Below, in pieces: positions 1 to 64,000 of a stretch of 64,000 nt of DNA (its first letter is position 1; each line of letters begins with the position of its first letter). Both the position numbers and the translations under genes were made by a program. This DNA is from Haloplanus rubicundus. GTDB taxonomy: Archaea; Halobacteriota; Halobacteria; Halobacteriales; Haloferacaceae. The notes beneath the pieces were generated by a model that ran no database searches, was not told where the DNA came from, and worked only from the letters and a program-made list of their open reading frames with translations. Where the stretch lies: NCBI RefSeq assembly GCF_003342675.1, contig NZ_CP031148.1, positions 1,736,001 through 1,800,000 on the forward strand. Direction: 5' to 3'.

Positions 1-621
1 ACCGCGGAGCGCCCGCCTGAGCCGTCGCGGCGCCGGCCCCGCTTCCGGGCCGGGACCGGCCGGGAGCGCCCGCGCCGTGACGAGCCAGCCGGCGGCCGCG
101 CTGGTGCCACAGACGAGACAGACGGCCCGGAGCGCCGTCCGTGCGTCCAGCCCGACCAGTCGCTCGCCGCCGACGAGGACGCAGAAGCCGACGAGCAGGC
201 CGAGCGCCCAGCCGACTCCCTGCCACTCGTTGAGGCGGGTGATCCGGTCGCTCCACTCGGCTTCCGGCGCACCGACGACGGCGAGGAGCGTGAGCACGGG
301 CGTGGCCGCGGCGAAGGCGAACCAGATGGCGGCGTTGGCGGCGACGACGACGGGAACGGACTCGACGCCCGCGACGACCGCGAGCCCCCCGGCGACGACG
401 GCGACGGAACCGAGGACGTATCCACGTCGATGCCCCGTGCGGTCGGCGAGGCGACCGACGACGAGCGCACCGGGCGCGCCCGCGGCCGCCGCGGCGGCGG
501 CGAGTAGCCCCAGCGTCACCGGGCCGCCACCGAGTTCGACGACGTACAGCGGGACGACGAGCGACGCCCCCCCGAGGCCGATGGCGGCGAGGCCCCAGCC
601 GTAGAGCCAGCGGTCGGACAC
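1..621 (-). CDS. MFS transporter, N-terminal part (runs off the window)
   Basis: The minus-strand frame is open from a GTG at 621 to the window edge, giving 207 residues of an integral membrane protein that starts VSDRWLYGWGLAAIGLGG. It shows about six hydrophobic helices and, between helices 2 and 3, the stretch VVGRLADRTGHRRGY, which matches the cytoplasmic G-x-L-a-D-r-x-G-r-r loop of the major facilitator superfamily. The protein is therefore a secondary transporter; the substrate cannot be told from half a protein. The C-terminal half lies outside the window. GTG 621 is chosen because the family motif lies at the normal distance from it. It is divergent from the exchanger gene. Confidence 0.8.
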   Translation of the reverse strand, partial: MSDRWLYGWGLAAIGLGGASLVVPLYVVELGGGPVTLGLLAAAAAAAGAPGALVVGRLADRTGHRRGYVLGSVAVVAGGLAVVAGVESVPVVVAANAAIWFAFAAATPVLTLLAVVGAPEAEWSDRITRLNEWQGVGWALGLLVGFCVLVGGERLVGLDARTALRAVCLVCGTSAAAGWLVTARALPAGPGPEAGPAPRRLRRALRG

Positions 622-741
622 GCCCTGTTCCTCTCGTCCCCGACACTTATGTCATTGCTTCGGCGGGGTGGCGTCGTTCGGTGCGGTCGAGTGTCAGTTC
701 GAAGGAACACGCCTTTGTCGCCGCCCGTCGATGGGCCACCA

Positions 742-1755
742 GTGATCCCGTTCGGTCTCGTGGGCTGGGTCGTCGTCGCCATCGTCTCGACGGGCGTCAT
801 CTGGGTCGGCAGCGACCGACTCGAACGCGCCGCCGCCAAACTCAGCCGGTACTACGGCCTGCCCGTCGCCGTCCACGGCGCCGTCGTCGTCGCCGTCGGC
901 TCCAGTTTCCCCGAACTCAGCTCCGTCGTCATCAGCACGCTCCTCCACGGCGAGTTCTCGCTGGGCGTCGGCGCCATCGTCGGCAGCGCCATCTTCAACC
1001 TGCTGGTGATCCCCGCGGCCTCCGCGCTCGCCAGCGAGGAACTCGAAGCCACGCGCGACGTGGTCCACAAGGACGCCCAGTTCTACATCATCAGCGTCCT
1101 CGTCCTCTTCATCACCTTCGCCCTCGGCGCGACGTACGTCCCCGGCGGGACGAACGAGGCGGCGATACTCACGCCGACGCTCGCGCTCCTCCCCCTCCTC
1201 ACCTACGGCGTCTACGTCTTCCTCCAGTATCAGGACACCCGCGACCACGCCGCCAAGCCCGCTGACGGGGTCGACCCACGCCGGGAGTGGGGGCTGCTCG
1301 CCGTCGCCCTCGTCCTCATCGCCGTCGGCGTCGAGGGCGTCGTCAGTGCCGCCCTCGCGTTCGGCGACGCCTTCGACACGCCCCCGTTCCTCTGGGGGTT
1401 GACCGTCATCGCCGCCGCCACGAGCCTGCCGGACACCATCGTCAGCGTCCGCGCCGCCGCGGACGACGACGACGTGACCAGCCTCACGAACGTCCTCGGG
1501 AGCAACACGTTCAACCTCCTCGTCGCCATCCCCGTCGGCGTCATCCTCGCGGGGTCGGCGACCATCGACTTCCTCGTCGCCATCCCCATGATGGGCTTTC
1601 TCGCGTTCGCGACGCTCGTGTTCATCGTCGCCACCCGGACCCATCTCGAACTCACGAATCTCGAAGCCTACGCCCTCCTCGGGCTGTACGGCGTGTTCCT
1701 GCTGTGGATGGTGCTCGAAACGGCCGGGGTCGTCGACGGGGTGCAGGGCATCTGA
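742..1755 (+). CDS. Sodium/calcium exchanger family membrane protein
   Basis: A 337-residue CaCA-superfamily cation antiporter, which would expel calcium or another cation against sodium or protons. The two inverted alpha repeats are visible: GSSFPELSS followed by GSAIFNLLV (from about residue 53) and TSLPDTIVS followed by GSNTFNLLV (from about residue 227). About ten membrane segments flank a short acidic loop. The second repeat has Asp231 where the first has the usual Glu58. I chose GTG 742 over the in-frame ATG 649 because the extra 31 residues are Arg-rich and unlike the family, whereas the first helix begins right after 742. Confidence 0.85.
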   Translation: MIPFGLVGWVVVAIVSTGVIWVGSDRLERAAAKLSRYYGLPVAVHGAVVVAVGSSFPELSSVVISTLLHGEFSLGVGAIVGSAIFNLLVIPAASALASEELEATRDVVHKDAQFYIISVLVLFITFALGATYVPGGTNEAAILTPTLALLPLLTYGVYVFLQYQDTRDHAAKPADGVDPRREWGLLAVALVLIAVGVEGVVSAALAFGDAFDTPPFLWGLTVIAAATSLPDTIVSVRAAADDDDVTSLTNVLGSNTFNLLVAIPVGVILAGSATIDFLVAIPMMGFLAFATLVFIVATRTHLELTNLEAYALLGLYGVFLLWMVLETAGVVDGVQGI

Positions 1756-1758
1756 TCC

Positions 1759-2829
1759 TCACAGCGACCCGGTGATGAACAGTTCGAACAGGATGAAGAG
1801 GACGGGGAGCAGGATCGAACTGACCAGCCGGGTGATGATCCCGATCGAGAGCGGGTAGAGCTGGACGTTCTGGTAGTCGTCGAACTCCCGTCTGGCCCGG
1901 CGAATCTCCAGTTCGAGGAGTTCGTCGTTCGTCTCGGCCAGGTCGTCGTCCGGGAGCTCCGTCTCGCCGTCCGTCGCCAGCAGGGCGAGACGGTCCTCCA
2001 GTTTGCGGATACGCTCTCGGTGGGCGTCGAGCATCTCCTCGCGGAGCTCCTGTGCCCGACGGTTCACCTTGTAGGTCGGATAGATGAAGTTGAGCGCGAC
2101 CAGCAGGACGAACAGCGCGACGCCGATGTAGACGACTTCCTCGTACGCGATGTGATTGGCAATCTGGAAGGAGAGCGGGAGCGCGAGCGACCCGAGCGAG
2201 GTGATGACGGTCATGCGAATGGCGAACGTCCCGACGGTGCTGAGGCCGCCGAGGCCGTCGGGGTGGAGCGGGTCCACGTCGAGGGTTACCTCCTCCGCGA
2301 ACGCGTAGATCACGAAGACCGTGATCAGGCCGCCGTGGGAACGCAGGCCGGCGAACAGCAGCCAGTAACAGAAGAAGCCGAGATACGCACCCCGTTCGAC
2401 GAGGGTGGTGATTCCCTGCGCCTGGAAGTAGTCCTGACCGACGACGAACACGGTGAGAACGAGCACGACCCAGACCAGCGTACTCACCCACCAGTACTTG
2501 ACGTAGTAGGTGTCGAACCGGGTCGCCAGTCGTTCCAAGGTGTCGTAGTCGCTCGCTGCCGTGATTAGCTGGATGTCGTCGAAGAACTTCGGCAGGAGTC
2601 GCTCGTCGTAGTACCACACGTCGAAGGGCGCCGGGACCACCATCAGACAGGCGAGTGCCTGCCCGACGAGAAATGCCGTCGACGCCTCCGACGGGTCGAG
2701 CGCGACGGCCGACGTTACGATCGGAATCCATCCGAGCGTCACGAACGCGACGAGGAACGGCCGGTCGACGTATCCCCGGCCCCAATCGACGATCCGACTC
2801 ACCCACAGCGACCGCGCGTTGTACTGCAT
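1759..2829 (-). CDS. Polytopic membrane protein of unknown function
   Basis: This 356-residue protein has about eight hydrophobic segments, including a last one at the C-terminus (IITRLVSSILLPVLFILFEL). Between the seventh and last segments lies a soluble, highly charged region of about 90 residues (starting YPTYKVNRRAQELREEML) that looks like an antiparallel or coiled-coil helical pair. I do not recognise the family. It converges with the exchanger gene, with 3 nt between the two stops, and is not in an evident operon. The residues after the start (MQYNARSLWVSRIVDWGRGY) contain no signal peptide. Confidence 0.7.
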   Translation of the reverse strand: MQYNARSLWVSRIVDWGRGYVDRPFLVAFVTLGWIPIVTSAVALDPSEASTAFLVGQALACLMVVPAPFDVWYYDERLLPKFFDDIQLITAASDYDTLERLATRFDTYYVKYWWVSTLVWVVLVLTVFVVGQDYFQAQGITTLVERGAYLGFFCYWLLFAGLRSHGGLITVFVIYAFAEEVTLDVDPLHPDGLGGLSTVGTFAIRMTVITSLGSLALPLSFQIANHIAYEEVVYIGVALFVLLVALNFIYPTYKVNRRAQELREEMLDAHRERIRKLEDRLALLATDGETELPDDDLAETNDELLELEIRRARREFDDYQNVQLYPLSIGIITRLVSSILLPVLFILFELFITGSL

Positions 2830-2930
2830 CGGTCCGTTCGTCCCGTCTCGACTCGATGGCTTTGATTTTGGGGTGCTAATCGACTGCCTGCGCCCGAAAA
2901 TCTAACTGTCGGAAACGGTATGTCCGAGGC

Positions 2931-4343
2931 ATGGCCGAACAGGTTTCGTCCGGGAGTGTCGATCCCGATCCCGCTGCCGACGACGCGGCCGCCCCGCGAC
3001 CCGCGGATCGGCCGCTCCCACCCTATCCGTCGAGCGCCGGCCATCCCCTGTTGCACACCGTCCACGCCATGCGCGACGTGTTCGGCTTCCGCGAGCGAGC
3101 GATGGCCGATCACGACCTGATTCGGATCAAGCTCCTTGGCCCGGGGGACGTGTACCACCTCGGCCATCCGGACCACTTCGAGCGCGTGCTGCTGAACGAC
3201 CGGGAACGGTTTCGCAAGTCCGAGGACTTCCGACTCACCTTCGAGGGCGGTCTCGTAGCCGTCGAGGGGGACGCTTGGCGCCGACAGCGCGAGGTACTCC
3301 AGCCGCTGTTCTCGCGCGACAGCCTCCGTGACTACGCCGACGGCATGGTCGAGGCGGTCCGTCGTCGTCGCGACCACTGGCAGCCGGGCACCCGAATCGA
3401 CCTCGCGGCCGAGACGAGCGACCTGACGCTCGATGTCCTCTTCGCGACCCTCCTGGGTCGGAAACTCGCCGTCGACGGCGACGAGGAGATCAGAACCGCC
3501 GCCGATCGCCTCCAACACTGGTTCACGCCGACCTCGTATCCGCTTCCAACGTGGATTCCCACGCCGGCACGCCTTCGGTTCAAACGCGGGAAGCGCCGTC
3601 TCCAGTCGGTCGCCGACGGACTGCTGGACGCCGCGGCCGACGACCCGCCCGCCGATCCGGGCGAGGCCGACGACCTCCTCTCCCTGCTCGTTGCCCTCCG
3701 CGAGTCGGGCGTCGAGAGCGAAGCGCTGACCGACGACCGCCTCCGGGACCAAGTGGTGACGATGATCTTCGCCGGCCACGACACCACCGCGACGGCCATC
3801 GCCTTCGCGTTCTACGCGCTGGCCCGCTATCCCGAGGTGCGGGAGCGGTTCCACGCCGAAGTCGACGCGCTCGACGGCCAGCCGACGGTCGCCGACCTCG
3901 ACGCCCTCGACGTGACCGAACGCGTCGTCACCGAGACGCTCCGGCTCTTTCCCCCGGTGTACACGATCCCCCGCGAGGCGACGACCGACGTGGTCGTCGA
4001 CGGTTACCGTATTCCCGAGGGTGCGACGACCTGGCTCACCGTCGACCGGGTCCACCGCGACCCGCGGTTCTACGACGACCCCGATACCTTCCGACCGGGG
4101 CGGTGGGCGACCGACCTCCGGGAACGCCTGCCGGACTTCGCGTACGCGCCGTTCGGCGGCGGCCCGCGCGCCTGTATTGGACGGCAGTTCGCACTGATGG
4201 AGGCCCAGCTCGCGCTCGCGACGATCGGTCGCGACTACCACCTCGCGTGGCCCGACGACCGGACCGACGACGGTCCCCCCCGACGACTCGGGATGACGAC
4301 CCGTATGGAACCCGGGACGACCGTCCGCGTCGTCGAGCGGTGA
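2931..4343 (+). CDS. Cytochrome P450
   Basis: A 470-residue soluble P450 monooxygenase. All hallmark motifs are present: the I-helix oxygen-activation motif AGHDTT (residues 281-286), the K-helix ExxR motif E335-T-L-R338 and the heme-binding loop FGGGPRACIG with thiolate ligand Cys415. The spacing is that of full-length family members, so the gene looks intact. There is no N-terminal membrane anchor; the first 30 residues are a polar, proline-rich extension. Electrons would come from ferredoxin, but no ferredoxin or reductase gene is adjacent. The substrate is unknown; haloarchaeal P450s have been discussed for carotenoids and fatty acids. Confidence 0.93.
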   Translation: MAEQVSSGSVDPDPAADDAAAPRPADRPLPPYPSSAGHPLLHTVHAMRDVFGFRERAMADHDLIRIKLLGPGDVYHLGHPDHFERVLLNDRERFRKSEDFRLTFEGGLVAVEGDAWRRQREVLQPLFSRDSLRDYADGMVEAVRRRRDHWQPGTRIDLAAETSDLTLDVLFATLLGRKLAVDGDEEIRTAADRLQHWFTPTSYPLPTWIPTPARLRFKRGKRRLQSVADGLLDAAADDPPADPGEADDLLSLLVALRESGVESEALTDDRLRDQVVTMIFAGHDTTATAIAFAFYALARYPEVRERFHAEVDALDGQPTVADLDALDVTERVVTETLRLFPPVYTIPREATTDVVVDGYRIPEGATTWLTVDRVHRDPRFYDDPDTFRPGRWATDLRERLPDFAYAPFGGGPRACIGRQFALMEAQLALATIGRDYHLAWPDDRTDDGPPRRLGMTTRMEPGTTVRVVER

Positions 4344-4432
4344 ATGGGTAGCGCCCGCCATCACGGAATCCTGCCGGACCGTCACGTCGAGACTCGTAGA
4401 CCGCGACGACGGACCGCTTCGTCGGTCGCGCA

Positions 4433-4439
4433 CTTTTAT
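4433..4439 (+). promoter_or_regulatory. TATA box for the 78-residue membrane protein gene
   Basis: CTTTTAT lies 25 nt before the ATG at 4464, the spacing expected for a leaderless haloarchaeal transcript. It also argues for ATG 4464 over the upstream in-frame ATG 4344. Confidence 0.55.
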
Positions 4440-4463
4440 CCCCGTTCGTCCGTACCGTCGCGT

Positions 4464-4697
4464 ATGGCCCCGAGTCTTCGGCGCTCCGTCACCGACGCCG
4501 TTCGCAACGCCGTCCCGTTCCTCGTCATCACCGTCGTCTGGATCGTCATCACCCTCGCCATCTACGGCGTCTTCCTCGCGACGAAGCCGTCCGGAGTGAC
4601 TTACGAGCCGTGGGTACACGTCTCGGTGTTCGCCGTCCCCGGCGTCGGCTTCCTCGGTCACGTCCTCCAGCAGGCGCTCGTCGGCGGGCGGGAGTGA
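4464..4697 (+). CDS. Small two-helix membrane protein
   Basis: A 77-residue protein that starts MAPSLRRSVTDAVRN. It has one strong hydrophobic helix (about residues 17-40, AVPFLVITVVWIVITLAIYG) and a second weaker one near the C-terminus (FAVPGVGFLGHVLQQALV). I do not recognise the family. ATG 4464 is preferred over ATG 4344 because a TATA box precedes it at leaderless spacing and the upstream extension is Arg-rich, non-hydrophobic sequence. No operon partner is evident. Confidence 0.6.
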   Translation: MAPSLRRSVTDAVRNAVPFLVITVVWIVITLAIYGVFLATKPSGVTYEPWVHVSVFAVPGVGFLGHVLQQALVGGRE

Positions 4698-4766
4698 TGG
4701 CCCCGCCGTCACCCGGTAACACTCACGTCAGCACGTATTCAAGTCCCTCCGGCGCGTAGTCGCTGT

Positions 4767-5756
4767 ATGGCCGATCCGACGCCCACGCCGGGCATCCACC
4801 ACGTCACCTGCATCGCCGGCGACCCACAGCGAAACCTCGACTTCTGGGTCGAGACGCTCGGCCTCCGACTCGTCAAACGCTCCATCAATCAGGACGACCC
4901 GAGCACCTACCACTTCTTCTTCGCGGACGCGGAGGGGACGCCCGGGACGAGCATGACGTTCTTCCCGTGGTCGGACCTCCCGCAGGGGAACGTCGGGAGT
5001 GGGCAGGTCTCTCGGACCGCCTTCCGCGTCCCCGAGGGGAGTCTGGACTACTGGGAGGACCGCTTCGACGACTACGGCGTCTCATACGGGGACCGAGTGG
5101 AGCGGTTCGGCGAGACGGTGCTCCCCTTTACCGACCCCGACGGCCTCCCGGTCGAACTCGTCGAAGTCGAGATTCCGGCCGACGATCCCACGGTCCCGTG
5201 GACCGAGTTCGTCCCCGAAGACGCCGCGATTCGCGGCTTCCACTCCGTGACGCTCTGGATCGCGGACCCCCAGCCGACGATGGAACTCCTCGAGACGATG
5301 GGGCTGGAGCGCGCCGGAACCGAGCAGTCGCCGGACGACACGCCGGGCGACGAACGCACCCGCTTCGCCGCCGGCGGTCCGGTGGGCAAGTACGTCGACG
5401 TGCTCCCGACCATCGAGGGCGGGCTACAGGGTCACGGGACGGTCCACCACGTCGCCTTCCAGACGCCGACCGACGAGGATCAGGCGTCGATGCGGAGCGC
5501 CGCCCGGTCGCGCGGCCTGAACCCGACCCAACAGATCGACCGCCACTGGTTCCGCTCGGTCTACTTCCGGGAACACGGCGGCGTCCTGTTCGAACTCGCC
5601 ACGAGCGATCCGGGCTACACCAGCGACGAACCGCTCGACGACCTGGGCGGCCGCCTCGTCCTCCCCGGGACGTTCGAGGATCGGCGCGAGGAAATCGAGG
5701 CCGGACTGCCGGACGTGACGGTGCCGCGGGCGGCGACGGCCGACGCGGGCGACTGA
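4767..5756 (+). CDS. Glyoxalase/VOC-fold ring-cleaving dioxygenase (MhqO-like)
   Basis: A 329-residue protein of two tandem vicinal-oxygen-chelate modules (about residues 8-135 and 150-290). The start GIHHVTCIAGDPQRNLDFW with LGLRLVKRSINQDD, and the second module starting GFHSVTLWIADPQPTMELL, are characteristic of the MhqA/MhqO group of putative hydroquinone or catechol ring-cleaving dioxygenases. Candidate metal ligands are a His near the start of the first module, the His in GTVHHVAF and a Glu in GGVLFELATSD. The length is normal. It would detoxify quinols in the cytoplasm; the exact substrate is inferred from the family only. Confidence 0.85.
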   Translation: MADPTPTPGIHHVTCIAGDPQRNLDFWVETLGLRLVKRSINQDDPSTYHFFFADAEGTPGTSMTFFPWSDLPQGNVGSGQVSRTAFRVPEGSLDYWEDRFDDYGVSYGDRVERFGETVLPFTDPDGLPVELVEVEIPADDPTVPWTEFVPEDAAIRGFHSVTLWIADPQPTMELLETMGLERAGTEQSPDDTPGDERTRFAAGGPVGKYVDVLPTIEGGLQGHGTVHHVAFQTPTDEDQASMRSAARSRGLNPTQQIDRHWFRSVYFREHGGVLFELATSDPGYTSDEPLDDLGGRLVLPGTFEDRREEIEAGLPDVTVPRAATADAGD

Positions 5757-6043
5757 CCGCGCAGGCTACCGGCCCCGGAACACGACCGGGCGAGTTTCAC
5801 CGTGGAAAGGACCTCTAGCAGTACAGCCCTTCGAATGCGTGCATGATCGGTCGTGGATTTCGAGAACCTATCGATATGGTGTCAGAAGGTGCGTGCAAGA
5901 TATAGAGTATAGAGTTAGCAGCGCCCCTCGTTTACTCTAAATCACTCAGTGTCGAAACGGCAGTCCAACAAGCGCGCGTGTGGTTCAAGCTAAAGTTGTA
6001 GCGTCCCGCGATTTTTTTTCGGTTGAACGAACTTTGGAATTGT

Positions 6044-6439
6044 ATGAGGCGTCGTACGTGTCTCTGTCTATGCGCTGGGATCCTCTCGAGTGGGTGTCTC
6101 GGTCAGACAGACCAGCCGACGACGAAAATTTCCTGGATACACCTCGAGAATAACCGCGACGAAGCCCGTCACGTCACCGTCTTTATCGAGCGAAACGACG
6201 AGGAGGTATTCAGAGAGACCTACCAACTCGGTACCAGCGTTGAGCAATCAACGCGCAGGGTAGACGATCCCGTGAAAGGAACGGGACACTACACGGTTTA
6301 TTTCGACATCGGCGACCAAGTGGTTCACCTCCACCCCTCGGAATATGCAGACGTAACCGACCCCTGTGTCGGTATTCAGTACGCGGTTCGTGATCAAGAG
6401 ACGACGAAATTCGAACTCAAACCCATCGGTGAGTGTTAA
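6044..6439 (+). CDS. Small putative lipoprotein
   Basis: A 131-residue exported protein starting MRRRTCLCLCAGILSSGCLG: a short basic N-region, a hydrophobic core and a lipobox ending in Cys18 (LSSGC). The mature part looks like a small beta-sandwich (WIHLENNRDEARHVTVFIER, then VYFDIGDQVVHLHPSEY) and is typical of haloarchaeal lipoproteins without assigned function. I chose ATG 6044 over the in-frame TTG 6023 because it puts the Arg residues at the N-terminus. The gene is poorer in GC than its neighbours and stands alone, with a run of eight T residues at 6012-6019 just upstream. Confidence 0.6.
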   Translation: MRRRTCLCLCAGILSSGCLGQTDQPTTKISWIHLENNRDEARHVTVFIERNDEEVFRETYQLGTSVEQSTRRVDDPVKGTGHYTVYFDIGDQVVHLHPSEYADVTDPCVGIQYAVRDQETTKFELKPIGEC

Positions 6440-6956
6440 GTCTCTTCTCGGTCCGTGACGTCGAGTATAGGCGAGTCTCGTGGCCGACTCACGCTTTGTA
6501 TTCAGCACGGGCATCCAAACCTAACAGGCAAACGACTCCCGACGGACAGCATCCCAGGATCGGCATCACTGACTGTTCCCCCCGAAGATACAGCGGGAAC
6601 GGTGTTCACTATCGGTTACCTGTCTCGACAATAGGCTCCCAATCAAAGCCGCACCTCTCATTCATAAATGCATTAGATAGTACACCAAAATGTACGCCCG
6701 GAACACTAACGTCCAGCCTCATCCCTGGCGGCGTGCCGTGTCGGCTGGCTAACCCTCGTGCCGGGCGGCCGTCGAACGCGTGCGACGGCGGCACGTTTCT
6801 CGGGCGACCGCGGATCAGTACGTCCGCCGGTCACCCATGTCACGTGCCCGGGTTCTCCGCGCGGTCATCGCGCCCTGACGGGCGTGCTCGGGCGGGGACT
6901 AGAGGCACGCGAACGGTCGTACACGCCCGAGGGGTTAACGCCTTGCGGACGGTGGC
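6440..6956. other. Intergenic stretch without a recognisable gene
   Basis: About 500 nt between the lipoprotein and the flavoprotein stop. The only long frames read like shadows: low-complexity, no domain, no promoter at a sensible distance. A local AT-rich patch (about 6655-6695) breaks the high-GC background. I see no repeat, hairpin or RNA gene that I can support; it may be a gene remnant. Confidence 0.4.
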
Positions 6957-8324
6957 TCAGAAGACGTAGTCCGATTCGTGGATGCTCACGAAATCGCGGT
7001 TACGATACTTGTTCCACCGGTACCCCACGAGGAGTTTGATCGCGTCCCACCCCGCGGCGAACTTCCGCTCGAACATCCGGTAGCCCTCCTCGTCGGCGAG
7101 CATCTTCCGTGCGGTGCGGAAGATCCGATCCCAGTCCTCGGGTCGGTAGTCCCGCACCATGTCGGCCATCGTGACGTTGCGCAGAAGCTCGTCGCCGATG
7201 GCGTCCTTCCAGGCGGGGTTGTACCCCGAGAGATCGCCCGCCCCGGCCAACTCGCCCGCGATGGCGCCCGTACGGACGGCGACGTGGTCGCCGCCTTCGT
7301 GAAACGCCGAGGTGGTGCCCATCGCGCCGCCGACGACGGCGATGCCCGCCTCGACCGGCGAGTCGACGGGGCGGGTCGAAGAGATGGGGTACGTTTCGGT
7401 GCCCTTCGCCTTGGCGCGGTCCTCGACGAGCGGGAAGTCGCCGGGCACGTCGTACCGGTCGCCGTACTCGTGTTCGAGGAGGCGTCGGAGGTACTCGCTC
7501 CCGCCCGGAATCGTCTCGTCCTCGGGGCGGAGGAGGGCGTACGCGTCCCGGTCGGCCACGGCGTCGACGTCGAGGCCGATGGGCATCGTCAGCCCGATTC
7601 GGGCCACGTCGTCGTCGTTCGGGAAGATCCACGGGTAGGCGGTGTGGCCGGGAATGTACCCCCACCAGAACGTGATGGCGCCGCGGAGTTGCTCGGCCAC
7701 CTCGGCGGGGAGGCGCCGGTGTTCCTGGTACGCGATGTGGTTGGCCGTCGTCGTCCCGAGGTGGTCGGTGACGGGGAACGGGAGGAAGCGATCGAGGACG
7801 CGGTTGGTGACGGTCCGCTGGGGGCCGTCGGCGAGGATCAGGAAGTCGGCGCCTACGGCGTCGCCGCTCGCCAGTCGGAGGGTGTGCCGCGGGTCGCCGT
7901 CCGGGTCGGTCTCTACGTCCTTGACGCTCACGCCGACGCGGTAGTCGGCGCCGGCGTCCTCGGCGCGCTCTCGGAGCCAGTCGTCGAACTTCGCGCGATG
8001 GAAGGTGTAGCCGAAGGTGTCGTAGGACGATTCGATGCCCGTGCTCCGAAGCACGCAGGATTCGGTCGGACCGACGAAGGCCGCCCGATCGAGTTCCGAC
8101 AGGACGACGCCGTCCGGAAACTCGTCGGGGTGGATGCCCATGATGTCGACCCAGTAGTCCAAGATGCCCGCCGCGTCGGTGGAGTCCGGGCCGAGTCCCT
8201 CGCGGTCCGCACGGGGGACGCCCTTCTCGAAGACGAGTGCGGACGCACCGGCTTCGGCGGCCGCGTGGGCCGCCGACGCGCCGGCCGGCCCGCCGCCGAC
8301 GACGGCCACGTCCACGTGTTCCAT
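6957..8324 (-). CDS. Geranylgeranyl reductase-family FAD flavoprotein
   Basis: A 455-residue FAD-dependent oxidoreductase. The N-terminal Rossmann motif VAVVGGGPAGASAAHAAAEA (residues 5-24) binds the FAD ADP moiety, and the second dinucleotide motif FLILADGPQRTV follows at about residue 170. The C-terminal region GIAVVGGAMGTTSAFHEGG matches the third FAD motif of the geranylgeranyl reductase group, which saturates isoprenoid chains of archaeal lipids or quinones. Haloarchaea carry several paralogues, so its substrate is uncertain. A Shine-Dalgarno-like GGAGGT lies 5 nt before the ATG at 8322-8324, and a TATA box is at 8348-8358. The gene is divergent from the 2-hydroxyacid dehydrogenase gene. 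Confidence 0.82.
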   Translation of the reverse strand: MEHVDVAVVGGGPAGASAAHAAAEAGASALVFEKGVPRADREGLGPDSTDAAGILDYWVDIMGIHPDEFPDGVVLSELDRAAFVGPTESCVLRSTGIESSYDTFGYTFHRAKFDDWLRERAEDAGADYRVGVSVKDVETDPDGDPRHTLRLASGDAVGADFLILADGPQRTVTNRVLDRFLPFPVTDHLGTTTANHIAYQEHRRLPAEVAEQLRGAITFWWGYIPGHTAYPWIFPNDDDVARIGLTMPIGLDVDAVADRDAYALLRPEDETIPGGSEYLRRLLEHEYGDRYDVPGDFPLVEDRAKAKGTETYPISSTRPVDSPVEAGIAVVGGAMGTTSAFHEGGDHVAVRTGAIAGELAGAGDLSGYNPAWKDAIGDELLRNVTMADMVRDYRPEDWDRIFRTARKMLADEEGYRMFERKFAAGWDAIKLLVGYRWNKYRNRDFVSIHESDYVF

Positions 8325-8347
8325 ATCCTACCTCCAAACGGGCGGGG

Positions 8348-8358
8348 GTATTAATGAC
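8348..8358 (-). promoter_or_regulatory. TATA box for the geranylgeranyl reductase-type gene
   Basis: On the minus strand the sequence reads GTCATTAATAC, about 25 nt before the start codon. Unlike many haloarchaeal genes, this one also has a GGAGGT (plus strand 8330-8335) close to its ATG. Confidence 0.5.
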
Positions 8359-8406
8359 CCGGAACGATGCCGAGCCTCTTTACCGGTGGCGGGTGCATCG
8401 GCCCGC

Positions 8407-9363
8407 ATGACCGATCCGGATATCGCCGTGTTGCGACAGAAGGTCCACGGCATGGCATCGTCTTCCTACGGCGCGGCGCTCCGTGACCGACTCCCCGACC
8501 GCGAGGTGGCCGTCGCGACCACGTCCGTCGAGGAGCGCGACCTGATCGAGCGCGCCCGCGTGGTGACTGGCATCCACTTCGAGACCGAGTGGCTCGAACG
8601 AGCCGAGAACCTCGACCTCTTCGCCTGCGCGTACGCGGGCACCGGCCACCTCGACATCGACGCGTTCGCGGACGCGGGCGTCGCCGTCACCAACGCCGCG
8701 GGCGTCCACGGCCCCAACATCTCCGAGTACGTGATCGGAGCGCTCGTCGCCCACGAACGGCAGTTCCGGCAGGCGTGGGAGCACCAAGAACGCAACCACT
8801 GGGAGGCCTACCCCGTCCGCGAACTGCAGGGGAGCACGGCCGCCGTCGTCGGTCTCGGCGCCATCGGCGAGGCGCTGACGGAGAAACTGGACGCCTTCGG
8901 CGTCGAGACGGTCGGGGTGCGGTACACGCCCGAGAAGGGTGGCCCGACCGACGAGGTGGTTGGCTTCGACGACGTTCACGACGCCCTCGCCCGTTCGGAC
9001 TACGTGATCCTCGCGTGCCCGCTCACGGACACGACGCGCGGGTTGATCGACGACGAGGCGCTGGCGTCGATGCGTGCCGACGGCCTCCTGATCAACGTCG
9101 CCCGCGGCCCGGTCGTCGACACCGACGCGCTGGTGACGGCGCTTCGCGACGTCGACATCCGCGGCGCGACGCTGGACGTGACCGATCCCGAACCCCTCCC
9201 CGCGGACCACCCGCTCTGGTCGTTCGAGAACGTCCAGATCACGCCACACAACGCCGGCAACACGCCGAAATACTACGACCGACTCGCGGACATCCTCGCG
9301 ACGAACCTCCGGCGGATGGAGGAGACCGGCGCGGTCGACGGGCTGGAGAATCAGGTGGTGTAG
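8407..9363 (+). CDS. D-2-hydroxyacid dehydrogenase
   Basis: A 318-residue NAD(P)-dependent dehydrogenase of the D-isomer 2-hydroxyacid family (glyoxylate/hydroxypyruvate/phosphoglycerate type), interconverting a 2-oxoacid and a D-2-hydroxyacid. The cofactor motif VVGLGAIGEALTEKL, the motif LLINVARGPVVD with the substrate-binding Arg, a catalytic Glu in the PEPLP region and His in ITPHNAGNT are all visible. I chose ATG 8407: it follows a CTTTAC TATA-like box by about 28 nt, and the longer upstream frame overlaps the divergent promoter. The tail-to-tail neighbour is the FAH-family gene. Confidence 0.9.
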   Translation: MTDPDIAVLRQKVHGMASSSYGAALRDRLPDREVAVATTSVEERDLIERARVVTGIHFETEWLERAENLDLFACAYAGTGHLDIDAFADAGVAVTNAAGVHGPNISEYVIGALVAHERQFRQAWEHQERNHWEAYPVRELQGSTAAVVGLGAIGEALTEKLDAFGVETVGVRYTPEKGGPTDEVVGFDDVHDALARSDYVILACPLTDTTRGLIDDEALASMRADGLLINVARGPVVDTDALVTALRDVDIRGATLDVTDPEPLPADHPLWSFENVQITPHNAGNTPKYYDRLADILATNLRRMEETGAVDGLENQVV

Positions 9364-9366
9364 CCG

Positions 9367-10092
9367 CTACTCGTCCGCCGGCGGCGCCACGTCGTTTCGC
9401 AGCGTTCCGACGCCCTCGTAGGTGATCTCGACCGTGTCGCCGGGTTCGATCACGCCGGGGTTGGCCGGACTGCCGAACGCGATGACGTCGCCCGGGCGGA
9501 AGGTGAACCGTTCGGAGAGGAAGGAGACGATGTCGTAGGGGTCGAACAGCATCAGTTCGGTGTTCGCCTCCTGTCGTCGCTCGCCGTTGATGTCGGTGTG
9601 CATGTCGATGCCGTGGGGGTCGAGGTCGGTCTCGATCCACGGGCCGAGGGGGCCGGAGCCGTCGAAGGCCTTCCGCGCCGTGCGGCCGGGCTGATCGAGG
9701 GCGTCCACGTCGTTCATGATGGTGTAGCCGCGGATCACCTCGGGCACCTCCTCGGGGTCGAGGCGGTGACATCGCTCGTCGATCACGGCACAGAGTTCGC
9801 CCGCGTACGTCACCTCGTCGGAGAAAGTAGGATACGGAATGGGTTCCTCGTGGGCGACGACGGAGGCGGGCGGCTTGATGAAGAAGGCCGGCTGGTCCGG
9901 TACGTCGTACTCCATCTGATCGAGCGTCTCCGCGAAGTTGCGGCCGGTGCAGTAGAGCGCCGACGGCTTGCACGGCGCGGCGAGATCGCCGTCCTCGCCG
10001 ACGACGAACGCGTCGTCGTCGGTTTCGACGACGCCGTCCCGGTACTCGCCGGCGTGAATCTCGCCGTCGACGTCGATGCGTGCGCGTTTCAT
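9367..10092 (-). CDS. Fumarylacetoacetate hydrolase (FAH) family protein
   Basis: A 241-residue protein of the FAH/2-keto-4-pentenoate hydratase fold, which cleaves or hydrates 2-oxo acids in aromatic or sugar-acid degradation. The typical opening of the catalytic domain ALYCTGRNFAETL, followed by PAFFIKPPASVV, carries the conserved Lys; acidic metal ligands lie in EVTYAGELCAVI and GYTIMNDVDALD. It ends with the usual RPGDVIAFGSPANPG block. The chosen start MKRARIDVDG at 10092 matches family members; the longer frame adds Arg-rich noise. The reaction cannot be fixed from sequence. Confidence 0.85.
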   Translation of the reverse strand: MKRARIDVDGEIHAGEYRDGVVETDDDAFVVGEDGDLAAPCKPSALYCTGRNFAETLDQMEYDVPDQPAFFIKPPASVVAHEEPIPYPTFSDEVTYAGELCAVIDERCHRLDPEEVPEVIRGYTIMNDVDALDQPGRTARKAFDGSGPLGPWIETDLDPHGIDMHTDINGERRQEANTELMLFDPYDIVSFLSERFTFRPGDVIAFGSPANPGVIEPGDTVEITYEGVGTLRNDVAPPADE

Positions 10093-10115
10093 ACGCCCTC
10101 GTCCCACCCGACCGA

Positions 10116-10859
10116 CTAACCGCTTGTGGATTCGGTCGCCGGCCCGCGACGGACGACGAGGACGGGCGCGACGGCGCCCTCCGCGACGCGTTCGGGTTCG
10201 TCGCCGAAGAGGATCGACCACAACGTCTCCTCACTTTCGCCCGTGACGACGGCGTCGAACTCGGCCGAGCGAGCGACGACGTCGGCGACGGGGCGCTCCG
10301 AGACGGCCGTCTCCGTGTCGATCCGGGCGGCCGCCACGCCGTGAGCACGGAGTCGGTCGCGAACGTCGGTGACGGCGGCGTCGGCGTCGAAATCGGTGCC
10401 GGCCGTCACACCCAGCACCGTCACCCGCTGGGTTCCCTCGGCGACCAGCGTCGCCACGAGGTCGGCGAGACGGTCGGTGTCGATGGCGCCCCGCACCGCG
10501 ACCAGCACGTCCTCCACGTCGCCGACGGGGTTCGGGAGGAGAATCGCCGCCGCGCCCACCTCCGCCGCGACGCGCTCGACGGTCTGGTCGCGGTCGTGGG
10601 TGAAGGCCACCCGCGTCTCGGCCTCGCCGCCGGCGTCGCGGAACGCGTCCGCGATGTCCTCGACGGCGCTCCGGGCGCGGTCCTCGAACTGCATGCTGGC
10701 CTGCTCGGCCGGCGTCTGCTCCGGCAGGACGTGATAGCCGAGGACGACCACGTCGGCGGGGGCGAGGAAGGCGGCGAGCGTCTCCGGGAGCGCCTGCCCC
10801 TCGAGTACCCGGACCGGGACGAGTACCGTCGGCGGGTCGTCGGACGCGAGGTCGGTCAT
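10116..10859 (-). CDS. Universal stress protein UspA family, paired with an APC transporter
   Basis: A 247-residue cytosolic protein. The first Usp-fold module (PTVLVPVRVLEGQALPETL to about residue 110) and a second degenerate one (about 130-240) can be told apart; the C-terminus ends GAVAPVLVVRRGP, the usual last strand. Usp proteins bind ATP or act as regulatory partners. The start ATG directly follows the stop of the upstream APC transporter gene (TAG at 10860-10862, ATG at 10857-10859), so the two are surely co-transcribed; Usp proteins often accompany APC transporters in haloarchaea and may regulate them. Confidence 0.83.
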   Translation of the reverse strand: MTDLASDDPPTVLVPVRVLEGQALPETLAAFLAPADVVVLGYHVLPEQTPAEQASMQFEDRARSAVEDIADAFRDAGGEAETRVAFTHDRDQTVERVAAEVGAAAILLPNPVGDVEDVLVAVRGAIDTDRLADLVATLVAEGTQRVTVLGVTAGTDFDADAAVTDVRDRLRAHGVAAARIDTETAVSERPVADVVARSAEFDAVVTGESEETLWSILFGDEPERVAEGAVAPVLVVRRGPATESTSG

Positions 10860-12271
10860 CTACAACACCCCTCTGAGCGACACGTCGCTCGCGTAGTACT
10901 TGTACCACCCGGCGGTCGCGGCCATGATCGCGACGCCGACGCCCTGCGAGAGCGGCTGCATGAACGAGATCAAGCCGAAGCTGGCGACGGCGCCGGGGAC
11001 GGCGACGAGCGGGTACAGCGGGACCCGGAAGTCCGGATCGTACCACGACGGTTCGTCCCGGCGCATCGCGACCAGCGCCACGCAGATCAAGCCGTACATG
11101 ACGAGATGGAGGAAGGAGGCCACCTCCGCGAGGACCTCCACTTCGCCCATGGCGACGAGGATCAGCGTCGGCCCGCCGCCCATCGCGAGGGCGACGTGTG
11201 GCGTGCCGTATCGGAGGTTCATGCGGCTCGCCGCGGGCGGGAGTATCGCGTCCCGGCCGACCGCGAAGACCGCCCGCGAGGTCGAGAGGATGGAGGCGTT
11301 CGCGCTGGAGACGGTCGCCAGCAGGCCGGCCAGCAGTATCGCGACGGCGCCGACGCGGCCGGCGAAGGCCCGCGCCACCTCGACGATGGCCGTCTCGCCG
11401 AAGCCGGCGAGCGCGGCGCTCCCGAACGCGCTCGTGGCGACGAAGATTGTGGCGACGTAGAGCGCGCCGACGGCGAGGACCGATCCGACCATCGCAAGCG
11501 GGAGGTTCCGCCCCGGCCGTTTGATGTCGCCGGCGACGGTCGCCACCTGCGCGAACCCGAGGTAGGAGGTAAACACCAGCGCGGCGGTGGTGAACATCGG
11601 GAGCGGGCCGAAGGGCATGAACCGTTCCGGCGCGCTCGGGGCACCGAACACCCCGAGGGCGTCGAGGCCGCCGTAGCCCAGAAAGAGGACGAGGATGGCG
11701 AGCAACAGGCCGACGACGTAGTTCTGGAGTGTCGCCGCGTTCTCGGTGCCGAAGAGGTTCAGTCCGGTGAGCAGGGCACCGAACACGAGCGCTAGGGGAA
11801 CGACCACCGAGCCACCGACCGGCATCCCGGCCTCGGCGAGGACGCCCGCGGCGTAGTTGCCGAAGCCGACGAGGTAAAACGCCGTCGCGAAACCAGCCCG
11901 AGCCAGATGCTGAGGCCCACCACCGCGCCGGGGAGGGCGCCGAGCGCCCGCGAGACGAAGTAGTAGCCGCCGCCGGATTTCGGCATCGCCGTCGCCAGTT
12001 CCGACGCCGGCAGGGCGACCAGGAGGGCGACGACGGCGCCGATGGCGAAGGAGCCGGCGGCGGCGGGCCCTGCCCGTCCGGCGGCGATTCCGGGGAAGAC
12101 GAAGATGCCCGCACCGATCATCGTCCCCACGCCGATGGACAGACCGCCGGTCAGCCCGATGGTCCGCTCTAGCTCCGTCCCTTCCTCGGTGACTGACGCC
12201 TCGTCGGAGAGCTCCGCCGGGCCGTCGATGGCCCCCGTCAGTCCCGCCTCCCCACCCTCGTCGGACACCAT
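10860..12271 (-). pseudogene. APC-family amino acid permease, frameshifted
   Basis: An amino acid/polyamine/organocation permease of about 470 residues, read in two frames. The first part (from ATG 12271) has an acidic N-tail, then [23 protein letters not shown] and [19 protein letters not shown]; it leaves frame after GLSIWLGLV. The rest resumes in another frame at [16 protein letters not shown] and runs through about nine more helices to 10860. One missing base in the AAA run at 11890-11892 (TTT in the coding strand) explains it: a fourth T restores [12 protein letters not shown]. Either the assembly dropped a base or the permease is broken. It is followed immediately by the Usp gene. Confidence 0.85.
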
Positions 12272-12297
12272 GTGTCAGTGATCGAACGTCACCACCC

Positions 12298-12307
12298 CGA
12301 TATATAA
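12298..12307 (-). promoter_or_regulatory. TATA box for the APC transporter-Usp operon
   Basis: The minus strand reads GATTTATATATCGG about 27-36 nt before the ATG at 12271, a strong TATA element at leaderless spacing. Confidence 0.6.
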
Positions 12308-12453
12308 ATCCACGACCGGATTCCCACCGACGAATCGTGTCGGTACACGGGCCACGAAACGTTCTTACGTGAGGAATGGTAACAATTAACGTACCCCTAC
12401 CCGCTGCCCCCGATCCACGCCAGTTTTCACCCGTCGGCCGGAACGAGCGCGTA

Positions 12454-14208
12454 ATGGACTCCGAACTCCGCGAACGCGTCGAACGAGCGGCGCGGACGCA
12501 CGCACTCCTCAACGCGGTGAAATACGACAGCGACGCGGACGTGGGCGCGGTCATGGGCCCGCTGATGGGCGAGAACCCCGACTTCCGACCCCACGCCGAC
12601 GAGATTCCCGGCATCGTCGGCGGCGTCGTCGCCGAGGTGAACGACCTCTCCGCCGCGGAGAAGCGGGCGGAACTCGAGGACCTCGCGCCCGAGGAACTCG
12701 CCGAAATCGAGGCCGACGACGAGGAAGACGACCACCCGCTGCCCGACCTGCCGAACGTCGACGAGGAGACGGGCGTCGTCATGCGCGCCGCGCCCAACCC
12801 CAACGGCCCGTGGCACCTCGGTCACGCCCGGATGCCGGCGGTGATCGGGACGTACAAGGAGCGCTACGACGGCCGCTTCATCTGCCGGTTCGACGACACC
12901 GACCCCGAGACCAAGCGCCCGGACCTCGACGCCTACGACGCCATCCTCGATTCCATCGACTACCTCGGCTTCGACCCCGACGAAGTGCTTCGGGCGAGCG
13001 ACCGCGTCGACACCTACTACGACCACGCCCACGAGCTGATCGAACTCGGCGGCGCCTACACCTGTTCCTGCCCGCAGGGCGAGTTCTCCGACCTGAAGAA
13101 CGCGGGCGAGGCCTGCCCGCACCGCGAGAAGGACGCGGCGACGACCCGGGAGGAGTTCGAAGCCATGGTCGACGGCGACTACTCGGCGGGCGAGATGGTC
13201 CTCCGGGTCCGCACCGACATCACCCACAAGAACCCCGCGTTGCGGGACTGGGTGGCCTTCCGGATGATCGACCGCCCCCACCCCCGGCCCGAGGCCGCGG
13301 ACTACCGGTGTTGGCCCATGCTCGACTTCCAGTCCGGCGTCGACGACCACCTCACGGGCGTCACCCACATCATCCGCGGCATCGACCTGCAGGACTCCGC
13401 GAAGCGCCAGCGCTTCGTCTACGACTACTTCGACTGGGAGTACCCCGAGGTGATCCACTGGGGTCACGTTCAGGTCGACGAGTACGACGTCCAACTCTCC
13501 ACGTCGACGATCAAGGAGTTGATCGACGACGGCGAACTCGACGGCTGGGACGACCCGCGCGCGCCCACCCTCGCCAGCCTGCAGCGCCGTGGGATTCGGG
13601 GGCAGGCCATCGTCGACGCCATGATCGAACTCGGTACGTCGACGAGCAACGTCGAACTGTCGATGAGCGCCGTCTACGCGAACAACCGCGACCTGATCGA
13701 CGACGGGGCGAACCGGTACTTCTTCGTCCGGGACGGGGTGGAGAAGTCCCTCCACGGCGGTCCCGAGGCCGGCCACCCGCCCGTCCACCCCGAACACGAG
13801 GACCGGGGCCGGCGGGACGTGCCCGCCGGCGACGCCGTCCTCGTCGAACCCGCCGACGTCCCGGAGACGGGCGAGCGCGTCTGGTTAAAGGGCTTCGGCT
13901 GCGTTCGACACACCGACGCCGGGTTCGAGTACGTCGGCGACGATATCACCGCCGTCCGCGAGGAGGGCGTCCCGGTCGTCCACTGGGCGCCCGTCGACGG
14001 CGTTCCCGTCCGCCTGCGGACGAGGGACGGCGACGTGACGGGCGTCGCGGAACCCGACTTCGCCGACGTGCCCGTCGACGACGTGGTGCAGTTCGAGCGG
14101 GTCGGGTTCGCGCGGGTGGATGGCGTGGCGCGACGCGCCACGGAGAGTCGGCCGGAGGCCGACGGCGCCGACAGCGACGAGACGGTGGCGTACTTCGCTC
14201 ACGAGTAG
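12454..14208 (+). CDS. gltX: Glutamyl-tRNA synthetase, archaeal type
   Basis: A 584-residue class I aminoacyl-tRNA synthetase that charges tRNA-Glu and, in archaea lacking a separate GlnRS, also tRNA-Gln for later amidation. The archaeal/eukaryotic subfamily is shown by the long N-terminal helical domain (residues 1-108) and the ATP-binding HIGH box PNPNGPWHLGH (residues 114-124). Further support comes from RFDDTDPETKRP and the KMSKS-equivalent LSTSTIK (about 348-354), followed by a C-terminal beta-barrel anticodon-binding region. The start at ATG 12454 gives the usual length; the 26 residues upstream in frame are unlike the family. Confidence 0.95.
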   Translation: MDSELRERVERAARTHALLNAVKYDSDADVGAVMGPLMGENPDFRPHADEIPGIVGGVVAEVNDLSAAEKRAELEDLAPEELAEIEADDEEDDHPLPDLPNVDEETGVVMRAAPNPNGPWHLGHARMPAVIGTYKERYDGRFICRFDDTDPETKRPDLDAYDAILDSIDYLGFDPDEVLRASDRVDTYYDHAHELIELGGAYTCSCPQGEFSDLKNAGEACPHREKDAATTREEFEAMVDGDYSAGEMVLRVRTDITHKNPALRDWVAFRMIDRPHPRPEAADYRCWPMLDFQSGVDDHLTGVTHIIRGIDLQDSAKRQRFVYDYFDWEYPEVIHWGHVQVDEYDVQLSTSTIKELIDDGELDGWDDPRAPTLASLQRRGIRGQAIVDAMIELGTSTSNVELSMSAVYANNRDLIDDGANRYFFVRDGVEKSLHGGPEAGHPPVHPEHEDRGRRDVPAGDAVLVEPADVPETGERVWLKGFGCVRHTDAGFEYVGDDITAVREEGVPVVHWAPVDGVPVRLRTRDGDVTGVAEPDFADVPVDDVVQFERVGFARVDGVARRATESRPEADGADSDETVAYFAHE

Positions 14209-14228
14209 CCCGCCGCCACCGACCAAAC

Positions 14229-14237
14229 GTTTATTCG
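14229..14237 (+). promoter_or_regulatory. TATA box for the class III aminotransferase gene
   Basis: GTTTATTCG lies about 22-30 nt before the ATG at 14259, which supports that start within a much longer open frame. Confidence 0.5.
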
Positions 14238-14258
14238 CCGTCTCGCCGAGTCACGTAC

Positions 14259-15587
14259 ATGTCCGAACAAGCTCCGGAGCCGGCAGCCGGCCCCACTACC
14301 GGCACCATCCCCCACTGGTCACACGGCGACGACGACCCCCTCACCATCGTCGACGGCGACGGCGTCACCGTCTACGACGACGACGGAACGGCGTATCTCG
14401 ACTTCATCGCACAGCTCTACTGCGTCAACGCCGGCCACGGCGAGGAGCGCATCGCCGACGCCATCGCGGAACAGGCCTCCAAAGTCGCCTACGTCGCCTC
14501 CGCGAAGCACAACGACGCTCGCTCGGAACTCGCCGGCCGCCTCGCCGACATCACGCCGGGCGACCTCGACGACGTGTTCTTCTCCGTCTCGGGGAGCGAG
14601 GCCAACGAGTCGGCGGTGCAGTTCGCCCGTGAGTACACCGGCGCCCGCAAGGTACTCACGCGGTATCAGTCCTACCACGGCGCCACCTACGGCGCCGCGT
14701 CGCTGACGGGCGACCCCGAGACGCGAAACGCGATGGGTCGGGGGGCCGAAACCACGGGCGCGGCGAAGTTCCTCCCGCCGCTGACGTATCGGTCGCCGTT
14801 CGACGGCGACACGCCCGAAGCAATCGCGAAACAGGCCGCCGACCACTTGGAGTACGTCATCCACAACGAGGGGCCGGACTCCATCGCGGCCATCCTGATG
14901 GAGCCGGTCGGGGGCACGAGCGGGGCGTACACGGCGCCCGCCGACTACTGGCAGCGGGTGCGTGCCCTCTGTGACGAGTACGACATCCTCCTGATCGCGG
15001 ACGAGGTGATCACCGGCTTCGGCCGGTGTGGCGAGTGGTTCGGCATCGACACCGAGGACGTGGTGCCCGACCTGCTCACCTTCGCCAAGGGCGTCACGAG
15101 CGCGTACGTCCCGCTCGCGGGCGTCGCGGTCCGGCCGGAAATCGCCGCCCACCTCCGCGAGTCGGGGATCGACGTGGGCCAGACCTTCGCCGGTCACCCC
15201 GTCGCCTGCGCGGCGGGCGTCGCCGCCCTCGACGTCTACGAGGACGGCCTGATCGAGAACGCACGGGAGCGAAGCGAGCATCTCGAAGCCCGCCTGCGCG
15301 AACTGGAGCGCCACGACGCCGTCGGCAACGTGCGCGGCCGGGGGCTGCTCTGGGCAGTCTCCTTCGCCGACCCCGAGACCGGCGAGCCGTATCTCAACCC
15401 GTGGGTCGAGTCGGGGGACAACCCCGTCGACGACGTGATCGACGCGGCCGAGGAGCGGGGCGCCCTCTTCGGCGGCGGTCGCCCGCGCACGCAGGTCGTC
15501 GTCTCCCCGCCGCTGCCGGTCACGGACGCGGAGATCGACCGGGCGGTCGACGCCCTCGACGCGGCCATCGCCGAGACCTTCGAGTAG
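14259..15587 (+). CDS. Class III PLP-dependent aminotransferase
   Basis: A 442-residue aminotransferase of the omega-amino-acid/diamine group. The PLP phosphate loop FFSVSGSEANESAV, the pyridine-binding Asp248 in ADEVITGFGR and the Schiff-base Lys277 in LLTFAKGVTSAY are intact. The substrate is not fixed by sequence; beta-alanine, taurine, putrescine or GABA with pyruvate or 2-oxoglutarate are possible. The frame stays open far upstream through gltX, so the TATA box at 14229 and the family alignment decide the start. The following gene encodes an aldehyde:ferredoxin oxidoreductase, which suggests that the aldehyde product of transamination may be oxidised to an acid. Confidence 0.9.
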   Translation: MSEQAPEPAAGPTTGTIPHWSHGDDDPLTIVDGDGVTVYDDDGTAYLDFIAQLYCVNAGHGEERIADAIAEQASKVAYVASAKHNDARSELAGRLADITPGDLDDVFFSVSGSEANESAVQFAREYTGARKVLTRYQSYHGATYGAASLTGDPETRNAMGRGAETTGAAKFLPPLTYRSPFDGDTPEAIAKQAADHLEYVIHNEGPDSIAAILMEPVGGTSGAYTAPADYWQRVRALCDEYDILLIADEVITGFGRCGEWFGIDTEDVVPDLLTFAKGVTSAYVPLAGVAVRPEIAAHLRESGIDVGQTFAGHPVACAAGVAALDVYEDGLIENARERSEHLEARLRELERHDAVGNVRGRGLLWAVSFADPETGEPYLNPWVESGDNPVDDVIDAAEERGALFGGGRPRTQVVVSPPLPVTDAEIDRAVDALDAAIAETFE

Positions 15588-15613
15588 CGGCCGATCCGTC
15601 GCCCGAGGCAACC

Positions 15614-15621
15614 GTTTAATA
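15614..15621 (+). promoter_or_regulatory. TATA box for the aldehyde ferredoxin oxidoreductase gene
   Basis: GTTTAATA lies 24-31 nt before the ATG at 15645, so this gene has its own promoter although it follows the aminotransferase closely. Confidence 0.5.
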
Positions 15622-15644
15622 GCGCGGGGCGCCCGGTTCCGCGT

Positions 15645-17321
15645 ATGCTCCACATGGAGGGCCCCCTCCTCACGGTCGACGTGGGATCGCGGCGCGTCGA
15701 AACCGAGTCCGTCGACGACGTCCTCGAATCGTTCATCGGCGGTCGGGGCGTCGCCACGCACCTCGCTCACGAGCGGATTCCGTTCGACGCCGACCCGTTC
15801 GGTCCGGAGAATCGCCTCTACTTCACCACGGGGCCGATGCAGGCCTCGTCGATGAGTTTCACCGGTCGCACGTCCGCGACGGCCGTCTCGCCGCTGACCG
15901 ACGGTCTCCTGTCGGCCAACGCCGGGGGGTTCGTCTCCCGGGACCTGCTCGGCACCGGCAACGCCGTCGTCGAAGTCGTCGGCGAGAGCGACGATCTGCT
16001 GATGCTCCACGTCCGGGAGGACGGCGTGACCTTCGAGGAGGTGCCGGACCTCGCGGGCGCCGAAGTCCCGGCCGTCACCGAGTACGTCGAGGCCGAACAC
16101 GACCTCGACCCCGAACACGTCGCCTGCATCGGTCCGGCAGGCGAGAACCTGGTCCGCTTCGCCTGCATCATGACCAGCGAGACGCGGGCGTTCGGCCGCG
16201 GCGGGCTGGGTGCTGTGATGGGCGCGAAGAACGTGAAAGCGATCACCTTCGACGGCGACGCCCGGCCGGACGTGGATATCGACGCCGAGGCGGCGGCCAT
16301 CCACCGCGAGGCCGCGACGAGCGACCACATCATGAAGCGGCAGGGGACCGCGAGCGTCACGGACCTCGCCAACGAGATCGGCTCCTTCCCCACCCGCTAC
16401 TTCGAGGACGTCCGTTACGAGGCGTTCGAGAAGATCAACGGCGACCGGGTGGAGGAGAAGAAGTACAAGAAAGGAACCTGTTCGCAGTGTGCCTTCGCGT
16501 GTAAGCTCCCGACGAGGGACGAGGCGTCGGGCGTCGAGACGGAGGGGCCGGAGTTCGAGACGATCATGGCCTTCGGCGGCAACTGCGAGGTGGACGACAT
16601 CGTCTCGATCATGCAGTCGAACCAGCTCTGTGACCGGCTGGGCATGGACACCATCTCCTGTGGCAACGCGGTGGCGGCCTACCTCAAGGCGAACGATGCC
16701 TTCGGCGACGACGAGTTGATCCACGAGACGGTGCAAAAGATCGCCAGCCGCGAGGGCGACGGCGACCTGTTGGCGGAGGGTATCCACCGCTTCCACGACG
16801 AACTCGGCGTCGAGGACTGGACGGTCAAGGGGATGACGTTCTCGGCCCACGACGGGCGCACGCTCAACGGGCAGGGGCTCGGGTTCGCCACCGCGAACCG
16901 CGGTGCCGACCACATGTACGCGACCTTTTACGCCTACGAGTACCCCCTCGTCGACGCCTCGGAGGCCTTCGAGCCGGCGGGGCTGTCGGCCGCCAAGGCG
17001 GCGAAGCTGGTCGAACAGGAGAACAAGCGAGCGCTGGAGGACTGCGGCGTCGTCTGTCGGTTCTCGCGGGGCATGATGAACGCCGAGCGCTTCGAGAAGC
17101 TGTTCGACGCCGACTTCGACGACCTGCTCTCGGTCGGTGCGCGGGTGGTCGAACTCGAACGCCACTTCAACAACCAGCGGGGCTTCGACCGCTCGGACGA
17201 CGCCCTGCCGTACGACCTGCCGGACTTCGACGCGGCGCTCGACGCCTACTACGAGACGCGGGGCTGGACCGACGAGGGCGTCGTCCCCGACGGCGCCGTC
17301 GACACCGCGAGCGCGGACTGA
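15645..17321 (+). CDS. Aldehyde ferredoxin oxidoreductase (tungsten-pterin family)
   Basis: A 558-residue member of the AOR family, which oxidises aldehydes to carboxylic acids and reduces ferredoxin, using a tungsto- or molybdo-bispterin and one 4Fe-4S cluster. The N-terminal pterin domain begins with GPLLTVDVGSRRVETES and contains FIGGRGVATHL. Cluster ligands Cys279, Cys282 and Cys286 (CSQCAFAC) and a distal Cys467 or Cys471 (DCGVVC) match the family pattern. The normal length suggests an active enzyme. ATG 15654 is an alternative start 3 codons later. A 4Fe-4S ferredoxin gene 370 nt downstream could be its electron acceptor; the upstream aminotransferase could supply its substrate. Confidence 0.92.
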   Translation: MLHMEGPLLTVDVGSRRVETESVDDVLESFIGGRGVATHLAHERIPFDADPFGPENRLYFTTGPMQASSMSFTGRTSATAVSPLTDGLLSANAGGFVSRDLLGTGNAVVEVVGESDDLLMLHVREDGVTFEEVPDLAGAEVPAVTEYVEAEHDLDPEHVACIGPAGENLVRFACIMTSETRAFGRGGLGAVMGAKNVKAITFDGDARPDVDIDAEAAAIHREAATSDHIMKRQGTASVTDLANEIGSFPTRYFEDVRYEAFEKINGDRVEEKKYKKGTCSQCAFACKLPTRDEASGVETEGPEFETIMAFGGNCEVDDIVSIMQSNQLCDRLGMDTISCGNAVAAYLKANDAFGDDELIHETVQKIASREGDGDLLAEGIHRFHDELGVEDWTVKGMTFSAHDGRTLNGQGLGFATANRGADHMYATFYAYEYPLVDASEAFEPAGLSAAKAAKLVEQENKRALEDCGVVCRFSRGMMNAERFEKLFDADFDDLLSVGARVVELERHFNNQRGFDRSDDALPYDLPDFDAALDAYYETRGWTDEGVVPDGAVDTASAD

Positions 17322-17338
17322 CAGTTCCGTCGAGGTGG

Positions 17339-17554
17339 TCAAAACTCCGCGAGGCGTATCCACTCGACGGCGGTCAGCACGAACCAGACCATCCAGATGG
17401 TGAAGGTGACTAGCGCCGCACCGTAGTACGCCCCGTTGGAGTCGAGGAGGGAGGCGATCCCGAATACCGAGGCCACGCCGGCAAGCGCGAGGGTGTGGCG
17501 ACGCCAGTCGCTGAGCGCTTCCTTCAGTGCCGCTCTGGCGGAGCGAGTAGCCAT
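17339..17554 (-). CDS. Small membrane protein (71 residues)
   Basis: From ATG 17554 it encodes a 71-residue protein with a basic amphipathic start (MATRSARAALKEALSDWRRH). Two hydrophobic helices follow (TLALAGVASVFGIASLLD and GAALVTFTIWMVWFVLTAVE). It is probably a two-pass membrane protein of unknown function. The longer in-frame start at 17626 adds a polar stretch overlapping the ferredoxin promoter region and is not favoured. It is convergent with the AOR gene. Confidence 0.55.
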   Translation of the reverse strand: MATRSARAALKEALSDWRRHTLALAGVASVFGIASLLDSNGAYYGAALVTFTIWMVWFVLTAVEWIRLAEF

Positions 17555-17559
17555 GGTAG

Positions 17560-18018
<459 letters not shown>

Positions 18019-18027
18019 TCTCACGAA

Positions 18028-18037
18028 CGATTAAGTG
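18028..18037 (+). promoter_or_regulatory. TATA box for the HTH-GNAT gene
   Basis: CGATTAAGTG lies about 23-32 nt before the ATG at 18060, consistent with a leaderless transcript. Confidence 0.45.
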
Positions 18038-18059
18038 TGGTAGCGTGTTACACAGGTGC

Positions 18060-18809
18060 ATGGAACTGACCGAGCAACTCAACTTCGATCACAAGGATCG
18101 CCGGGACATCTACGAGTACGTCGAGGCCCACGGCTCGGTGCGGGCCGACCAGGCGCGGCGGGCGCTGAACCTCGATCCGGAGGCGTTCGGTCACCATCTC
18201 ACGATCCTTCGCCGCGACGGCTACCTCCGACAGGAGGGGAAGCGACTCCGCGTCGCGTATCGGGAGGAGGACGTAGAGGAGTACGACGCGGGCGATCTCG
18301 TCTACACGATCCGAGCGGCGGAACAGCGCGACCTCTCCGGTCTCGTCGGTGTCATCCGACAGGTCGCCGAGGAGGGGACGTACATCGAGGCGGAGACGGT
18401 GGCGGATCTGCTCGACCACGAGGAGGTGATCCTCCGGCACACCGAGACCCGGTCGCGGATGGTGTTCGTCGCCTGCGTCGACGACGAGGTGGTCGGGTGG
18501 GTCCACCTCGACCTGCCCGAGACGGAGAAACTCGCCCACACCGCGGTGCTGACCGTCGGCCTCCTGCCGGGGTATCGCGGCCACGGCATCGGCACCGCGT
18601 TGCTCGACCGTGGCTTCCGGTGGGCCTGCGAACACGGCTTCGAGAAACTCTACAACAGCGTCCCCGCGACCAACGAGGACGCCATCTCCTTCCTCGAAGC
18701 GCACGGGTGGGAGACGGAAGCGGTCCGCGAGAACCACTACCGGATCGACGGCGAGTACGTCGACGAGGTGATGCTCGCGACCTTCCTCGACTGCGACGCG
18801 CGCCTCTGA
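18060..18809 (+). CDS. GNAT acetyltransferase with N-terminal winged-helix domain
   Basis: A 249-residue fusion. Residues 1-70 look like a winged helix (DIYEYVEAHGSVRADQARRA, then HHLTILRRDGYLRQEGKRLR), as in DNA-binding regulators. Residues 78-245 form a GNAT N-acetyltransferase: VYTIRAAEQRDLSGLVGVIR, the acetyl-CoA pyrophosphate loop GLLPGYRGHGIGTALLDRGF, and a last part NSVPATNEDAISFLEAHGW. It may acetylate a protein or small molecule and also sense or bind nucleic acid through the N-terminal domain; that is inference. It converges with tmcA (6 nt between the stops). Confidence 0.82.
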   Translation: MELTEQLNFDHKDRRDIYEYVEAHGSVRADQARRALNLDPEAFGHHLTILRRDGYLRQEGKRLRVAYREEDVEEYDAGDLVYTIRAAEQRDLSGLVGVIRQVAEEGTYIEAETVADLLDHEEVILRHTETRSRMVFVACVDDEVVGWVHLDLPETEKLAHTAVLTVGLLPGYRGHGIGTALLDRGFRWACEHGFEKLYNSVPATNEDAISFLEAHGWETEAVRENHYRIDGEYVDEVMLATFLDCDARL

Positions 18810-18815
18810 GCCCTC

Positions 18816-21031
18816 TCAATCGCTCCCGTATCGCCGGCGCTCCTCCTCGGCCGCGTCAGTTCCGTACCGCTTTACCAGCGGCCGGTACGCCTCGCCCAGC
18901 GCCCGCATACACTGCCGCGTGGAGACGTAGTTCAGGTCGTCGGCCACCGTCTCCCAGTCGCCCGCCTGGAGGGGTTTGCGGACGAGAAGTCGCTCCTGCC
19001 GGTCGTCGAGACGCCCGTCCGGATCGCACAGGTACGCCATCGCCAGGTCGCGGAAGGCGCCGGGGGCGGCGTCGTAGAGTCCCGGCCCGAAGGCCGCGGC
19101 GGCGACGACCCGCCACTCGTGGTCGGTGAGCGACGGGGCCGGCGCGCCGTCGGTCGCCCGGAGGACCGCCCGCGCCACGTCGGGTGCGAGGTCGTCGAGG
19201 GCGTCGGAGAGGCCGTCGCGCATCCGAGCGCGGAACTGCCGGCTGTGGCGGTCGTGGAGGGCCGCGCCCGCGTCGCTCGTCGGCCGGAGCATGATCGCCG
19301 AATACTCGCCGCTGGTCGCGTTGCGCGTCGTCGAGCAGTGGACGGTCCGGTAGCCGTTGCGTTCCCAGAACCGGACGAGTCGGGGGGTGGCGCCGTAGCC
19401 GACGCCGAACCAGTCGACGGCGTCGCCGAACTCGTCGTGACAGTCGGCGAGGAGGCGGGAGCCGAAGCCCGTCGACCGGACGGCGTGGTGGGTCGCGATC
19501 CGGAGGACGCGGTAGCCCACCGGCCGTCCCGCTTCCAGGTCGCGCAACTGGCTCGTCAGCACGTCCGGGAGCATGTTGCCCCGCACGCGAGCGCCCTCGT
19601 ACATCGCGGTGCGCCGCGACTCGGAGAGGCCGCCCTCGCGGGCCAGGAGGGCGACGGCGGCGACGTGGCCGTCGACCGTGAGCGCCCGGCAGTCGAGGTT
19701 CGGCGCGTCGAGCAGGCGCGCTAGGTCGTCCGGTTCCGTCCGGTAGTGCGCGAGGACGAGGAGGCCGAACGCCTCGCGGAGCAGGTGTTCGTCGGCGGTG
19801 AGGGCCGCGGCGTCGAGCGCGCGATACGTCGCGTCGGCGGGCGTCGCGTCCGCGACGAGTTGGTCCGCGGCAGGTCGGGCGTCGAGCAGGAGGGCGCGGA
19901 AGGCCCACACCTCGACGGGGTCGCCCGCGGCGTAGCGGATGGGGTCGTCGAGGCGGGCGTCGACGACGTCGCGGTCGCTCTCCGCGAGGTGGTCGCGAAA
20001 GCGCACGTCGAACCCACGGCCCGTCCCCTCGTAGCCGTGGACGGTCGTGACGAAGGCGACGGCGGGCGCGTCGAGAAACGCCGTCAGCCGACGGACGGGG
20101 AGCGCGGCCGCCTCGTCGACGACGACGGCGTCGGGGTCGTCGGGGAGGCAACCGGCCTCGTCGGGGGCGAGAAAGCGCACGCGGCCGCCGCCGGTCGCGG
20201 TGAGGGTGTGGTCGTCGGCGCGGCCGTCTAGGGTCTCCAGCGTCGTCAGCAACGCCTCGGCGCGCTCGAACACCTCCGCGGCGTTGCGGTAGGCGGGGGC
20301 AGTGACGAGGACGTCCCGGCCCGCCGCGGCGAGGCTCCCGGCGGCGAGGCCGGCGGCCGCGGACTTCCCCGGCCCCGGTCGGCTTCGACGACGACGGCGG
20401 CCCCGTCGCGCAGGCGTTCGAGCGCGGACAGGGCGTCGGCCTGATCGGCCGTGAGACACGCCTCGTAGGCGTCGGGCGGGAAGGTGGCGTCCGCCGGGAC
20501 CGACGGCGGCGTATGGGACCGTGCCGGGGGCGGGTCGGTCAACCCGTCGTGTTCGACGGTCCCCGCGTCTACGTCGACGACGGCGGCGCCGGGGTGTGCG
20601 CGGATTGTGTCGGCCAGTCGTCGGCGGAAGTGGCCGGTCACGTCCGCCGCGGTAAAGGGCGGGACTGCGAGTCGTTCGTCGGCGTATTCGGAGCCGGACC
20701 ACGCGTCGAGCGGCGGCGTCACGAGGACGAGGAGGCCGCCGCCGTCGACGGCGCCCACGACGCGGCCGAGGACGTTCGCGGAGAAGCCGTCGTGACAGTC
20801 GAGGACGACGGCCGTTTGGGTCGTCCCGAGGAGTCGGTCGGCGCCGTCGGGGTGCGTGCCGACTCCCTCGCGAGTGGTGAGGACGGTCGCGTCCGGGTCG
20901 TCGAGCGTCGCGAGGGCGTCGCGGGCGGCGTCGAGGCCACACTCCCGGTCGCCCGCGAGCGTCAGCAGTCGCCGCTCGTTCGCCCGTTCGGCTTCGGTCC
21001 GGAGGGCGGCGACGAGGTCGGCGAGGGTCAT
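18816..21031 (-). pseudogene. tmcA: tRNA(Met) cytidine acetyltransferase TmcA, frameshifted at the P-loop
   Basis: About 738 residues if repaired. TmcA uses ATP and acetyl-CoA to form N4-acetylcytidine in tRNA and, in archaea, other RNAs. The first frame (ATG 21031, MTLADLVAALRTEAER) covers the N-terminal domain up to VVVEADRGRG. The second frame resumes at KSAAAGLAAGSLAAAGRDVL and covers the helicase-like ATPase (VVVDEAAALPV is Walker B), the GNAT domain (GYRVLRIATHHAVRSTGFGS) and the C-terminal tRNA-binding part. The break falls exactly in the Walker A motif GRGKS: the CCCC run at 20367-20370 lacks one C. A genuine loss would abolish the ATPase; a sequencing error is equally possible. Confidence 0.85.
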
Positions 21032-21142
21032 GCCCCGGCGTACCTCGCGGGCGACCAAGGGCCTTCCCCTCCGCACCCACGACGGGCGACTGTCGCCCGA
21101 CCGCGTGTGCCGGCCTCACACGCTGTAGCGGGTTTGAACACG

Positions 21143-21151
21143 CTTTTATGG
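21143..21151 (+). promoter_or_regulatory. TATA box of the ribosomal protein-ndk operon
   Basis: CTTTTATGG is the only clear TATA element before rpl7ae. It lies about 110 nt before the start codon, so the operon would have a leader of roughly 85-90 nt, unusual next to the many leaderless genes here. Confidence 0.45.
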
Positions 21152-21184
21152 GGTCCCCTGTTACGGAGTCGTACAGCCTGTCCG

Positions 21185-21239
21185 GGGTTGATGATGCGCC
21201 TCGCCATCAGGGATTCTGCCTGGTGAGGTGTGCGAGCCC
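21185..21239 (+). promoter_or_regulatory. Structured leader of the L7Ae operon with box C-like TGATGA
   Basis: The predicted leader can fold into a bulged hairpin. GGGTT (21185-21189) pairs with AGCCC (21235-21239), GCGCCTC (21196-21202) with GAGGTGT (21225-21231), and ATCAGG (21206-21211) with CCTGGT (21219-21224), with a 7-nt loop and a 3-nt bulge GCC at 21203-21205. TGATGA (21189-21194) lies in the internal loop opposite GCGA, which allows tandem G.A pairs, but no perfect box D is present. L7Ae binds kink-turns, and autoregulation through its own mRNA leader is known in Sulfolobus; here that role is inferred. Confidence 0.35.
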
Positions 21240-21259
21240 ACGGGCGGGGGGTACAAACA

Positions 21260-21622
21260 ATGTCAGTTTACGTCAATTTCGATGTCCCGGCGGACCTCGC
21301 CGAGAGCGCCATCGAGGCGCTCGAAGTAGCGCGAGACACAGGTAGTGTCAAGAAAGGAACCAACGAGACGACCAAGGCGGTCGAGCGCGGCAACGCCGAC
21401 CTCGTCGTCATCGCGGAGGACGTCCAGCCCGAAGAGATCGTGATGCATCTCCCCGAACTCGCCGACGAGAAGGGCATCCCGTACGTCTTCGTCGAGACGC
21501 AGGACGACGTTGGCCACGCGGCCGGGCTCGAAGTCGGGAGCGCGGCGGCCGCCATCGTCGACGCGGGCGACGCCGAGGAACAGGTCGAAGACATCGCCAC
21601 GAAGGTCGAGGACCTCCGGTAA
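21260..21622 (+). CDS. rpl7ae: 50S ribosomal protein L7Ae
   Basis: A 120-residue kink-turn-binding protein of the large ribosomal subunit, also a core part of archaeal box C/D and H/ACA RNPs and RNase P. The RNA-binding signature [20 protein letters not shown] (residues 34-53) and the conserved [16 protein letters not shown] are present. ATG 21260 gives the normal family length ([16 protein letters not shown]); an upstream in-frame ATG at 21230 falls in the leader. It heads the conserved archaeal operon rpl7ae-rps28e-rpl24e-ndk, with 6 nt to the next gene. Confidence 0.96.
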
Positions 21623-21628
21623 GCGACC

Positions 21629-21853
21629 ATGAGCGCCGAAGAGAGTGCCAGCGACTCGATGCCGGCGGAAGTCATCGAGATCGTGGGCAAGACCGGCATG
21701 CATGGTGAGGCCATGCAGGTCAAATGTCGCATTCAGGAGGGATCGAATCAGGGGCGAATCATCACGCGCAACGTGCTGGGCCCCGTCCGCGAGGGCGACG
21801 TGCTCCAGCTGCGCGAGACACAGCGCGACGCCGACTCCATCGGAGGTCAGTAA
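21629..21853 (+). CDS. rps28e: 30S ribosomal protein S28e
   Basis: A 74-residue OB-fold protein of the small subunit. The family core [20 protein letters not shown], followed by [18 protein letters not shown], is complete. An acidic 10-residue N-terminal extension ([10 protein letters not shown]) is typical of halophiles. Its stop codon TAA overlaps the start of rpl24e by one base, so translation is coupled. Confidence 0.96.
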
Positions 21854-22050
21854 TGGTCGACACACGCACCTGCGACTACTCGGGTGAGGAGATCGAACCG
21901 GGCACCGGAACGATGTACGTCCGGAAGGACGGCACCATCCTCCACTTCAAGGACTCCAAGGCCGAGAAGAACTACTTCCTCGGCCGCGAGGCCCGCGACC
22001 TGGAGTGGACCCAGGAGGGGCAGGCCGCCGGCGGCGAGGGTGAGGAATGA
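21853..22050 (+). CDS. rpl24e: 50S ribosomal protein L24e
   Basis: A 65-residue zinc-ribbon-type ribosomal protein. The family block [20 protein letters not shown], followed by [14 protein letters not shown], is clear. Only the first zinc-ribbon Cys is kept (residue 7); haloarchaeal L24e often lacks part of the cysteine set. ATG 21853 overlaps the S28e stop, and its own end overlaps the ndk start by 4 nt (ATGA). The C-terminus has a short acidic/Gly tail. Confidence 0.94.
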
Positions 22051-22511
22051 GCGACGCCGAGCGCACGTTCGTGATGGTCAAGCCGGACGGCGTCCAGCGT
22101 GGGCTGATCGGTGAGATCATCTCCCGCTTCGAGGACCGCGGCCTCAAGCTCGTCGGCGCGAAGTTCATGCAGATCTCCGACGAGCTGGCGCACGAACACT
22201 ACGGCGAACACGAGGGTAAGCCGTTCTTCGACGGTCTCGTCGACTTCATCACGTCCGGCCCGGTCATGGCGATGGTCTGGGAGGGCCAGGACGCCACCCG
22301 GCAGGTCCGGACCATGATGGGCGAGACCGACCCCGCCGAATCGGCGCCCGGCACCATCCGCGGCGACTTCGGCCTCGACCTCGGCCGGAACGTCATCCAC
22401 GGCTCCGACCATGCCGACGAGGGCGCGAACGAGCGCGAGATCGACCTCTTCTTCGACGAGGACGAACTGCAGGACTACGAGCGGATCGACGAGACCTGGC
22501 TGTACGAGTAG
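22047..22511 (+). CDS. ndk: Nucleoside diphosphate kinase
   Basis: A 154-residue cytoplasmic enzyme that transfers the gamma-phosphate between NTPs and NDPs through a phospho-histidine. Conserved elements are [19 protein letters not shown] (residues 7-25), [18 protein letters not shown] and the active site NVIHGSD with catalytic His118. It is the last gene of the ribosomal operon and overlaps rpl24e by 4 nt. It converges directly with the regulator gene (stops at 22509-22511 and 22512-22514). Confidence 0.97.
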
Positions 22512-23230
22512 TTATCCGGTCTCGCCGAGATACCCCGACACGAGCCGTTCTTCGGCCCGGCGCAACCGATAGGAGAGTGTCGACCGCGGCACGTCGAGTT
22601 TCGTGGCCAGTTCGTCGAGCGTAATCTCGCGTGGCGTCCGGTAGTAGCCGTGATCGAGGGCCGCGCGCATCGCGGTCCGCTGATCCGGGGGAGCGCTATC
22701 GAGCCCAACGAGTCGTGCCCCCACCGCTCGGCGTCACAGAGATGGCCCATGTGAAAGGAGAGGCCCTCCCGTAGATTCGCGCCGAGGGCGTCGTACAACA
22801 GGCCCACCTTCTCGTCCGATTTCATGAAGATGCGCCAGCAGTGGCGATTCTCCCGTCGCGTGGAGCAGTAGAGCGATCCGTGTGGGAGATACCGACCGGC
22901 GAGCGTCTGGACGGATTCGCCGTCCTCGACGTTCTCGACGTGGCTGTAGATCACCCGCTCGTCGTCCGAGCGCTCCAGCACGTCGTGGTACCGCGTGGCA
23001 GAACAGTCCGTCTCGGTCACCGACGCCGTCCGCACCGTCTCGTCGAGGCGGAGCCGTTCGACTGCGTCGAGCGCCGCTGTCGGGCCGATCAGCCGTTCGA
23101 TGCGCCAGAAGCGATCCTCGGTCACACAGCCGTGTAGCGCCTCGGCGACGAGCGTCGGATGTTCGATGAACACGTCCATCACCGGATCGGCACCCGTTTC
23201 GTACACGATGTCGAACGCGAACTCACGCAT
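22512..23230 (-). pseudogene. Bacterio-opsin-activator-type HTH regulator, frameshifted
   Basis: About 239 residues if repaired. The first frame starts at ATG 23230 (MREFAFDIVYETGADPVMDV), covers an N-terminal sensor-like domain and leaves frame after HMGHLCDAERWG. The second frame carries ARLVGLDSAPPDQRTAMRAA and the HTH-10 domain ITLDELATKLDVPRSTLSYR, the archaeal Bat-type DNA-binding domain. One G missing from the coding-strand run (CCCCC at 22718-22722) explains the break; restoring it joins the parts into the normal architecture. It is divergent from the SBP56 operon across a 154-nt gap with a palindrome, so it is the likely local regulator. Confidence 0.8.
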
Positions 23231-23323
23231 CGGGCAGCCTCCAGTCGTCGTGGGACTCCGCCAACACACTCCGGAGTATGTCGGCCAGCGCATAAGGGTT
23301 CCCTACCGTCGAGCAACCAACAC

Positions 23324-23343
23324 GAGTTGTCGAGCGACAACTC
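23324..23343. promoter_or_regulatory. Perfect 20-nt palindrome before the SBP56 promoter (operator candidate)
   Basis: GAGTTGTCG-AG-CGACAACTC is a 9-bp perfect inverted repeat with a 2-nt spacer. It ends 5 nt before the AT-rich TATA region at 23348, where archaeal activators or repressors usually bind. It lies between the SBP56 gene and the divergent HTH regulator gene. Confidence 0.55.
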
Positions 23344-23347
23344 AATC

Positions 23348-23359
23348 ATTATTTATGAT
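23348..23359 (+). promoter_or_regulatory. TATA box of the SBP56 operon
   Basis: ATTATTTATGAT lies 25-37 nt before ATG 23385. The palindrome at 23324-23343 abuts it on the upstream side. Confidence 0.5.
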
Positions 23360-23384
23360 CGTAGCGTGAACGTTACTGTCTGGC

Positions 23385-24788
23385 ATGAGTACTGACAAAC
23401 CCGATTCGACGGCTGAGAAGCACGGACACGAACACCACGAGGTAGAGGGACCGGGCTATCCGACGCCCGGAGCGATGCGAACCGAGTCGGAGCGCGAGAA
23501 GACGGCCTTCGTCATCGCGCTCCGTGTCGGGATGGACGTCGACGGCTCCGACTTCATCGGCGTCGTCGACCTCGACCCCGAATCGGACACGTACAGCGAA
23601 CTGATCGACACCGTCGAGATGCCGAACAAGGGCGACGAACTCCACCACTTCGGCTGGAACACCTGTTCGTCCTCGTGTCACGCCGAGGGGCTGATGCGCG
23701 ATCACCTCATCGTCCCCGGACAGCGGTCCTCCCGCATCCACATCCTCGACGCCGAGGATCCACGGAACATGGACATCGAGAAGGTCATCGAACCCGAGGA
23801 GATCTTCGAACACGACCTCTCGGCGCCGCACACCGTTCACTGCGTGCCCGGCGGGAAGATCGTCATCAGCATGCTCGGGAACGCCGACGGCGAACTCCCC
23901 GGTGGCTTCCTCCAGTTGGACCAGGGCGACTTCTCCATCGACGGCCACTGGGAAGCCGATCTCGGCGACATGGAGATGAACTACGACTACTGGTACCAGC
24001 CCCGACACAACGTGATGGTCTCGACGGAGTGGGCCGCGCCGAACACCTACTACCCGGGCTTCGACCTCGAAGACGTCGAAGACGGCAAATACGGTGACAG
24101 CATCCACATCTGGGACTGGGAGGAGAAGACCCACCAGCAAACCCTCACCTTCGGCGAGGAAGGGCTGATTCCGCTCGAAGTCCGCATGCCACACGACCCC
24201 ATGGAGACCCAGGGCTTCGTCGGCGCAGCGCTCTCCTCGAACATCCTCCACTTCTGGGAGGAAGACGACGGTCAGTGGGAGTGGCAGAAGGTCATCGACA
24301 TCGAGGACCGCGAACACGAGGACTGGGACATGCCCGTCCCCGGCCTCGTGACGGACATCGTCGTCTCGCTCGACGATCAGTATCTCTTCTTCTCGAACTG
24401 GCTCCACGGCGACGTGCGGATGTACGACGTGAGCGACTGGGGCAACCCCCGACTCGTCGACCAGGTCTGGGCAGGTGGCAACTTCGCCGACCGACAGGAG
24501 ATTCAGGGCACCGAAATCCGCGGCGCTCCACAGATGCTCCAGCTCAGCCGCGACGGGAAGCGGCTCTACTGGACTACCTCCCTGTTCTCCTCGTGGGACA
24601 ACCAGTTCTACCCCGACATCGGCGAGCAGGGGTCGCTGATGATGAAAGCCGACGTCTACCCCGACGAGGGGCGGATGGAACTCGACGAGGACTTCCTCGT
24701 CGACTTCGGCGACGCCCCTGGCGGTCCCGCCCGCGCCCACGAGATTCGCTGGCCCGGCGGCGACTGCACCAGCGACGTCTGGCAGTAG
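23385..24788 (+). CDS. Selenium-binding protein 56 family (methanethiol oxidase type)
   Basis: A 467-residue seven-bladed beta-propeller of the SBP56 family. Bacterial and human members are copper-dependent methanethiol oxidases producing formaldehyde, hydrogen sulfide and hydrogen peroxide. Family blocks are present: ELHHFGWNTCSSSCH (around residue 85), APHTVHCVPGGKIVIS, the stretch around EVRMPHDP and FFSNWLHGDVRMYDVSD. The His residues that can bind copper are kept. No signal peptide is seen, so it is probably cytosolic, unlike some exported relatives. A 2Fe-2S ferredoxin starts 6 nt after its stop, followed by a ZIP-like permease, forming an operon. Confidence 0.9.
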   Translation: MSTDKPDSTAEKHGHEHHEVEGPGYPTPGAMRTESEREKTAFVIALRVGMDVDGSDFIGVVDLDPESDTYSELIDTVEMPNKGDELHHFGWNTCSSSCHAEGLMRDHLIVPGQRSSRIHILDAEDPRNMDIEKVIEPEEIFEHDLSAPHTVHCVPGGKIVISMLGNADGELPGGFLQLDQGDFSIDGHWEADLGDMEMNYDYWYQPRHNVMVSTEWAAPNTYYPGFDLEDVEDGKYGDSIHIWDWEEKTHQQTLTFGEEGLIPLEVRMPHDPMETQGFVGAALSSNILHFWEEDDGQWEWQKVIDIEDREHEDWDMPVPGLVTDIVVSLDDQYLFFSNWLHGDVRMYDVSDWGNPRLVDQVWAGGNFADRQEIQGTEIRGAPQMLQLSRDGKRLYWTTSLFSSWDNQFYPDIGEQGSLMMKADVYPDEGRMELDEDFLVDFGDAPGGPARAHEIRWPGGDCTSDVWQ

Positions 24789-24794
24789 CCGTCG

Positions 24795-25112
24795 ATGCCC
24801 CACGAGGTCACGCTGGAGTGGCGCGACGGCCGGTCGGCGACCGTCGCGGTTCGGGATGGGGAGACGGTCATCGACGCCACCGAGCGCGAAGGCCTCGGGG
24901 TTCCCTACGGCTGTCTCTACGGTGCCTGCGGCACCTGCACCGGACGCCTACTCGAGGGAGACCTCGTCCACGTCGACCGGCCGAACGGGCTGAAGCCACA
25001 GCACCGACGGGAGGGCTACGTGTTTCTCTGCGTCGCTGAACCCCGCTCCGACTGCCGGATCGAGGTCGGCGCCGAGATTCAGGCCGACCTCGTGCCGAAT
25101 CCGTGGAAATGA
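24795..25112 (+). CDS. 2Fe-2S ferredoxin
   Basis: A 105-residue plant-type ferredoxin. The cluster motif PYGCLYGACGTCTG plus a distal Cys in YVFLCVAEP gives the usual CxxxxCxxC...C ligand set; the N-terminal strand is HEVTLEWRDGRSATVAV. It is shorter than the main haloarchaeal ferredoxin, lacking the acidic N-terminal insertion, so it is a dedicated accessory carrier. It lies between the SBP56 gene (6 nt upstream) and the ZIP-like gene, which overlaps its stop by 4 nt (ATGA). It may handle electrons for the SBP56 reaction or a partner enzyme; this is inferred from position only. Confidence 0.92.
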   Translation: MPHEVTLEWRDGRSATVAVRDGETVIDATEREGLGVPYGCLYGACGTCTGRLLEGDLVHVDRPNGLKPQHRREGYVFLCVAEPRSDCRIEVGAEIQADLVPNPWK

Positions 25113-25819
25113 GAGCGAGTATCCGCTGGGCGGCCGCCGTCCTCGGGGTCGCGGTCCTGTCGACACCGGCGGCCGCCCACGGCGTCGCCGCCGCAGCGAC
25201 CGGTCTCCCCTTTACCCTCGTCGTCGCGGGCGTCGTCGTCGTGAGTCTGCTCGGGGGCGGCGTCGTCCTCGTCGCGTACGGCCGACTCCCCCGGCCGACG
25301 CGTGGGGCCGTCCCGTTGCTCGTGGTCTCTCTCGGCGTCGCGGCCCTGGCACTCGCCGCGACGCGGGCGACGGCGGCGACGTTCGTCGGTCTGGCCGCCG
25401 GCATCGGCGCCGTCTACCTCGGCCGCGACGCGGCGATTACGGACTGTGGCGCCTGTGCCGACGCGGCGCTGGGTGCCGTGACGCTCCACCGCGGACTGGA
25501 GGGTGTGGTCCTCGCCACCGTCTACGCCGCCGACGCGGCCATCGGCCTCGCGGGCGCCGCCGTCGTCGCCGGCCACGCCGCCGCCGAGACGGCCGCCGTG
25601 GGGTCGATGTACGCGGCGGCCGGCCGGCGGTACGCCCTCGCCGCCGTCCTCGTCGTGCAGGCCGGCTTCGTCGTCGGCGTCGCCGTCGGCTGGGGTGTCG
25701 TCGACGGGGTGTCGCCCGTCGCGGAGGCCGGCCTGTTGGCGCTCGTCGGGGGCGTCCTCCTCGCCGTCGGGACCCGTGAGGCACGCCGTCGGCACGCGGC
25801 CCCCGTCGCCGCCGCGTGA
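25109..25819 (+). CDS. ZIP-like metal permease (copy 1)
   Basis: A 236-residue membrane protein of about seven helices, with an N-terminal signal-like helix ending LSTPAAAHG. Two H-x-x-x-E motifs in consecutive helices, His127-Glu131-Gly (LHRGLEGVVLA) and His156-Glu160 (GHAAAETAAVG), resemble the paired metal-site helices of ZIP transporters. A CGAC motif (Cys113, Cys116) precedes them and may bind metal. It overlaps the ferredoxin stop by 4 nt. A close paralogue lies at 30476-31216, at the other end of this gene island. Copper would suit the neighbouring enzymes, but the metal is inferred. A HupE-like permease is an alternative. Confidence 0.6.
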   Translation: MRASIRWAAAVLGVAVLSTPAAAHGVAAAATGLPFTLVVAGVVVVSLLGGGVVLVAYGRLPRPTRGAVPLLVVSLGVAALALAATRATAATFVGLAAGIGAVYLGRDAAITDCGACADAALGAVTLHRGLEGVVLATVYAADAAIGLAGAAVVAGHAAAETAAVGSMYAAAGRRYALAAVLVVQAGFVVGVAVGWGVVDGVSPVAEAGLLALVGGVLLAVGTREARRRHAAPVAAA

Positions 25820-26605
25820 TCACGCGACCGGGTCGCCGTCTTCCCACAGGAGTTCGAACAGCTGTGAGAGCGTCGCGTAGAGGTGGGGGCTCGTCGTCGA
25901 GATGCCGACGTAGCCGTCGTCGTTCGGCGACTTGAACGCCAGCAGGATGCTCTCGCCGTCGTACGTGTAGAGTCGGCCGCGAATGTCCTGGACCCGTCGC
26001 ATCGCCATCAGCTCCGTCGTCCGCTCGCGAACCGACGGATCGAGCGCCCGGTCGTCGGAGATCAGCGCCCGAATTTCGACGTCGGCGGCAGCTTTCGTCG
26101 CGAGGAGTTCGGCGTGGTGGTTGGCGATACGCTCGAAACTCTCGGGCGTCGTGATCATCAGAATCTCCTCCGTCGCATCGTCCCCGAGACGCTCCAGTTT
26201 CTCGAGGATGTGGTGTCGGTTCGGGTACGACCAACTGATGTCCACCTCGTCGTCGCCCTCCCGTCCGTAGTCCGCACCCTCGACGGCGTCGAGGAAGTGT
26301 TCGCCGAGCCCCTGAATCTCGTCGAGTTTCCGGACGTGTTCGCGCCGCTTGAAGTCGCGGAACTGCGATACGGCCTGGTTCGGATCGACCGGGCCGAACT
26401 TCTTCGGGCGCCCCTCCTGGACGACGACGAAGCCCTTGGTGTTGAGCGAGTCGAGGACGTCGTACACCCGGGACTGTGGGACGCCCGCACGCTCGGCGAC
26501 CTCCTTCGCGGTCGACGTGCCGCCCTGCAGCAGTCCGACGTACGTCGCCGCCTCGTACTCGGAAAGTCCCATCTCCTGCAGGTAGAGCTCGGGCTGGGTG
26601 CTCAC
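25820..26605 (-). CDS. TrmB-family transcriptional regulator
   Basis: A 261-residue regulator. The N-terminal winged helix is clear (YLQEMGLSEYEAATYVGLLQ, then KEVAERAGVPQSRVYDVLDS and a basic wing EGRPKKFGPVDP). It is followed by a short helical linker and the TrmB effector-binding domain with the phospholipase D-like stretch EEILMITTPESFERIANHHA (residues 140-250). TrmB proteins bind sugars or other metabolites and repress or activate nearby operons. It sits between the SBP56 and amine oxidase operons, divergent from the latter, so it probably controls amine oxidation and ammonium uptake. It is tail-to-tail with the ZIP-like gene with no gap. Confidence 0.9.
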   Translation of the reverse strand: MSTQPELYLQEMGLSEYEAATYVGLLQGGTSTAKEVAERAGVPQSRVYDVLDSLNTKGFVVVQEGRPKKFGPVDPNQAVSQFRDFKRREHVRKLDEIQGLGEHFLDAVEGADYGREGDDEVDISWSYPNRHHILEKLERLGDDATEEILMITTPESFERIANHHAELLATKAAADVEIRALISDDRALDPSVRERTTELMAMRRVQDIRGRLYTYDGESILLAFKSPNDDGYVGISTTSPHLYATLSQLFELLWEDGDPVA

Positions 26606-26842
26606 ACGTCTACTCCATGCCGGTCCTACTTGCGTTTTGTCCCGCGTTCGCGCCCGCCCTACGTCCTAGTTCAATATATATGTGTTATTACAACACTTAT
26701 TTACAACTCGCCAGTGGTGAAGTAGATATAATACTAACAGAACGTGTTCATATCTCGTGTCGAAATAGATGTTTGGAGAACGAGATCACACAGCACGAAA
26801 CGTACGGACAAAAAAATACGGTATAAGTGAGGTGAACGTGTA
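26606..26842. promoter_or_regulatory. AT-rich divergent control region, TrmB regulator / amine oxidase
   Basis: This 237-nt gap is markedly AT-rich against the GC-rich genes. GTATAAG at 26821-26827 lies about 20 nt before ATG 26843, and GGTGA before the ATG may help ribosome binding. A second TATA-like ATATAATAC is at about 26727-26735. GTGTT-ATTAC-AACAC near 26680-26695 is a small inverted repeat that could be an operator. Confidence 0.5.
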
Positions 26843-28786
26843 ATGGCGATGGACCTCGACGAGGCGGCGGTGACGCATCCGCTCGATCCACTGGCACCCG
26901 AGGAGATCTCCACCGCCACCGACATCCTCGAAGCCGAGTGGGACGTCGCGGACGACGCCGTCTACCACAACGTCGTCCTCGACGAACCCGAGAAGGAGTT
27001 CGTCCGCGCCTACGAGGACGGCGACCACTTCGACCGCGAGGCGTTCGTCGTCGTTCGACAGGACGGCGAGACGTACGAGGCGACGGTGTCCATCACGGGT
27101 GAAGAGCTCCTCGACGTGACTCACATCGAGGACGTGCAGCCGGCTATCACGCCGCCGGAGGTCGATCAGGCCGAACAGGTCGTCATCAACGACCCCGAGT
27201 GGCAGGCGGCGGCCGCCAAGCGCGGCGTCGAGAACTTCGACCTCGCCATCGTCGATCCGTGGCCGGCGAGCGGGTTCGAACCCGACGCGCACGACGACCG
27301 GCGCCTCGTCCGCGCCATCTCGTGGATTCGGACCGAGGAGGAGGACAACGGCTACGCCCGACCCATCGAGGGGCTGTTCGCCTTCGTCGACCTCGACGAG
27401 ATGGAGGTCGTGAAAATCGAGGACAACGGCGTCGTCGACGAGGACAATCCCCTGCCGCCCGAGGACGCCGACTTCCGGGCCGACCGCGTCGACACGCGGG
27501 ACGACTTCAAGCACCTCGACGTGGTCCAGCCCGAGGGTCCGAGCTTCGAGGTCGATGGCCAGACCGTCGAGTGGCTGGACTGGGAGTTCCAGGTCGGCTG
27601 GACGCCCCGGGAGGGGCTGGTCTTCCACGACGTCACCTTCGAGGACGAGGGCGAGAAGCGCAAGGTGCTCCACCGCGCCTCCGCCTCGGAGATGGCCGTT
27701 CCCTACGGCGACAGCGACCCCAACCACTCCTGGAAGGAGGCGTTCGACATCGGCGAGTTCCACGTCGGCCGGATGGCGAACGTGCTCACCGAGGGCTGTG
27801 ACTGCCTCGGCGAGATGCACTACTTCGACGTGGCGATGAACGACACCAGCGGCGACCCGAAGACGATGCCGAACGCCATCTGTATGCACGAGGAGGACGA
27901 CGGCGTCCTCTGGAAGCATACGGAGTGGCGGAAGGAACACACGGAGGTACGGCGTCGCCGCCGCCTCGTCGTCTCCTTCATCGCCACCGTCTACAACTAC
28001 GACTACGGCTTCTACTGGTACTTCTACCCCGACGGCTCCATCGATGGTGAAGTCCGCCTGACGGGTATCGACTCCAACGGGGTGGTTCCCGCCGACGAGG
28101 ACGCCACGGACACCAACGGCGAGTACGAACTCGTCGCGCCGCAGGTCAAAACCTCCATCCACCAGCACCACTTCAACTTCCGACTCGACTTCGACATCGA
28201 CGAGGCCCCGAACCGTGTGAAGGAAGTCCACAACGAACCCGTCGGTAGCGACCGCAAGAAGGGGTTCAAGGCGAAGGAGACGGTCCTGGAGTCCGAGATG
28301 GAGGCCCGCGACGACATCGACCCGCTGAACGGCAAGTACTGGCGGGTCGAGAGCACCGAGACGACGAACTCCTACGGTCGGCCCTGTGGCTACAAGCTGG
28401 AGCCACACTCCAACGTCAACTCGCCGGCGCGGCCCACGTCCAGCACGAAAAAGCGGGCCGGGTTCATCGACAACAACTTCTGGGCGACCCAGTACGACCC
28501 GGACGAGCAGTTCGCGGCGGGCGACTACCCCAACCAGAACGACGAGACGTCGGGGCTGGCCGAGTGGACCGAACAGGATCGCAACCTCGACGGCGAGGAC
28601 GTGGTCTGCTGGTACACGCTCGGCGTCAACCACGTCACCCGCGCGGAGGACTGGCCGGTGTTGCCCGTCGAGGTGGCGAGTTTCACCCTCAAACCCGAGG
28701 GCTTCCTCGACAGCAACCCCGCCATCTCGCTCCCGCCCGAGCCGTGCCACACCGAACACGACCTGACGTCGACGGGGGACGACTGA
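26843..28786 (+). CDS. Copper-containing primary amine oxidase
   Basis: A 647-residue quinoprotein that oxidises primary amines to aldehyde, ammonium and hydrogen peroxide. The topaquinone precursor is Tyr386 in TVYNYDYGFYW. Copper ligands are His440 and His442 (HQHHF) and His597 (NHVTRAEDWPVLP). The catalytic base is Asp302 in the block EAFDIGEFHVG, followed by EGCDCLGEMHYFD. All active-site residues are intact and the length is normal. No signal peptide is seen, so the enzyme would be cytosolic. Only 1 nt separates it from amt, and glnK and a ZIP-like gene follow. The operon thus couples amine breakdown to ammonium handling. The real substrate (methylamine, phenylethylamine, tyramine or other) is unknown. 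Confidence 0.93.
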   Translation: MAMDLDEAAVTHPLDPLAPEEISTATDILEAEWDVADDAVYHNVVLDEPEKEFVRAYEDGDHFDREAFVVVRQDGETYEATVSITGEELLDVTHIEDVQPAITPPEVDQAEQVVINDPEWQAAAAKRGVENFDLAIVDPWPASGFEPDAHDDRRLVRAISWIRTEEEDNGYARPIEGLFAFVDLDEMEVVKIEDNGVVDEDNPLPPEDADFRADRVDTRDDFKHLDVVQPEGPSFEVDGQTVEWLDWEFQVGWTPREGLVFHDVTFEDEGEKRKVLHRASASEMAVPYGDSDPNHSWKEAFDIGEFHVGRMANVLTEGCDCLGEMHYFDVAMNDTSGDPKTMPNAICMHEEDDGVLWKHTEWRKEHTEVRRRRRLVVSFIATVYNYDYGFYWYFYPDGSIDGEVRLTGIDSNGVVPADEDATDTNGEYELVAPQVKTSIHQHHFNFRLDFDIDEAPNRVKEVHNEPVGSDRKKGFKAKETVLESEMEARDDIDPLNGKYWRVESTETTNSYGRPCGYKLEPHSNVNSPARPTSSTKKRAGFIDNNFWATQYDPDEQFAAGDYPNQNDETSGLAEWTEQDRNLDGEDVVCWYTLGVNHVTRAEDWPVLPVEVASFTLKPEGFLDSNPAISLPPEPCHTEHDLTSTGDD

Positions 28787-28787
28787 G

Positions 28788-30113
28788 ATGTCGCTGCTCC
28801 AGGTCGATCCGTCCGTCGTCGCCGAGGGCGTCAACCTGCTCTGGGTGATGGTCGCCACCTTCCTCGTGTTCTTCATGCACGCGGGCTTCGGCATGCTCGA
28901 ATCCGGGCAGGTTCGTTCGAAAAACGTCGCGAACCAGCTGACGAAGAACGTCCTGACGTGGGGCGTCGGCGTCCTCGCGTACTTCGTCGTCGGCGTCGGC
29001 GTCTCGGCCATCGTCGCCGGCGTCACCTCCGGGAGCGGCTTCTCGGCACCCTTCGCCTACTACGCCGGGGGCTCGACGGCGTGGGCGAGCATCCTCTTCG
29101 GCGCCGCGTTCTCGATGGTCGCCGCGTCCATCGTCTCCGGCGCCGTCGCCGAACGCGCCCAACTGCGCGGCTACCTCCTCTTTACCGTCCTCGTCGGGGC
29201 GCTCATCTACCCCGTCGCGACGGGGCTGACGTGGGGTGGCGGCTTCCTCGCCACGCTCGGCTTCCAGGACTTCGCTGGCGCCGCCGTCGTCCACATGACC
29301 GGCGGGGTCTGTGGACTCGTCGCCGCCTACATCGTCGGCCCGCGGGTCGGCAAGTTCGACGCCGACGGCTCCCCGAACGTCATCCCGGGCCACTCGCTTC
29401 CCTACGCCATCCTCGGGACGCTCATCCTCGCGTTCGGCTGGTACGGCTTCAACGTCGGCACCGCAGTCAACGTCTTCCAGGTCACCGACGCCGGCGAACT
29501 CGCCCTCGCCGACTACGCCTACGCCGGCCGCGTCGCCATCAACACCGCGCTCGTGATGGCCACCGGCAGCATCGGTGCCGCGGCGGTCAGCGTCCTCCGC
29601 AGCGGGAAAGTCGACAGCCTCATGTGCGCCAACGGTCTGCTCGCGGGACTCGTCTCCGTCTGTTCGATCGCGGCGGTGGCGAGTTGGCCCGCGACGCTCG
29701 TCGTCGGCTTCGTCGCCGGCGTGCAGGTCGTCCTCGTCTTCGACCTGCTCGAGAAAGTCGGCATCGACGACGTCTGTGCCGTCTTCCCGGTCCACGGCTC
29801 CGCCGGCGCGCTGAGCGCGCTCGCGTACCCCTTCGTGAACACCACGTCGGCGTTCTCCATCTCCCAGCTCGGCGTACAGGTCGTCGGCATCGTCGTCCTC
29901 GCGGCTTGGGCGGCGATCATCACCGGCGCCATCTACGGCCTGCTGAAGGCCCTCGGCTGGGCGCGGGTGAGCGAGGAACACGAACGCGAGGGGCTCGACT
30001 CCTCGGAACACGGCATCGTCACCTACCCCGAGTTCGGCGACAACTCGGTCAGCACTCCCGGACGTGCCGGTAGCACGACCGCCGCCGACAGCGGGGTGGC
30101 CGACGATGACTGA
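28788..30113 (+). CDS. amt: Ammonium transporter Amt
   Basis: A 441-residue membrane channel of the Amt/Rh family with 11 helices. The pore twin histidines are seen in [12 protein letters not shown] and [14 protein letters not shown]; other blocks are [15 protein letters not shown] near the N-terminus and GFNVGTAVN. The C-terminal cytosolic tail is about 50 residues, acidic, and ends in a Thr/Ala-rich stretch. It imports ammonium, or recaptures ammonia that leaks after amine oxidation. It overlaps glnK by 8 nt, the classical Amt-GlnK pairing in which P-II blocks the channel. Confidence 0.95.
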
Positions 30114-30453
30114 GATCGAGATGGTCGTCGCCTACATCCGCCCGGACACGCTCGGCGCGGTGAAACAGGCGGTCGCCGAGGCGGGCGCCCCCTCGATCAC
30201 CGTCTCGAACGTCTCCGGCCGCGGCTCCCAGCCCGCCAAGAAGGGCCAGTGGCGCGGCGAGGAGTACACGGTCGACCTCCACCAGAAGACGAAAGTCGAG
30301 TGCGTCGTCGCCGACGTCGACGGCGCGGACGTGGCCGACGCCATCGGCGACGCGGCCCGTACCGGCGACCCCGGCGACGGGAAAATCTTCATCCTGCCCG
30401 TCGACGAGGCCATCCAGGTCCGAACCGGCAAGACCGGTCCCGACGCGGTCTGA
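30106..30453 (+). CDS. glnK: P-II nitrogen regulatory protein GlnK
   Basis: A 115-residue trimeric signal protein that senses ATP/ADP and 2-oxoglutarate and gates Amt. Blocks seen are [19 protein letters not shown], the T-loop [20 protein letters not shown] and the C-terminal signature [19 protein letters not shown]. In the T-loop the residue aligned with the uridylylated Tyr51 of enteric proteins is Trp49, so control must be by ligands alone. ATG 30106 is preferred because it starts the first beta strand (MTEIEMVV) and couples to amt. Confidence 0.94.
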
Positions 30454-30475
30454 ACCCACCGTCCCCGCTTCTTCG

Positions 30476-31216
30476 ATGCTCGACGACTCACTCGACCGTC
30501 GTGACCAGCCCCTCCCGACCCGCCCCGTCGTCGCCCTCTTCGGGACGGCGCTCCTGTCGACGCCGGCGGCCGCCCACGGCACGGCCGCGACGGCCGCCGG
30601 CCTCGCCTTTCCCGCCGTCGTCGCCGCGTCGGTCGGCGCCAGCCTGTTCGGTGGCGGCGTCGTCCTCGCGGCCGTCGACCGCCTCCCGCGGTCGCGCGGG
30701 GCCGTCCCACCGCTCTTTCTCTTCCTCGGCGGTCTCTCCGTCGCGCTCGCGCTCGACGGGGCGCCGGTCGGCGCGGGCCTCGGCGTCGCCGCCGGCGTGG
30801 GCGTCGTCGCCCTCGCTCGCGGTCACGCCCTCACGGACTGTGGCGCCTGTGCCGACGCGACGCTGGGCGCCGTGACGCTCCACCGCGGACTGGAGGGCGT
30901 CGTCCTCGCCACCGTCTACGCCGCCGACGCGGCGCTCGGCCTCCTCGGTGCGGTCGTCCTCGCGGTCCACGCCGCCGCCGAGACGGCCGCCGTGGGGTCG
31001 CTGTACGCCGGTGCCCGACGCCGCGCCCTCGCCGCCGTCTGCCTCCTGCAGGCCGGCTTCGTCGGTGGCGTCGCCGTCGGGTGGGTGGCCGTCGACGCCG
31101 TCTCACCCGCCGCGGAGGCCGGCCTGCTGGCGCTCGTCGGGGGCGTCCTCCTCGCTGTCGGCGTTCGGGTGGGCTACACCCGCTACGCCGGCCGGCGGTC
31201 GGTCCACGCGGCGTAG
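30476..31216 (+). CDS. ZIP-like metal permease (copy 2)
   Basis: A 246-residue paralogue of the protein encoded at 25109-25819, with the same layout: a signal-like helix ending LSTPAAAHG, CGAC (Cys122, Cys125), His136-Glu140-Gly (LHRGLEGVVLA) and His165-Glu169 (VHAAAETAAVG). It is the last gene of the amine oxidase-amt-glnK operon, 22 nt after glnK. The first 98 nt of the core (25442-25539 against 30836-30933) differ at only four positions, so the two copies arose by recent duplication or are kept alike by gene conversion. A metal transport role is inferred from the two HxxxE motifs. The tnpB element lies immediately downstream. Confidence 0.6.
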   Translation: MLDDSLDRRDQPLPTRPVVALFGTALLSTPAAAHGTAATAAGLAFPAVVAASVGASLFGGGVVLAAVDRLPRSRGAVPPLFLFLGGLSVALALDGAPVGAGLGVAAGVGVVALARGHALTDCGACADATLGAVTLHRGLEGVVLATVYAADAALGLLGAVVLAVHAAAETAAVGSLYAGARRRALAAVCLLQAGFVGGVAVGWVAVDAVSPAAEAGLLALVGGVLLAVGVRVGYTRYAGRRSVHAA

Positions 31217-31256
31217 GCCGGCGGGGGCAAGGGCTATCTTTCGCCGAGGAGAGAAT

Positions 31257-31274
31257 CCCGCCGTTTACGGCGGG
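31257..31274 (+). repeat. Left-end hairpin of the tnpB element
   Basis: CCCGCCG-TTTA-CGGCGGG is a perfect 7-bp hairpin about 100 nt before the tnpB start. Subterminal hairpins of this kind mark the ends of IS200/IS605-family elements. Confidence 0.6.
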
Positions 31275-31373
31275 AGTGGATCCGACACTTCCCACAAATC
31301 CACCGCCGATGGTAAGGACGGATATTCCACGTTAATCCGGATCATTAAGTAGGTTTGTCTACATAGACTATGT

Positions 31374-32624
31374 GTGGCGATTGAGGTCACTCGCACCTAC
31401 GTTGGTACCATTCAGAACCACCGGCAGGTCTGCAATGGCCTCGATTCGCTCGGTGATTCCGCCTCGAAAATCTGGAACATCGCACGCTGGACAGCCGACC
31501 GTGTATGGGATGAAACCGGCGAAATTCCCAATGAAGGCGTGCTGAAATCGTATATGAAGAACCGCGAGTGCTGGAAAGACTTGAACGCGCAATCCAGTCA
31601 GAAAGTCATCGAAGAACTTTCTGACGCTTTCCAGTCGTGGTTCGACCTGCGACAGAACGATTCAGAGGCGAATCCGCCCGGCTACCGAAAACACGGCGAT
31701 ACCCGACCCAAGAGTACGGTCACGTTCAAAGCAGACGGCTTCAAACACGACCCCGAACACAACCGCATCCGACTCAGCAAAGGCTCAACTCTGAAAGAGC
31801 ATTTCTCGGACTTTATCCTCTGCGAGTACCAGACTCGCCCCGATTTTGACCTCTCAGAAGTCAACCGAGTGCAGAACGTTCGCGCCGTCTGGAACGGCGA
31901 CGAGTGGGAACTACACTTCGTCTGCAAAGTCGAACTCGAAACCAACGACTCTGCAGGCGACGGTGTTGCCGGTATCGACCTTGGAATCACGAACATCGCC
32001 ACGGTTGCGTTCCCCGACGAATACGTCCTGTATCCCGGCAACTCGCCCAAGCAGGACAAGCACTACTTCACCCGAGCAGAGTACGATACCGAGGGTGAGG
32101 ACGGCCCGTCAGAGCAGTCGAGGTGGGCGCGTCGGAAGCTCGCTGACCGCGAAACGCACTTCTACCACACGTTGACGGACACCATCATCACCGAGTGTGT
32201 CGAACGCGGTGTTGGGGCGCTCGCCGTGAGTTGGCCGGAAGACGTGCGCGAGTCCGACTGGGGCAAGACCGGCAATAAGAAGTTGCATTCGTGGGCGTTC
32301 GACCGCATCTACCAGTACCTCGAATACAAAGGCGAGACACGTGGCGTTGAGGTGCTGAAAGAGAATGAATGGGAGACGTCGAAGACGTGTTCACGATGTG
32401 GAGACGACGCGAAGTCGAACCGTGTCGAACGTGGATTGTACGTCTGCTCATCGTGCGAGTTGGTAGCCAACGCGGATTGCAACGGGGCAGAGAATATGCG
32501 GCAGAAGATAACTCCGAGTCCTCACGGTGAGGATAGGAGTAACGGCTGTGTGGCACAGCCATCGACATACTTGTTCGACCGCGAGAGCGGGATGTTTCGC
32601 ACGAGAGAACAAGCCGTGTCGTAG
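31374..32624 (+). CDS. tnpB: RNA-guided endonuclease TnpB
   Basis: A 416-residue TnpB, the ancestor-type relative of Cas12 that cleaves DNA with a guide RNA made from the element end. The split RuvC site is intact: Asp202 (GVAGIDLGITN), Glu289 (SWPEDV) and Asp368 (NADCNGAEN). A zinc ribbon is made by Cys339-x-x-Cys342 and Cys358-x-x-Cys361 (TCSRCG, CSSC). The N-terminal domain is the usual WED/REC-like region. The start is a GTG; a nearby ATG at 31370 is out of frame. The length is normal and there is no frameshift, so the nuclease may be active. Confidence 0.93.
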   Translation: MAIEVTRTYVGTIQNHRQVCNGLDSLGDSASKIWNIARWTADRVWDETGEIPNEGVLKSYMKNRECWKDLNAQSSQKVIEELSDAFQSWFDLRQNDSEANPPGYRKHGDTRPKSTVTFKADGFKHDPEHNRIRLSKGSTLKEHFSDFILCEYQTRPDFDLSEVNRVQNVRAVWNGDEWELHFVCKVELETNDSAGDGVAGIDLGITNIATVAFPDEYVLYPGNSPKQDKHYFTRAEYDTEGEDGPSEQSRWARRKLADRETHFYHTLTDTIITECVERGVGALAVSWPEDVRESDWGKTGNKKLHSWAFDRIYQYLEYKGETRGVEVLKENEWETSKTCSRCGDDAKSNRVERGLYVCSSCELVANADCNGAENMRQKITPSPHGEDRSNGCVAQPSTYLFDRESGMFRTREQAVS

Positions 32625-32685
32625 ACCAGCAAATATCCCAACTGCGGGACGGGAAGCCCCGTCGTTCACGACGGGGAGGATGTCA
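32500..32685 (+). ncRNA. Predicted omega-RNA (reRNA) region at the tnpB 3' end
   Basis: In IS200/IS605 elements the guide RNA scaffold overlaps the tnpB 3' end and ends at the right end, with the guide taken from flanking DNA. Sense overlapping transcripts of this kind are known for tnpB genes in Halobacterium. Here the 3' coding part, the 30-nt spacer and the right hairpin would form it; the guide would start near 32680-32690. This is a prediction by position, and the limits are approximate. Confidence 0.35.
32657..32676 (+). repeat. Right-end hairpin of the tnpB element
   Basis: CCCCGTCG-TTCA-CGACGGGG is a perfect 8-bp hairpin 32 nt after the tnpB stop. It resembles the left hairpin in size and loop, and the sequence after it (AGGATGTCAC) may hold the true element end. 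Confidence 0.6.
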
Positions 32686-32716
32686 CACGCCCGACACCCC
32701 GACGACACGCCACTCG

Positions 32717-33160
32717 ATGCTGTTTCCCACCCACCTCGTCGCGGCGTTTGTCCTCGGGAGACGGTGGGACCTGTCGGTCCCGCCGCTCGTCGCGGGGGCG
32801 GCGTTCCCCGACCTCGTGGACAAACCAGCCGCGATGGTCGGCCTCGTCGACCTCTACCAGACGGCCGGTCACTCCGTGGCCCTTCTCGTCGTGGGCTTCG
32901 CCGTCGTGTTCGTTCGCCGGGCGCTGGCGCCGTTCTGGATCGGGTGGGCGTCGCATCTCCTCCTCGACGCCGCCCACATGATCCTCAACGGCCGCCCGGA
33001 CGACATCCTCTTTCTGGCGTGGCCGGCGGTCGAACATACGCCCGCGGTCGACCTCCCACCCATCGAATTCTTCCTGCAGTACCTCTGGACGCCGTCGTTC
33101 TACGCCGAGTTCGTCGTCTGGGGGCTGCTGGCCTACGTACTGGTGGCCGACCGCGAGTAG
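32717..33160 (+). CDS. Membrane protein of the YdjM-like metal-dependent hydrolase family
   Basis: A 147-residue membrane protein with about four helices that starts MLFPTHLVAAFVLGRRWDLS. The His in the first helix, Asp-rich GAAFPDLVDKP, His in TAGHSVALLV and WASHLLLDAAHM are spaced as in the LexA-binding/inner-membrane metal-dependent hydrolase family (YdjM/YfhO type), where His and Asp residues in the membrane would bind a metal. The biochemical role is unknown. It lies just after the tnpB element and is followed by a Mop-like gene. Confidence 0.7.
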   Translation: MLFPTHLVAAFVLGRRWDLSVPPLVAGAAFPDLVDKPAAMVGLVDLYQTAGHSVALLVVGFAVVFVRRALAPFWIGWASHLLLDAAHMILNGRPDDILFLAWPAVEHTPAVDLPPIEFFLQYLWTPSFYAEFVVWGLLAYVLVADRE

Positions 33161-33200
33161 AGACGAGCGGCGCCGAGCGAGAACGTGTCACTCAGTATGG

Positions 33201-33208
33201 TTTTATTA
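33201..33208 (+). promoter_or_regulatory. TATA box for the TOBE/Mop-like gene
   Basis: TTTTATTA lies 24 nt before ATG 33232, the standard spacing for a leaderless haloarchaeal gene. Confidence 0.55.
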
Positions 33209-33231
33209 GCTCACACGCCGACTACCCGTCC

Positions 33232-33438
33232 ATGGCACTCAGTGCACGCAACCGGCTCGCTGGTACCGTCCGAAGCGTCGAAACCGACGGCCTGATGGCC
33301 GAAGTCGAGATCGAACTCGACGGCGGACAGGTCGTCACCGCCGTCATCACGGCGGGCTCCGTCGACCGCCTCGGCGTCGAGGAGGGGGCGGAGCTCGACG
33401 CCGTGATCAAGGCGACCGAAGTGATGGTCGAGAACTAG
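33232..33438 (+). CDS. Molbindin-like TOBE domain protein
   Basis: A 68-residue protein made of one TOBE/Mop domain: SARNRLAGTVRSVETDGLMA, then VEIELDGGQVVTAVIT and AELDAVIKATEVMVEN. Free-standing domains of this kind bind molybdate or tungstate as oligomers (molbindins) and buffer the oxyanion in the cytoplasm. It could serve the tungsten-type AOR elsewhere in this window. It is convergent with the methionine synthase gene, overlapping it by 4 nt. The length matches single-domain members. Confidence 0.88.
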   Translation: MALSARNRLAGTVRSVETDGLMAEVEIELDGGQVVTAVITAGSVDRLGVEEGAELDAVIKATEVMVEN

Positions 33439-34499
33439 TCGGCGCTGACTTCCGGCCCGAGATCGATCTCGCCGGCGTCGAGTTCGGCCTCGATCTCACG
33501 GGTCGCCGTCACCATGTTCTCGATCTTCTGTCGCGCGACTTCGCGCGGCAGCAGTTTCACGCCACAGTCCGGACTGACCGTCAGGCGCTCGGGAGGCACG
33601 ACCTTGAAGCCCTCCCGAATGTTCTCCTTGATCTCCTCGACGCTCTCTACGTCCGTGGTGTGAACGTCGACGACGCCGAGTGCGAGGTCGGTCGTGAACT
33701 CGGGATCGGTGAACACGTCGATCTGTTCGTAGTCGCCGTTACAGAGTTCCACGTCGAACTCGTCGATGGGGTACTCGAGCAGTTCGGGGTAGATGCGGGA
33801 GTAGTCGCCGTAACAGACGTGGAGACCGATCCGCACCTCGTCGGGGATGTTCGCGACGATACGGTCGAGACACTCGCCGACGATGGCGTGGTCGTCGGGC
33901 GTCGTCGCCAGCGCGGGTTCGTCGATCTGGATGTAGCGCGCGCCCGCCTCGACGAGCGCCTCGATCTCTTCGTTGACGAGGTCGGCGAGGGCGTAGGAGA
34001 GTTCGGCGTCGTCCGCGTAGGCCTCGTTGAACGACCACGAGGCGAGGGTGTAGGGGCCGGTGATCGGCACCTTCACCGGCTTGCTCGCGGCGGCGTTCGT
34101 GAACTCGAACTCGTCGACCAGCCACGACTCGCCGTACTCCACGTCGTCGACGACCGAGGGCTTGTCGAAGTAGTTGTGACCCCACACCTTCACCGGCCCG
34201 TTGAACTCGTAGCCGTCGATGCGGTCGGCGAAGAACTCCACCATCTCGTTGCGGCGCATCTCGCCGTCGGAGACGGTGTCGAGACCCGTCCGCTCGTGTT
34301 CGTCGACGATGACGCGACAGGCGTCGTCGTGGGCCTCGTGGAGGTGTTCGTCCGTGAACTTCGAGTCGGGGTCGTCCGCGAGGTCCGCCGCCCGGTTGAG
34401 CCACTTCGGCTTCGGGTAGGAGCCGACGATGGAGGTGAGCAGGAAGTGCTCGTTCGGGTGGTCGTCGGGGCGGAACTGTTCGCGGTTGTTCTCGCTCAT
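33435..34499 (-). CDS. Cobalamin-independent methionine synthase, zinc-binding subunit (MetE C-terminal type)
   Basis: A 354-residue TIM-barrel methyltransferase that resembles the catalytic half of MetE and methylates homocysteine. The zinc ligands are present: His and Cys in GLHVCYGD and Cys in SPDCGVKLLP; the active-site acids lie in DTVSDGEMRRNEMVEFFA and IQIDEPAL. It has no MetE N-terminal domain, as in other short core MetE proteins, which may use a methyl donor other than polyglutamylated methyltetrahydrofolate. The start overlaps the stop of the upstream partner gene by 4 nt, so the two are translated together. Confidence 0.88.
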   Translation of the reverse strand: MSENNREQFRPDDHPNEHFLLTSIVGSYPKPKWLNRAADLADDPDSKFTDEHLHEAHDDACRVIVDEHERTGLDTVSDGEMRRNEMVEFFADRIDGYEFNGPVKVWGHNYFDKPSVVDDVEYGESWLVDEFEFTNAAASKPVKVPITGPYTLASWSFNEAYADDAELSYALADLVNEEIEALVEAGARYIQIDEPALATTPDDHAIVGECLDRIVANIPDEVRIGLHVCYGDYSRIYPELLEYPIDEFDVELCNGDYEQIDVFTDPEFTTDLALGVVDVHTTDVESVEEIKENIREGFKVVPPERLTVSPDCGVKLLPREVARQKIENMVTATREIEAELDAGEIDLGPEVSAD

Positions 34500-35482
34500 G
34501 CGTCCACCTCCGCGAGCGCCGCGGCGTCACCGAGCGCCTGCAGCTTGTCCTCGAACTTGTTCACCGGCAGGTAGAACAGTTCGGTGTTGGAGGTGACGTA
34601 GGCCCGGTCGAAATCGGTGTGGGTGTTCTCGTCGACCCACTCGACGCGGTCACGAATGGTTTCGGGCGACTCGACGAGCGTGTTCCCCCCGTCGACCAGC
34701 CCCAGCGCCACCTGCTCTTTGGTGCCGTACTCGTTGATGTTGTAGAGGGCGTCCTCGGTTTCGGTCACGAAGTCGAAGCCGATGGCGTCCACGTCCGCGT
34801 CCATCAGGTGGGCGTACGTCTTCTCGGGCACGGCCCCCCAGTAGGTGTGGGCGACCACGTCGGCGTCGGTCGCCTCGGCCACGTGGTCGATGGCGGCGCT
34901 CGCGCGCTCGTTCGTGTCGTCGTCCGGTGGGTTCTCGACCAGCGAGGGTTCGAGCAGGAACAGCGTCTCGTGGTCCGGGAACGCCTCGATTTCGCCCGCG
35001 AGATAGTCCGCGACGGCGTCGAGGAAGTCAGCCTCGTCGCCGTAATGTTCGTCGGTCGCGAGGTCGGCGAGCGAGTACGGGCCGGGGAGGACCGCCTGCA
35101 GGGCGTCGGCGTCGACCGCCTCGAGTTCGGCGGCCACGTCGCCCGACGGCGTGAGTTCGCCCCGCACCTGCGGGTCGCGATAGAAGTTGTTGTTGTCGTA
35201 GTAGCGGACGATGCCGCCCGTCTCGACGTTCTCGTGGATCGTCAGCGGGTGGGCGAGCATGTCGTCCCAGCGCAGTTGTCCCTCGACGACGCTGTCGAGT
35301 CCGGCGTCGACCTGCGCGTCGACGACCTCGGCCCGCGTGCGGTCGTAGGCGTCGACGATCTCCGGCCCCTCGTCGCCGGCGATCAGATCGCCTTTCTGGT
35401 GGCCTTTCAGGTCCGATAGCTCGTCTTTCGCCCAGTCGGGAAGCGGATACAGTCCCGGTGTCGTGGCGACCAGTTCGGTCAT
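34496..35482 (-). CDS. MetE-like partner protein without zinc ligands
   Basis: A 328-residue TIM-barrel protein of the same UROD/MetE superfamily as its downstream neighbour. The barrel blocks are recognisable (GLDSVVEGQLRWDDMLAHPL, LPGPYSLADLA, LLEPSLVENPP), but the zinc site is gone: the H-x-C motif reads HTY, and the final Cys motif is replaced by TSNTELFYLP. It may bind the methyl donor or act as a structural partner in a heteromeric enzyme; that is inference. A TATA box at 35506-35515 starts the two-gene operon. Such pairs are common in haloarchaea. Confidence 0.82.
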   Translation of the reverse strand: MTELVATTPGLYPLPDWAKDELSDLKGHQKGDLIAGDEGPEIVDAYDRTRAEVVDAQVDAGLDSVVEGQLRWDDMLAHPLTIHENVETGGIVRYYDNNNFYRDPQVRGELTPSGDVAAELEAVDADALQAVLPGPYSLADLATDEHYGDEADFLDAVADYLAGEIEAFPDHETLFLLEPSLVENPPDDDTNERASAAIDHVAEATDADVVAHTYWGAVPEKTYAHLMDADVDAIGFDFVTETEDALYNINEYGTKEQVALGLVDGGNTLVESPETIRDRVEWVDENTHTDFDRAYVTSNTELFYLPVNKFEDKLQALGDAAALAEVDA

Positions 35483-35505
35483 GGTCCGGCTTCGTGATGC
35501 CGTCG

Positions 35506-35515
35506 CTTAATATTT
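35506..35515 (-). promoter_or_regulatory. TATA box of the methionine synthase operon
   Basis: The minus strand reads AAATATTAAG about 24-33 nt before the ATG at 35482. The surrounding 57-nt gap is AT-rich. Confidence 0.55.
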
Positions 35516-35539
35516 GCTAAACCAAAATATGTCTCGTGG

Positions 35540-36133
35540 TTATGTATCGAGCCGGAGGATCGACAGCACCTCGAAGGGGTACGACTCCTGGCGGACGGTC
35601 GAGACGGCGAACCCCCGGCGCTCCGCGCGGTCGACCACGGCGTCGAACCCCGTGAGGCTACTCACGAGGAGGAGGACGATGCCGTCCGGTCGCAGGACCC
35701 GGCCTACCGTGTCGAGGAACGGATCGATGACCGCCCGTCCCGACTCGCCGCCCGAGAGCGCCCGCTCCATCCGGTCGTCCCACTCGTTGTCGGAATCGGT
35801 CGGCAGGTACGGCGGGTTGAACGCCACGGTGTCGAAGCTCCCGTCACGGAAGGGGGCGACGAGGTCCGCGCGGACGGCCTCCAGCCCGCGCTCGCGGGCC
35901 TGCCGACACGCCGCGGCGTTGAAGTCGCTCGCCACCACCGTCGCGTCCGTCTCGGTCGCGATGCGTTCGGCGACCCAGCCCGACCCCGTCCCCACTTCGA
36001 GCGTCCGCCCGCGGGCGTGTTCGACCGCCGCCTCGGCGAGGAGGCGGGAGTCCTCTGCCGGCTGGTAGACGTCCCGCTCCAGCCCTCGCCGGTCGGCGAG
36101 GTCCTCCCGGGTGTCGCCCCCGCCGTCAGTCAT
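35540..36133 (-). CDS. HemK2/MTQ2-type protein methyltransferase
   Basis: A 197-residue class I SAM-dependent methyltransferase. SAM motif I is RTLEVGTGSGWVAERIA, and the NPPY motif (FNPPYLP) binds the substrate amide, as in enzymes that methylate glutamine of the release factor GGQ loop. The short length, without an N-terminal domain, matches archaeal HemK2/MTQ2, which works with a Trm112-like activator. The chosen start is MTDGGGDTREDLADRRGLER at 36133, which overlaps the stop of mscS by 8 nt; the longer frame would only add Arg-rich residues. It is the last gene of the ksgA-mscS-hemK2 operon. Confidence 0.88.
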   Translation of the reverse strand: MTDGGGDTREDLADRRGLERDVYQPAEDSRLLAEAAVEHARGRTLEVGTGSGWVAERIATETDATVVASDFNAAACRQARERGLEAVRADLVAPFRDGSFDTVAFNPPYLPTDSDNEWDDRMERALSGGESGRAVIDPFLDTVGRVLRPDGIVLLLVSSLTGFDAVVDRAERRGFAVSTVRQESYPFEVLSILRLDT

Positions 36134-37247
36134 CGGCGTCCCCATCGCCCCCGTCGGGCGTCGGCGCCGACGCCGGTCGCTCGCCCTCCGCGATGGCGAA
36201 GCCACCCTCCTCCGTCCGGCCCATGAGTTCGCGCTGCGGGAAGGGGATCTTGATGCCCTCCCGTTCGAAGGCGTCGGTGACGGTCTCGATGACCGCGGTC
36301 CGCGCCCGCCACATCCGGCGGGCGCTCGGGTTGTCGATCCACACCCGCACCCCGAGGACGATGGCGGAGTCGCCGAAGCGTTTGCCCACCACCTGCGGCG
36401 TCGGCACCTGCAGGATCTCGTCCAGCCCCCGGACCGCCTCGCGGGCGATGTCGGCCGCCCGGCCCGGGTCGTGGTCGTAGTCGACGCCGACCTCCACCTC
36501 GATGCGGAGGCGTCCCTTGCGCGTCCGGTTGATGATCGGCTGGCCGCTCACCTCGTCGTTCGGGAGCATCACGTACTCCCCGTCGAAGGTCTGGATGCGC
36601 GTGGTGACGATGGTGATGTCGGTGACGATGCCCTCGCGTTCGCCGATCTCCACCCAGTCGCCGATCTCGAACGGCCGGGAGAACATGAGGACGAAGCCCG
36701 CGAGGACGGCCCCGAGAGTCTGCCGGGCCGCCATCCCGACCACGATACCGAGAAACCCGGCCCCGACGAGGAGGCTCCCGAGGTTCCGCGTGAACAACCC
36801 CACGACCACCAGTAGCGCCAGCGTGTAGAGCGTCACCTGCGTCAGCCGATAGACGACCTCGCGCTGGTGTTCGCTGATGGTCGACCGTTTGCCCGTAAAC
36901 TCGCCGATCACCCGGCCGACGAAACCGGTCAGGGCGTACGTCGCCGCCAGTATCACCACCGCGAGCAGTATCCGCCCCGCGAGGTCTTCCAGGCCGAGGT
37001 TCCGGTACGACCGCGCGAGCGGGTCGATCAGGTCCCACAGGAACACGACGATCAGGATGCCGCTGCCGGTCACCAGCGTCACCAGCGCCGACAGCGCGAG
37101 TTCGCCACCTTGGCCGATGTCGCGATCCTCGAGGCGTCGCAACCGGGTGACGCCGCGCCGGACTGCGAGTACGACCGCGACGACGGCTACCGTCGCAACC
37201 GCCCGTGCTGCCGTCGACCCGCCGACGATGGCGAGCGGGTCAGCCAT
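36126..37247 (-). CDS. MscS-family mechanosensitive ion channel
   Basis: A 373-residue membrane channel that opens on membrane tension during hypo-osmotic shock. About five transmembrane helices are followed by the pore helix TM3 block VGMAARQTLGAVLAGFVLMF and the MscS beta domain (FEIGDWVEIGEREGIVTDIT, then MLPNDEVSGQPIINR). The C-terminal alpha-beta domain ends in REGIKIPFPQRELMGRTEEG. It is larger than E. coli MscS by extra N-terminal helices. It overlaps ksgA by 8 nt and hemK2 by 8 nt, an odd place for a channel gene in a translation-related operon. Confidence 0.92.
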   Translation of the reverse strand: MADPLAIVGGSTAARAVATVAVVAVVLAVRRGVTRLRRLEDRDIGQGGELALSALVTLVTGSGILIVVFLWDLIDPLARSYRNLGLEDLAGRILLAVVILAATYALTGFVGRVIGEFTGKRSTISEHQREVVYRLTQVTLYTLALLVVVGLFTRNLGSLLVGAGFLGIVVGMAARQTLGAVLAGFVLMFSRPFEIGDWVEIGEREGIVTDITIVTTRIQTFDGEYVMLPNDEVSGQPIINRTRKGRLRIEVEVGVDYDHDPGRAADIAREAVRGLDEILQVPTPQVVGKRFGDSAIVLGVRVWIDNPSARRMWRARTAVIETVTDAFEREGIKIPFPQRELMGRTEEGGFAIAEGERPASAPTPDGGDGDADD

Positions 37248-38088
37248 CCGCCTCCACTCCGTGTTCGAGGGCGAGGCCCGCGAGCGCGGCGAAGTCGTCC
37301 GGCGCCAGATCGCCCGCGCGCTTCGACATGGTCGCTTCGTCCGCCGCCTCGACCACGGCGTCCGGGTCGTCGAGTCCGGAGATGTGGGCGGTGTTGCGGA
37401 TCGCGTTCCGGACCGTCTTGCGGCGCTGGGTGAACACCGCCTTCACGAATCGGAGGAAGAACGCCTCGTCCGCGACCTCGTAGTCGGGGTCGCGGGGCGT
37501 CGTCCGCACGACGGCGCTCTCGACCGCCGGCGGCGGCGAGAACGCCGTCGGCGGTACCGGTTCGACCACCTCGACCGACGCGTAGTGCTGGGCGCTCACC
37601 GACAGCCGGCCGTACTCGCTCGTCCCCGGTTCCGCGGCCATTCGCTCCGCGAACTCCCGCTGGAACATCAGGACGGTCGGCACCCCGAGCGGCAGGAGGC
37701 GGAACGTGATCTCGCTGGAGACGCCGTACGGCAGGTTCGAGACGCTCGCGGTCACGTCCGTCGGGAGGTCACGCTCCAGCGCGTCGCCCTCGATCACGGT
37801 CAGGTGCCCCGCCGCCCGCTCGTCGGAGAACTCCTCCCGGAGGAAGGCCGCGAGGTCCGGATCGCGCTCGACCACGGTCACCCGGTCGCTCGTCGCCAGC
37901 AACCGGTCGGTGAGCGCGCCGGTGCCGCCACCGATTTCGAGGACGTGACTCCGGTCGGCGGCGTCGGGGAGGTACGTCGGCAACCGGTCGAGGACGCGCT
38001 CGTCGACGAGGAAATGCTGATCGCGGTCGGGGTTGCCGCTCACGCCCGCCCGCCCGAGCAGTCGATCCGGATCGCGCGACGCTGTCAT
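37240..38088 (-). CDS. ksgA: 16S rRNA dimethyladenosine transferase KsgA/RsmA
   Basis: A 282-residue methyltransferase that dimethylates two adjacent adenosines in helix 45 of 16S rRNA late in 30S assembly. Motifs: DQHFLVDERVLDRL at the start, SAM motif I VLEIGGGTGALTDRLLA, VVERDPDLAAFL and the catalytic NLPY (SVSNLPYGVSS), then the C-terminal helical domain with FTQRRKTVRNAIR. The length is normal. A TATA-like box (minus strand AAATTTACC, about 38114-38122) precedes it. In many archaea DUF655 precedes ksgA directly; here a divergent membrane protein gene separates them. Confidence 0.95.
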   Translation of the reverse strand: MTASRDPDRLLGRAGVSGNPDRDQHFLVDERVLDRLPTYLPDAADRSHVLEIGGGTGALTDRLLATSDRVTVVERDPDLAAFLREEFSDERAAGHLTVIEGDALERDLPTDVTASVSNLPYGVSSEITFRLLPLGVPTVLMFQREFAERMAAEPGTSEYGRLSVSAQHYASVEVVEPVPPTAFSPPPAVESAVVRTTPRDPDYEVADEAFFLRFVKAVFTQRRKTVRNAIRNTAHISGLDDPDAVVEAADEATMSKRAGDLAPDDFAALAGLALEHGVEADG

Positions 38089-38219
38089 CGTCCTCGATAG
38101 CGCGCGAGCCGGGGTAAATTTCCCGTTTTTCCCGGGCGCCGACGTGACGACCAGCCATCGGCCGCCGCCCCCGAAGAATCATACCCGCTCGCGGTCCACG
38201 TGCACCACGTCGGAACCAG

Positions 38220-38882
38220 ATGATCGATCCCCGCTCCGTCGTCGCGGCGCTCCTCCTAGCCGCCATCTTCCTCACCCTCGTCGAAGGCGTCCGCCGACGG
38301 GACGCTGCCGCCGCGGTCAACGCCCTCGTCGCCCTCGTCGTCGCTGCCCTCCCGTTCGTCCTACGCGCCACCGCGGACCTGGTCGTCGCGCCGACGCTCG
38401 CGGTGTGGCTCGCGGCCGCCGGCCTCCTCCACGCCGTCGGGATGCTCGGCCCCTACGACACCGTCCGGTGGTGGGACACCGTCACGCACTTGCTCTCCGC
38501 CACCTTCGTCGCCGCCGTGTGTTACGCCGGCGCCCTCGTCGGCGGCGTCCCGTGGCCCGCCGTCGCGACGATTCTGTTCACCTTCGTCGCCGGTCTGTGG
38601 TGGGAACTCCTCGAACTCGTCGCGCGCGAACTCGGCGAGGCGTTCGACGTCGAACCCGTACTCGTCCACTACGGCCGGCGCGACACGCTCGTCGACCTGC
38701 TCGTCGACGTCTTCGGTGCCGTCGTTATCGTCGCCGTCGACCTCCGCGTGTTCGTTCCCATCGTCGACCGGGTGCTGGCGCCGTCCCCACGCCTCCTCCC
38801 CCGGAGCGTCGTCGCCGTCGTCGTCGGTTTCGCGGTGCTGGCGCTCGCTCTCGTCGCCCTCCGGTGGCGGCGCGACGGCTGA
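38220..38882 (+). CDS. Membrane protein with a WWDxxTH motif (DUF2238-like)
   Basis: A 220-residue protein with about six hydrophobic helices. The stretch GPYDTVRWWDTVTHLLSATF in the middle and GLWWELLELVARELGEAFDV further on resemble the DUF2238/YjdF-like membrane family, in which W-D-x-x-x-H is conserved. The function is unknown. It sits on the plus strand between two minus-strand genes (ksgA and DUF655) that are usually neighbours in archaea, so it was probably inserted there. It starts ATG 38220 with little leader. Confidence 0.6.
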   Translation: MIDPRSVVAALLLAAIFLTLVEGVRRRDAAAAVNALVALVVAALPFVLRATADLVVAPTLAVWLAAAGLLHAVGMLGPYDTVRWWDTVTHLLSATFVAAVCYAGALVGGVPWPAVATILFTFVAGLWWELLELVARELGEAFDVEPVLVHYGRRDTLVDLLVDVFGAVVIVAVDLRVFVPIVDRVLAPSPRLLPRSVVAVVVGFAVLALALVALRWRRDG

Positions 38883-38899
38883 CCGCGCGTCGCGGCCGA

Positions 38900-39508
38900 C
38901 TACTCCACGAACGTCCGGTACTTGAGGTCCTCGTCCCGGAGTTCCTCCAGAATCCGGTCGACGAGGACGCCCTTCGGATCGTGTAGTCCCGAGATTCGCT
39001 CCTCCAGTTCGTCGAAGCTCTCGAAGGGCGCGCGCTTGCGCTCGTCGAGCACGTCGTTCCGGAGTTTCTTGCCGATCCCCGGCAGGAGGTTGAGCTGGTG
39101 GAGCCGAAGCGTGATCGGCTGGGCCTCGTTGTAGAAGTCGACGAAGCGCCGCTCGTTGCGGTCGACGACTTCCTCGACCACGTACTCCAGTTCGGAGTGG
39201 GCGGCGTTCGAGAGGTCGTCGTAGTCCACCTCGCGGATGCGACCGACCACCTCCCGTTCGTCGTCCGGCGCGAGGACGATGCGGTCGCCGATGCTCACGT
39301 CGGCGTCGTCGGTGATCGTGAGCTCGAGCAACTGGAAATCCGACTCCCCGAGCGCGTACGCGAGCGGCGACTTCTTGTACTGCGGGCGGTCGTCGTCGGG
39401 ACGCCCGTGGGGAAGGTAGTCGAGAACCACCGCGTAGGATCGCTCCACTCCCTCCGCGGCATCGGCGCTCCCGTCGTCGCCAGCCTCTTCGCTCTCGGAG
39501 GTCGTCAT
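38900..39508 (-). CDS. DUF655 family RNA-binding-like protein
   Basis: A 202-residue archaeal protein. After an acidic 25-residue tail comes an OB-like N-terminal part (YAVVLDYLPHGRPDDDRPQY, then LELTITDDADVSIGDRIVLA). The C-terminal part carries the helix-hairpin-helix LLPGIGKKLRNDVLDERKRA, which in relatives is thought to bind nucleic acid. It is typically found beside rpl21e, rpoF and ksgA, suggesting a role in translation or ribosome maturation. ATG 39508 is favoured because TATA GTTTAAATAG (39531-39540) lies 23 nt before it; the frame is open much further upstream. Confidence 0.85.
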   Translation of the reverse strand: MTTSESEEAGDDGSADAAEGVERSYAVVLDYLPHGRPDDDRPQYKKSPLAYALGESDFQLLELTITDDADVSIGDRIVLAPDDEREVVGRIREVDYDDLSNAAHSELEYVVEEVVDRNERRFVDFYNEAQPITLRLHQLNLLPGIGKKLRNDVLDERKRAPFESFDELEERISGLHDPKGVLVDRILEELRDEDLKYRTFVE

Positions 39509-39530
39509 ACCCAACCTGTACGGTGACGGA

Positions 39531-39540
39531 CTATTTAAAC
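39531..39540 (-). promoter_or_regulatory. TATA box for the DUF655 gene
   Basis: The minus strand reads GTTTAAATAG, 23 nt before the ATG at 39508, and decides the start of this gene. Confidence 0.6.
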
Positions 39541-39555
39541 CGTCGGCCGGCGCCG

Positions 39556-40452
39556 TCAGCCGAAGTCCTCGCCGAAGGCTCCGGCCTGGATTTCGCCGGT
39601 GATCTGCGTCCGGAACCGGTGTTCGACGCGCTGCCACGACGGCGACTCGCGCCCGGTCGCGTAATGCATCGCGCCCAGCGGGTACCGATACGGCTCGTAG
39701 TCGATGGCGATGCCGGCCGCGTAGTCGCCGGGCACTGACCGCTGGACGACGAGGTAGTTGCCCCGTTCCTCGGTCGCCCGGCCCACCGCCTCCCGATCCA
39801 CCTCGTCGAGGGAGCCGGCGAGCGGGTCGGCCGTGATGGCGGCGACGAGCGCCTCGATCCGGGCGCGGTCGGGGTCGCTCACGACGACCCAGTACCGGTC
39901 CCCGATCGCCGCCGTGTAGCCGCCGTAGCCGAGATACGCGTACGCCTCCGTAGCACCCAGTCGCTCCCAGCCGTCCGCGACCATCCCCTCGACCACCGCC
40001 GGCGGGTCGTAGGCACCGCGTCCGAAGGTCACGTTCGAGAGGTCGCCGGGCTGGACGTGGACGAGTTCGAACGCGTCCGCCGCCGTATGCGCCGGCGGCC
40101 CGGAGCCGAGCCATCCCTCGCGGAGGTGGGTGTCGATGTTTTCGTCCTCCACGTCGGCCAGCAGTTCTCGGGCGTTCAGATAGCGCGCCCAGACGAAGGA
40201 GGCGTCGGGCATCTCCGGATGGGTGGGCGTCCGTTCGAGCATCGCCTCGAAGCCGACCGCCTCGTCGGCCGGGGCCCGTGGTGTCGGGGTCGCCGTGGCA
40301 GTCTCGGTGGCCGTCGCCGTCGCGGTCCTCGTTTCCGTCACGGTCGACCGACCCGTCGGTTCGTCGCCCCCATCGGCAGAACAGCCGGCGAGCGCGACCG
40401 TACCCACTCCACTCATCGCTTCGAGAAAGCGTCGCCGGGGGACGCGTGGCAT
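39556..40452 (-). CDS. Tat-exported haloarchaeal lipoprotein
   Basis: A 298-residue exported protein. The N-terminus MPRVPRRRFLEAMSGVGTVA has a twin-arginine-type RRRFL motif, and LAGCSADG is the lipobox with Cys24. A Thr/Glu/Ala-rich linker (TETRTATATATETATATPTP) follows, as in many haloarchaeal surface lipoproteins and a likely O-glycosylation region. The remaining 230 residues form a globular domain with no family that I recognise. TATA GTATAAGCC lies at 40475-40483 on the minus strand. It is divergent from mvaD. Confidence 0.75.
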   Translation of the reverse strand: MPRVPRRRFLEAMSGVGTVALAGCSADGGDEPTGRSTVTETRTATATATETATATPTPRAPADEAVGFEAMLERTPTHPEMPDASFVWARYLNARELLADVEDENIDTHLREGWLGSGPPAHTAADAFELVHVQPGDLSNVTFGRGAYDPPAVVEGMVADGWERLGATEAYAYLGYGGYTAAIGDRYWVVVSDPDRARIEALVAAITADPLAGSLDEVDREAVGRATEERGNYLVVQRSVPGDYAAGIAIDYEPYRYPLGAMHYATGRESPSWQRVEHRFRTQITGEIQAGAFGEDFG

Positions 40453-40503
40453 ACTGGTGGCACGCGCCGGCGCGGCTTATACCTGCTCCCGCCCGTTCCG
40501 GGA

Positions 40504-40512
40504 CGTTTATGC
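40504..40512 (+). promoter_or_regulatory. TATA box for mvaD
   Basis: CGTTTATGC lies 24-32 nt before the ATG at 40536 and rules out the much longer upstream frame. Confidence 0.5.
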
Positions 40513-40535
40513 GCCCGTCTACCCCCCGTTCGAGC

Positions 40536-41504
40536 ATGAAAGCGACCGCGACGGCCCACCCGATCCAGGGGTTGGTGAAGTACCACGGGATGCGCGACCC
40601 GGAACTCCGCCTCCCCTACCACGACAGCATTAGCGTCTGTACCGCGCCGAGTCGAACGCTCACCACCGTCGAGTTCGGTGCGACCGACGAGGACGTGTAC
40701 GTGATCGACGGCGAACCGGTCGAGGGTCGCGGCGCCGAACGCATCGACGCCGTCGTCGACCACGTCCGCGCCCTCGCGGACCTCGACGCCCCCGTCCGTC
40801 TGGAGAGCGAGAACTCCTTCCAGTCGAACGTCGGCTTCGGCTCCTCCTCGTCGGGCTTCGCCGCCGCCGCGATGGCGCTTACCGAGGCGGCGGGCCTCGA
40901 TCTTACGCGCCCCGAAATCTCCACCATCGCCCGCCGCGGCTCCTCCTCGGCGGCCCGTGCCGTTACCGGTGCGTTCTCCCACCTCTACGCCGGACTCAAC
41001 GACCACGACTGCCGCTCCGAGCGCATCGAAACGGAGCTGGAGGACGACCTGCGGATCGTCGCCGCCCTCGTCCCCTCCTACAAGGAGACCGAACAGGCCC
41101 ACGAGGAGGCCGCGGACAGCCACATGTTCCAGGCGCGGATGGCCCACATCCACGGCCAGATCGCCGAGATGCGCGACGCGCTCCGGTCGGCCGAGTTCGA
41201 CCGCGCGTTCGAACTCGCGGAACACGACTCGCTCTCGCTCGCGGCGACGACCATGACCGGTCCCGCGGGCTGGGTCTACTGGCAGCCCCGCACCATCGCC
41301 GTCTTCAACGCGGTCCGCGCGCTCCGCAAGGAGGGCGTGCCCGTCTACTTCTCGACCGACACCGGCGCGAGCGTCTACGTCAACACGACCGCCGAGTACG
41401 TCGAAGAGGTCGAATCGGCCGTCGCCGACTGCGGCGTCGAGACCGACGTCTGGGAGGTCGGCGGCCCGGCCGAAATCCGCCCGGCGTCGGACGCCCTCTT
41501 CTAG
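40536..41504 (+). CDS. mvaD: Phosphomevalonate decarboxylase (GHMP kinase fold)
   Basis: A 322-residue member of the mevalonate diphosphate decarboxylase family. In Haloferax volcanii the homologue acts on phosphomevalonate, making isopentenyl phosphate for the archaeal variant of the mevalonate pathway, and thus feeds membrane lipid and carotenoid synthesis. Visible features are the N-terminal ATAHPIQGLVKYHGMRDPEL with the conserved Lys, the GHMP ATP loop SNVGFGSSSSGFAAAAMAL, ARRGSSSAARAVTGAF and the catalytic Asp region STDTGASVYVN. ATG 40536 is chosen from the TATA box and the family start. It is tail-to-tail with the next gene (4 nt overlap). Confidence 0.9.
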   Translation: MKATATAHPIQGLVKYHGMRDPELRLPYHDSISVCTAPSRTLTTVEFGATDEDVYVIDGEPVEGRGAERIDAVVDHVRALADLDAPVRLESENSFQSNVGFGSSSSGFAAAAMALTEAAGLDLTRPEISTIARRGSSSAARAVTGAFSHLYAGLNDHDCRSERIETELEDDLRIVAALVPSYKETEQAHEEAADSHMFQARMAHIHGQIAEMRDALRSAEFDRAFELAEHDSLSLAATTMTGPAGWVYWQPRTIAVFNAVRALRKEGVPVYFSTDTGASVYVNTTAEYVEEVESAVADCGVETDVWEVGGPAEIRPASDALF

Positions 41505-42034
41505 CGCTCGTCCCACTCCACCCGGTGTTCGTACGTCGTCGCGCCGTCCTTCCGGAGCCACAGGACCGCACTCGATCGGTTGGCCCGTCGCTCGCCGGGG
41601 TGACTCGGATCGCGCGACCGGTAGTTGAGCTCCACCGCCGCGCCGGAGGGGTACTCCCGCGCGACGTTGACGGTGTGGTAGCTCCGGTCGAACCGGTCCA
41701 CGGTCGGCGTCACCGTCTCGAACCCTTCGGGGACGGCGTCGGCGTCGAGGCGGCCGCCGCGGCGCTCGGTCGCGGCGAGTGCGTCGACGAGGGCGCCGAA
41801 GTCCGCGATGGCGTCGGTCGGCCCCGCCATCGGCAACTCGCTCCGCTCGGCGAACGCGTGGGCCGCGGCGAGACCGGCGGGACGGAGCGTCGTCCCCTCC
41901 AGCAACCCCGCACACTGCGCGTCAGCCACGGCGCGACTCCCGCCCTCGGGGAGTTGGGCGTCGAGGACGCGGCGCAACTCGGCCGGGTCGTCGACGGCGT
42001 GTGCCGTCCAGCAGACGAACCCCTCGATGTCCAT
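41501..42034 (-). CDS. Hypothetical protein (177 residues)
   Basis: A soluble, mainly alpha/beta protein starting MDIEGFVCWTAHAVDDPAEL from ATG 42034. It is acidic and has a C-terminal strand-rich part (YHTVNVAREYPSGAAVELNY, VLWLRKDGATTYEHRVEW). No membrane helix, signal or motif that I recognise. The start is placed at 42034 because the upstream extension of the frame is Arg/Pro-rich noise. It overlaps the mvaD stop by 4 nt on the opposite strand and is divergent from the following flavoprotein gene. Confidence 0.6.
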   Translation of the reverse strand: MDIEGFVCWTAHAVDDPAELRRVLDAQLPEGGSRAVADAQCAGLLEGTTLRPAGLAAAHAFAERSELPMAGPTDAIADFGALVDALAATERRGGRLDADAVPEGFETVTPTVDRFDRSYHTVNVAREYPSGAAVELNYRSRDPSHPGERRANRSSAVLWLRKDGATTYEHRVEWDER

Positions 42035-42120
42035 CGAGTCGGGGGTGACGGGGCGTGAAGGTATAGCTGTCGGCCCCGCCGCGACCCCCCGTTTCTTTGC
42101 CCTGCGAACCAACCCCCGGT

Positions 42121-43248
42121 ATGCGCGTCGTCGTCCTCGGTGCCGGGTACGCCGGTCTCACGCTCGCCCGTCGCCTCGAATCCAAACTGCCCCAGACGGC
42201 CGACCTCGTCGTCGTCGACGAGGCGGATCAGCATCTCGTCCAGCACGAACTCCACCGCGTGATCCGCCGACCGGCGGTCGAAGGCGCCATCACCGTCCCC
42301 CTCCGCGACGCCCTGGATCGCGCGACGATCCGAACCGCTCGCGTCGAGAGCGTGGACCGCGACGCCCGTCGCGTCCGTCTGTCCGACGGGACGCTGGAGT
42401 ACGACTACGCCGCCGTCTGTCTGGGCGCCGAGACGGCGTTTTACGACCTCCCGGGGGTCGACGAACACGGCCTCCCGCTGAAGCGTCTGGAGCACGCCCA
42501 CCGTATCCGCGAGTCCTTCCTCGACGCCTGTGAGGCCGACGGCCGTGCCGTCGTCGGCGGCGCCGGTCTCTCCGGCGTCCAGGTGGCGGGCGAACTCGCG
42601 GCGCTGGCCGAGGAGCGCGGCGCCGACGTGGACGTGACGGTGCTCGAACGTCTCGATTCGGTCGCCCCCGCCTTCCCCGAGGCGTTCCAGTCCGCCGTCC
42701 ACGACGCCCTCGACGCCGCCGGGGTGACGGTCCGGACGAACGCCCGGGTCACCGGCGCGACGGCCGACGCGGTCGAACTCGACGACCGGACCGTTCCCTA
42801 CGACGCGTTCGTCTGGACCGGCGGCATCCGCGGCCCGGACGCCCTCGGGAGCGACCGCCCCGTCGTCCGGGGCGACCTGCGACTCGACGACCACGCCTTC
42901 GCCGTCGGCGACGTGGCGCGGGTGGTCGACGCCGACGGCGAGGCCGTTCCCGCGAGCGCCGCCGCCGCCATCCGGGAGGCTCGGACCGTCGCGACGAACC
43001 TCGATCGCCTCGTCCGCTGGGAGTTGGACGGCGACACCGACGAGTTTCCCCCGAAGCTCGACCCGTTCCGGTTCGACGCGCCGGGGTGGATCGCCTCCGT
43101 CGGCGACGACGCCGTCGCGACCGTCGGGCCGAAGGTGTTCACCGGCGCGGCGGCGCGGACGATGAAAGCCACCGTCGGCGCCGGTCACCTCTCCTCGGTC
43201 GGTGCGATCAGCCGCGCCGCCGACCTAGTTCGTGAGGAACTCGGCTGA
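42121..43248 (+). CDS. Type II NADH dehydrogenase-like FAD oxidoreductase
   Basis: A 375-residue two-dinucleotide-binding flavoprotein (NDH-2/sulfide quinone reductase fold). The FAD motif RVVVLGAGYAGLTLARRLES lies at residues 2-21, the NAD motif AVVGGAGLSGVQVAGELAAL at about residue 142, and the second FAD contact HAFAVGDVARVVD at about residue 260. The C-terminal region AARTMKATVGAGHLSSVGA is amphipathic and could attach to the membrane. It would oxidise NADH and reduce menaquinone. No Cys pair typical of sulfide quinone reductase is seen, so NDH-2 is the better call. Confidence 0.82.
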   Translation: MRVVVLGAGYAGLTLARRLESKLPQTADLVVVDEADQHLVQHELHRVIRRPAVEGAITVPLRDALDRATIRTARVESVDRDARRVRLSDGTLEYDYAAVCLGAETAFYDLPGVDEHGLPLKRLEHAHRIRESFLDACEADGRAVVGGAGLSGVQVAGELAALAEERGADVDVTVLERLDSVAPAFPEAFQSAVHDALDAAGVTVRTNARVTGATADAVELDDRTVPYDAFVWTGGIRGPDALGSDRPVVRGDLRLDDHAFAVGDVARVVDADGEAVPASAAAAIREARTVATNLDRLVRWELDGDTDEFPPKLDPFRFDAPGWIASVGDDAVATVGPKVFTGAAARTMKATVGAGHLSSVGAISRAADLVREELG

Positions 43249-43274
43249 AACGACGGTCCCCGGACGACGAGTTC

Positions 43275-43298
43275 CCTGTCACCCGCACGCGTGACAGG
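43275..43298. promoter_or_regulatory. 8-bp inverted repeat just before the HalX promoter
   Basis: CCTGTCAC-CCGCACGC-GTGACAGG is a perfect inverted repeat whose right arm ends 4 nt before the TATA sequence GTTTAATTG (43302-43310). It could be an operator for the halX operon or a hairpin ending the upstream transcript. Confidence 0.5.
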
Positions 43299-43301
43299 TG
43301 G

Positions 43302-43310
43302 GTTTAATTG
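43302..43310 (+). promoter_or_regulatory. TATA box of the HalX operon
   Basis: GTTTAATTG lies about 32 nt before ATG 43342. An inverted repeat directly precedes it. Confidence 0.5.
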
Positions 43311-43341
43311 TCGTCGACTCGGGAGTATAGATAGGATAGCC

Positions 43342-43941
43342 ATGACCGCGAGCGAGGGGGGAACCGTACTCATCGTCGACGACGACCGGGAGGTGGTCCG
43401 AACCTACCGGCGCTACCTCGACGACACGTACACGATCCGCGAGGCGTATGACGGGGAGGAGGCCCTCGACGAACTCGACGACGACGTCGATGTCGTCCTG
43501 CTCGACCGACTGATGCCCGGTCCCTCGGGAGGGGAGGTGCTCGACCGAATCCGTGACCGGGGCTACGACGTTCGCGTGGCGATGGTGACGGCCGTCGACC
43601 CCGACTTCGACATCGTCGATATGGGGTTCGACGACTACGTCACCAAACCGACGACCCGCGACGAACTCCGCCGGACCGTCGAAGGGCTACTCGAACTCGA
43701 TCAACACGCCGTCGACGTGCGAAAGTACCACTCGTTGCTCGTGAAAGCCGCCGCGCTCCGTGAGGGGAAGTCGACGTACGAACTCAACGAAAACCGGGCG
43801 TACACCGACCTCGAATCGCGGATTTCCGATCTCGAAGCGACGCTCGACGCCGAAGCCGAGCAACTGGTCGACGACTCGCGGTTCGTGGCGACGCTCCGGG
43901 CCATCGACACCGCGGCGACACCGGAGGACACCGATGGCTGA
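43342..43941 (+). CDS. HalX-domain response regulator
   Basis: A 199-residue two-component receiver protein. The receiver domain (residues 7-120) has acidic Asp13-Asp14, phospho-acceptor Asp55 (VVLLDRLMPG) and the conserved Lys in DDYVTKPTT. The C-terminal part (about 130-195: LVKAAALREGKSTYELNENR, then a coiled-coil DLESRISDLEATLDAEAEQL) is the HalX domain found in haloarchaeal regulators, whose output is unknown. ATG 43342 is chosen after the TATA box. Its stop overlaps the start of the RecA-fold gene by 8 nt, suggesting that both act together. Confidence 0.92.
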   Translation: MTASEGGTVLIVDDDREVVRTYRRYLDDTYTIREAYDGEEALDELDDDVDVVLLDRLMPGPSGGEVLDRIRDRGYDVRVAMVTAVDPDFDIVDMGFDDYVTKPTTRDELRRTVEGLLELDQHAVDVRKYHSLLVKAAALREGKSTYELNENRAYTDLESRISDLEATLDAEAEQLVDDSRFVATLRAIDTAATPEDTDG

Positions 43942-44599
43942 AGGCGACGCCAGAGCCGACCGCTACTCGCTCGCCGACGCGTTGCCGATCGATCTCGCCG
44001 ACCTCGATCCGGGCACGAACGTGCTGGTGTCCGGGCCGCCGATGTCGGGGAAGCGCCAACTGGTGTTCGACCTCCTCGCTCCCGAGAGCGTCCCCGCCGA
44101 CCCCATCGTCGTGATGACGACCGACGACCCCGCGTCGCGCATCCAAACGGGGTTCGAGGAGCGTGGCGTCCGGTTCGATCCGACGACGTTCCGCGTCGTC
44201 GACGCGACGGGAGCGCCGGGGGATGCGGACCCGGCCGTCCACCGCGTCTCCTCGCCCGCGGACCTCACGGGGATGGGCGTCGCCTTCACTCAGGCGGTCG
44301 ACGAGATGGGGACGCCCGACCGCCTCCGACTGGGCTTTGTCTCCATCTCGACGCTCCTCCAGTACGTCGACGCCGAGCGCGCGTTCTCGTTCCTCCACGT
44401 CCTTTCCCGGCGGACGAGCGCCGCCGGCTACCTCGGCGTCTACAGCATCGATCCGACGACCCACGAGGAGCGCTTCGTCAACGTCGTCACCTCCATCTTC
44501 GACGCCGCCGTCGAGATTCGGGAACAGGACGGCGACCGGGAACTCCGCGTCCGTGGGGTCTCGAACGTGGCGCCCGAGTGGACGCCGTTCCCGTACTGA
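43934..44599 (+). CDS. RecA-superfamily (HTR/KaiC-like) ATPase domain protein
   Basis: A 221-residue single-domain P-loop protein. The Walker A-like motif is VSGPPMSGKR (residues 33-41; Lys40 present but followed by Arg rather than Thr/Ser). A Walker B-like strand RLRLGFVSISTLLQYVDAER lies at about residue 130. This domain occurs with haloarchaeal signal transduction genes (HTR-like, DUF7504 type). It overlaps the HalX gene by 8 nt and is therefore translationally coupled. It may relay the HalX signal, for example by nucleotide-dependent oligomerisation; that is inference. Confidence 0.75.
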   Translation: MAEGDARADRYSLADALPIDLADLDPGTNVLVSGPPMSGKRQLVFDLLAPESVPADPIVVMTTDDPASRIQTGFEERGVRFDPTTFRVVDATGAPGDADPAVHRVSSPADLTGMGVAFTQAVDEMGTPDRLRLGFVSISTLLQYVDAERAFSFLHVLSRRTSAAGYLGVYSIDPTTHEERFVNVVTSIFDAAVEIREQDGDRELRVRGVSNVAPEWTPFPY

Positions 44600-44605
44600 C
44601 CAGCG

Positions 44606-46312
44606 CTATTTTAGGTCCGACGGGTCCAGCCCGTACACCTGCCGAACCGTCTCCGCCGACACCTTTCCGAGACGCAGGTCACGAGCGACGGCATCCGGAT
44701 CGCGGTCGGCCGGGTCGCCGAACCCGCCGCCGCCCGGCGTCCGGACGCTCACCACGTCGCCCGCGTCCAGGTCGTGGGTGGACTTGCCCGGAATCCGCTC
44801 GGCGTCGTCGTCCGCCGGCGTCAGGTAGTCCTCGCCGGGCGCGCCGGGCGCGCCGCCCGCGAGGCCGTACGGCGGATGTCGTCGACGGTCGGCCAGCAGG
44901 CTGAAGGCAACGTCGTCGTCGAGCACTTCCACGTCCCGCCGGAGGCCGAGGCCACCCCGATACTCGCCCGCGCCGCCGGTGTCGGGGCGGTACTCGTAGC
45001 GCCGGACGCGGACGGGGTAGACGGTCTCCAGCACCTCCGCCGGCGTGTTGAGCGTGTTGCTCATGTGGGCGTGGACGCCGTCCATCCCGTCGGCGCCCGC
45101 CCGGCCGCCGTAGCCGCCGCCGATGGTCTCGTAGAAGGCGAAGGCCTCGCCGGTCCGATCCGCCCCGCCGAAGGTGACGCTGTTCATCGTCCCCTGTGCG
45201 GCCGCGACGGATCGCTCCGGCGCCTCCTCGCCGAACGCGCCGAGGAGGGCGTCGGTCGCGCGCTGGGAGATTTCGAGGTTGCCGCCGACCACCGCGGCCG
45301 GCGGCCGGGCGTTGACCACCGTCCCTTCCGGTGCCCGAATCTCGATGGGGCGGTACGTCCCCGCGTTCGGCGGCACGTCCGGATCGGTCACACAGCGCAC
45401 CGCGTAGTACGTCGCCGACGCCGTCACCGCGAGGGGGGCGTTGACCGCGCCCGGCACCTGCTCGCTCGTCCCCTCGAAGTCGACGACGAGTTCGTCGCCG
45501 TCGACCGTCACCGCGACGGCGATCCGAACGTCCTCCGTCCCCTGTCCGTCGTCGTCGAGGCGGTCCTCGAAGGTGACGGTGCCGGCCGGCAACTCCGAAA
45601 TTTCGGCGCGCATCCGCCGCTCGGCGTAGGCCTTGATCTCCGTCGTCGCCGCCCGCAGGGTGTCGAGGCCGTGGCGGTCCGCGAGGTCGCGCACCCGTTC
45701 GACGGCCGTCCGGTTGGCCGCCCGCTGGGCACGGAAGTCGCCCCGGCGCTCGTCCGGGGTCCGTACGTTCGTCAACAGGAGGTCGAAGACGGCCTCGACC
45801 GGGTCGCCGCCCTCGTACAGTTTCACCGGTGGGACGCGCAGCCCCTCCTGGTAGATTTCGGTCGAGTCGGCGGCGACGCTCCCCGCGCGCCCCCCGCCCA
45901 CGTCGGCGTGGTGAGCGCGGTTGGCCGCGACGGCGACCAGCTCGCCATCGACGAAGATCGGCGTCACGAGCGTCATGTCGGGCAGGTGGGCGCCGCCGTG
46001 GAACGGGTCGTTCAGAAGGATCGCGTCGCCGTCTTCCAGCTCCGCGGGCGGGAACGCCTCGATGGCCGCCGCGACGGAGTACGGCATCGCGCCGAGGTGG
46101 ACCGGGATGTTCTCCGCCTGGCTGATCATCTCGGCGGCCGCGTCCTCGCCCTCCCCCACCACGTCGAACAGCGCACACGAGCAGTCGCGGCGATCCTTGA
46201 TGTTGGGGGAGTAACTCGTCCGCACGAGCGTCGCGTTCATCTCCTCGGCCACCGCGACGCAGGCGTTGCGCAGGACTTCGAGCGTGACGGGGTCGACGCC
46301 GCTCCCGCTCAT
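44606..46312 (-). CDS. hyuB: Hydantoinase B/oxoprolinase family protein (HyuB)
   Basis: A 568-residue protein, the B subunit of ATP-dependent hydantoinase/5-oxoprolinase-type or acetone carboxylase-like amidohydrolases. The N-terminal block DPVTLEVLRNACVAVAEEMN, followed by LVRTSYSPNIKDRRDCSCAL, and the stretch LLNDPFHGGAHLPDMTLVTP are diagnostic. GGGYGGRAGADGMDGVHAHM and the C-terminal VSVRTPGGGGFGDPADRDPD also fit. It overlaps hyuA by 4 nt. The substrate (N-methylhydantoin, 5-oxoproline or another cyclic amide) cannot be assigned. It is tail-to-tail with the RecA-fold gene. Confidence 0.92.
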   Translation of the reverse strand: MSGSGVDPVTLEVLRNACVAVAEEMNATLVRTSYSPNIKDRRDCSCALFDVVGEGEDAAAEMISQAENIPVHLGAMPYSVAAAIEAFPPAELEDGDAILLNDPFHGGAHLPDMTLVTPIFVDGELVAVAANRAHHADVGGGRAGSVAADSTEIYQEGLRVPPVKLYEGGDPVEAVFDLLLTNVRTPDERRGDFRAQRAANRTAVERVRDLADRHGLDTLRAATTEIKAYAERRMRAEISELPAGTVTFEDRLDDDGQGTEDVRIAVAVTVDGDELVVDFEGTSEQVPGAVNAPLAVTASATYYAVRCVTDPDVPPNAGTYRPIEIRAPEGTVVNARPPAAVVGGNLEISQRATDALLGAFGEEAPERSVAAAQGTMNSVTFGGADRTGEAFAFYETIGGGYGGRAGADGMDGVHAHMSNTLNTPAEVLETVYPVRVRRYEYRPDTGGAGEYRGGLGLRRDVEVLDDDVAFSLLADRRRHPPYGLAGGAPGAPGEDYLTPADDDAERIPGKSTHDLDAGDVVSVRTPGGGGFGDPADRDPDAVARDLRLGKVSAETVRQVYGLDPSDLK

Positions 46313-48348
46313 GGCTCGATCACCACGTTCCCCAGGTCGTCGACGTGTGCGTCCGCCCCCGGCGGGACGACGGCCGTGCTCTCGACGCCCTCGATCACCG
46401 CCGGGCCGTCGAGTTCGGCGCCCGGACCCAGCGTCTCACGGTCGTATATCGGCGTCTCGCCCGTCTCGCCGCCGAACGTCGCCGGTCGCGTCGTCCGGGG
46501 TGTCGCCTCGGCGTCGCCCCCCTCGTCCCCCGCCATCGATAGTGTGGGCGGGTCGACGACGCCGCGCGAGCGCAGGCGCACCGTCACGAGTTCGACCGGT
46601 TCGTCCGGCGAGGCGTGGCCGTACCGCCGTTCGTGACGTTCGTGGAACCGTGCGGCGGCGTCGTCGAGGGCGTCGGCGTCGAGACGACCCTCCGGCATCG
46701 ACACCCGAAGGTCGAACGACTGGCCGCGGTACCGCAGGTCGACCGCGCGCTCGAATCGCCGTCGGTCGGGGCCGTACCCCTCCGACTCCAGCCGCTCTCG
46801 CCCCTCGGCTTCCATCGCCTCGAAGCGCTCGGTCAGATCGGTGGGATTCACCTCGGCCCACGGGCGCACCGCGGAGACGCCCTCCTCGTAGGCCGCGTCG
46901 CTGATGAGGAGGCCGAGCGCCGAGAGGACGCCGGCTGATCGGGGGACGACGACCCGCGGCACGTCGAGTTCCGCCGCGAGTTCCGCGGCGTGGAGCGGCC
47001 CGGCGCCGCCGTAGGCCACGAGCGAGAAGTCGCGGGGGTCGTGGCCGCGTTCGACCGAGACGACCCGCAGCGCGCGCTCCATGTTCGCGTTGGCCACGTC
47101 GACGATGCCCTGAGCCGCCGCCTCGACGCTCAGGTCGAGGGGGTCGGCCACCCGCTCGCGAACCGCCTCCCGGACCGTCGCCTCGTCCGCGCTCCCCTCG
47201 AAGAAGGAGGCGGGGTCGATCCGACCCAGGAGGAGGTGGGCGTCGGTGACGGTCGGTTCGGTGCCGCCGCGGCCGTAACAGATGGGGCCGGGGTCCGCCC
47301 CCGCGGACCGGGGGCCGACACGGAGGCTCCCGCCTTCGTCCACCCACGCGATGGAGCCGCCGCCGGCACCGATGGTGTGGACGTCGACCATCGGGACGGT
47401 GACGGGGTAGTCGCCGACTTGGCCCTCCGTCGTAACCACGGGGTCGCCGTCCTGCACCAGCGACACGTCACACGAGGTGCCGCCCATGTCCATCGTGAGT
47501 ACGTCGTCGACGCCGCTCTCGCCGGCGACGTGGGCGGCGCCGCGGACGCCCGCGGCCGGCCCGGAGAGCAGGGTGTTCACCGGCCGCTCGCGGGTCGCCG
47601 ACGCCGAGGCCATGCCCCCGTTGGACTGCATCACCTTCACCGCCGCCGGGACGCCGGCGTCGGCGACACCAGCCTCCAGTCGGCCGAGATACCGGTTCAT
47701 CACCGGCTTGAGCGCGGCGTTGATGCTCGTCGCGAGCGTGCGCTCGTACTCCCGAATCTCGGGGAGCACGTCGCTCGACAGCGATACCTCGCAGTCGACG
47801 CCCTCCTCCCGAAGGGCCTCGCGCATCCGGCGCTCGTGGGCGTCGTCCTCGAAGGCAAAGAGGAAGGCGACGGCGACGCTCTCGACGCCGGCGTCGGCGA
47901 TGGAGCGCGCGACGGCGCGGGCGGCGTCCCCGTCGAACGGTTCGACGACGTCGCCCCGTCTGTCGAGGCGTTCGGGCACCTCGAAGCGCCGGTCGCGTTC
48001 GACGATGGGGGCCGGTTTTTCCGCCCGCAGGTCGTACAGGCTCGGTCGCGTCTGGCGACCGATCTCCACCGCGTCGCGAAAGCCCTCGGTCGTCACGAGC
48101 GCCGTCTCCGCCCACTCGCGTTCGAGGAGGGCGTTCGTGGCGACGGTGGTTCCGTGGCCGAAGAAATCGGCGTCCGCGGGCGCGAAGTCGGCGCGGTCGG
48201 TCGCCGCCTCCAGCCCGTCGAGGACGCCCCGGTCCGGCGCGTCGGGCGTCGAGGGCACCTTGAGCATCGTGAGGCCGGCCTCGTCGGCGACGACCACGTC
48301 CGTGAACGTGCCGCCGACGTCGACCCCGACCCGTACGTCGGTTACCAT
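46309..48348 (-). CDS. hyuA: Hydantoinase A/N-methylhydantoinase A family protein (HyuA)
   Basis: A 679-residue partner of HyuB that supplies ATP-dependent ring opening. It has the actin-like ATPase start VRVGVDVGGTFTDVVVADEA and a second phosphate motif TMDMGGTSCDVSLVQDG, then GAGGGSIAWVDEGGSLRVGP and the large C-terminal domain. The start at ATG 48348 is fixed by the first beta strand and by TATA GGATTTATC on the minus strand (48371-48380). Together with hyuB it forms a two-gene operon with its own promoter. Confidence 0.93.
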   Translation of the reverse strand: MVTDVRVGVDVGGTFTDVVVADEAGLTMLKVPSTPDAPDRGVLDGLEAATDRADFAPADADFFGHGTTVATNALLEREWAETALVTTEGFRDAVEIGRQTRPSLYDLRAEKPAPIVERDRRFEVPERLDRRGDVVEPFDGDAARAVARSIADAGVESVAVAFLFAFEDDAHERRMREALREEGVDCEVSLSSDVLPEIREYERTLATSINAALKPVMNRYLGRLEAGVADAGVPAAVKVMQSNGGMASASATRERPVNTLLSGPAAGVRGAAHVAGESGVDDVLTMDMGGTSCDVSLVQDGDPVVTTEGQVGDYPVTVPMVDVHTIGAGGGSIAWVDEGGSLRVGPRSAGADPGPICYGRGGTEPTVTDAHLLLGRIDPASFFEGSADEATVREAVRERVADPLDLSVEAAAQGIVDVANANMERALRVVSVERGHDPRDFSLVAYGGAGPLHAAELAAELDVPRVVVPRSAGVLSALGLLISDAAYEEGVSAVRPWAEVNPTDLTERFEAMEAEGRERLESEGYGPDRRRFERAVDLRYRGQSFDLRVSMPEGRLDADALDDAAARFHERHERRYGHASPDEPVELVTVRLRSRGVVDPPTLSMAGDEGGDAEATPRTTRPATFGGETGETPIYDRETLGPGAELDGPAVIEGVESTAVVPPGADAHVDDLGNVVIEP

Positions 48349-48430
48349 ACCGGGGCCACGGCGGTGGGGCTGATAAATCCCGGTTGCCCCGAGACGGCAA
48401 ATTGAAGCGACCGGGCCCGTAAGGGAATCC

Positions 48431-48805
48431 ATGAGCACGCAGGTGTCACAGCTGGAGGCGATGGGGCGGGAACTCGGCGAGGCCATCGCCGACACGCCGG
48501 CCTACGAACGGTTCGAGGAGGCGCGCGCGGCCGTCCAGGACGACGACGACGCGCAGGCGAAAATCGCGGAGGTCGAACGTCTGCGCGACGAGTTCGTCGC
48601 CGCCCGCGAGACGGGCGAGGCGACACAGGAACACGTCGCGAAGCTCCAGCAGGCACAGAACGAACTCCACTCGATGGACGTGATGGTGGAGTATCTGAAC
48701 GCCCAGGAGGCGCTGCAGAGTCAGTTAGAAGCGATCAACGTGGCGATTTCCGAGCCGCTCTCCGTCGACTTCGGCGGGGAAGCGGGTGGGTGCTGTCAGG
48801 ACTGA
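48431..48805 (+). CDS. YlbF/YmcA family protein with Cys tail
   Basis: A 124-residue helical protein (VSQLEAMGRELGEAIADTPA, then AYERFEEARAAVQDDDDAQA and AQNELHSMDVMVEYLNAQEA). The family includes Bacillus YlbF and YmcA, which form an Fe-S-containing complex that assists RNase Y-dependent RNA processing. Archaeal members are widespread and of unknown role. The C-terminal tail GEAGGCCQD holds a Cys pair. A hairpin terminator (48813-48831) lies 7 nt after the stop. Confidence 0.85.
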   Translation: MSTQVSQLEAMGRELGEAIADTPAYERFEEARAAVQDDDDAQAKIAEVERLRDEFVAARETGEATQEHVAKLQQAQNELHSMDVMVEYLNAQEALQSQLEAINVAISEPLSVDFGGEAGGCCQD

Positions 48806-48812
48806 CAACGGT

Positions 48813-48831
48813 GATGGGAGTGTCTCCCATC
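48813..48831. terminator. Hairpin between the ylbF-like and TasA-like genes
   Basis: GATGGGAG-TGT-CTCCCATC is a perfect 8-bp stem with a 3-nt loop between two convergent genes, so it may end transcription from either side. No T-run follows on the plus strand. Confidence 0.45.
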
Positions 48832-48852
48832 GATTCGCCGGGGGCCGACTGA

Positions 48853-50064
48853 TCAGTGTAAGAACGGTGCGATGTTGTGATCGCCGTTGCAGCCATCCTG
48901 ACACGCGTCGCGGAGCGACGTGACTTCAACCGTACAGTACTGATCCCCGGTCACGCTCGTCACGGTGTGGTTGGTGGTTTCGCCTTTCGAGAGCTTACAC
49001 GTCTCCCTATCCGGTGCGATACAGGGCGTGCAGATGATGTCTCCGACAGTGAACGGACAGAGCACGCTGGACTTTGCGATCATCGCCGTTACCTCGTATT
49101 TACACCACCCAATCTCCTCTGCGTTGGGACACGACGCGGTGAAGAGTCGTGCCTCCTGACTGGCCCCGTCGTTGTGGCGGCACTGCTCCGTGTAGAACCC
49201 CAGATCGAACCGATTGGTATCGCTCTGAATCTCGTTTGCGTGATCGACCGGCAATTCCCACGAGAAACCGAGGTACGCGGTCGTCGAGTTTTCGAAACAG
49301 GCACGTCCCGCTCCCCCACCGTTGGCAGCAAGTTCGCCACGGAGCCCATCGCCGCTTACCGGCGCTATTTCGTTGACCGATGGGAACGTTGTCGAGCGGT
49401 CACCGTGTAGCGGGATTCCGTCACAAAGCATGTACTGGAGGTTCTCCAGCGACCCCTCGTAGATGACCGTTTCGTCGGCGGTGGGTACTCCATCGCCGTC
49501 GTCGTACCAGAGCGTAACTTGCACTGCACGTGCTAGCTCGACGCCCCGACCTTCGTCCGGATCCTCGGCTTCCGGTTCGGTTAGGCCGTTTTCATCGTTT
49601 TCGCACTGCCCGTTCATCCAGATGTAGCCGGGGTTGTCGAATAGATGGAGACTGAAGAGTACACTCCCCGAATCCCCCGGTTTGACATCGTCGAGTTCGA
49701 TCAACGGCCGTGGGTGGTCGTCGGGCACGTCCGCAAACTGTGCCTGGAATGTGTTCTCGACTGATGGACTGTCGATCGGTAAGCCAGCCTCGTTTGCAAT
49801 CGATTCCCGTGTTCGGATTTGATCCTGCTGGCCGTCACCGTCCTCGTCGGGGAACGCATTGACTGACTCGCCGTTGTACGTCTGTTGCCAGTCAACCTTT
49901 AGATCGAGTTCCCCGGCGACGAGGCGGTTGTTTTGGAACGATTCTTCATCGCTGAAGAAGGCACTCGTCCCGACACCTGCGCCGGCCGACGCGACCCCTG
50001 CCGTCCCCAACGCTGCGAGTACCTTCCGTCGCGAAAGCTCGAATTCGTCTGGCATGGCGTTCAT
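48853..50064 (-). CDS. TasA/SipW-signal secreted protein with Cys-rich C-terminus
   Basis: About 400 residues. The N-terminus ELSRRKVLAALGTAGVASAG, followed by TSAFFSDEESFQNNRLVAGE, is the SipW-type signal of TasA-like proteins, here with an SRRK start. The next 230 residues form a beta-rich domain (LDLKVDWQQTYNGESVNAFP; ELDDVKPGDSGSVLFSLHLF). The last 100 residues hold ten Cys, including CTPC and CQDGC, unusual for a halophile surface protein and suggestive of disulfides or bound metal. Starts at 50064 and 50055 (MPDEFELSRR) are both possible. GC content and codon use are lower than in the neighbours, hinting at transfer. Confidence 0.72.
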   Translation of the reverse strand: MNAMPDEFELSRRKVLAALGTAGVASAGAGVGTSAFFSDEESFQNNRLVAGELDLKVDWQQTYNGESVNAFPDEDGDGQQDQIRTRESIANEAGLPIDSPSVENTFQAQFADVPDDHPRPLIELDDVKPGDSGSVLFSLHLFDNPGYIWMNGQCENDENGLTEPEAEDPDEGRGVELARAVQVTLWYDDGDGVPTADETVIYEGSLENLQYMLCDGIPLHGDRSTTFPSVNEIAPVSGDGLRGELAANGGGAGRACFENSTTAYLGFSWELPVDHANEIQSDTNRFDLGFYTEQCRHNDGASQEARLFTASCPNAEEIGWCKYEVTAMIAKSSVLCPFTVGDIICTPCIAPDRETCKLSKGETTNHTVTSVTGDQYCTVEVTSLRDACQDGCNGDHNIAPFLH

Positions 50065-50256
50065 CCCCCTTTCGGGGGAGGTCCCCTCGGCGGAGTCGAA
50101 CCGCCGACCCGTGTCCCCCATTTGAGACCCTTGCAGGTCGTGGCGCGACCGCAATAGCTAACCACAGATTACTATAATTAAATAACATAACAATAAATAA
50201 TTATATAAATGGCGCTCCCCGAGGGTTCAAATCCAATCGGGCGGCCACCCCGCCCT
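50065..50256. promoter_or_regulatory. AT-rich divergent promoter region of the TasA-like and MinD-like genes
   Basis: A stretch of nearly pure A/T (about 50164-50210) stands between these divergent genes. TTATATAAAT at 50201-50210 is a strong TATA for the plus strand, giving a start near 50232 and a leader of about 25 nt to ATG 50257. The minus-strand promoter is less clear; ATTATAGTAATC (about 50169-50180) is a candidate. Confidence 0.5.
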
Positions 50257-50880
50257 ATGCTCGCCATCGCCGGAGGCAAAGGCGGCGTGGGAAAGACGAC
50301 GACGGCGCTCGGGCTCTCCGCCGCGCTGGACGCGCCGGTCGTCGCGGCCGATGCCGACCCGGACATGCCAGACCTGCACGCCCTCGCGGGCGTCGACCGC
50401 GAACCGACGCTTTCGTCGCTCGACGGACGTGATCCGGGCGCCGTCGCGCAGTCGCTCCCCGACGAGTCGGGCGTGAGCGTCCTCCCCGCCCCTCGAATCG
50501 ACGACGCGGACGGCCTCGACCGGTCGCTCGACCGACTGGCCCGGAGCGGCCGGCCCGCGGTCGTCGACTGTCCCGCGGGCGCCGGTCCCGACGCCGCGGT
50601 CCCCCTTCGTGCTGCCGACGCGACGCTGCTCGTCACCACGCTCTGTGCGCCGGCGCTGCGGGACGCGGCGAAGACGGCGGCGATGGCCCGGACCCTCGAC
50701 GCGCCTCCCCGTGGCGTGGTGTTGACGCGCACGCGGTCGGCGCCCGACGCCGTCGTCGACTTGCTCGGCTGTCCGGTGGTGGCGTCGGTGCCGGCCGCCG
50801 AGCCACCGATTCTCGCCGACGAGGGGTCCCGTACCGCCTACCGGCGACTCGCCGCGAATCTGGGAGAAGACATATTATGA
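50257..50880 (+). CDS. MinD/ParA-like P-loop ATPase
   Basis: A 207-residue deviant Walker ATPase. The signature MLAIAGGKGGVGKTTTALGL starts at residue 1, with the MinD/ParA-specific Lys in GGKGGVGK; VVAADADPDMPDLHAL and VVDCPAGAG follow as switch motifs. It lacks the membrane-targeting helix of true MinD. I chose ATG 50257 rather than 50209 because the beta strand starts there, and 50209 lies inside the TATA box. 21 nt separate it from the RecA-fold gene. Haloarchaea encode several MinD paralogues with roles in positioning archaella, chemoreceptor arrays and surface structures, so a polarity role is possible. Confidence 0.85.
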   Translation: MLAIAGGKGGVGKTTTALGLSAALDAPVVAADADPDMPDLHALAGVDREPTLSSLDGRDPGAVAQSLPDESGVSVLPAPRIDDADGLDRSLDRLARSGRPAVVDCPAGAGPDAAVPLRAADATLLVTTLCAPALRDAAKTAAMARTLDAPPRGVVLTRTRSAPDAVVDLLGCPVVASVPAAEPPILADEGSRTAYRRLAANLGEDIL

Positions 50881-50901
50881 TTCGCCACAAACGAAGGTGC
50901 C

Positions 50902-51525
50902 ATGGCGGACCGTCTGCCGACGGGCATCTCCGTCCTCGACAGGCAACTCGACGGCGGGATTCCGCCGGGGAGTATCCTGTTGTTGAGCGCCGATCCGGCC
51001 AGCCAGTCGGAGTCGTTACTCTACGAAATCGCCGGTGCTCGGGGGACGCTGTACGTGACGACGGTCCGATCCGAGGAGGCAGTCCGGGACGCCGTCGACC
51101 GGTACCGCGGTAGCGTCGGGCGGCTGACGATCCGCGACGCGGGCGACTACCCGCCCATCGACAACGCGACCCGCCTCGTGCGGGAACTCCCCGAGAGCTC
51201 GAACCTCCTCGTCGACGTCGTCGACCCGCTCGAAGAGGCCGATTCGACCCGGTATCGCGCCTTCCTCAACGAACTCCAGACGCACATGGTCAACACGGGG
51301 TCCGTCGCGGTGTTACACGCGATGCACGGCGATCCGCCCGCGAACCGGGGACTGACCGAACACATGGCGGACGTGGTGTTCGACCTGCAGACCGACACGA
51401 GCGGCTCACAGATCGTCAACCGGTTGGCGGTTCCCAAGTTCCGCGGCGGGAGCGCGCTCGAAGAGACGATCAAGCTACAGCTCACCGACGGCGTCACCAT
51501 CGACACCAGCCGCGACATCGCTTAG
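50902..51525 (+). CDS. RecA-fold HTR-like protein with degenerate P-loop
   Basis: A 207-residue KaiC/RecA-superfamily domain: RLPTGISVLDRQLDGGIPPG is the typical KaiC-like beginning. The next strand LLLSADPASQSESLLYEI, where Walker A GxxxxGKT should be, has neither the final Gly nor Lys. Strand FNELQTHMV-like parts and LAVPKFRGGS later follow the family. Loss of Walker A suggests a scaffold rather than an ATPase. It lies 21 nt after the MinD-like gene and could be a partner for that ATPase. It is convergent with a small membrane protein gene. Confidence 0.7.
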   Translation: MADRLPTGISVLDRQLDGGIPPGSILLLSADPASQSESLLYEIAGARGTLYVTTVRSEEAVRDAVDRYRGSVGRLTIRDAGDYPPIDNATRLVRELPESSNLLVDVVDPLEEADSTRYRAFLNELQTHMVNTGSVAVLHAMHGDPPANRGLTEHMADVVFDLQTDTSGSQIVNRLAVPKFRGGSALEETIKLQLTDGVTIDTSRDIA

Positions 51526-51782
51526 GCGACGGCGTAGGCACCGGTGCCGACCGTCACGGCGACCGTCAGCAGCATCCAGAGCCGCGGGTTCTCGAACGCG
51601 CTTCCGGTCGATCCCTTCCCCAGAAAGAGGTAGCCGAAGTAGACGGCGACCGGCGAGAGACGGAGGAGGGGACTGGCCGACACGCCGAGACCGTACCGCA
51701 ACGCGAGCGAGAGGGCCACGGTACAGCCGGCCGCGACGGCGGCGACGCGGAGGTCGACCGCTACCTCGTCGGGAATATGCAT
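51522..51782 (-). CDS. Small three-helix membrane protein
   Basis: An 86-residue protein starting MHIPDEVAVDLRVAAVAAGC. Hydrophobic stretches VAAVAAGCTVALSLALRYGL, LLRLSPVAVYFGYLFLG and LWMLLTVAVTVGTGAYAVA form three membrane helices. I do not recognise the family. It overlaps the end of the RecA-fold gene by 4 nt on the opposite strand; the FKBP gene follows 33 nt away in the same direction. Confidence 0.6.
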   Translation of the reverse strand: MHIPDEVAVDLRVAAVAAGCTVALSLALRYGLGVSASPLLRLSPVAVYFGYLFLGKGSTGSAFENPRLWMLLTVAVTVGTGAYAVA

Positions 51783-51815
51783 GATCTGGCGGGGACCGCA
51801 GGAAGACGGAGGGAG

Positions 51816-52814
51816 TTACTCCTCGATGTCCTCTTCGAGTTCTTCGACGATTTCGTCGGCGTCGACGTCGACGTCCTCGAGGGCTTCCTCGACGTCGGCG
51901 CCGCCGGCGCCGCCCATACCGCCCATCATGCCGCCCATGCCGCCCATCATGCCGCCCGTGCCGTCGATGGTCTCCTGAACGATGACCCGGTCGAGGTCGA
52001 GTCGGTCCATGACCTGCTGGGCGATCTGCTGTTTCTGGAAGAGCCACTGCTGGTTCATCGTCATCTGGGGCGTGGCCTCGATGTACAGCGTCTCCTTCTC
52101 GACCGTCTGGGTCTCGGTCTCGTAGGTCGGCTCCTCGTCCTCGTCGTCGGACTCGACTTCGACCTGAACCTCCTCGTCGACCTCGTCGGTCTGGATCCAC
52201 ACCTCGGGGGCGTGGTCGAGGTACATGCCGAGGAGGCCCTGAGCCTGTTCCTCGGGGTCGTCGACGATTTCGACGACCTCGTACTCGTATTCGAGGTCCT
52301 CGCCGGCGAGGGGGTGGTTGAAGTCGACGCGGGCGCGACCGCCGATGATCGTCTCGATGTGGCCCTGCTGGCCGTCGACGTTGACGTGGGCGCCGGGGTA
52401 GCGGTCGTCCTCGTCGATCTTGCTGGCGCTGACGGTGCGCACGTCGTCGGGGTCGAACTCGCCGAAGGCCTCGACGGCGTCGATGTGGACGGTGTTCTCG
52501 TCGCCAACCGCCTTCCCGATCAGGTCGTCGTTGACGGCTTCGAAGACGTGTCCGGCGCCGACGACGATTGTTCGGGGCCCGAACTCGTGGCCCTCCTCGT
52601 CGATGCCGGCCTCCTCGGCCACGTCCTCGTCGGTCGTGTCGACGACCGTCTCGTCGTCAACCGTGCGGACGGTGTAGTCGATGCGGACGAAGTCGCCGTC
52701 CTGCAGGCCGGCCGCCTCCTCGGCCTCGGTCTCGGTTTCTGGCTCCGCTTCGGGGTCATCGGCCGTGTCGGCGTCGACCGGTTCGTCGGTCGGTTCGGCC
52801 TGTTCGTCACTCAT
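51816..52814 (-). CDS. FKBP-type peptidyl-prolyl isomerase, SlyD-like with insert-in-flap domain
   Basis: A 332-residue archaeal FKBP. An acidic tail of 35 residues comes first, then the FKBP domain (GDFVRIDYTVRTVDDETVVD, then AGHVFEAVNDDLIGKAVGDE). The IF insertion follows (VEAFGEFDPDDVRTVSASKI, HVNVDGQQGHIETIIGGRAR), with DFNHPLAGEDLEYEYEVVEI closing the FKBP core. A C-terminal domain of about 130 residues ends in a Gly/Met repeat (GGMMGGMGGMMGGMGG) and an acidic helix. It would catalyse proline isomerisation and chaperone folding in the cytosol. A TATA-like TTCTTAAG precedes it on the minus strand near 52840. Confidence 0.9.
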   Translation of the reverse strand: MSDEQAEPTDEPVDADTADDPEAEPETETEAEEAAGLQDGDFVRIDYTVRTVDDETVVDTTDEDVAEEAGIDEEGHEFGPRTIVVGAGHVFEAVNDDLIGKAVGDENTVHIDAVEAFGEFDPDDVRTVSASKIDEDDRYPGAHVNVDGQQGHIETIIGGRARVDFNHPLAGEDLEYEYEVVEIVDDPEEQAQGLLGMYLDHAPEVWIQTDEVDEEVQVEVESDDEDEEPTYETETQTVEKETLYIEATPQMTMNQQWLFQKQQIAQQVMDRLDLDRVIVQETIDGTGGMMGGMGGMMGGMGGAGGADVEEALEDVDVDADEIVEELEEDIEE

Positions 52815-52898
52815 ACACCCTACAACTTCCGTGCGACCCTTAAGAATCACGTTTCCGTCTCCGAGCCGTTTTTGCCCGCTGCCCGCGACGCGGGTCAC

Positions 52899-53441
52899 AT
52901 GTACGAAGTCGAGTTGAAGGTCCGGGCGAGCCACGACGCGGTCCGGGACCGCCTCGACGCCCTCGGCGCCGAGCGCACCGGAGCCGTCACGCAGGTGGAC
53001 ACCTACTACGACGCGCCCCACCGCGACTTCGCCGAGACGGACGAGGCGCTCCGCATCCGGCGCGAAGAGCACGGGGACGAGGCCACGACCCGCGTCACCT
53101 ACAAGGGGCCGCTGGTCGAAGCAGCGTCGAAGACCCGACAGGAGATCGAAACCGGCGTCGCGGACGCCGACCGCTTCGACGACATCCTCGTCGCCCTCGG
53201 ATTCTCGCCGGCCGCAGTGGTGGAGAAAGAGCGCGAACGCTACGCCCTCGACGGCTACACCGTCACGCTGGATACGGTCGCCGGCCTCGGCGAGTTCGTC
53301 GAAATCGAACGCGAAGCGCCCGAGGCGGCGGTGGAGACGACCCGCGAGGGCGCCGTTGCCCACCTCCGTGACCTCGGTCTCGACCCGGACGACCAGATCC
53401 GCACGTCCTACCTCGGCCTCCTCTTAAATTCCTCGGAGTAA
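52899..53441 (+). CDS. CYTH domain protein (CyaB/ThTPase-like)
   Basis: A 180-residue tunnel-fold protein that hydrolyses triphosphates (inorganic, thiamine or nucleotide). The signature ExExK is at the start (MYEVELKVRAS), followed by VDTYYDAPHRDFAETDEALR with R-I-R-R, and the late block GLGEFVEIEREAP with paired Glu residues. These residues coordinate two metal ions. It was named for class IV adenylate cyclase CyaB, but triphosphatase activity is likelier in archaea. ATG 52899 is set by the signature, as the upstream frame runs antisense to the FKBP gene. Confidence 0.88.
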   Translation: MYEVELKVRASHDAVRDRLDALGAERTGAVTQVDTYYDAPHRDFAETDEALRIRREEHGDEATTRVTYKGPLVEAASKTRQEIETGVADADRFDDILVALGFSPAAVVEKERERYALDGYTVTLDTVAGLGEFVEIEREAPEAAVETTREGAVAHLRDLGLDPDDQIRTSYLGLLLNSSE

Positions 53442-53467
53442 TACTCAGAGCGCGAAAGGTTTCCGCA

Positions 53468-53476
53468 AGTTATAGC
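53468..53476 (+). promoter_or_regulatory. TATA box for mat
   Basis: AGTTATAGC lies 24-32 nt before the ATG at 53501. Confidence 0.45.
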
Positions 53477-53500
53477 ACCCGGCGGCGAGAAGCTCCGTCG

Positions 53501-54721
53501 ATGAGCGATCGGAACATCCGTATCGAGTCCGTCGACCGGCGCGCGGTCGAGGACCAAGAGGTGGAGATAGTCGAGCGGAAAGGGATCGGTCACCCCGACT
53601 CCCTCTGTGACGGGATCGCCGAGAACGTCTCCCGCGCGCTCTCGAACCTCTATCTCGACCGCGTCGGCGAAGTGCTCCACTACAACACGGACGAGACGCA
53701 GTTGGCCGCCGGCAACGCCGCCCCCGCCTTCGGCGGCGGCGAAGTCGTCGAACCGATCTACATCCTCCTCGTCGGCCGCGCGACCAAACAGTACGAGGCC
53801 GACGACGGCACCGAGTACACCCTCCCCGTCGACTCCGTCGCCCTCTCGGCCGCCCGCGACTACCTCGCGGAGACCGTTCCCGAACTGGAGTTCGGCACCG
53901 ACGTGGTGGTCGACGTCCGCCTCGGCGAGGGAAGCGGCGACCTCCAGACCGTCTTCGGCGAGGACGGCGCCGCCGTCCCCATGGCTAACGACACGAGTTT
54001 CGGCGTCGGCCACGCCCCCCTGACCGAGACGGAACGGATCGTCCTCGAAACCGAGGAGTACCTCAACGGCCCGTACGCTGACGACAACCCCGAACTCGGC
54101 CCCGACGTGAAGATCATGGGCAAACGCGAGGGCGACCACATCGACCTCACCGTCGCCGCGGCCATGATCGACCGCTATCTCGACGGTATGGAAGCCTACA
54201 AGGACGCGGTGGCGTCCGTCCGCGAGGCCGTGACCGACCTCGCGGCGTCCTACACCGACCGGAGCGTGGGCGTCGAGGTCAACACCGCCGACGACTACGA
54301 GGACGGCGCCATCTACCTGACGACCACCGGCACCAGCGCCGAACAGGGCGACGACGGCTCCGTCGGCCGCGGCAACCGCTCGAACGGCCTCATCACTCCC
54401 AACCGCCCGATGAGCATGGAGGCCACCAGCGGGAAAAATCCCGTCAACCACATCGGAAAGATCTACAACCTCCTCAGCACGCGCATCGCGGAGGCCGTCG
54501 TCGACGAGGTGCCCGGCATCCGCGATTTCCGGGTGCGCCTGCTCTCCCAGATCGGTCGTCCCATCGACCAGCCACACGTCGCCGACGCCTTCGTCGTCAC
54601 CGACGACGACGTGGCCCTCTCCGACATCGAGGCCGACATCGATGCCATCGTCGACCGCGAACTCGCCGCCGTGACCGACGTGACCCGCGACGTGATCGAG
54701 GGCGACCTCCGGACGTTCTGA
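53501..54721 (+). CDS. mat: Archaeal S-adenosylmethionine synthetase
   Basis: A 406-residue enzyme making SAM from methionine and ATP, of the archaeal class, which shares little sequence with bacterial MetK. Blocks: [40 protein letters not shown], then [20 protein letters not shown] and the late [19 protein letters not shown]. The length is that of the family. It completes local methyl metabolism with the methionine synthase pair at 33.4-35.5 kb. A strong hairpin follows the stop. Confidence 0.96.
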
Positions 54722-54743
54722 TACGGATTATTGTAACTGTGTA

Positions 54744-54779
54744 CCGGTGGTTCGCCGGACCGTCTTGGCGAACCACCGG
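54744..54779. terminator. 13-bp perfect inverted repeat between mat and thiI
   Basis: CCGGTGGTTCGCC (54744-54756) and GGCGAACCACCGG (54767-54779) are perfect inverted copies around a 10-nt loop. The structure lies 23 nt after the mat stop and about 40 nt before the thiI TATA box, so it may end mat transcription or separate the two genes. Confidence 0.5.
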
Positions 54780-54818
54780 CACTGACTTACAGTAAACCGT
54801 ACGACGCCCGGACCGAAC

Positions 54819-54827
54819 GGATATAGT
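54819..54827 (+). promoter_or_regulatory. TATA box for thiI
   Basis: GGATATAGT lies 22-30 nt before the GTG start at 54849. Confidence 0.45.
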
Positions 54828-54848
54828 ACCCCGTCGGCCTACACCTCC

Positions 54849-56045
54849 GTGACCGTGGACGACGACACTCCTGCCACGCCCGACACCGCCCTCGTCAGCT
54901 TCGGCGACCTCAGCGTCAAGAGCCGCGAGGTTCGCGGCAAGATGACGCGTCGCCTCCGTGACAACGTGGCCGCCCTCCTCGACGCCCGCGGCGTCGACGC
55001 CGCCGTCGACGCCGAGTGGGCGCGGGTCGTCGTCCGCACCGACGCCGCCGACCGGGCCGCCCGCGTCGCCGCCGACGCCATGGGCGTCGTTCGGGCGCGC
55101 CCCGCCGTCTCCCGCCCGGCCGACCTCGATGCAGTCGCCGAGACGCTGGCCGCCCTCGCCCGCGACGCGCCGCCGGTCGACACCTACGCCGTCCGCGCCC
55201 GCCGCGCCGGCGACGCGGACGAACACGACTTCTCCAGCCGCGAGGTCGAACGCGTCGGCGGGCGCGCCGTCGGCGACGCCGCCGACGCGACCGTCGACCT
55301 CGACGACCCCGAGCGAACCTACCACGTCGAGGTCCGCGGCGACGCGGCGTTCGTCGCCGCGACGACCTACGATGGGCCGGGTGGCCTCTCCCTCGGCACG
55401 CAGGATCCGCTCGTCGCCCTCGTCAGCGGCGGTCACGACTCCCCCGTCGCGGCCTACGAGGTGATGCGCCGCGGGGCGCCGGTGGTTCCGGTCTACGTCT
55501 CCCTCGGCGACTACGGCGGCCCCGACCACGAGGCGCGGGCGGCCGCGACCACCCGACATCTCGCCCGCTACGCGCCCAACTTCGACTGCCGCCTCCGGGT
55601 CGTCCCCGGCGGCGGGGTAGCGGACACCCTGGTCGACGAGGTGGGCGACACCCGGATGCTCTCGTGGCGGCGCGCGCTCCTGCGGGTTGCCGAAACGGTC
55701 GCCGAGCAGGAGGGTGCGGCCGGCATCGTCACCGGCGAGGCGCTGGGACAGAAGTCGAGTCAGACCGCCGCCAACCTCGCCGTCACCGACGCGGCGGTCG
55801 ACCTGCCGGTGCATCGCCCCCTCCTCGCGTGGGACAAGGCCGACATCGTCGAGCGCGCGCGGAGCATCGGCACCTACGACGACTCCTCGATCCCGGTCGG
55901 CTGCGAGCGCCTCGACCCCCCGTTCCCCGCGACGGGGGCGACCCTCGACGCCGTGGCGGCCGCGGAACCCGACGACCTGCTAGCTCGGGCCGCCGCCGCC
56001 GTCGACGACCTGCGGCGGATCGATCCGGCGGCGCAATCGCTTTAG
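54849..56045 (+). CDS. thiI: tRNA 4-thiouridine synthase ThiI
   Basis: A 398-residue enzyme that activates uridine 8 of tRNA with ATP for sulfur transfer; it may also serve thiamine thiazole synthesis. Visible are an N-terminal ferredoxin-like plus THUMP region (SFGDLSVKSREVRGKMTRRL, then RARRAGDADEHDFSSREVER) and the PP-loop VSGGHDSPVAAYEVM (residues 192-206). Later GEALGQKSSQTAANLAVTD follows. No rhodanese domain is attached, as in other archaeal ThiI. The start is GTG 54849 (a second GTG lies two codons later). It is followed closely by a gene of unknown function that is probably co-transcribed. Confidence 0.92.
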   Translation: MTVDDDTPATPDTALVSFGDLSVKSREVRGKMTRRLRDNVAALLDARGVDAAVDAEWARVVVRTDAADRAARVAADAMGVVRARPAVSRPADLDAVAETLAALARDAPPVDTYAVRARRAGDADEHDFSSREVERVGGRAVGDAADATVDLDDPERTYHVEVRGDAAFVAATTYDGPGGLSLGTQDPLVALVSGGHDSPVAAYEVMRRGAPVVPVYVSLGDYGGPDHEARAAATTRHLARYAPNFDCRLRVVPGGGVADTLVDEVGDTRMLSWRRALLRVAETVAEQEGAAGIVTGEALGQKSSQTAANLAVTDAAVDLPVHRPLLAWDKADIVERARSIGTYDDSSIPVGCERLDPPFPATGATLDAVAAAEPDDLLARAAAAVDDLRRIDPAAQSL

Positions 56046-56068
56046 GGCCGCCCGCCGATGCTCCGGCC

Positions 56069-56521
56069 GTGACGCAGGTGTGTCTGGTCGGCACCGACGA
56101 CGTCGACCTCCGATACGAACTCCTCTCGCGCGAGACGGCGCGGGCGGCACTCGCCACCTACGACCTCCACGAACCCTTCGCGAACACCGTCGCCGTCGAC
56201 ACCGTCAGCCTCGGCGCCGCCGTCTCGCTCCTGAACGACCTGAACTGGTATCTCGTTCGCTTCGCCGACTACGCTCTGGTGCGCGAACCCAGCATCTCCA
56301 CCGACGAGTGGCTCTCGCGTGCCCTGGCCGAACGCGTCCGCGACGGCGACGTCGACCCGGACGACACCGACCAGTTTCTCCGGATACACGGCCTCGACGG
56401 CGACGAACTCGTCGAACCGATGTTCGCCAGCCGCGTCGAGGGGGCGGTGCCGGAGTACGACCTCCGGCAGGTCGCGGAGACGCTCGTCGTCCGCGTCACC
56501 GAATCCGAGTTCGGTGGGTAG
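56069..56521 (+). CDS. Hypothetical protein downstream of thiI
   Basis: A 150-residue soluble acidic protein that starts (GTG) with VTQVCLVGTDDVDLRYELLS. It is mixed alpha/beta with blocks YDLHEPFANTVAVDTVSLGA, LLNDLNWYLVRFADYALVRE and MFASRVEGAVPEYDLRQVAE. It has no membrane segment. I do not recognise the family with certainty; it resembles short conserved haloarchaeal proteins. A gap of only 23 nt to thiI suggests an operon. It converges with cysK. Confidence 0.65.
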   Translation: MTQVCLVGTDDVDLRYELLSRETARAALATYDLHEPFANTVAVDTVSLGAAVSLLNDLNWYLVRFADYALVREPSISTDEWLSRALAERVRDGDVDPDDTDQFLRIHGLDGDELVEPMFASRVEGAVPEYDLRQVAETLVVRVTESEFGG

Positions 56522-56524
56522 CCG

Positions 56525-57427
56525 CTAGTCGAACAGGCCCGTCGACATGTACCGCTCGCCGCTGTCCCAGAACACCGTCACGACGAGGGGATCGTCCACA
56601 TCGTCGTCGTTGGCCAGCCGCTCGGCCACTCGCTTCGCGCCGACGCTCGACGCGCCGCTCGACTGCCCCACGAGGATGCCCTCCTCGCGCGCGAGACGCC
56701 GGCACTCCGCTTCCGCGGCGTCGAGGGAGACGTTCTCCACCCCGTCGAGCAGGTCGGTGTCCACGTTCTCGGCGATAAATCCCGGCCCCATCCCCTGGAA
56801 GTCGTCCGCGCCGGGGTTACCGGTGAGAAACTGGTTGGTGTCGGGCTGGACGCCGACCACCTCGACGTCGGGGAACGCCTCCTTCAGCCGGCGGCCGGTC
56901 CCCGAGATGGTGCCGCCGGTGCCGACGCCACAGACCAGCGCGTCGACCGTTCGCTCGCCCACCTGTTCGACGATTTCGGGACCGGTCGTCTCGTAGTGGG
57001 ACTGTGGGTTCGCGGGGTTCTCGAACTGGTACATCTGGACCATCCCCTCTGCCTCCAACTCGTCCGCCCGCTCCCGTGCGGCCGTCATCTCGCCGTCGAC
57101 GAGTTCCACCTCGGCGCCGTAGGCTTCCATGATCTGCCGGCGCTCCGGCGACTTCGACGACGGCATCACGACCGTCACGTCGTACCCCTTCGCGGCGCCG
57201 ACGACGGCCAACCCGATGCCCGTGTTGCCACTCGTCGGCTCGACGATGGCGTCGCCGGGTTCGAGTTCGCCCGCCGCCTCCGCCGCCTCGACCATCGCCT
57301 TCGCCGGGCGGTCCTTCGCGGAGCCGCCGGGGTTCTTCGACTCGATTTTGGCCGCGACGGTCGTCCCCGGCGGGGAGTCGATCCGGACCAGCGGCGAGCC
57401 GATGGCGTCGAGGATGCTGTCGTGCAT
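56525..57427 (-). CDS. cysK: Cysteine synthase (O-acetylserine sulfhydrylase type)
   Basis: A 300-residue PLP enzyme of fold type II that makes cysteine from an activated serine and sulfide. The PLP Lys is in KNPGGSAKDRPAKAM, the substrate loop is EPTSGNTGIGLAVVGAAKG, the phosphate loop is CGVGTGGTISGTGRRLK and the C-terminal ring contact is VGQSSGASSVGA. ATG 57427 gives the normal length; TATA CCGATTTACG lies at 57451-57460 on the minus strand. Cystathionine beta-synthase is a possible alternative activity, but the length fits CysK. Confidence 0.93.
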   Translation of the reverse strand: MHDSILDAIGSPLVRIDSPPGTTVAAKIESKNPGGSAKDRPAKAMVEAAEAAGELEPGDAIVEPTSGNTGIGLAVVGAAKGYDVTVVMPSSKSPERRQIMEAYGAEVELVDGEMTAARERADELEAEGMVQMYQFENPANPQSHYETTGPEIVEQVGERTVDALVCGVGTGGTISGTGRRLKEAFPDVEVVGVQPDTNQFLTGNPGADDFQGMGPGFIAENVDTDLLDGVENVSLDAAEAECRRLAREEGILVGQSSGASSVGAKRVAERLANDDDVDDPLVVTVFWDSGERYMSTGLFD

Positions 57428-57538
57428 GGACGCCCGGTTCGGGGGCGGCGCGTAAATCGGTGATGGAACTGAGGGACTCTGAACCGACCGTTCGACGCCA
57501 CCAGCAACCTTTTGCGTCAAGCCGCACAATCGACGGCT

Positions 57539-57691
57539 ATGAGCCTCACTACCGACGATTTCGAGGACTTTCTCGATACCGATCCGACGGACGACGACGC
57601 CGTCCCGCTCGGTGACGCGCTCGCGGAGTTGTCGGTCGACGTCGAGGTCGATTCCGTCGAGGCGGTACGAGACGTCCGCGAGCGATTATGA
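57539..57691 (+). CDS. VapB-like antitoxin (50 residues)
   Basis: A 50-residue very acidic protein that starts MSLTTDDFEDFLDTDPTDDD and ends VDSVEAVRDVRERL. Its stop overlaps the start of the PIN-domain gene by 4 nt (ATGA), the usual arrangement for type II antitoxins and their VapC toxins. The sequence is too short for a clear DNA-binding fold; the C-terminal half may wrap the toxin. It is recognised by position more than by similarity. Confidence 0.6.
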   Translation: MSLTTDDFEDFLDTDPTDDDAVPLGDALAELSVDVEVDSVEAVRDVRERL

Positions 57692-58077
57692 AGCTACTTC
57701 TCGATACCAACATCCTCGTCGCAGCGGTTACGCGCGATACTGATCGGTCGGACGATGCGGTCGGACTGCTCAACGACGCCGAGGATACGTACGTCTCCGT
57801 GCTGAGTCTGATGGAGCTTCGAAGCGTGTTGACGAAAAAGAAGGGCTTCGAACGCGACGAATCGATAGAATCGAGAACCGGATCTCGTCCCGAACGACGC
57901 TCACGTTCCCCGACGCATCGGACGTGATGGCCGCCAATCGACTTCAGTCGGAAACCCTTCTCTACCCGATGGATGCCCTCGTTCTCGCGGCCGCCGAAGC
58001 CGTCGACGCGACGCTCGTCTCGTTCGACGGCGAACTGGTCGAACACGGGGCCGTCCGTCCCGCCGACGTGAACTGAC
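57688..58077 (+). pseudogene. VapC-type PIN toxin with two compensating frameshifts
   Basis: A PIN-domain ribonuclease of about 129 residues if repaired. Frame 1 gives MKLLLDTNILVAAVTRDTDR (with first catalytic Asp6) to KKKGFERD. One base is then missing near 57858, because the next frame continues RIDRIENRISSRTTLTFPDA and later MDALVLAAAEAVDATLV. An extra T near 58020 returns it to frame 1, giving SFDGELVEHGAVRPADVN. As written, the reading frame stops at 57927. Catalytic acids are split over the frames. The two indels cancel, so either two sequence errors occurred or the toxin has decayed while its antitoxin remains. Confidence 0.75.
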
Positions 58078-58111
58078 CCCTGCGACCGTCGCGCGGACCA
58101 CTCGGTCTCCG

Positions 58112-60148
58112 CTACAGCCGCGACAGAATCCGCGCCTCGAACGCCTCGGGGTCGAGCGTCTCCACGCCCTCCTCGTCGGCCTGCTCCCGCTTTCGTGTCC
58201 CCGGATTCTCCCCGACGACGAGGTAGTCCGTCTCGCCACTGACCGACGACGTGACCGACGCACCGTGCGTTTCGAGCAGATCGGTCAGCTCCGACCGGGT
58301 GTACCCCGGCACGCTCCCGGTGAAGACGACGGTCAGCCCATCGAGTTCGTCGCCGCGCTCCCGACGCTCGGGCGAGACGCCCGCCGCCAGCAGTCGCTCG
58401 ACCGTCTCGACGTTCTCCGCCTCGTCGAAGTAGGCGGCGACCGACTCGGCCACCTCCGGGCCCACGTCCTCGACCGACCGCAGGTCCTCGGCGCTCGCGT
58501 CGATCAGATCGTCGAGCGAGAACGCGGCGGCGAGCGCCCGCGCCCGCTCCGTCCCGACGTGGCGGATGCCGAGGGCGTAGACGAAGGTGCCGAGGTCCAC
58601 CGTCTTGCTCGCCTCCAGTTCCGCGAGCAGGTTGTCCGCGGACCGCTCGCCCCACCCGTCGAGCGCCGCGAGTTCGTCGCGGTCCAGATCGTAGAGGTCC
58701 GCCAGCGACTCGACCAGGCCCTCCTCGACCAGTTGATCCGCCGCCTCCGCGCCGACGCCCTCGACGTCCATGGCGTCGCGCGAACAGAAGTGCTGGAGCG
58801 ACCGTCGTAGCTGGGCGGGACACGACGCGTTCGTACAGTAGTGGTGTTCGCCCTCCTGTACCACGTGACCGTCACAGACGGGACAGGTCTCGGGCATCGC
58901 GAAGTCGCCATCGCCACCCTCGACCACCTCGACCACTTCGGGGATCACGTCGCCTGCGCGTTCCAGCCGGACGGTCGCCCCGTTCTGAACACCCAGATCC
59001 CGAATCTGGGCGGCGTTGTGGAGGGTCGCGCGACTGATCGTGACGCCCTGTACGTCGACGGGGTCGAGCAGGGCGACCGGCGTCAGCTTCCCCGTCCGTC
59101 CCACCTGCACGACGATTCGCTCGACGGTCGTCTCGCCGGTCCGGGCGGGGAACTTGTAGGCGAAGGCCCAGCGCGGGTGGCGCGCGGTCGACCCCAACTC
59201 CTCGCGGGCGTCGAAGTCCACGACTTTGGCGACGATGCCGTCGATTTCGTACTCCAACTCGTCGCGCGCGTCCGCGAGTCGGTCGCGGTAGTCGATCACT
59301 ACGTCCACGTCGTCGACGACGGTCGTCTCGTCGTTGACCCGGAAGCCGAGCTCACGCAGGAGGGCGAACGCCTCGGTCTGCGTGTCGAGGGTGGCCGACG
59401 TGTCGATCACGTCGTAGAAGAAAACGTCGAGAGGGCGGTCGGCGACCGTCTCGGGGTCGAGGAGACGGACCGTCCCCGCCGCGGCGTTGCGCGGGTTGGC
59501 GAACGGGTCGTCGCCGCGTTCGATCCGACGCTCGTTCAGTTCCTGAAACCCCGAGCGGGGCATGTACACCTCGCCCCGGACGGCGAGAAAGTCCGGCGCG
59601 CCGTCGGGAAGGTGGAGGGGGACGCTCCCGATGGTGCGGACGTTCGCCGACACGTCCTCGCCCTCGCGGCCGTCGCCGCGAGTGACGGCGCGGTCGAAGC
59701 CGCCGTCCTCGTAGACGACTTCGACCGAGAAGCCGTCGAATTTGGGTTCGGCGGAGTAGCGCACGTCCGCCACCCGGTCGCGGATGCGGCGGTCGAACGC
59801 CCGGATCTCGTCGGCGTCGCCCGAGGACTGCAGGCTCAACAGGGGGGCGACGTGTTCGACCGTCTCCAGTTCGTCGAGCGGTTCGCCACCAACCCGCCGG
59901 GTCGGCGAGTTCTCGTCGTGGCAGTCGAACGCGTCCTCCAGTGCCTCCAGTCGCTCGAACAGCGTGTCGTAGGTGCGGTCGGCGACGATGGGATCGTTCG
60001 CGACGTAGTATCGGTAGTCGTGATACTCGATGGCCTCGCGCAGGCGACGAACCTGCTCGCGGGCGTCGCCCTCGCTCAGTTCCTCGACCGGCGCGAACGA
60101 CGTGTCGGGGTCTCGAACGTACGGGTTGTCGGCGGGTTCCTCGACCAT
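58112..60148 (-). CDS. ligA: NAD-dependent DNA ligase LigA
   Basis: A 678-residue bacterial-type ligase, carried by haloarchaea through ancient transfer beside the archaeal ATP-dependent ligase. Domains in order: Ia (residues 20-85, YHDYRYYVAND binds NMN), the adenylation domain with nucleophile Lys136 (EPKFDGF), and an OB fold. Then come a four-Cys zinc finger (CPVCDG...CTNASC), the helix-hairpin-helix repeats and the C-terminal BRCT domain (LTVVFTGSVPGYTRSELTDL). The length is standard. The start at 60148 is chosen because the longer frame upstream is antisense to the thioredoxin gene. Confidence 0.96.
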   Translation of the reverse strand: MVEEPADNPYVRDPDTSFAPVEELSEGDAREQVRRLREAIEYHDYRYYVANDPIVADRTYDTLFERLEALEDAFDCHDENSPTRRVGGEPLDELETVEHVAPLLSLQSSGDADEIRAFDRRIRDRVADVRYSAEPKFDGFSVEVVYEDGGFDRAVTRGDGREGEDVSANVRTIGSVPLHLPDGAPDFLAVRGEVYMPRSGFQELNERRIERGDDPFANPRNAAAGTVRLLDPETVADRPLDVFFYDVIDTSATLDTQTEAFALLRELGFRVNDETTVVDDVDVVIDYRDRLADARDELEYEIDGIVAKVVDFDAREELGSTARHPRWAFAYKFPARTGETTVERIVVQVGRTGKLTPVALLDPVDVQGVTISRATLHNAAQIRDLGVQNGATVRLERAGDVIPEVVEVVEGGDGDFAMPETCPVCDGHVVQEGEHHYCTNASCPAQLRRSLQHFCSRDAMDVEGVGAEAADQLVEEGLVESLADLYDLDRDELAALDGWGERSADNLLAELEASKTVDLGTFVYALGIRHVGTERARALAAAFSLDDLIDASAEDLRSVEDVGPEVAESVAAYFDEAENVETVERLLAAGVSPERRERGDELDGLTVVFTGSVPGYTRSELTDLLETHGASVTSSVSGETDYLVVGENPGTRKREQADEEGVETLDPEAFEARILSRL

Positions 60149-60210
60149 CTCGTTGGTGGAGGGGTGAACGCCGAACAGGAATAGGTAGCGGCTCCGATAC
60201 GGAGCGCGAG

Positions 60211-60220
60211 AATTAAATCC
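60211..60220 (+). promoter_or_regulatory. TATA box for the thioredoxin-like gene
   Basis: AATTAAATCC lies about 22-31 nt before ATG 60242, which is therefore preferred over the start 15 nt upstream. Confidence 0.5.
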
Positions 60221-60241
60221 GCGGGCGTGGTACGACTCCGC

Positions 60242-60625
60242 ATGACGCTGGAGTCCATGGAGCCGGGTGACTGGAACGGCGACGACGACGTACTCGCGGC
60301 CCTCGGCCGCGACGGCCTGACCTACCTCGTCTGGGGTGCCGACTGGTGTGGCGACTGCCGCGAGCAGTTGCCCGCCTTCGCCGCCGCCCTCGACGCAGCG
60401 GGCGTCCCCGCCGACCGAATCGAGCAGTTCCCCGTCGACGACGACAAGCAGGGCGAGGGCGTCGACGCCTACGGTATCGAGTTCATCCCGACCGTCGTCG
60501 TCGAACGGGACGGCGAGGAGATTGCCCGGTTCGTCGAGGAAGAACCCGAGGGTATCGCCGCGTATCTCTCGGACCGCATCGCGGCCGCCGACGCCGACGA
60601 GGCGCCGGCCAACGCCGACGACTAG
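60242..60625 (+). CDS. Thioredoxin-family protein
   Basis: A 127-residue thioredoxin fold with active site WCGDC (in YLVWGADWCGDCREQLPAFA) and cis-proline FIPTVVVERDG. The Gly-Asp between the Cys residues differs from the canonical Gly-Pro and would shift the redox potential. There is no signal peptide, so it is cytosolic. It is tail-to-tail with the DUF255 gene, another thioredoxin-fold protein. Confidence 0.87.
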   Translation: MTLESMEPGDWNGDDDVLAALGRDGLTYLVWGADWCGDCREQLPAFAAALDAAGVPADRIEQFPVDDDKQGEGVDAYGIEFIPTVVVERDGEEIARFVEEEPEGIAAYLSDRIAAADADEAPANADD

Positions 60626-60630
60626 TCCCT

Positions 60631-62799
60631 TTATCGATCCGCGAGCCAGTCGAGCGCCGCGTTCAGATCGGTCCGCGCCGGCGAGCAGGTGAAGTCGCGG
60701 CAGGCGTACGCCGTGGGTTCGCCCCCCTCCGCCTCCCGGTTCGCCCAGATGGGCGGCACCTCGTCGATACCGAGCGCGTCGAGCCACGGCTCCAGGTCGG
60801 CGTCGGAAGCCGGCCGCGGCGCGATCACGCCCGTCGGAAGCGGACGGGACGCGAGCGTCTCCCGCCACGACGCGGGCACCTCGTCGGCCGCGAGCGTCAG
60901 TTCCACCGGGCCGCGGGTGTGGGCGTCCGCCGCGAGGACGAGCGACGCGTGTTCGAGCGGGCTCGCCCGGATGCGGTCGGCGTGCGTGGCGAGCAGGCGG
61001 TCGGTCATCTCGCCGAACCCCTCGTCGGGGACGAAGAGGTCGAGTTCGTCGAGCAGCGCCGCGACGACGCCGAGACTCGACGGTGTCGACTGGTCGTTCA
61101 GCTCCTGCGGTCGGGTCACCAGCCCCTCACCGCTCGCCGGCGTGTAGTAGCACGTCCCCGCCTCCTCGTCCCAGAACTCCTCGCGGACGACGCGCACGAG
61201 GTCGACTGCGAAGGCGAGGTGTTCCACCTCGCCGGTCACCTGATAGCAGTCGAACGCGCCGCGCGCCAGGAAGGCGTAGTCGTCGAGGTAGCCGTCGACC
61301 TGCACGTCGCCGGACTTGTACCGCCGCGAGAGCCGCTCCGATTCCTCGTCCCAGAGGTGATCGCGGACGAACGCGAGCGCGTCGGTCGCCGTCTCGACGA
61401 GCGCCGGATCGAGCGTCTGCGCGCCGGTCGCGATACCCGAGATGGCGAGGCCGTTCCACCCCGCGAGCACCTTCTCGTCGCGGGCGGGCCGCGGACGGTC
61501 GGCCCGGGCGTCGAACGCGCGGGTCCGGGCCTCGATCAGGGTGCGTTCGACCGTCTCGGCGTCGAGGTCGTACTCCGTGGCCAGATCCTCGTAGCTCGCG
61601 GAGACGGTGAGCACCGTCGTCCTGCCCTCGAAGTTGCCGCCGTCGGTGACGCCGTAGCGGTCGCAGAACAGGTCGGCCGCCGTCTCGGCGTCGACGCCGT
61701 CGATATCGGCCGCCCCCATCGCCGCCCGCACCTCGTCGGGCGTCCAGACGTAGTAGGCGCCCTCCTCGTCCGTGGGCTCGTCGCCCTCGCCGAGGCGGCT
61801 GTCGGGCGTGGCGCTCTGGGCGTCGAGCGTGCTGTAGAAGCCGCCGTCGGGATGCTGGAGTTCGCGTTCGAGGAAGGCGACCGTCTCGGACGCGACGCGG
61901 GCGTATCGGTCGTTACCGGTCGCCGCCGCGGCCTCGAAGTAGACCCGCGGTAGCTCCGCGTTGTCGTAGAGCATCTTCTCGAAGTGGGGCACCGTCCACT
62001 CGCGGTCGGTGGCGTAGCGGTGGAAGCCGCCGCCCACGTGGTCGTAGAGGCCGCCAGCCGCCATGGCGTCGAGGGCCTCCCCGGCCACCTCGCCCGCCGC
62101 CTCGTCGTCGTCGAGGATCGACGCCCGGAGCAACAGATCCAGGCGGCGGGGCTGGGGGAACTTCGGGCCACCGGAGCCGAAGCCGCCGTGGGTGCGGTCG
62201 GCGCTCCGGACCGCCGCCGCCGTCGCCGTCCCCAACACGTCGGATTCGGGCGGGTCGCCAGGGTTCTCCGGCGTCGACTCGAGTTCGTCGGTGATCGCCG
62301 CCGTCCACTGGTCGGCGCGGTTCTCGATCTCCCCGCGATCGGTCTCCCAGGAGTTCGAGATATCCTTCAATAGCTGGAGAAAACCCGGACGCCCCCGCTG
62401 GGGGTCGCGCGGGAAGTACGTCCCCACGTAGAAGGGCTTCCCCTCGGGAGTGAGAAAGACCGAGAGCGGCCACCCGCCGCCGCCGGAGACGAGCTGACAG
62501 ATGGTCTGGTAGACGCTGTCCACGTCCGGGCGCTCCTCGCGGTCCACCTTGATCGGGACGAACCGCTCGTTGAGGACGGTCGCCACTTCCGCGTCCTGGA
62601 AGCTCTCCGACTCCATCACGTGACACCAGTGACAGGCGGCGTAGCCGACGGAGAGGAAGATGGGGACGTCGTGTTCGCGGGCGGCGGAGAGCGCCTCGTC
62701 GTCCCACGGCTGCCAGTTGACCGGGTTGTCCGCGTGCTGTTCCAGATACGGGCTGGCCTCCTCGTCGAGGCGGTTTCGATCCGTCGGCGTCGGGGGCAT
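60631..62799 (-). CDS. DUF255 thioredoxin-domain protein (YyaL/SPATA20 type)
   Basis: A 722-residue two-part protein. The N-terminal DUF255 thioredoxin-like domain starts LDEEASPYLEQHADNPVNWQ and contains a CxxC in SVGYAACHWCHVMESESF. The following 500 residues form an (alpha/alpha)6 barrel as in glycosidases and epimerases (GGLYDHVGGGFHRYATDREW; KVLAGWNGLAISGIATGAQT). The family is found from bacteria to mammals and its activity is not settled. TATA GCTTTACCC lies near 62823 on the minus strand. It is divergent from the histidine kinase gene. Confidence 0.9.
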   Translation of the reverse strand: MPPTPTDRNRLDEEASPYLEQHADNPVNWQPWDDEALSAAREHDVPIFLSVGYAACHWCHVMESESFQDAEVATVLNERFVPIKVDREERPDVDSVYQTICQLVSGGGGWPLSVFLTPEGKPFYVGTYFPRDPQRGRPGFLQLLKDISNSWETDRGEIENRADQWTAAITDELESTPENPGDPPESDVLGTATAAAVRSADRTHGGFGSGGPKFPQPRRLDLLLRASILDDDEAAGEVAGEALDAMAAGGLYDHVGGGFHRYATDREWTVPHFEKMLYDNAELPRVYFEAAAATGNDRYARVASETVAFLERELQHPDGGFYSTLDAQSATPDSRLGEGDEPTDEEGAYYVWTPDEVRAAMGAADIDGVDAETAADLFCDRYGVTDGGNFEGRTTVLTVSASYEDLATEYDLDAETVERTLIEARTRAFDARADRPRPARDEKVLAGWNGLAISGIATGAQTLDPALVETATDALAFVRDHLWDEESERLSRRYKSGDVQVDGYLDDYAFLARGAFDCYQVTGEVEHLAFAVDLVRVVREEFWDEEAGTCYYTPASGEGLVTRPQELNDQSTPSSLGVVAALLDELDLFVPDEGFGEMTDRLLATHADRIRASPLEHASLVLAADAHTRGPVELTLAADEVPASWRETLASRPLPTGVIAPRPASDADLEPWLDALGIDEVPPIWANREAEGGEPTAYACRDFTCSPARTDLNAALDWLADR

Positions 62800-62868
62800 G
62801 GTCACGGTTCGGCGTCCAGACGGGTAAAGCCACAGAACCGCGCTCGCGTCCGTCGGCTGTGCCAACCG

Positions 62869-62878
62869 TTTTATATAT
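62869..62878 (+). promoter_or_regulatory. TATA box for the histidine kinase gene
   Basis: TTTTATATAT lies about 19-28 nt before ATG 62897 and implies a leaderless transcript. Confidence 0.6.
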
Positions 62879-62896
62879 GCTCGCCGAGCGTGGGAT

Positions 62897-63976
62897 ATGG
62901 ACGTCTCGGCGTGGGAACGGCGACTCGTCGGTCGTGCTCCCACGCTGCTCGCTATCCTCGGTGTCGCCGCCGCCGCCGTTTCGCTCGCCCACTTCCTCTA
63001 CGACATCGAGACGCTCGGACTGGGTCCCTTGCCCGTCCTCTCGCTCGGCCTCTGTCTCTCGCTGTCGGTCGGCCTCTTCGCGCTGAGCCGCTGGCTCGCG
63101 GTCAGCGACCTCTCGGTCGCCGGAACGTGGACCGTCGTCAGGTGGTCGCTCGGCGGGATGGTCGGATTCGGTGCCCTGACGGCCCTGACGATCGGCATCC
63201 GTCTCGCCGAGGGACGAACCGTCGGCGGGGCGTCGCTCGGTCTCCTCGTGATGGCGACGGGCGGTGGGATCGGCGGCGGCGTCGCCGGCGTCTACTACGC
63301 CCGGGCGAACCACGCGGCCCGCGAGGCCGACCGCCGCCGCGACGCCCTCGTCTTTCTGAACAGCCACCTCCGGCACAACGTCCTGAACGCGGCGCAGGTC
63401 ATCCAGGGGTACACGACGCTGCTCGGCGAACGCGACGACGAACCGGACGAGTATCTCGAACCAATCGAACGCCGCAGCGACACCATCGCGTCGCTCATCG
63501 AGGACATGAGGGAACTCGCCGACCTCTTCTCCGGCGAGCGCACCCCGGTGCCGACGGACATCTCGACGCTGCTCCTTCGCGAAGTCGAGACCGCGCGCGC
63601 GAACCACGAGGCGGCGACGTTCGAGGTGGACGTCCCCCCCGAACTGTACGTGATGGCGACCGGTGCCGTCTCGGCCGTCTTCGCCAACCTCCTGCAGAAC
63701 GCCGTCGAACACCACGACGGGACGGCGCCGACCGTCACCGTCTCGGCCGAGCGAACCCCACGGACGGTGTTGGTTCACGTCGCCGACGACGGTCCCGGGA
63801 TTCGGGACGACGTGAAAGAAAACCTCTTCGACTCGGCCATCGAGTCCGGTGAGGGCCGGGGTATCGCCCTCGTGAAGACGCTGATGAACCACTACGGCGG
63901 GAACGTGTCCGTCTCCGACAACGACCCCCGCGGGACGGAAGTCGTCGTCGAGTTCCGGCGGCCGCCGCCCCAGTGA
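62897..63976 (+). CDS. Membrane sensor histidine kinase
   Basis: A 359-residue two-component kinase. The first 130 residues hold about four membrane helices (PTLLAILGVAAAAVSLAHFL; PVLSLGLCLSLSVGLFALS; SLGGMVGFGALTALTIGI; GLLVMATGGGIGGGVAGVYY). The H-box is FLNSHLRHNVLNAAQVIQGY with the phospho-acceptor His; the N-box is ANLLQNAVEHHDG, the G1-box VADDGPGI and the G2 region GEGRGIALVKTLMNHYGG. The sensory signal is unknown because there is no PAS or other ligand domain. No response regulator lies beside it inside the window. Confidence 0.92.
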   Translation: MDVSAWERRLVGRAPTLLAILGVAAAAVSLAHFLYDIETLGLGPLPVLSLGLCLSLSVGLFALSRWLAVSDLSVAGTWTVVRWSLGGMVGFGALTALTIGIRLAEGRTVGGASLGLLVMATGGGIGGGVAGVYYARANHAAREADRRRDALVFLNSHLRHNVLNAAQVIQGYTTLLGERDDEPDEYLEPIERRSDTIASLIEDMRELADLFSGERTPVPTDISTLLLREVETARANHEAATFEVDVPPELYVMATGAVSAVFANLLQNAVEHHDGTAPTVTVSAERTPRTVLVHVADDGPGIRDDVKENLFDSAIESGEGRGIALVKTLMNHYGGNVSVSDNDPRGTEVVVEFRRPPPQ

Positions 63977-64000
63977 CGCGGCGGTCGAGTTCCGGCGGCC

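Follow-up and report, generated by a model that had tools for sequence, protein, structure and literature searches.

What kind of methionine synthase is encoded by two overlapping genes whose products both resemble MetE, when only one product has the residues of a zinc site, and where does its methyl group come from? The question is raised by a stretch of 64,000 nt from Haloplanus rubicundus (here called the window; coordinates are positions within it), in which two minus-strand ORFs encode proteins of 328 and 354 aa (Table 1). A preliminary description of the window had noted two overlapping MetE-like genes, with HVC and DCG motifs in the downstream product and HTY and TEL at the corresponding places upstream. 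This much is real: the ORFs share the bases ATGA, both products match MetE families far above chance, and the motifs lie at residues 227-229 and 311-313 of the downstream protein and 212-214 and 300-302 of the upstream protein. Translational coupling at the ATGA overlap is likely from this arrangement. The two genes are the only matches to PF01717 found by a search of the 3.77-Mb host genome. The nearest named relative, among the best 80 of 315 loci, is Haloplanus ruber, with 87% identity over the upstream protein.

The pair very probably encodes a split MetE, a form of cobalamin-independent methionine synthase with each of its two barrels on a polypeptide of its own. We set out below how the halves were assigned, what their residues suggest about the methyl donor, and how a few haloarchaea depart from this arrangement.

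Which half of MetE each protein represents

Both proteins are shorter than 400 aa, with one barrel in each. They are not a one-chain MetE, as against the TIGR01371 model (~750 aa, cut-off 929.95 bits) they score 174.7 and 44.5 bits. The homology of the downstream protein is clear. It scores 526.5 bits against NF003317 (cut-off 406) and 188 bits against PF01717, and in HHalign comparisons the downstream proteins match the MetE C-barrel with an E of 8e-51 versus 5.6e-16 for the N-barrel. In structural alignment its AF2 model (pLDDT 90.8) matches MetE structures over their C-terminal half, with Z up to 39.

The upstream protein needs more care. Its best Pfam match is PF08267, at 46.3 bits (cut-off 27) versus 36.7 bits for PF01717. 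A profile of the upstream family, A1, made from an alignment of 30 rows and compared by HHalign with seven bacterial MetE sequences, matches the N-barrel with an E of 8.5e-17 and the C-barrel with an E of 3.4e-9. The preliminary view that both proteins lack the MetE N-terminal domain is thus wrong for the upstream one, and the label of a 'core' synthase goes with it, as a core MetE has no N-barrel partner and here the overlapping partner gene is the N-terminal barrel. A tree of 59 rows separates MetE N-barrels plus upstream proteins from MetE C-barrels plus downstream proteins with support 100/99, although the deciding branch joins long branches, of which the program warns.

These comparisons also bear on another reading, in which the archaeal catalytic protein was duplicated separately to give the upstream protein, with some other role, for instance in regulation or stability. 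The long branches of the tree speak for it, and so does the fold, which matches both halves of MetE about equally. The upstream barrel model (AF2, pLDDT 91) aligns in VIA-align with Z ~30 to the N-half of MetE from S. mutans, A. thaliana and C. albicans and with about the same Z (~30) to the C-half of T. maritima MetE, so the fold does not decide which half it is; Foldseek matches to MetE entries are listed without ranges. Scans of single sequences are mixed as well, the upstream profile scoring higher for the N-half in five of the seven bacterial proteins and higher for the C-half in two, L194 and E. coli (30.0 bits for the C-half versus 9.2 for the N-half). We have relied instead on the profile-profile comparison. 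Searching the PDB by sequence, with only the upstream protein as query, returned 0 matches up to an E of 1. Against a separate duplicate stand the profile-profile scores, the 100/99 split in the tree, and a Tyr, an Asp and a hairpin that are replaced in the same way as in MetE N-barrels. We regard a separate duplicate as improbable and, on these sequence comparisons, take the upstream protein to be the N-terminal barrel of MetE.

Table 1. Features of the gene pair in the window (residue numbers refer to the upstream or downstream protein; rows are those of the family alignments; T. maritima places after PMC539065).
Feature	Position	Strand	Basis
Upstream gene, N-terminal-barrel subunit of (very probably) split MetE, without a working zinc site (328 aa)	34496..35482	-	ORF, PF08267, HHalign, AF2
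Upstream 24-30, DLKGHQK, conserved basic helix	35393..35413	-	K26 in 28/30 rows, K30 in 28/30
Upstream 93-101, RYYDNNNFY, hairpin	35180..35206	-	Alignment; R93 in 29/30 rows
Upstream 212-214, HTY, at the place of HVC	34841..34849	-	Y214 in 28/30 rows, Phe in the other 2
Upstream Asp237, at the place of the zinc-ligand Glu	34772..34774	-	D in 30/30 rows, as in the MetE N-barrel
Upstream 299-303, NTELF, at the place of DCG; Thr300 replaces Cys	34574..34588	-	Alignment
ATGA, overlap of upstream stop and downstream start codons, 4 bases	34496..34499	-	Sequence
Downstream gene, catalytic zinc/homocysteine barrel subunit of (very probably) split MetE (354 aa)	33435..34499	-	NF003317, PF01717, AF2
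Downstream Glu85, at the place of T. maritima Asp467 (DMV motif)	34245..34247	-	Gly in lone proteins
Downstream 101-116, folate hairpin (GPVKVWGHNYFDKPSV)	34152..34199	-	Alignment; rewritten in lone catalytic proteins
Downstream Trp155, at the place of pterin-stacking T. maritima Trp539	34035..34037	-	Phe in lone proteins
Downstream 227-229, HVC, zinc ligands His227 and Cys229	33813..33821	-	Invariant in 109/109 rows
Downstream Glu251, zinc ligand	33747..33749	-	109/109 rows
Downstream His280, at the place of His672, candidate proton donor to folate	33660..33662	-	Gln in lone proteins
Downstream 311-313, DCG, zinc ligand Cys312	33561..33569	-	C in 108/109 rows, 1 gap

Zinc site and folate residues

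The catalytic subunit retains the complete zinc site, with the ligands His/Cys/Glu/Cys at H227, C229, E251 and C312. Residue equivalences with T. maritima MetE rest on our alignments and on the motifs named in PMC539065. By these, the features associated with folate in that enzyme are conserved in the partnered catalytic subunits: E85, K113, W155 and H280 are present in all 109 paired rows, of which 107 are distinct. Glu80 stands at the place of E. coli Glu484 in 109/109 paired rows and in 4/4 rows of the lone proteins considered below, and the Gln that MesA and MesC have at this place (PMC7857596) is not found.

In the upstream subunit the zinc ligands had been described as all lost. Three are indeed replaced, by Tyr214, Asp237 and Thr300, but the first His is still present in the window's protein as H212; some relatives have Asn, Gln or Asp there. 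The replacements are of the N-barrel kind. Seven bacterial MetE N-barrels read TTY, ATY, ASY, QSY or QTY at the place of HVC, with the same Tyr as the upstream family, and in T. maritima MetE Phe230, Tyr232 and Asp253 belong to the replacements that leave the N-barrel unable to bind zinc and homocysteine (PMC539065). Since the Tyr and Asp replacements are the same as in MetE N-barrels, loss of the zinc site is the normal state of this barrel.

In the upstream subunit R93 of the hairpin aligns with E. coli MetE Lys117 and corresponds by motif to T. maritima Lys104, which contacts the pterin O4 (PMC539065). The DLKGHQK helix may be the equivalent of Arg15 and Lys18 in the groove for the glutamate tail of T. 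maritima MetE (PMC539065). The N-barrel residue His111 of that enzyme, a candidate proton donor (PMC539065), is Phe100 in the upstream protein, a difference that counts against the split-MetE reading. The roles that these single residues would have in the pair are read across from the alignments.

A division of labour can be proposed on this basis. The downstream subunit would bind zinc, activate homocysteine and carry the pterin-binding residues. The upstream subunit, a remodelled, zinc-free N-barrel facing the catalytic barrel, would line the groove for the folate tail and help to position methyl-tetrahydrofolate, and the methyl group would pass directly from folate to homocysteine. The two subunits presumably form a complex; for the Pyrococcus homologues PF1268/PF1269 a complex is cited by Price, Deutschbauer and Arkin (PMC7857596).

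One-chain MetE (Pejchal and Ludwig 2004, PMC539065; E. coli metE) is closely similar, being made of two face-to-face barrels that arose by one duplication, with zinc in the C-barrel only and with Tyr and Asp at the old ligand places of the N-barrel. The window differs in having the barrels as separate proteins, with no linker, and in the change of the candidate acid His111 to Phe.

Conservation of the pair and its methyl donor

The upstream gene is found in 192 of 194 haloarchaeal genomes and the downstream search gives matches in all 194. Both genes occur in 191; two genomes (G001 and G007) have the catalytic gene only and one (G018) the upstream gene only, its downstream match (E 6e-10) being a cross-match and a PF01717 search of that genome giving no match. 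In named loci (the best 80 of 315) the catalytic gene lies directly downstream on the same strand in 80/80, at a spacing of -7 to +120 bases as measured to the profile match; in the window the two overlap by four bases. A further set of loci has the catalytic gene in the same locus for 46 of 47 upstream genes, the remaining one being that of G018. In the protein of G018, which has a long branch in the tree, neither the DLKGHQK helix nor the RYYDNNNFY hairpin is left; the gene has degenerated, as the absence of its partner would lead one to expect. Frequent occurrence of either gene alone, which would have spoken against a joint function, is not seen. Co-occurrence and adjacency support the earlier suggestion of one two-subunit synthase in which the downstream protein would activate homocysteine and the upstream protein would serve the methyl donor.

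Split MetE is known. Price et al. 2021 describe it as the sole methionine synthase of most Halobacteria, with 73 cases (PMC7857596), made, as in the window, of an N-barrel and a catalytic barrel encoded by two usually adjacent genes. The window's pair is an instance of this enzyme form because the same two components are described there, and the parts of that paper available to us contain no feature that sets the pair apart.

For the donor, Price et al. predict methyl-THF or another methyl-pterin (PMC7857596). Haloarchaea use tetrahydrofolate, and HVO_1937 (mer) of Haloferax volcanii has been proposed as the 5,10-methylenetetrahydrofolate reductase (PMC8305020). The host genome has a Mer-like gene at 295 bits, under the cut-off of 348.7, and a partial match to PF02219 at 47.5 bits. 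On a plasmid of Halobellus limi a diverged pair lies directly behind, and on the same strand as, a gene annotated as 5,10-methylenetetrahydromethanopterin reductase (Mer); the same run, all on one strand, includes a DUF447 gene and one for beta-ribofuranosylaminobenzene 5'-phosphate synthase of the pterin pathway. These neighbours fit a methyl-pterin donor, and methyl-THF would be the most likely donor for the window's pair.

The donor might instead be a corrinoid, the upstream protein binding it or its carrier protein and the downstream protein taking the methyl group from there. Core MetE of methanogens and Dehalococcoides do use methylcobalamin in vitro (PMC7857596, PMC7005905), and lone catalytic relatives in four genomes accompany corrinoid genes. 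The window's own pair is a poor fit, as a profile search of the host genome finds no PF02607 corrinoid protein, and strong matches to this family occur in only 5 of 391 genomes while the pair is present in nearly all. Furthermore, folate features missing from the lone form are retained in the paired catalytic subunit, which has Glu, rather than the Gln of MesA and MesC (PMC7857596), at the place of E. coli Glu484. The corrinoid donor of the preliminary description is thus very unlikely for this pair, and we return to split MetE with a folate donor.

Catalytic subunits without a partner

A profile search with A1 gives a strong match in all but five of the 391 genomes (G001, G007, G318, G360 and G367). 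In the first four, the weak A1 match (72-99 bits) is a cross-match of a lone catalytic protein. G001 and G007 belong to one genus (g20), and G318 and G360 to another (g68) in a different family. The fifth, G367, was rejected as a genome without the upstream gene and as a case of loss: the contig ends within its catalytic gene, completeness of the genome is 88%, and what there is of the catalytic protein has residues of the paired type.

The zinc ligands are intact in all four lone proteins, as are Ser27, Glu80 and Asp193, which contact homocysteine. No paired protein in the alignment shares their changes of Trp155 to Phe, His280 to Gln and Glu85 to Gly or their rewritten folate hairpin, in which Lys113 (T. 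maritima Arg496, PMC539065) is absent or Met. The lone proteins form one clade (100/100), which groups with the haloarchaeal catalytic subunits (100/100) with one diverged haloarchaeal sequence outside; the tree, which lacks methanogen and Pyrococcus sequences, only bounds the origin of the clade. These proteins also bear on whether the catalytic subunit in general works alone, the upstream gene being a mere co-transcribed neighbour. Four of 391 genomes do have a catalytic gene and no upstream gene, but their proteins are a separate clade stripped of folate features, and in G018, the 1 of 194 genomes in which no catalytic gene was detected, the conserved helix and hairpin are gone from the upstream gene. 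That the partner is dispensable in ordinary pairs is hardly credible; split MetE with two functional subunits is the reading that we retain for them.

The lone form is found together with corrinoid genes. A PF02607 search matched 7 of the 391 genomes, strongly (best E < 1e-20) in G001, G007, G318, G360 and G372 and weakly (E ~1e-4) in G162 and G176. A Fisher test of upstream loss against corrinoid genes gives p 5e-9 (4/0/1/386, with G367 not counted as lacking the upstream gene) or 2.6e-8 with G367 counted. The test takes genomes as independent, which they are not, as there is one lone clade, with two genomes per genus in two genera. In G372 a single contig carries both a corrinoid cluster and a normal pair whose folate features are intact, which contradicts the idea that corrinoid genes imply loss of the upstream gene. 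Among the genomes examined the lone protein accompanies corrinoid genes, not the reverse.

Near the genes for the corrinoid proteins lie those for an activase (RACo) and, in g20 and g68, for UroD-like and pterin-binding methyltransferases; an MttB-family methyltransferase is found in g68 and G372 and an MtrH/MtgA-like protein in g68. Betaine-type transporters and sarcosine/dimethylglycine-oxidase-like proteins are also encoded nearby. In g68 a dimethylglycine-oxidase-like gene is ~2 kb away from the lone gene, and the distance to the MttB and corrinoid genes is 15-18 kb; the lone gene of g20 is at least 50 kb from the corrinoid genes. A fifth protein of this type, outside the tree, was found by tblastn of plasmids with the G001 protein as query, on plasmid NZ_CP100467.1 of Halomicrococcus gelatinilyticus. 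It has the same changes (Gly, the rewritten hairpin, Phe and Gln). A gene of the trimethylamine methyltransferase family is ~6 kb away from its own, and one for a corrinoid protein 24 kb; the plasmid also encodes an ASKHA-domain protein, MtrH and a BCCT transporter. The other three of the first 4 of 197 plasmid records carry ordinary haloarchaeal pairs with folate features.

The simplest account is one in which a methyl-corrinoid supplies the methyl group to the lone protein, for which the folate barrel would have become dispensable. In a few haloarchaea, then, the catalytic half of split MetE has probably been rebuilt as a stand-alone core methionine synthase, fed by the corrinoid protein of a system for demethylation of a quaternary amine (probably glycine betaine), with the folate half lost. 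Two genera from different families have the lone form, and so does the Halomicrococcus gelatinilyticus plasmid, a distribution suggesting that it travels with the corrinoid genes.

Three observations count against a switch of donor: the lone form has a single origin, G372 shows no loss, and in g20 the genes are not adjacent. The co-occurrence of lone form and corrinoid genes does not represent many independent events, since the lone form arose once.

The lone proteins probably work like core MetE (MesA, MesB and MesC, PMC7857596; core-MetE, PMC7005905), a single zinc/homocysteine barrel of ~340 residues. They differ from MesA and MesC in having Glu rather than Gln at the place of E. coli Glu484 (PMC7857596), and from core MetE in grouping with haloarchaeal split MetE; the window's catalytic subunit differs from core MetE in having a partner and keeping the folate features. 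In the MtgBCDE system of marine bacteria (PMC12478193) methyl groups of glycine betaine also reach homocysteine through a corrinoid protein, but the module for homocysteine in that system is MtgE, described as belonging to a split cobalamin-dependent synthase; for the haloarchaeal exceptions a MetE-type barrel is proposed in its place. Neither the residue-level account nor the lone-catalytic exceptions are found in the available parts of PMC7857596, and titles and abstracts, with subscription papers mostly outside the coverage, yielded no report of this lone form or donor switch in haloarchaea. For Halodesulfurarchaeum formicicum HTSR1 one methionine synthase, HTSR_1805, is listed without comment (PMC5437934).

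The window itself adds one more case of a described enzyme form and corrects the view of its upstream protein as something other than a MetE N-barrel. The exceptions matter more. If the donor switch is true, a handful of positions, together with the presence of the second barrel, would determine which donor is used. This barrel of MetE is puzzling because most of the folate determinants are in the catalytic barrel (Pejchal and Ludwig, PMC539065). Haloarchaea seem to offer natural variants, with a partner and folate features in one form and neither in the other, so that what the second barrel does, and which residues select folate or corrinoid, would be directly testable in relatives of a tractable laboratory archaeon.

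Catalytic subunits without an N-barrel partner

The N-barrel subunit of the split MetE was judged absent from only four of the 391 haloarchaeal genomes searched, two of genus g20 (G001 and G007) and two of genus g68 (G318 and G360). Their lone catalytic proteins retain the zinc site but have lost the folate features, and corrinoid methyltransferase genes occur in all four genomes. The same residue changes (Trp to Phe, His to Gln, Asp/Glu to Gly and a rewritten hairpin) recur in a fifth lone protein, borne on a Halomicrococcus gelatinilyticus plasmid that also carries MttB-family, corrinoid, MtrH and ASKHA-domain genes. Loss of the N-barrel is nevertheless not forced by corrinoid genes, since genome G372 combines them with an ordinary pair. 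A second PF01717 protein is also encoded in the g68 genomes; it is diverged, about 385-397 aa long, and carries the motifs HTC and ADCG.

Coordinates of the features discussed
Feature	Location	Genome or replicon
Lone MetE-type catalytic protein	L051:9358-10419	G001
Lone MetE-type catalytic protein	L052:9122-10183	G007
Lone MetE-type catalytic protein	L178:9724-10797	G318
Lone MetE-type catalytic protein	L180, C1:459322-460356	G360
Fifth lone catalytic protein	L198:12509-13540	H. gelatinilyticus plasmid NZ_CP100467.1
Second PF01717 protein	L182:6090-7244; L183	G318; G360
Corrinoid, several MttB-family and activase genes, ordinary split MetE pair	C2 and C46 (L188-L190, L203-L217)	G372
Orphan N-barrel gene	L073:7037-8029	G018
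Diverged split MetE pair and preceding genes	L199:254-5086	Halobellus limi plasmid NZ_CP031312.1
ORF, 416 aa (ORF list)	31374-32624, + strand	Window

A further ORF in the window

The 416-aa ORF has C-terminal cysteine pairs, read from the ORF list, which we take to resemble the zinc finger of TnpB/OrfB from an IS200/IS605-type element.

An orphan N-barrel gene and a plasmid-borne pair

No catalytic partner of the N-barrel gene was detected in the G018 genome, and the encoded protein lacks the conserved helix and hairpin; the organism may be a methionine auxotroph, or the gene may be decaying. On the same strand, the diverged Halobellus limi pair follows genes whose annotations are methylenetetrahydromethanopterin reductase, DUF447 and beta-RFAP synthase, and this plasmid cluster is possibly an operon leading from methyl-pterin to methionine.
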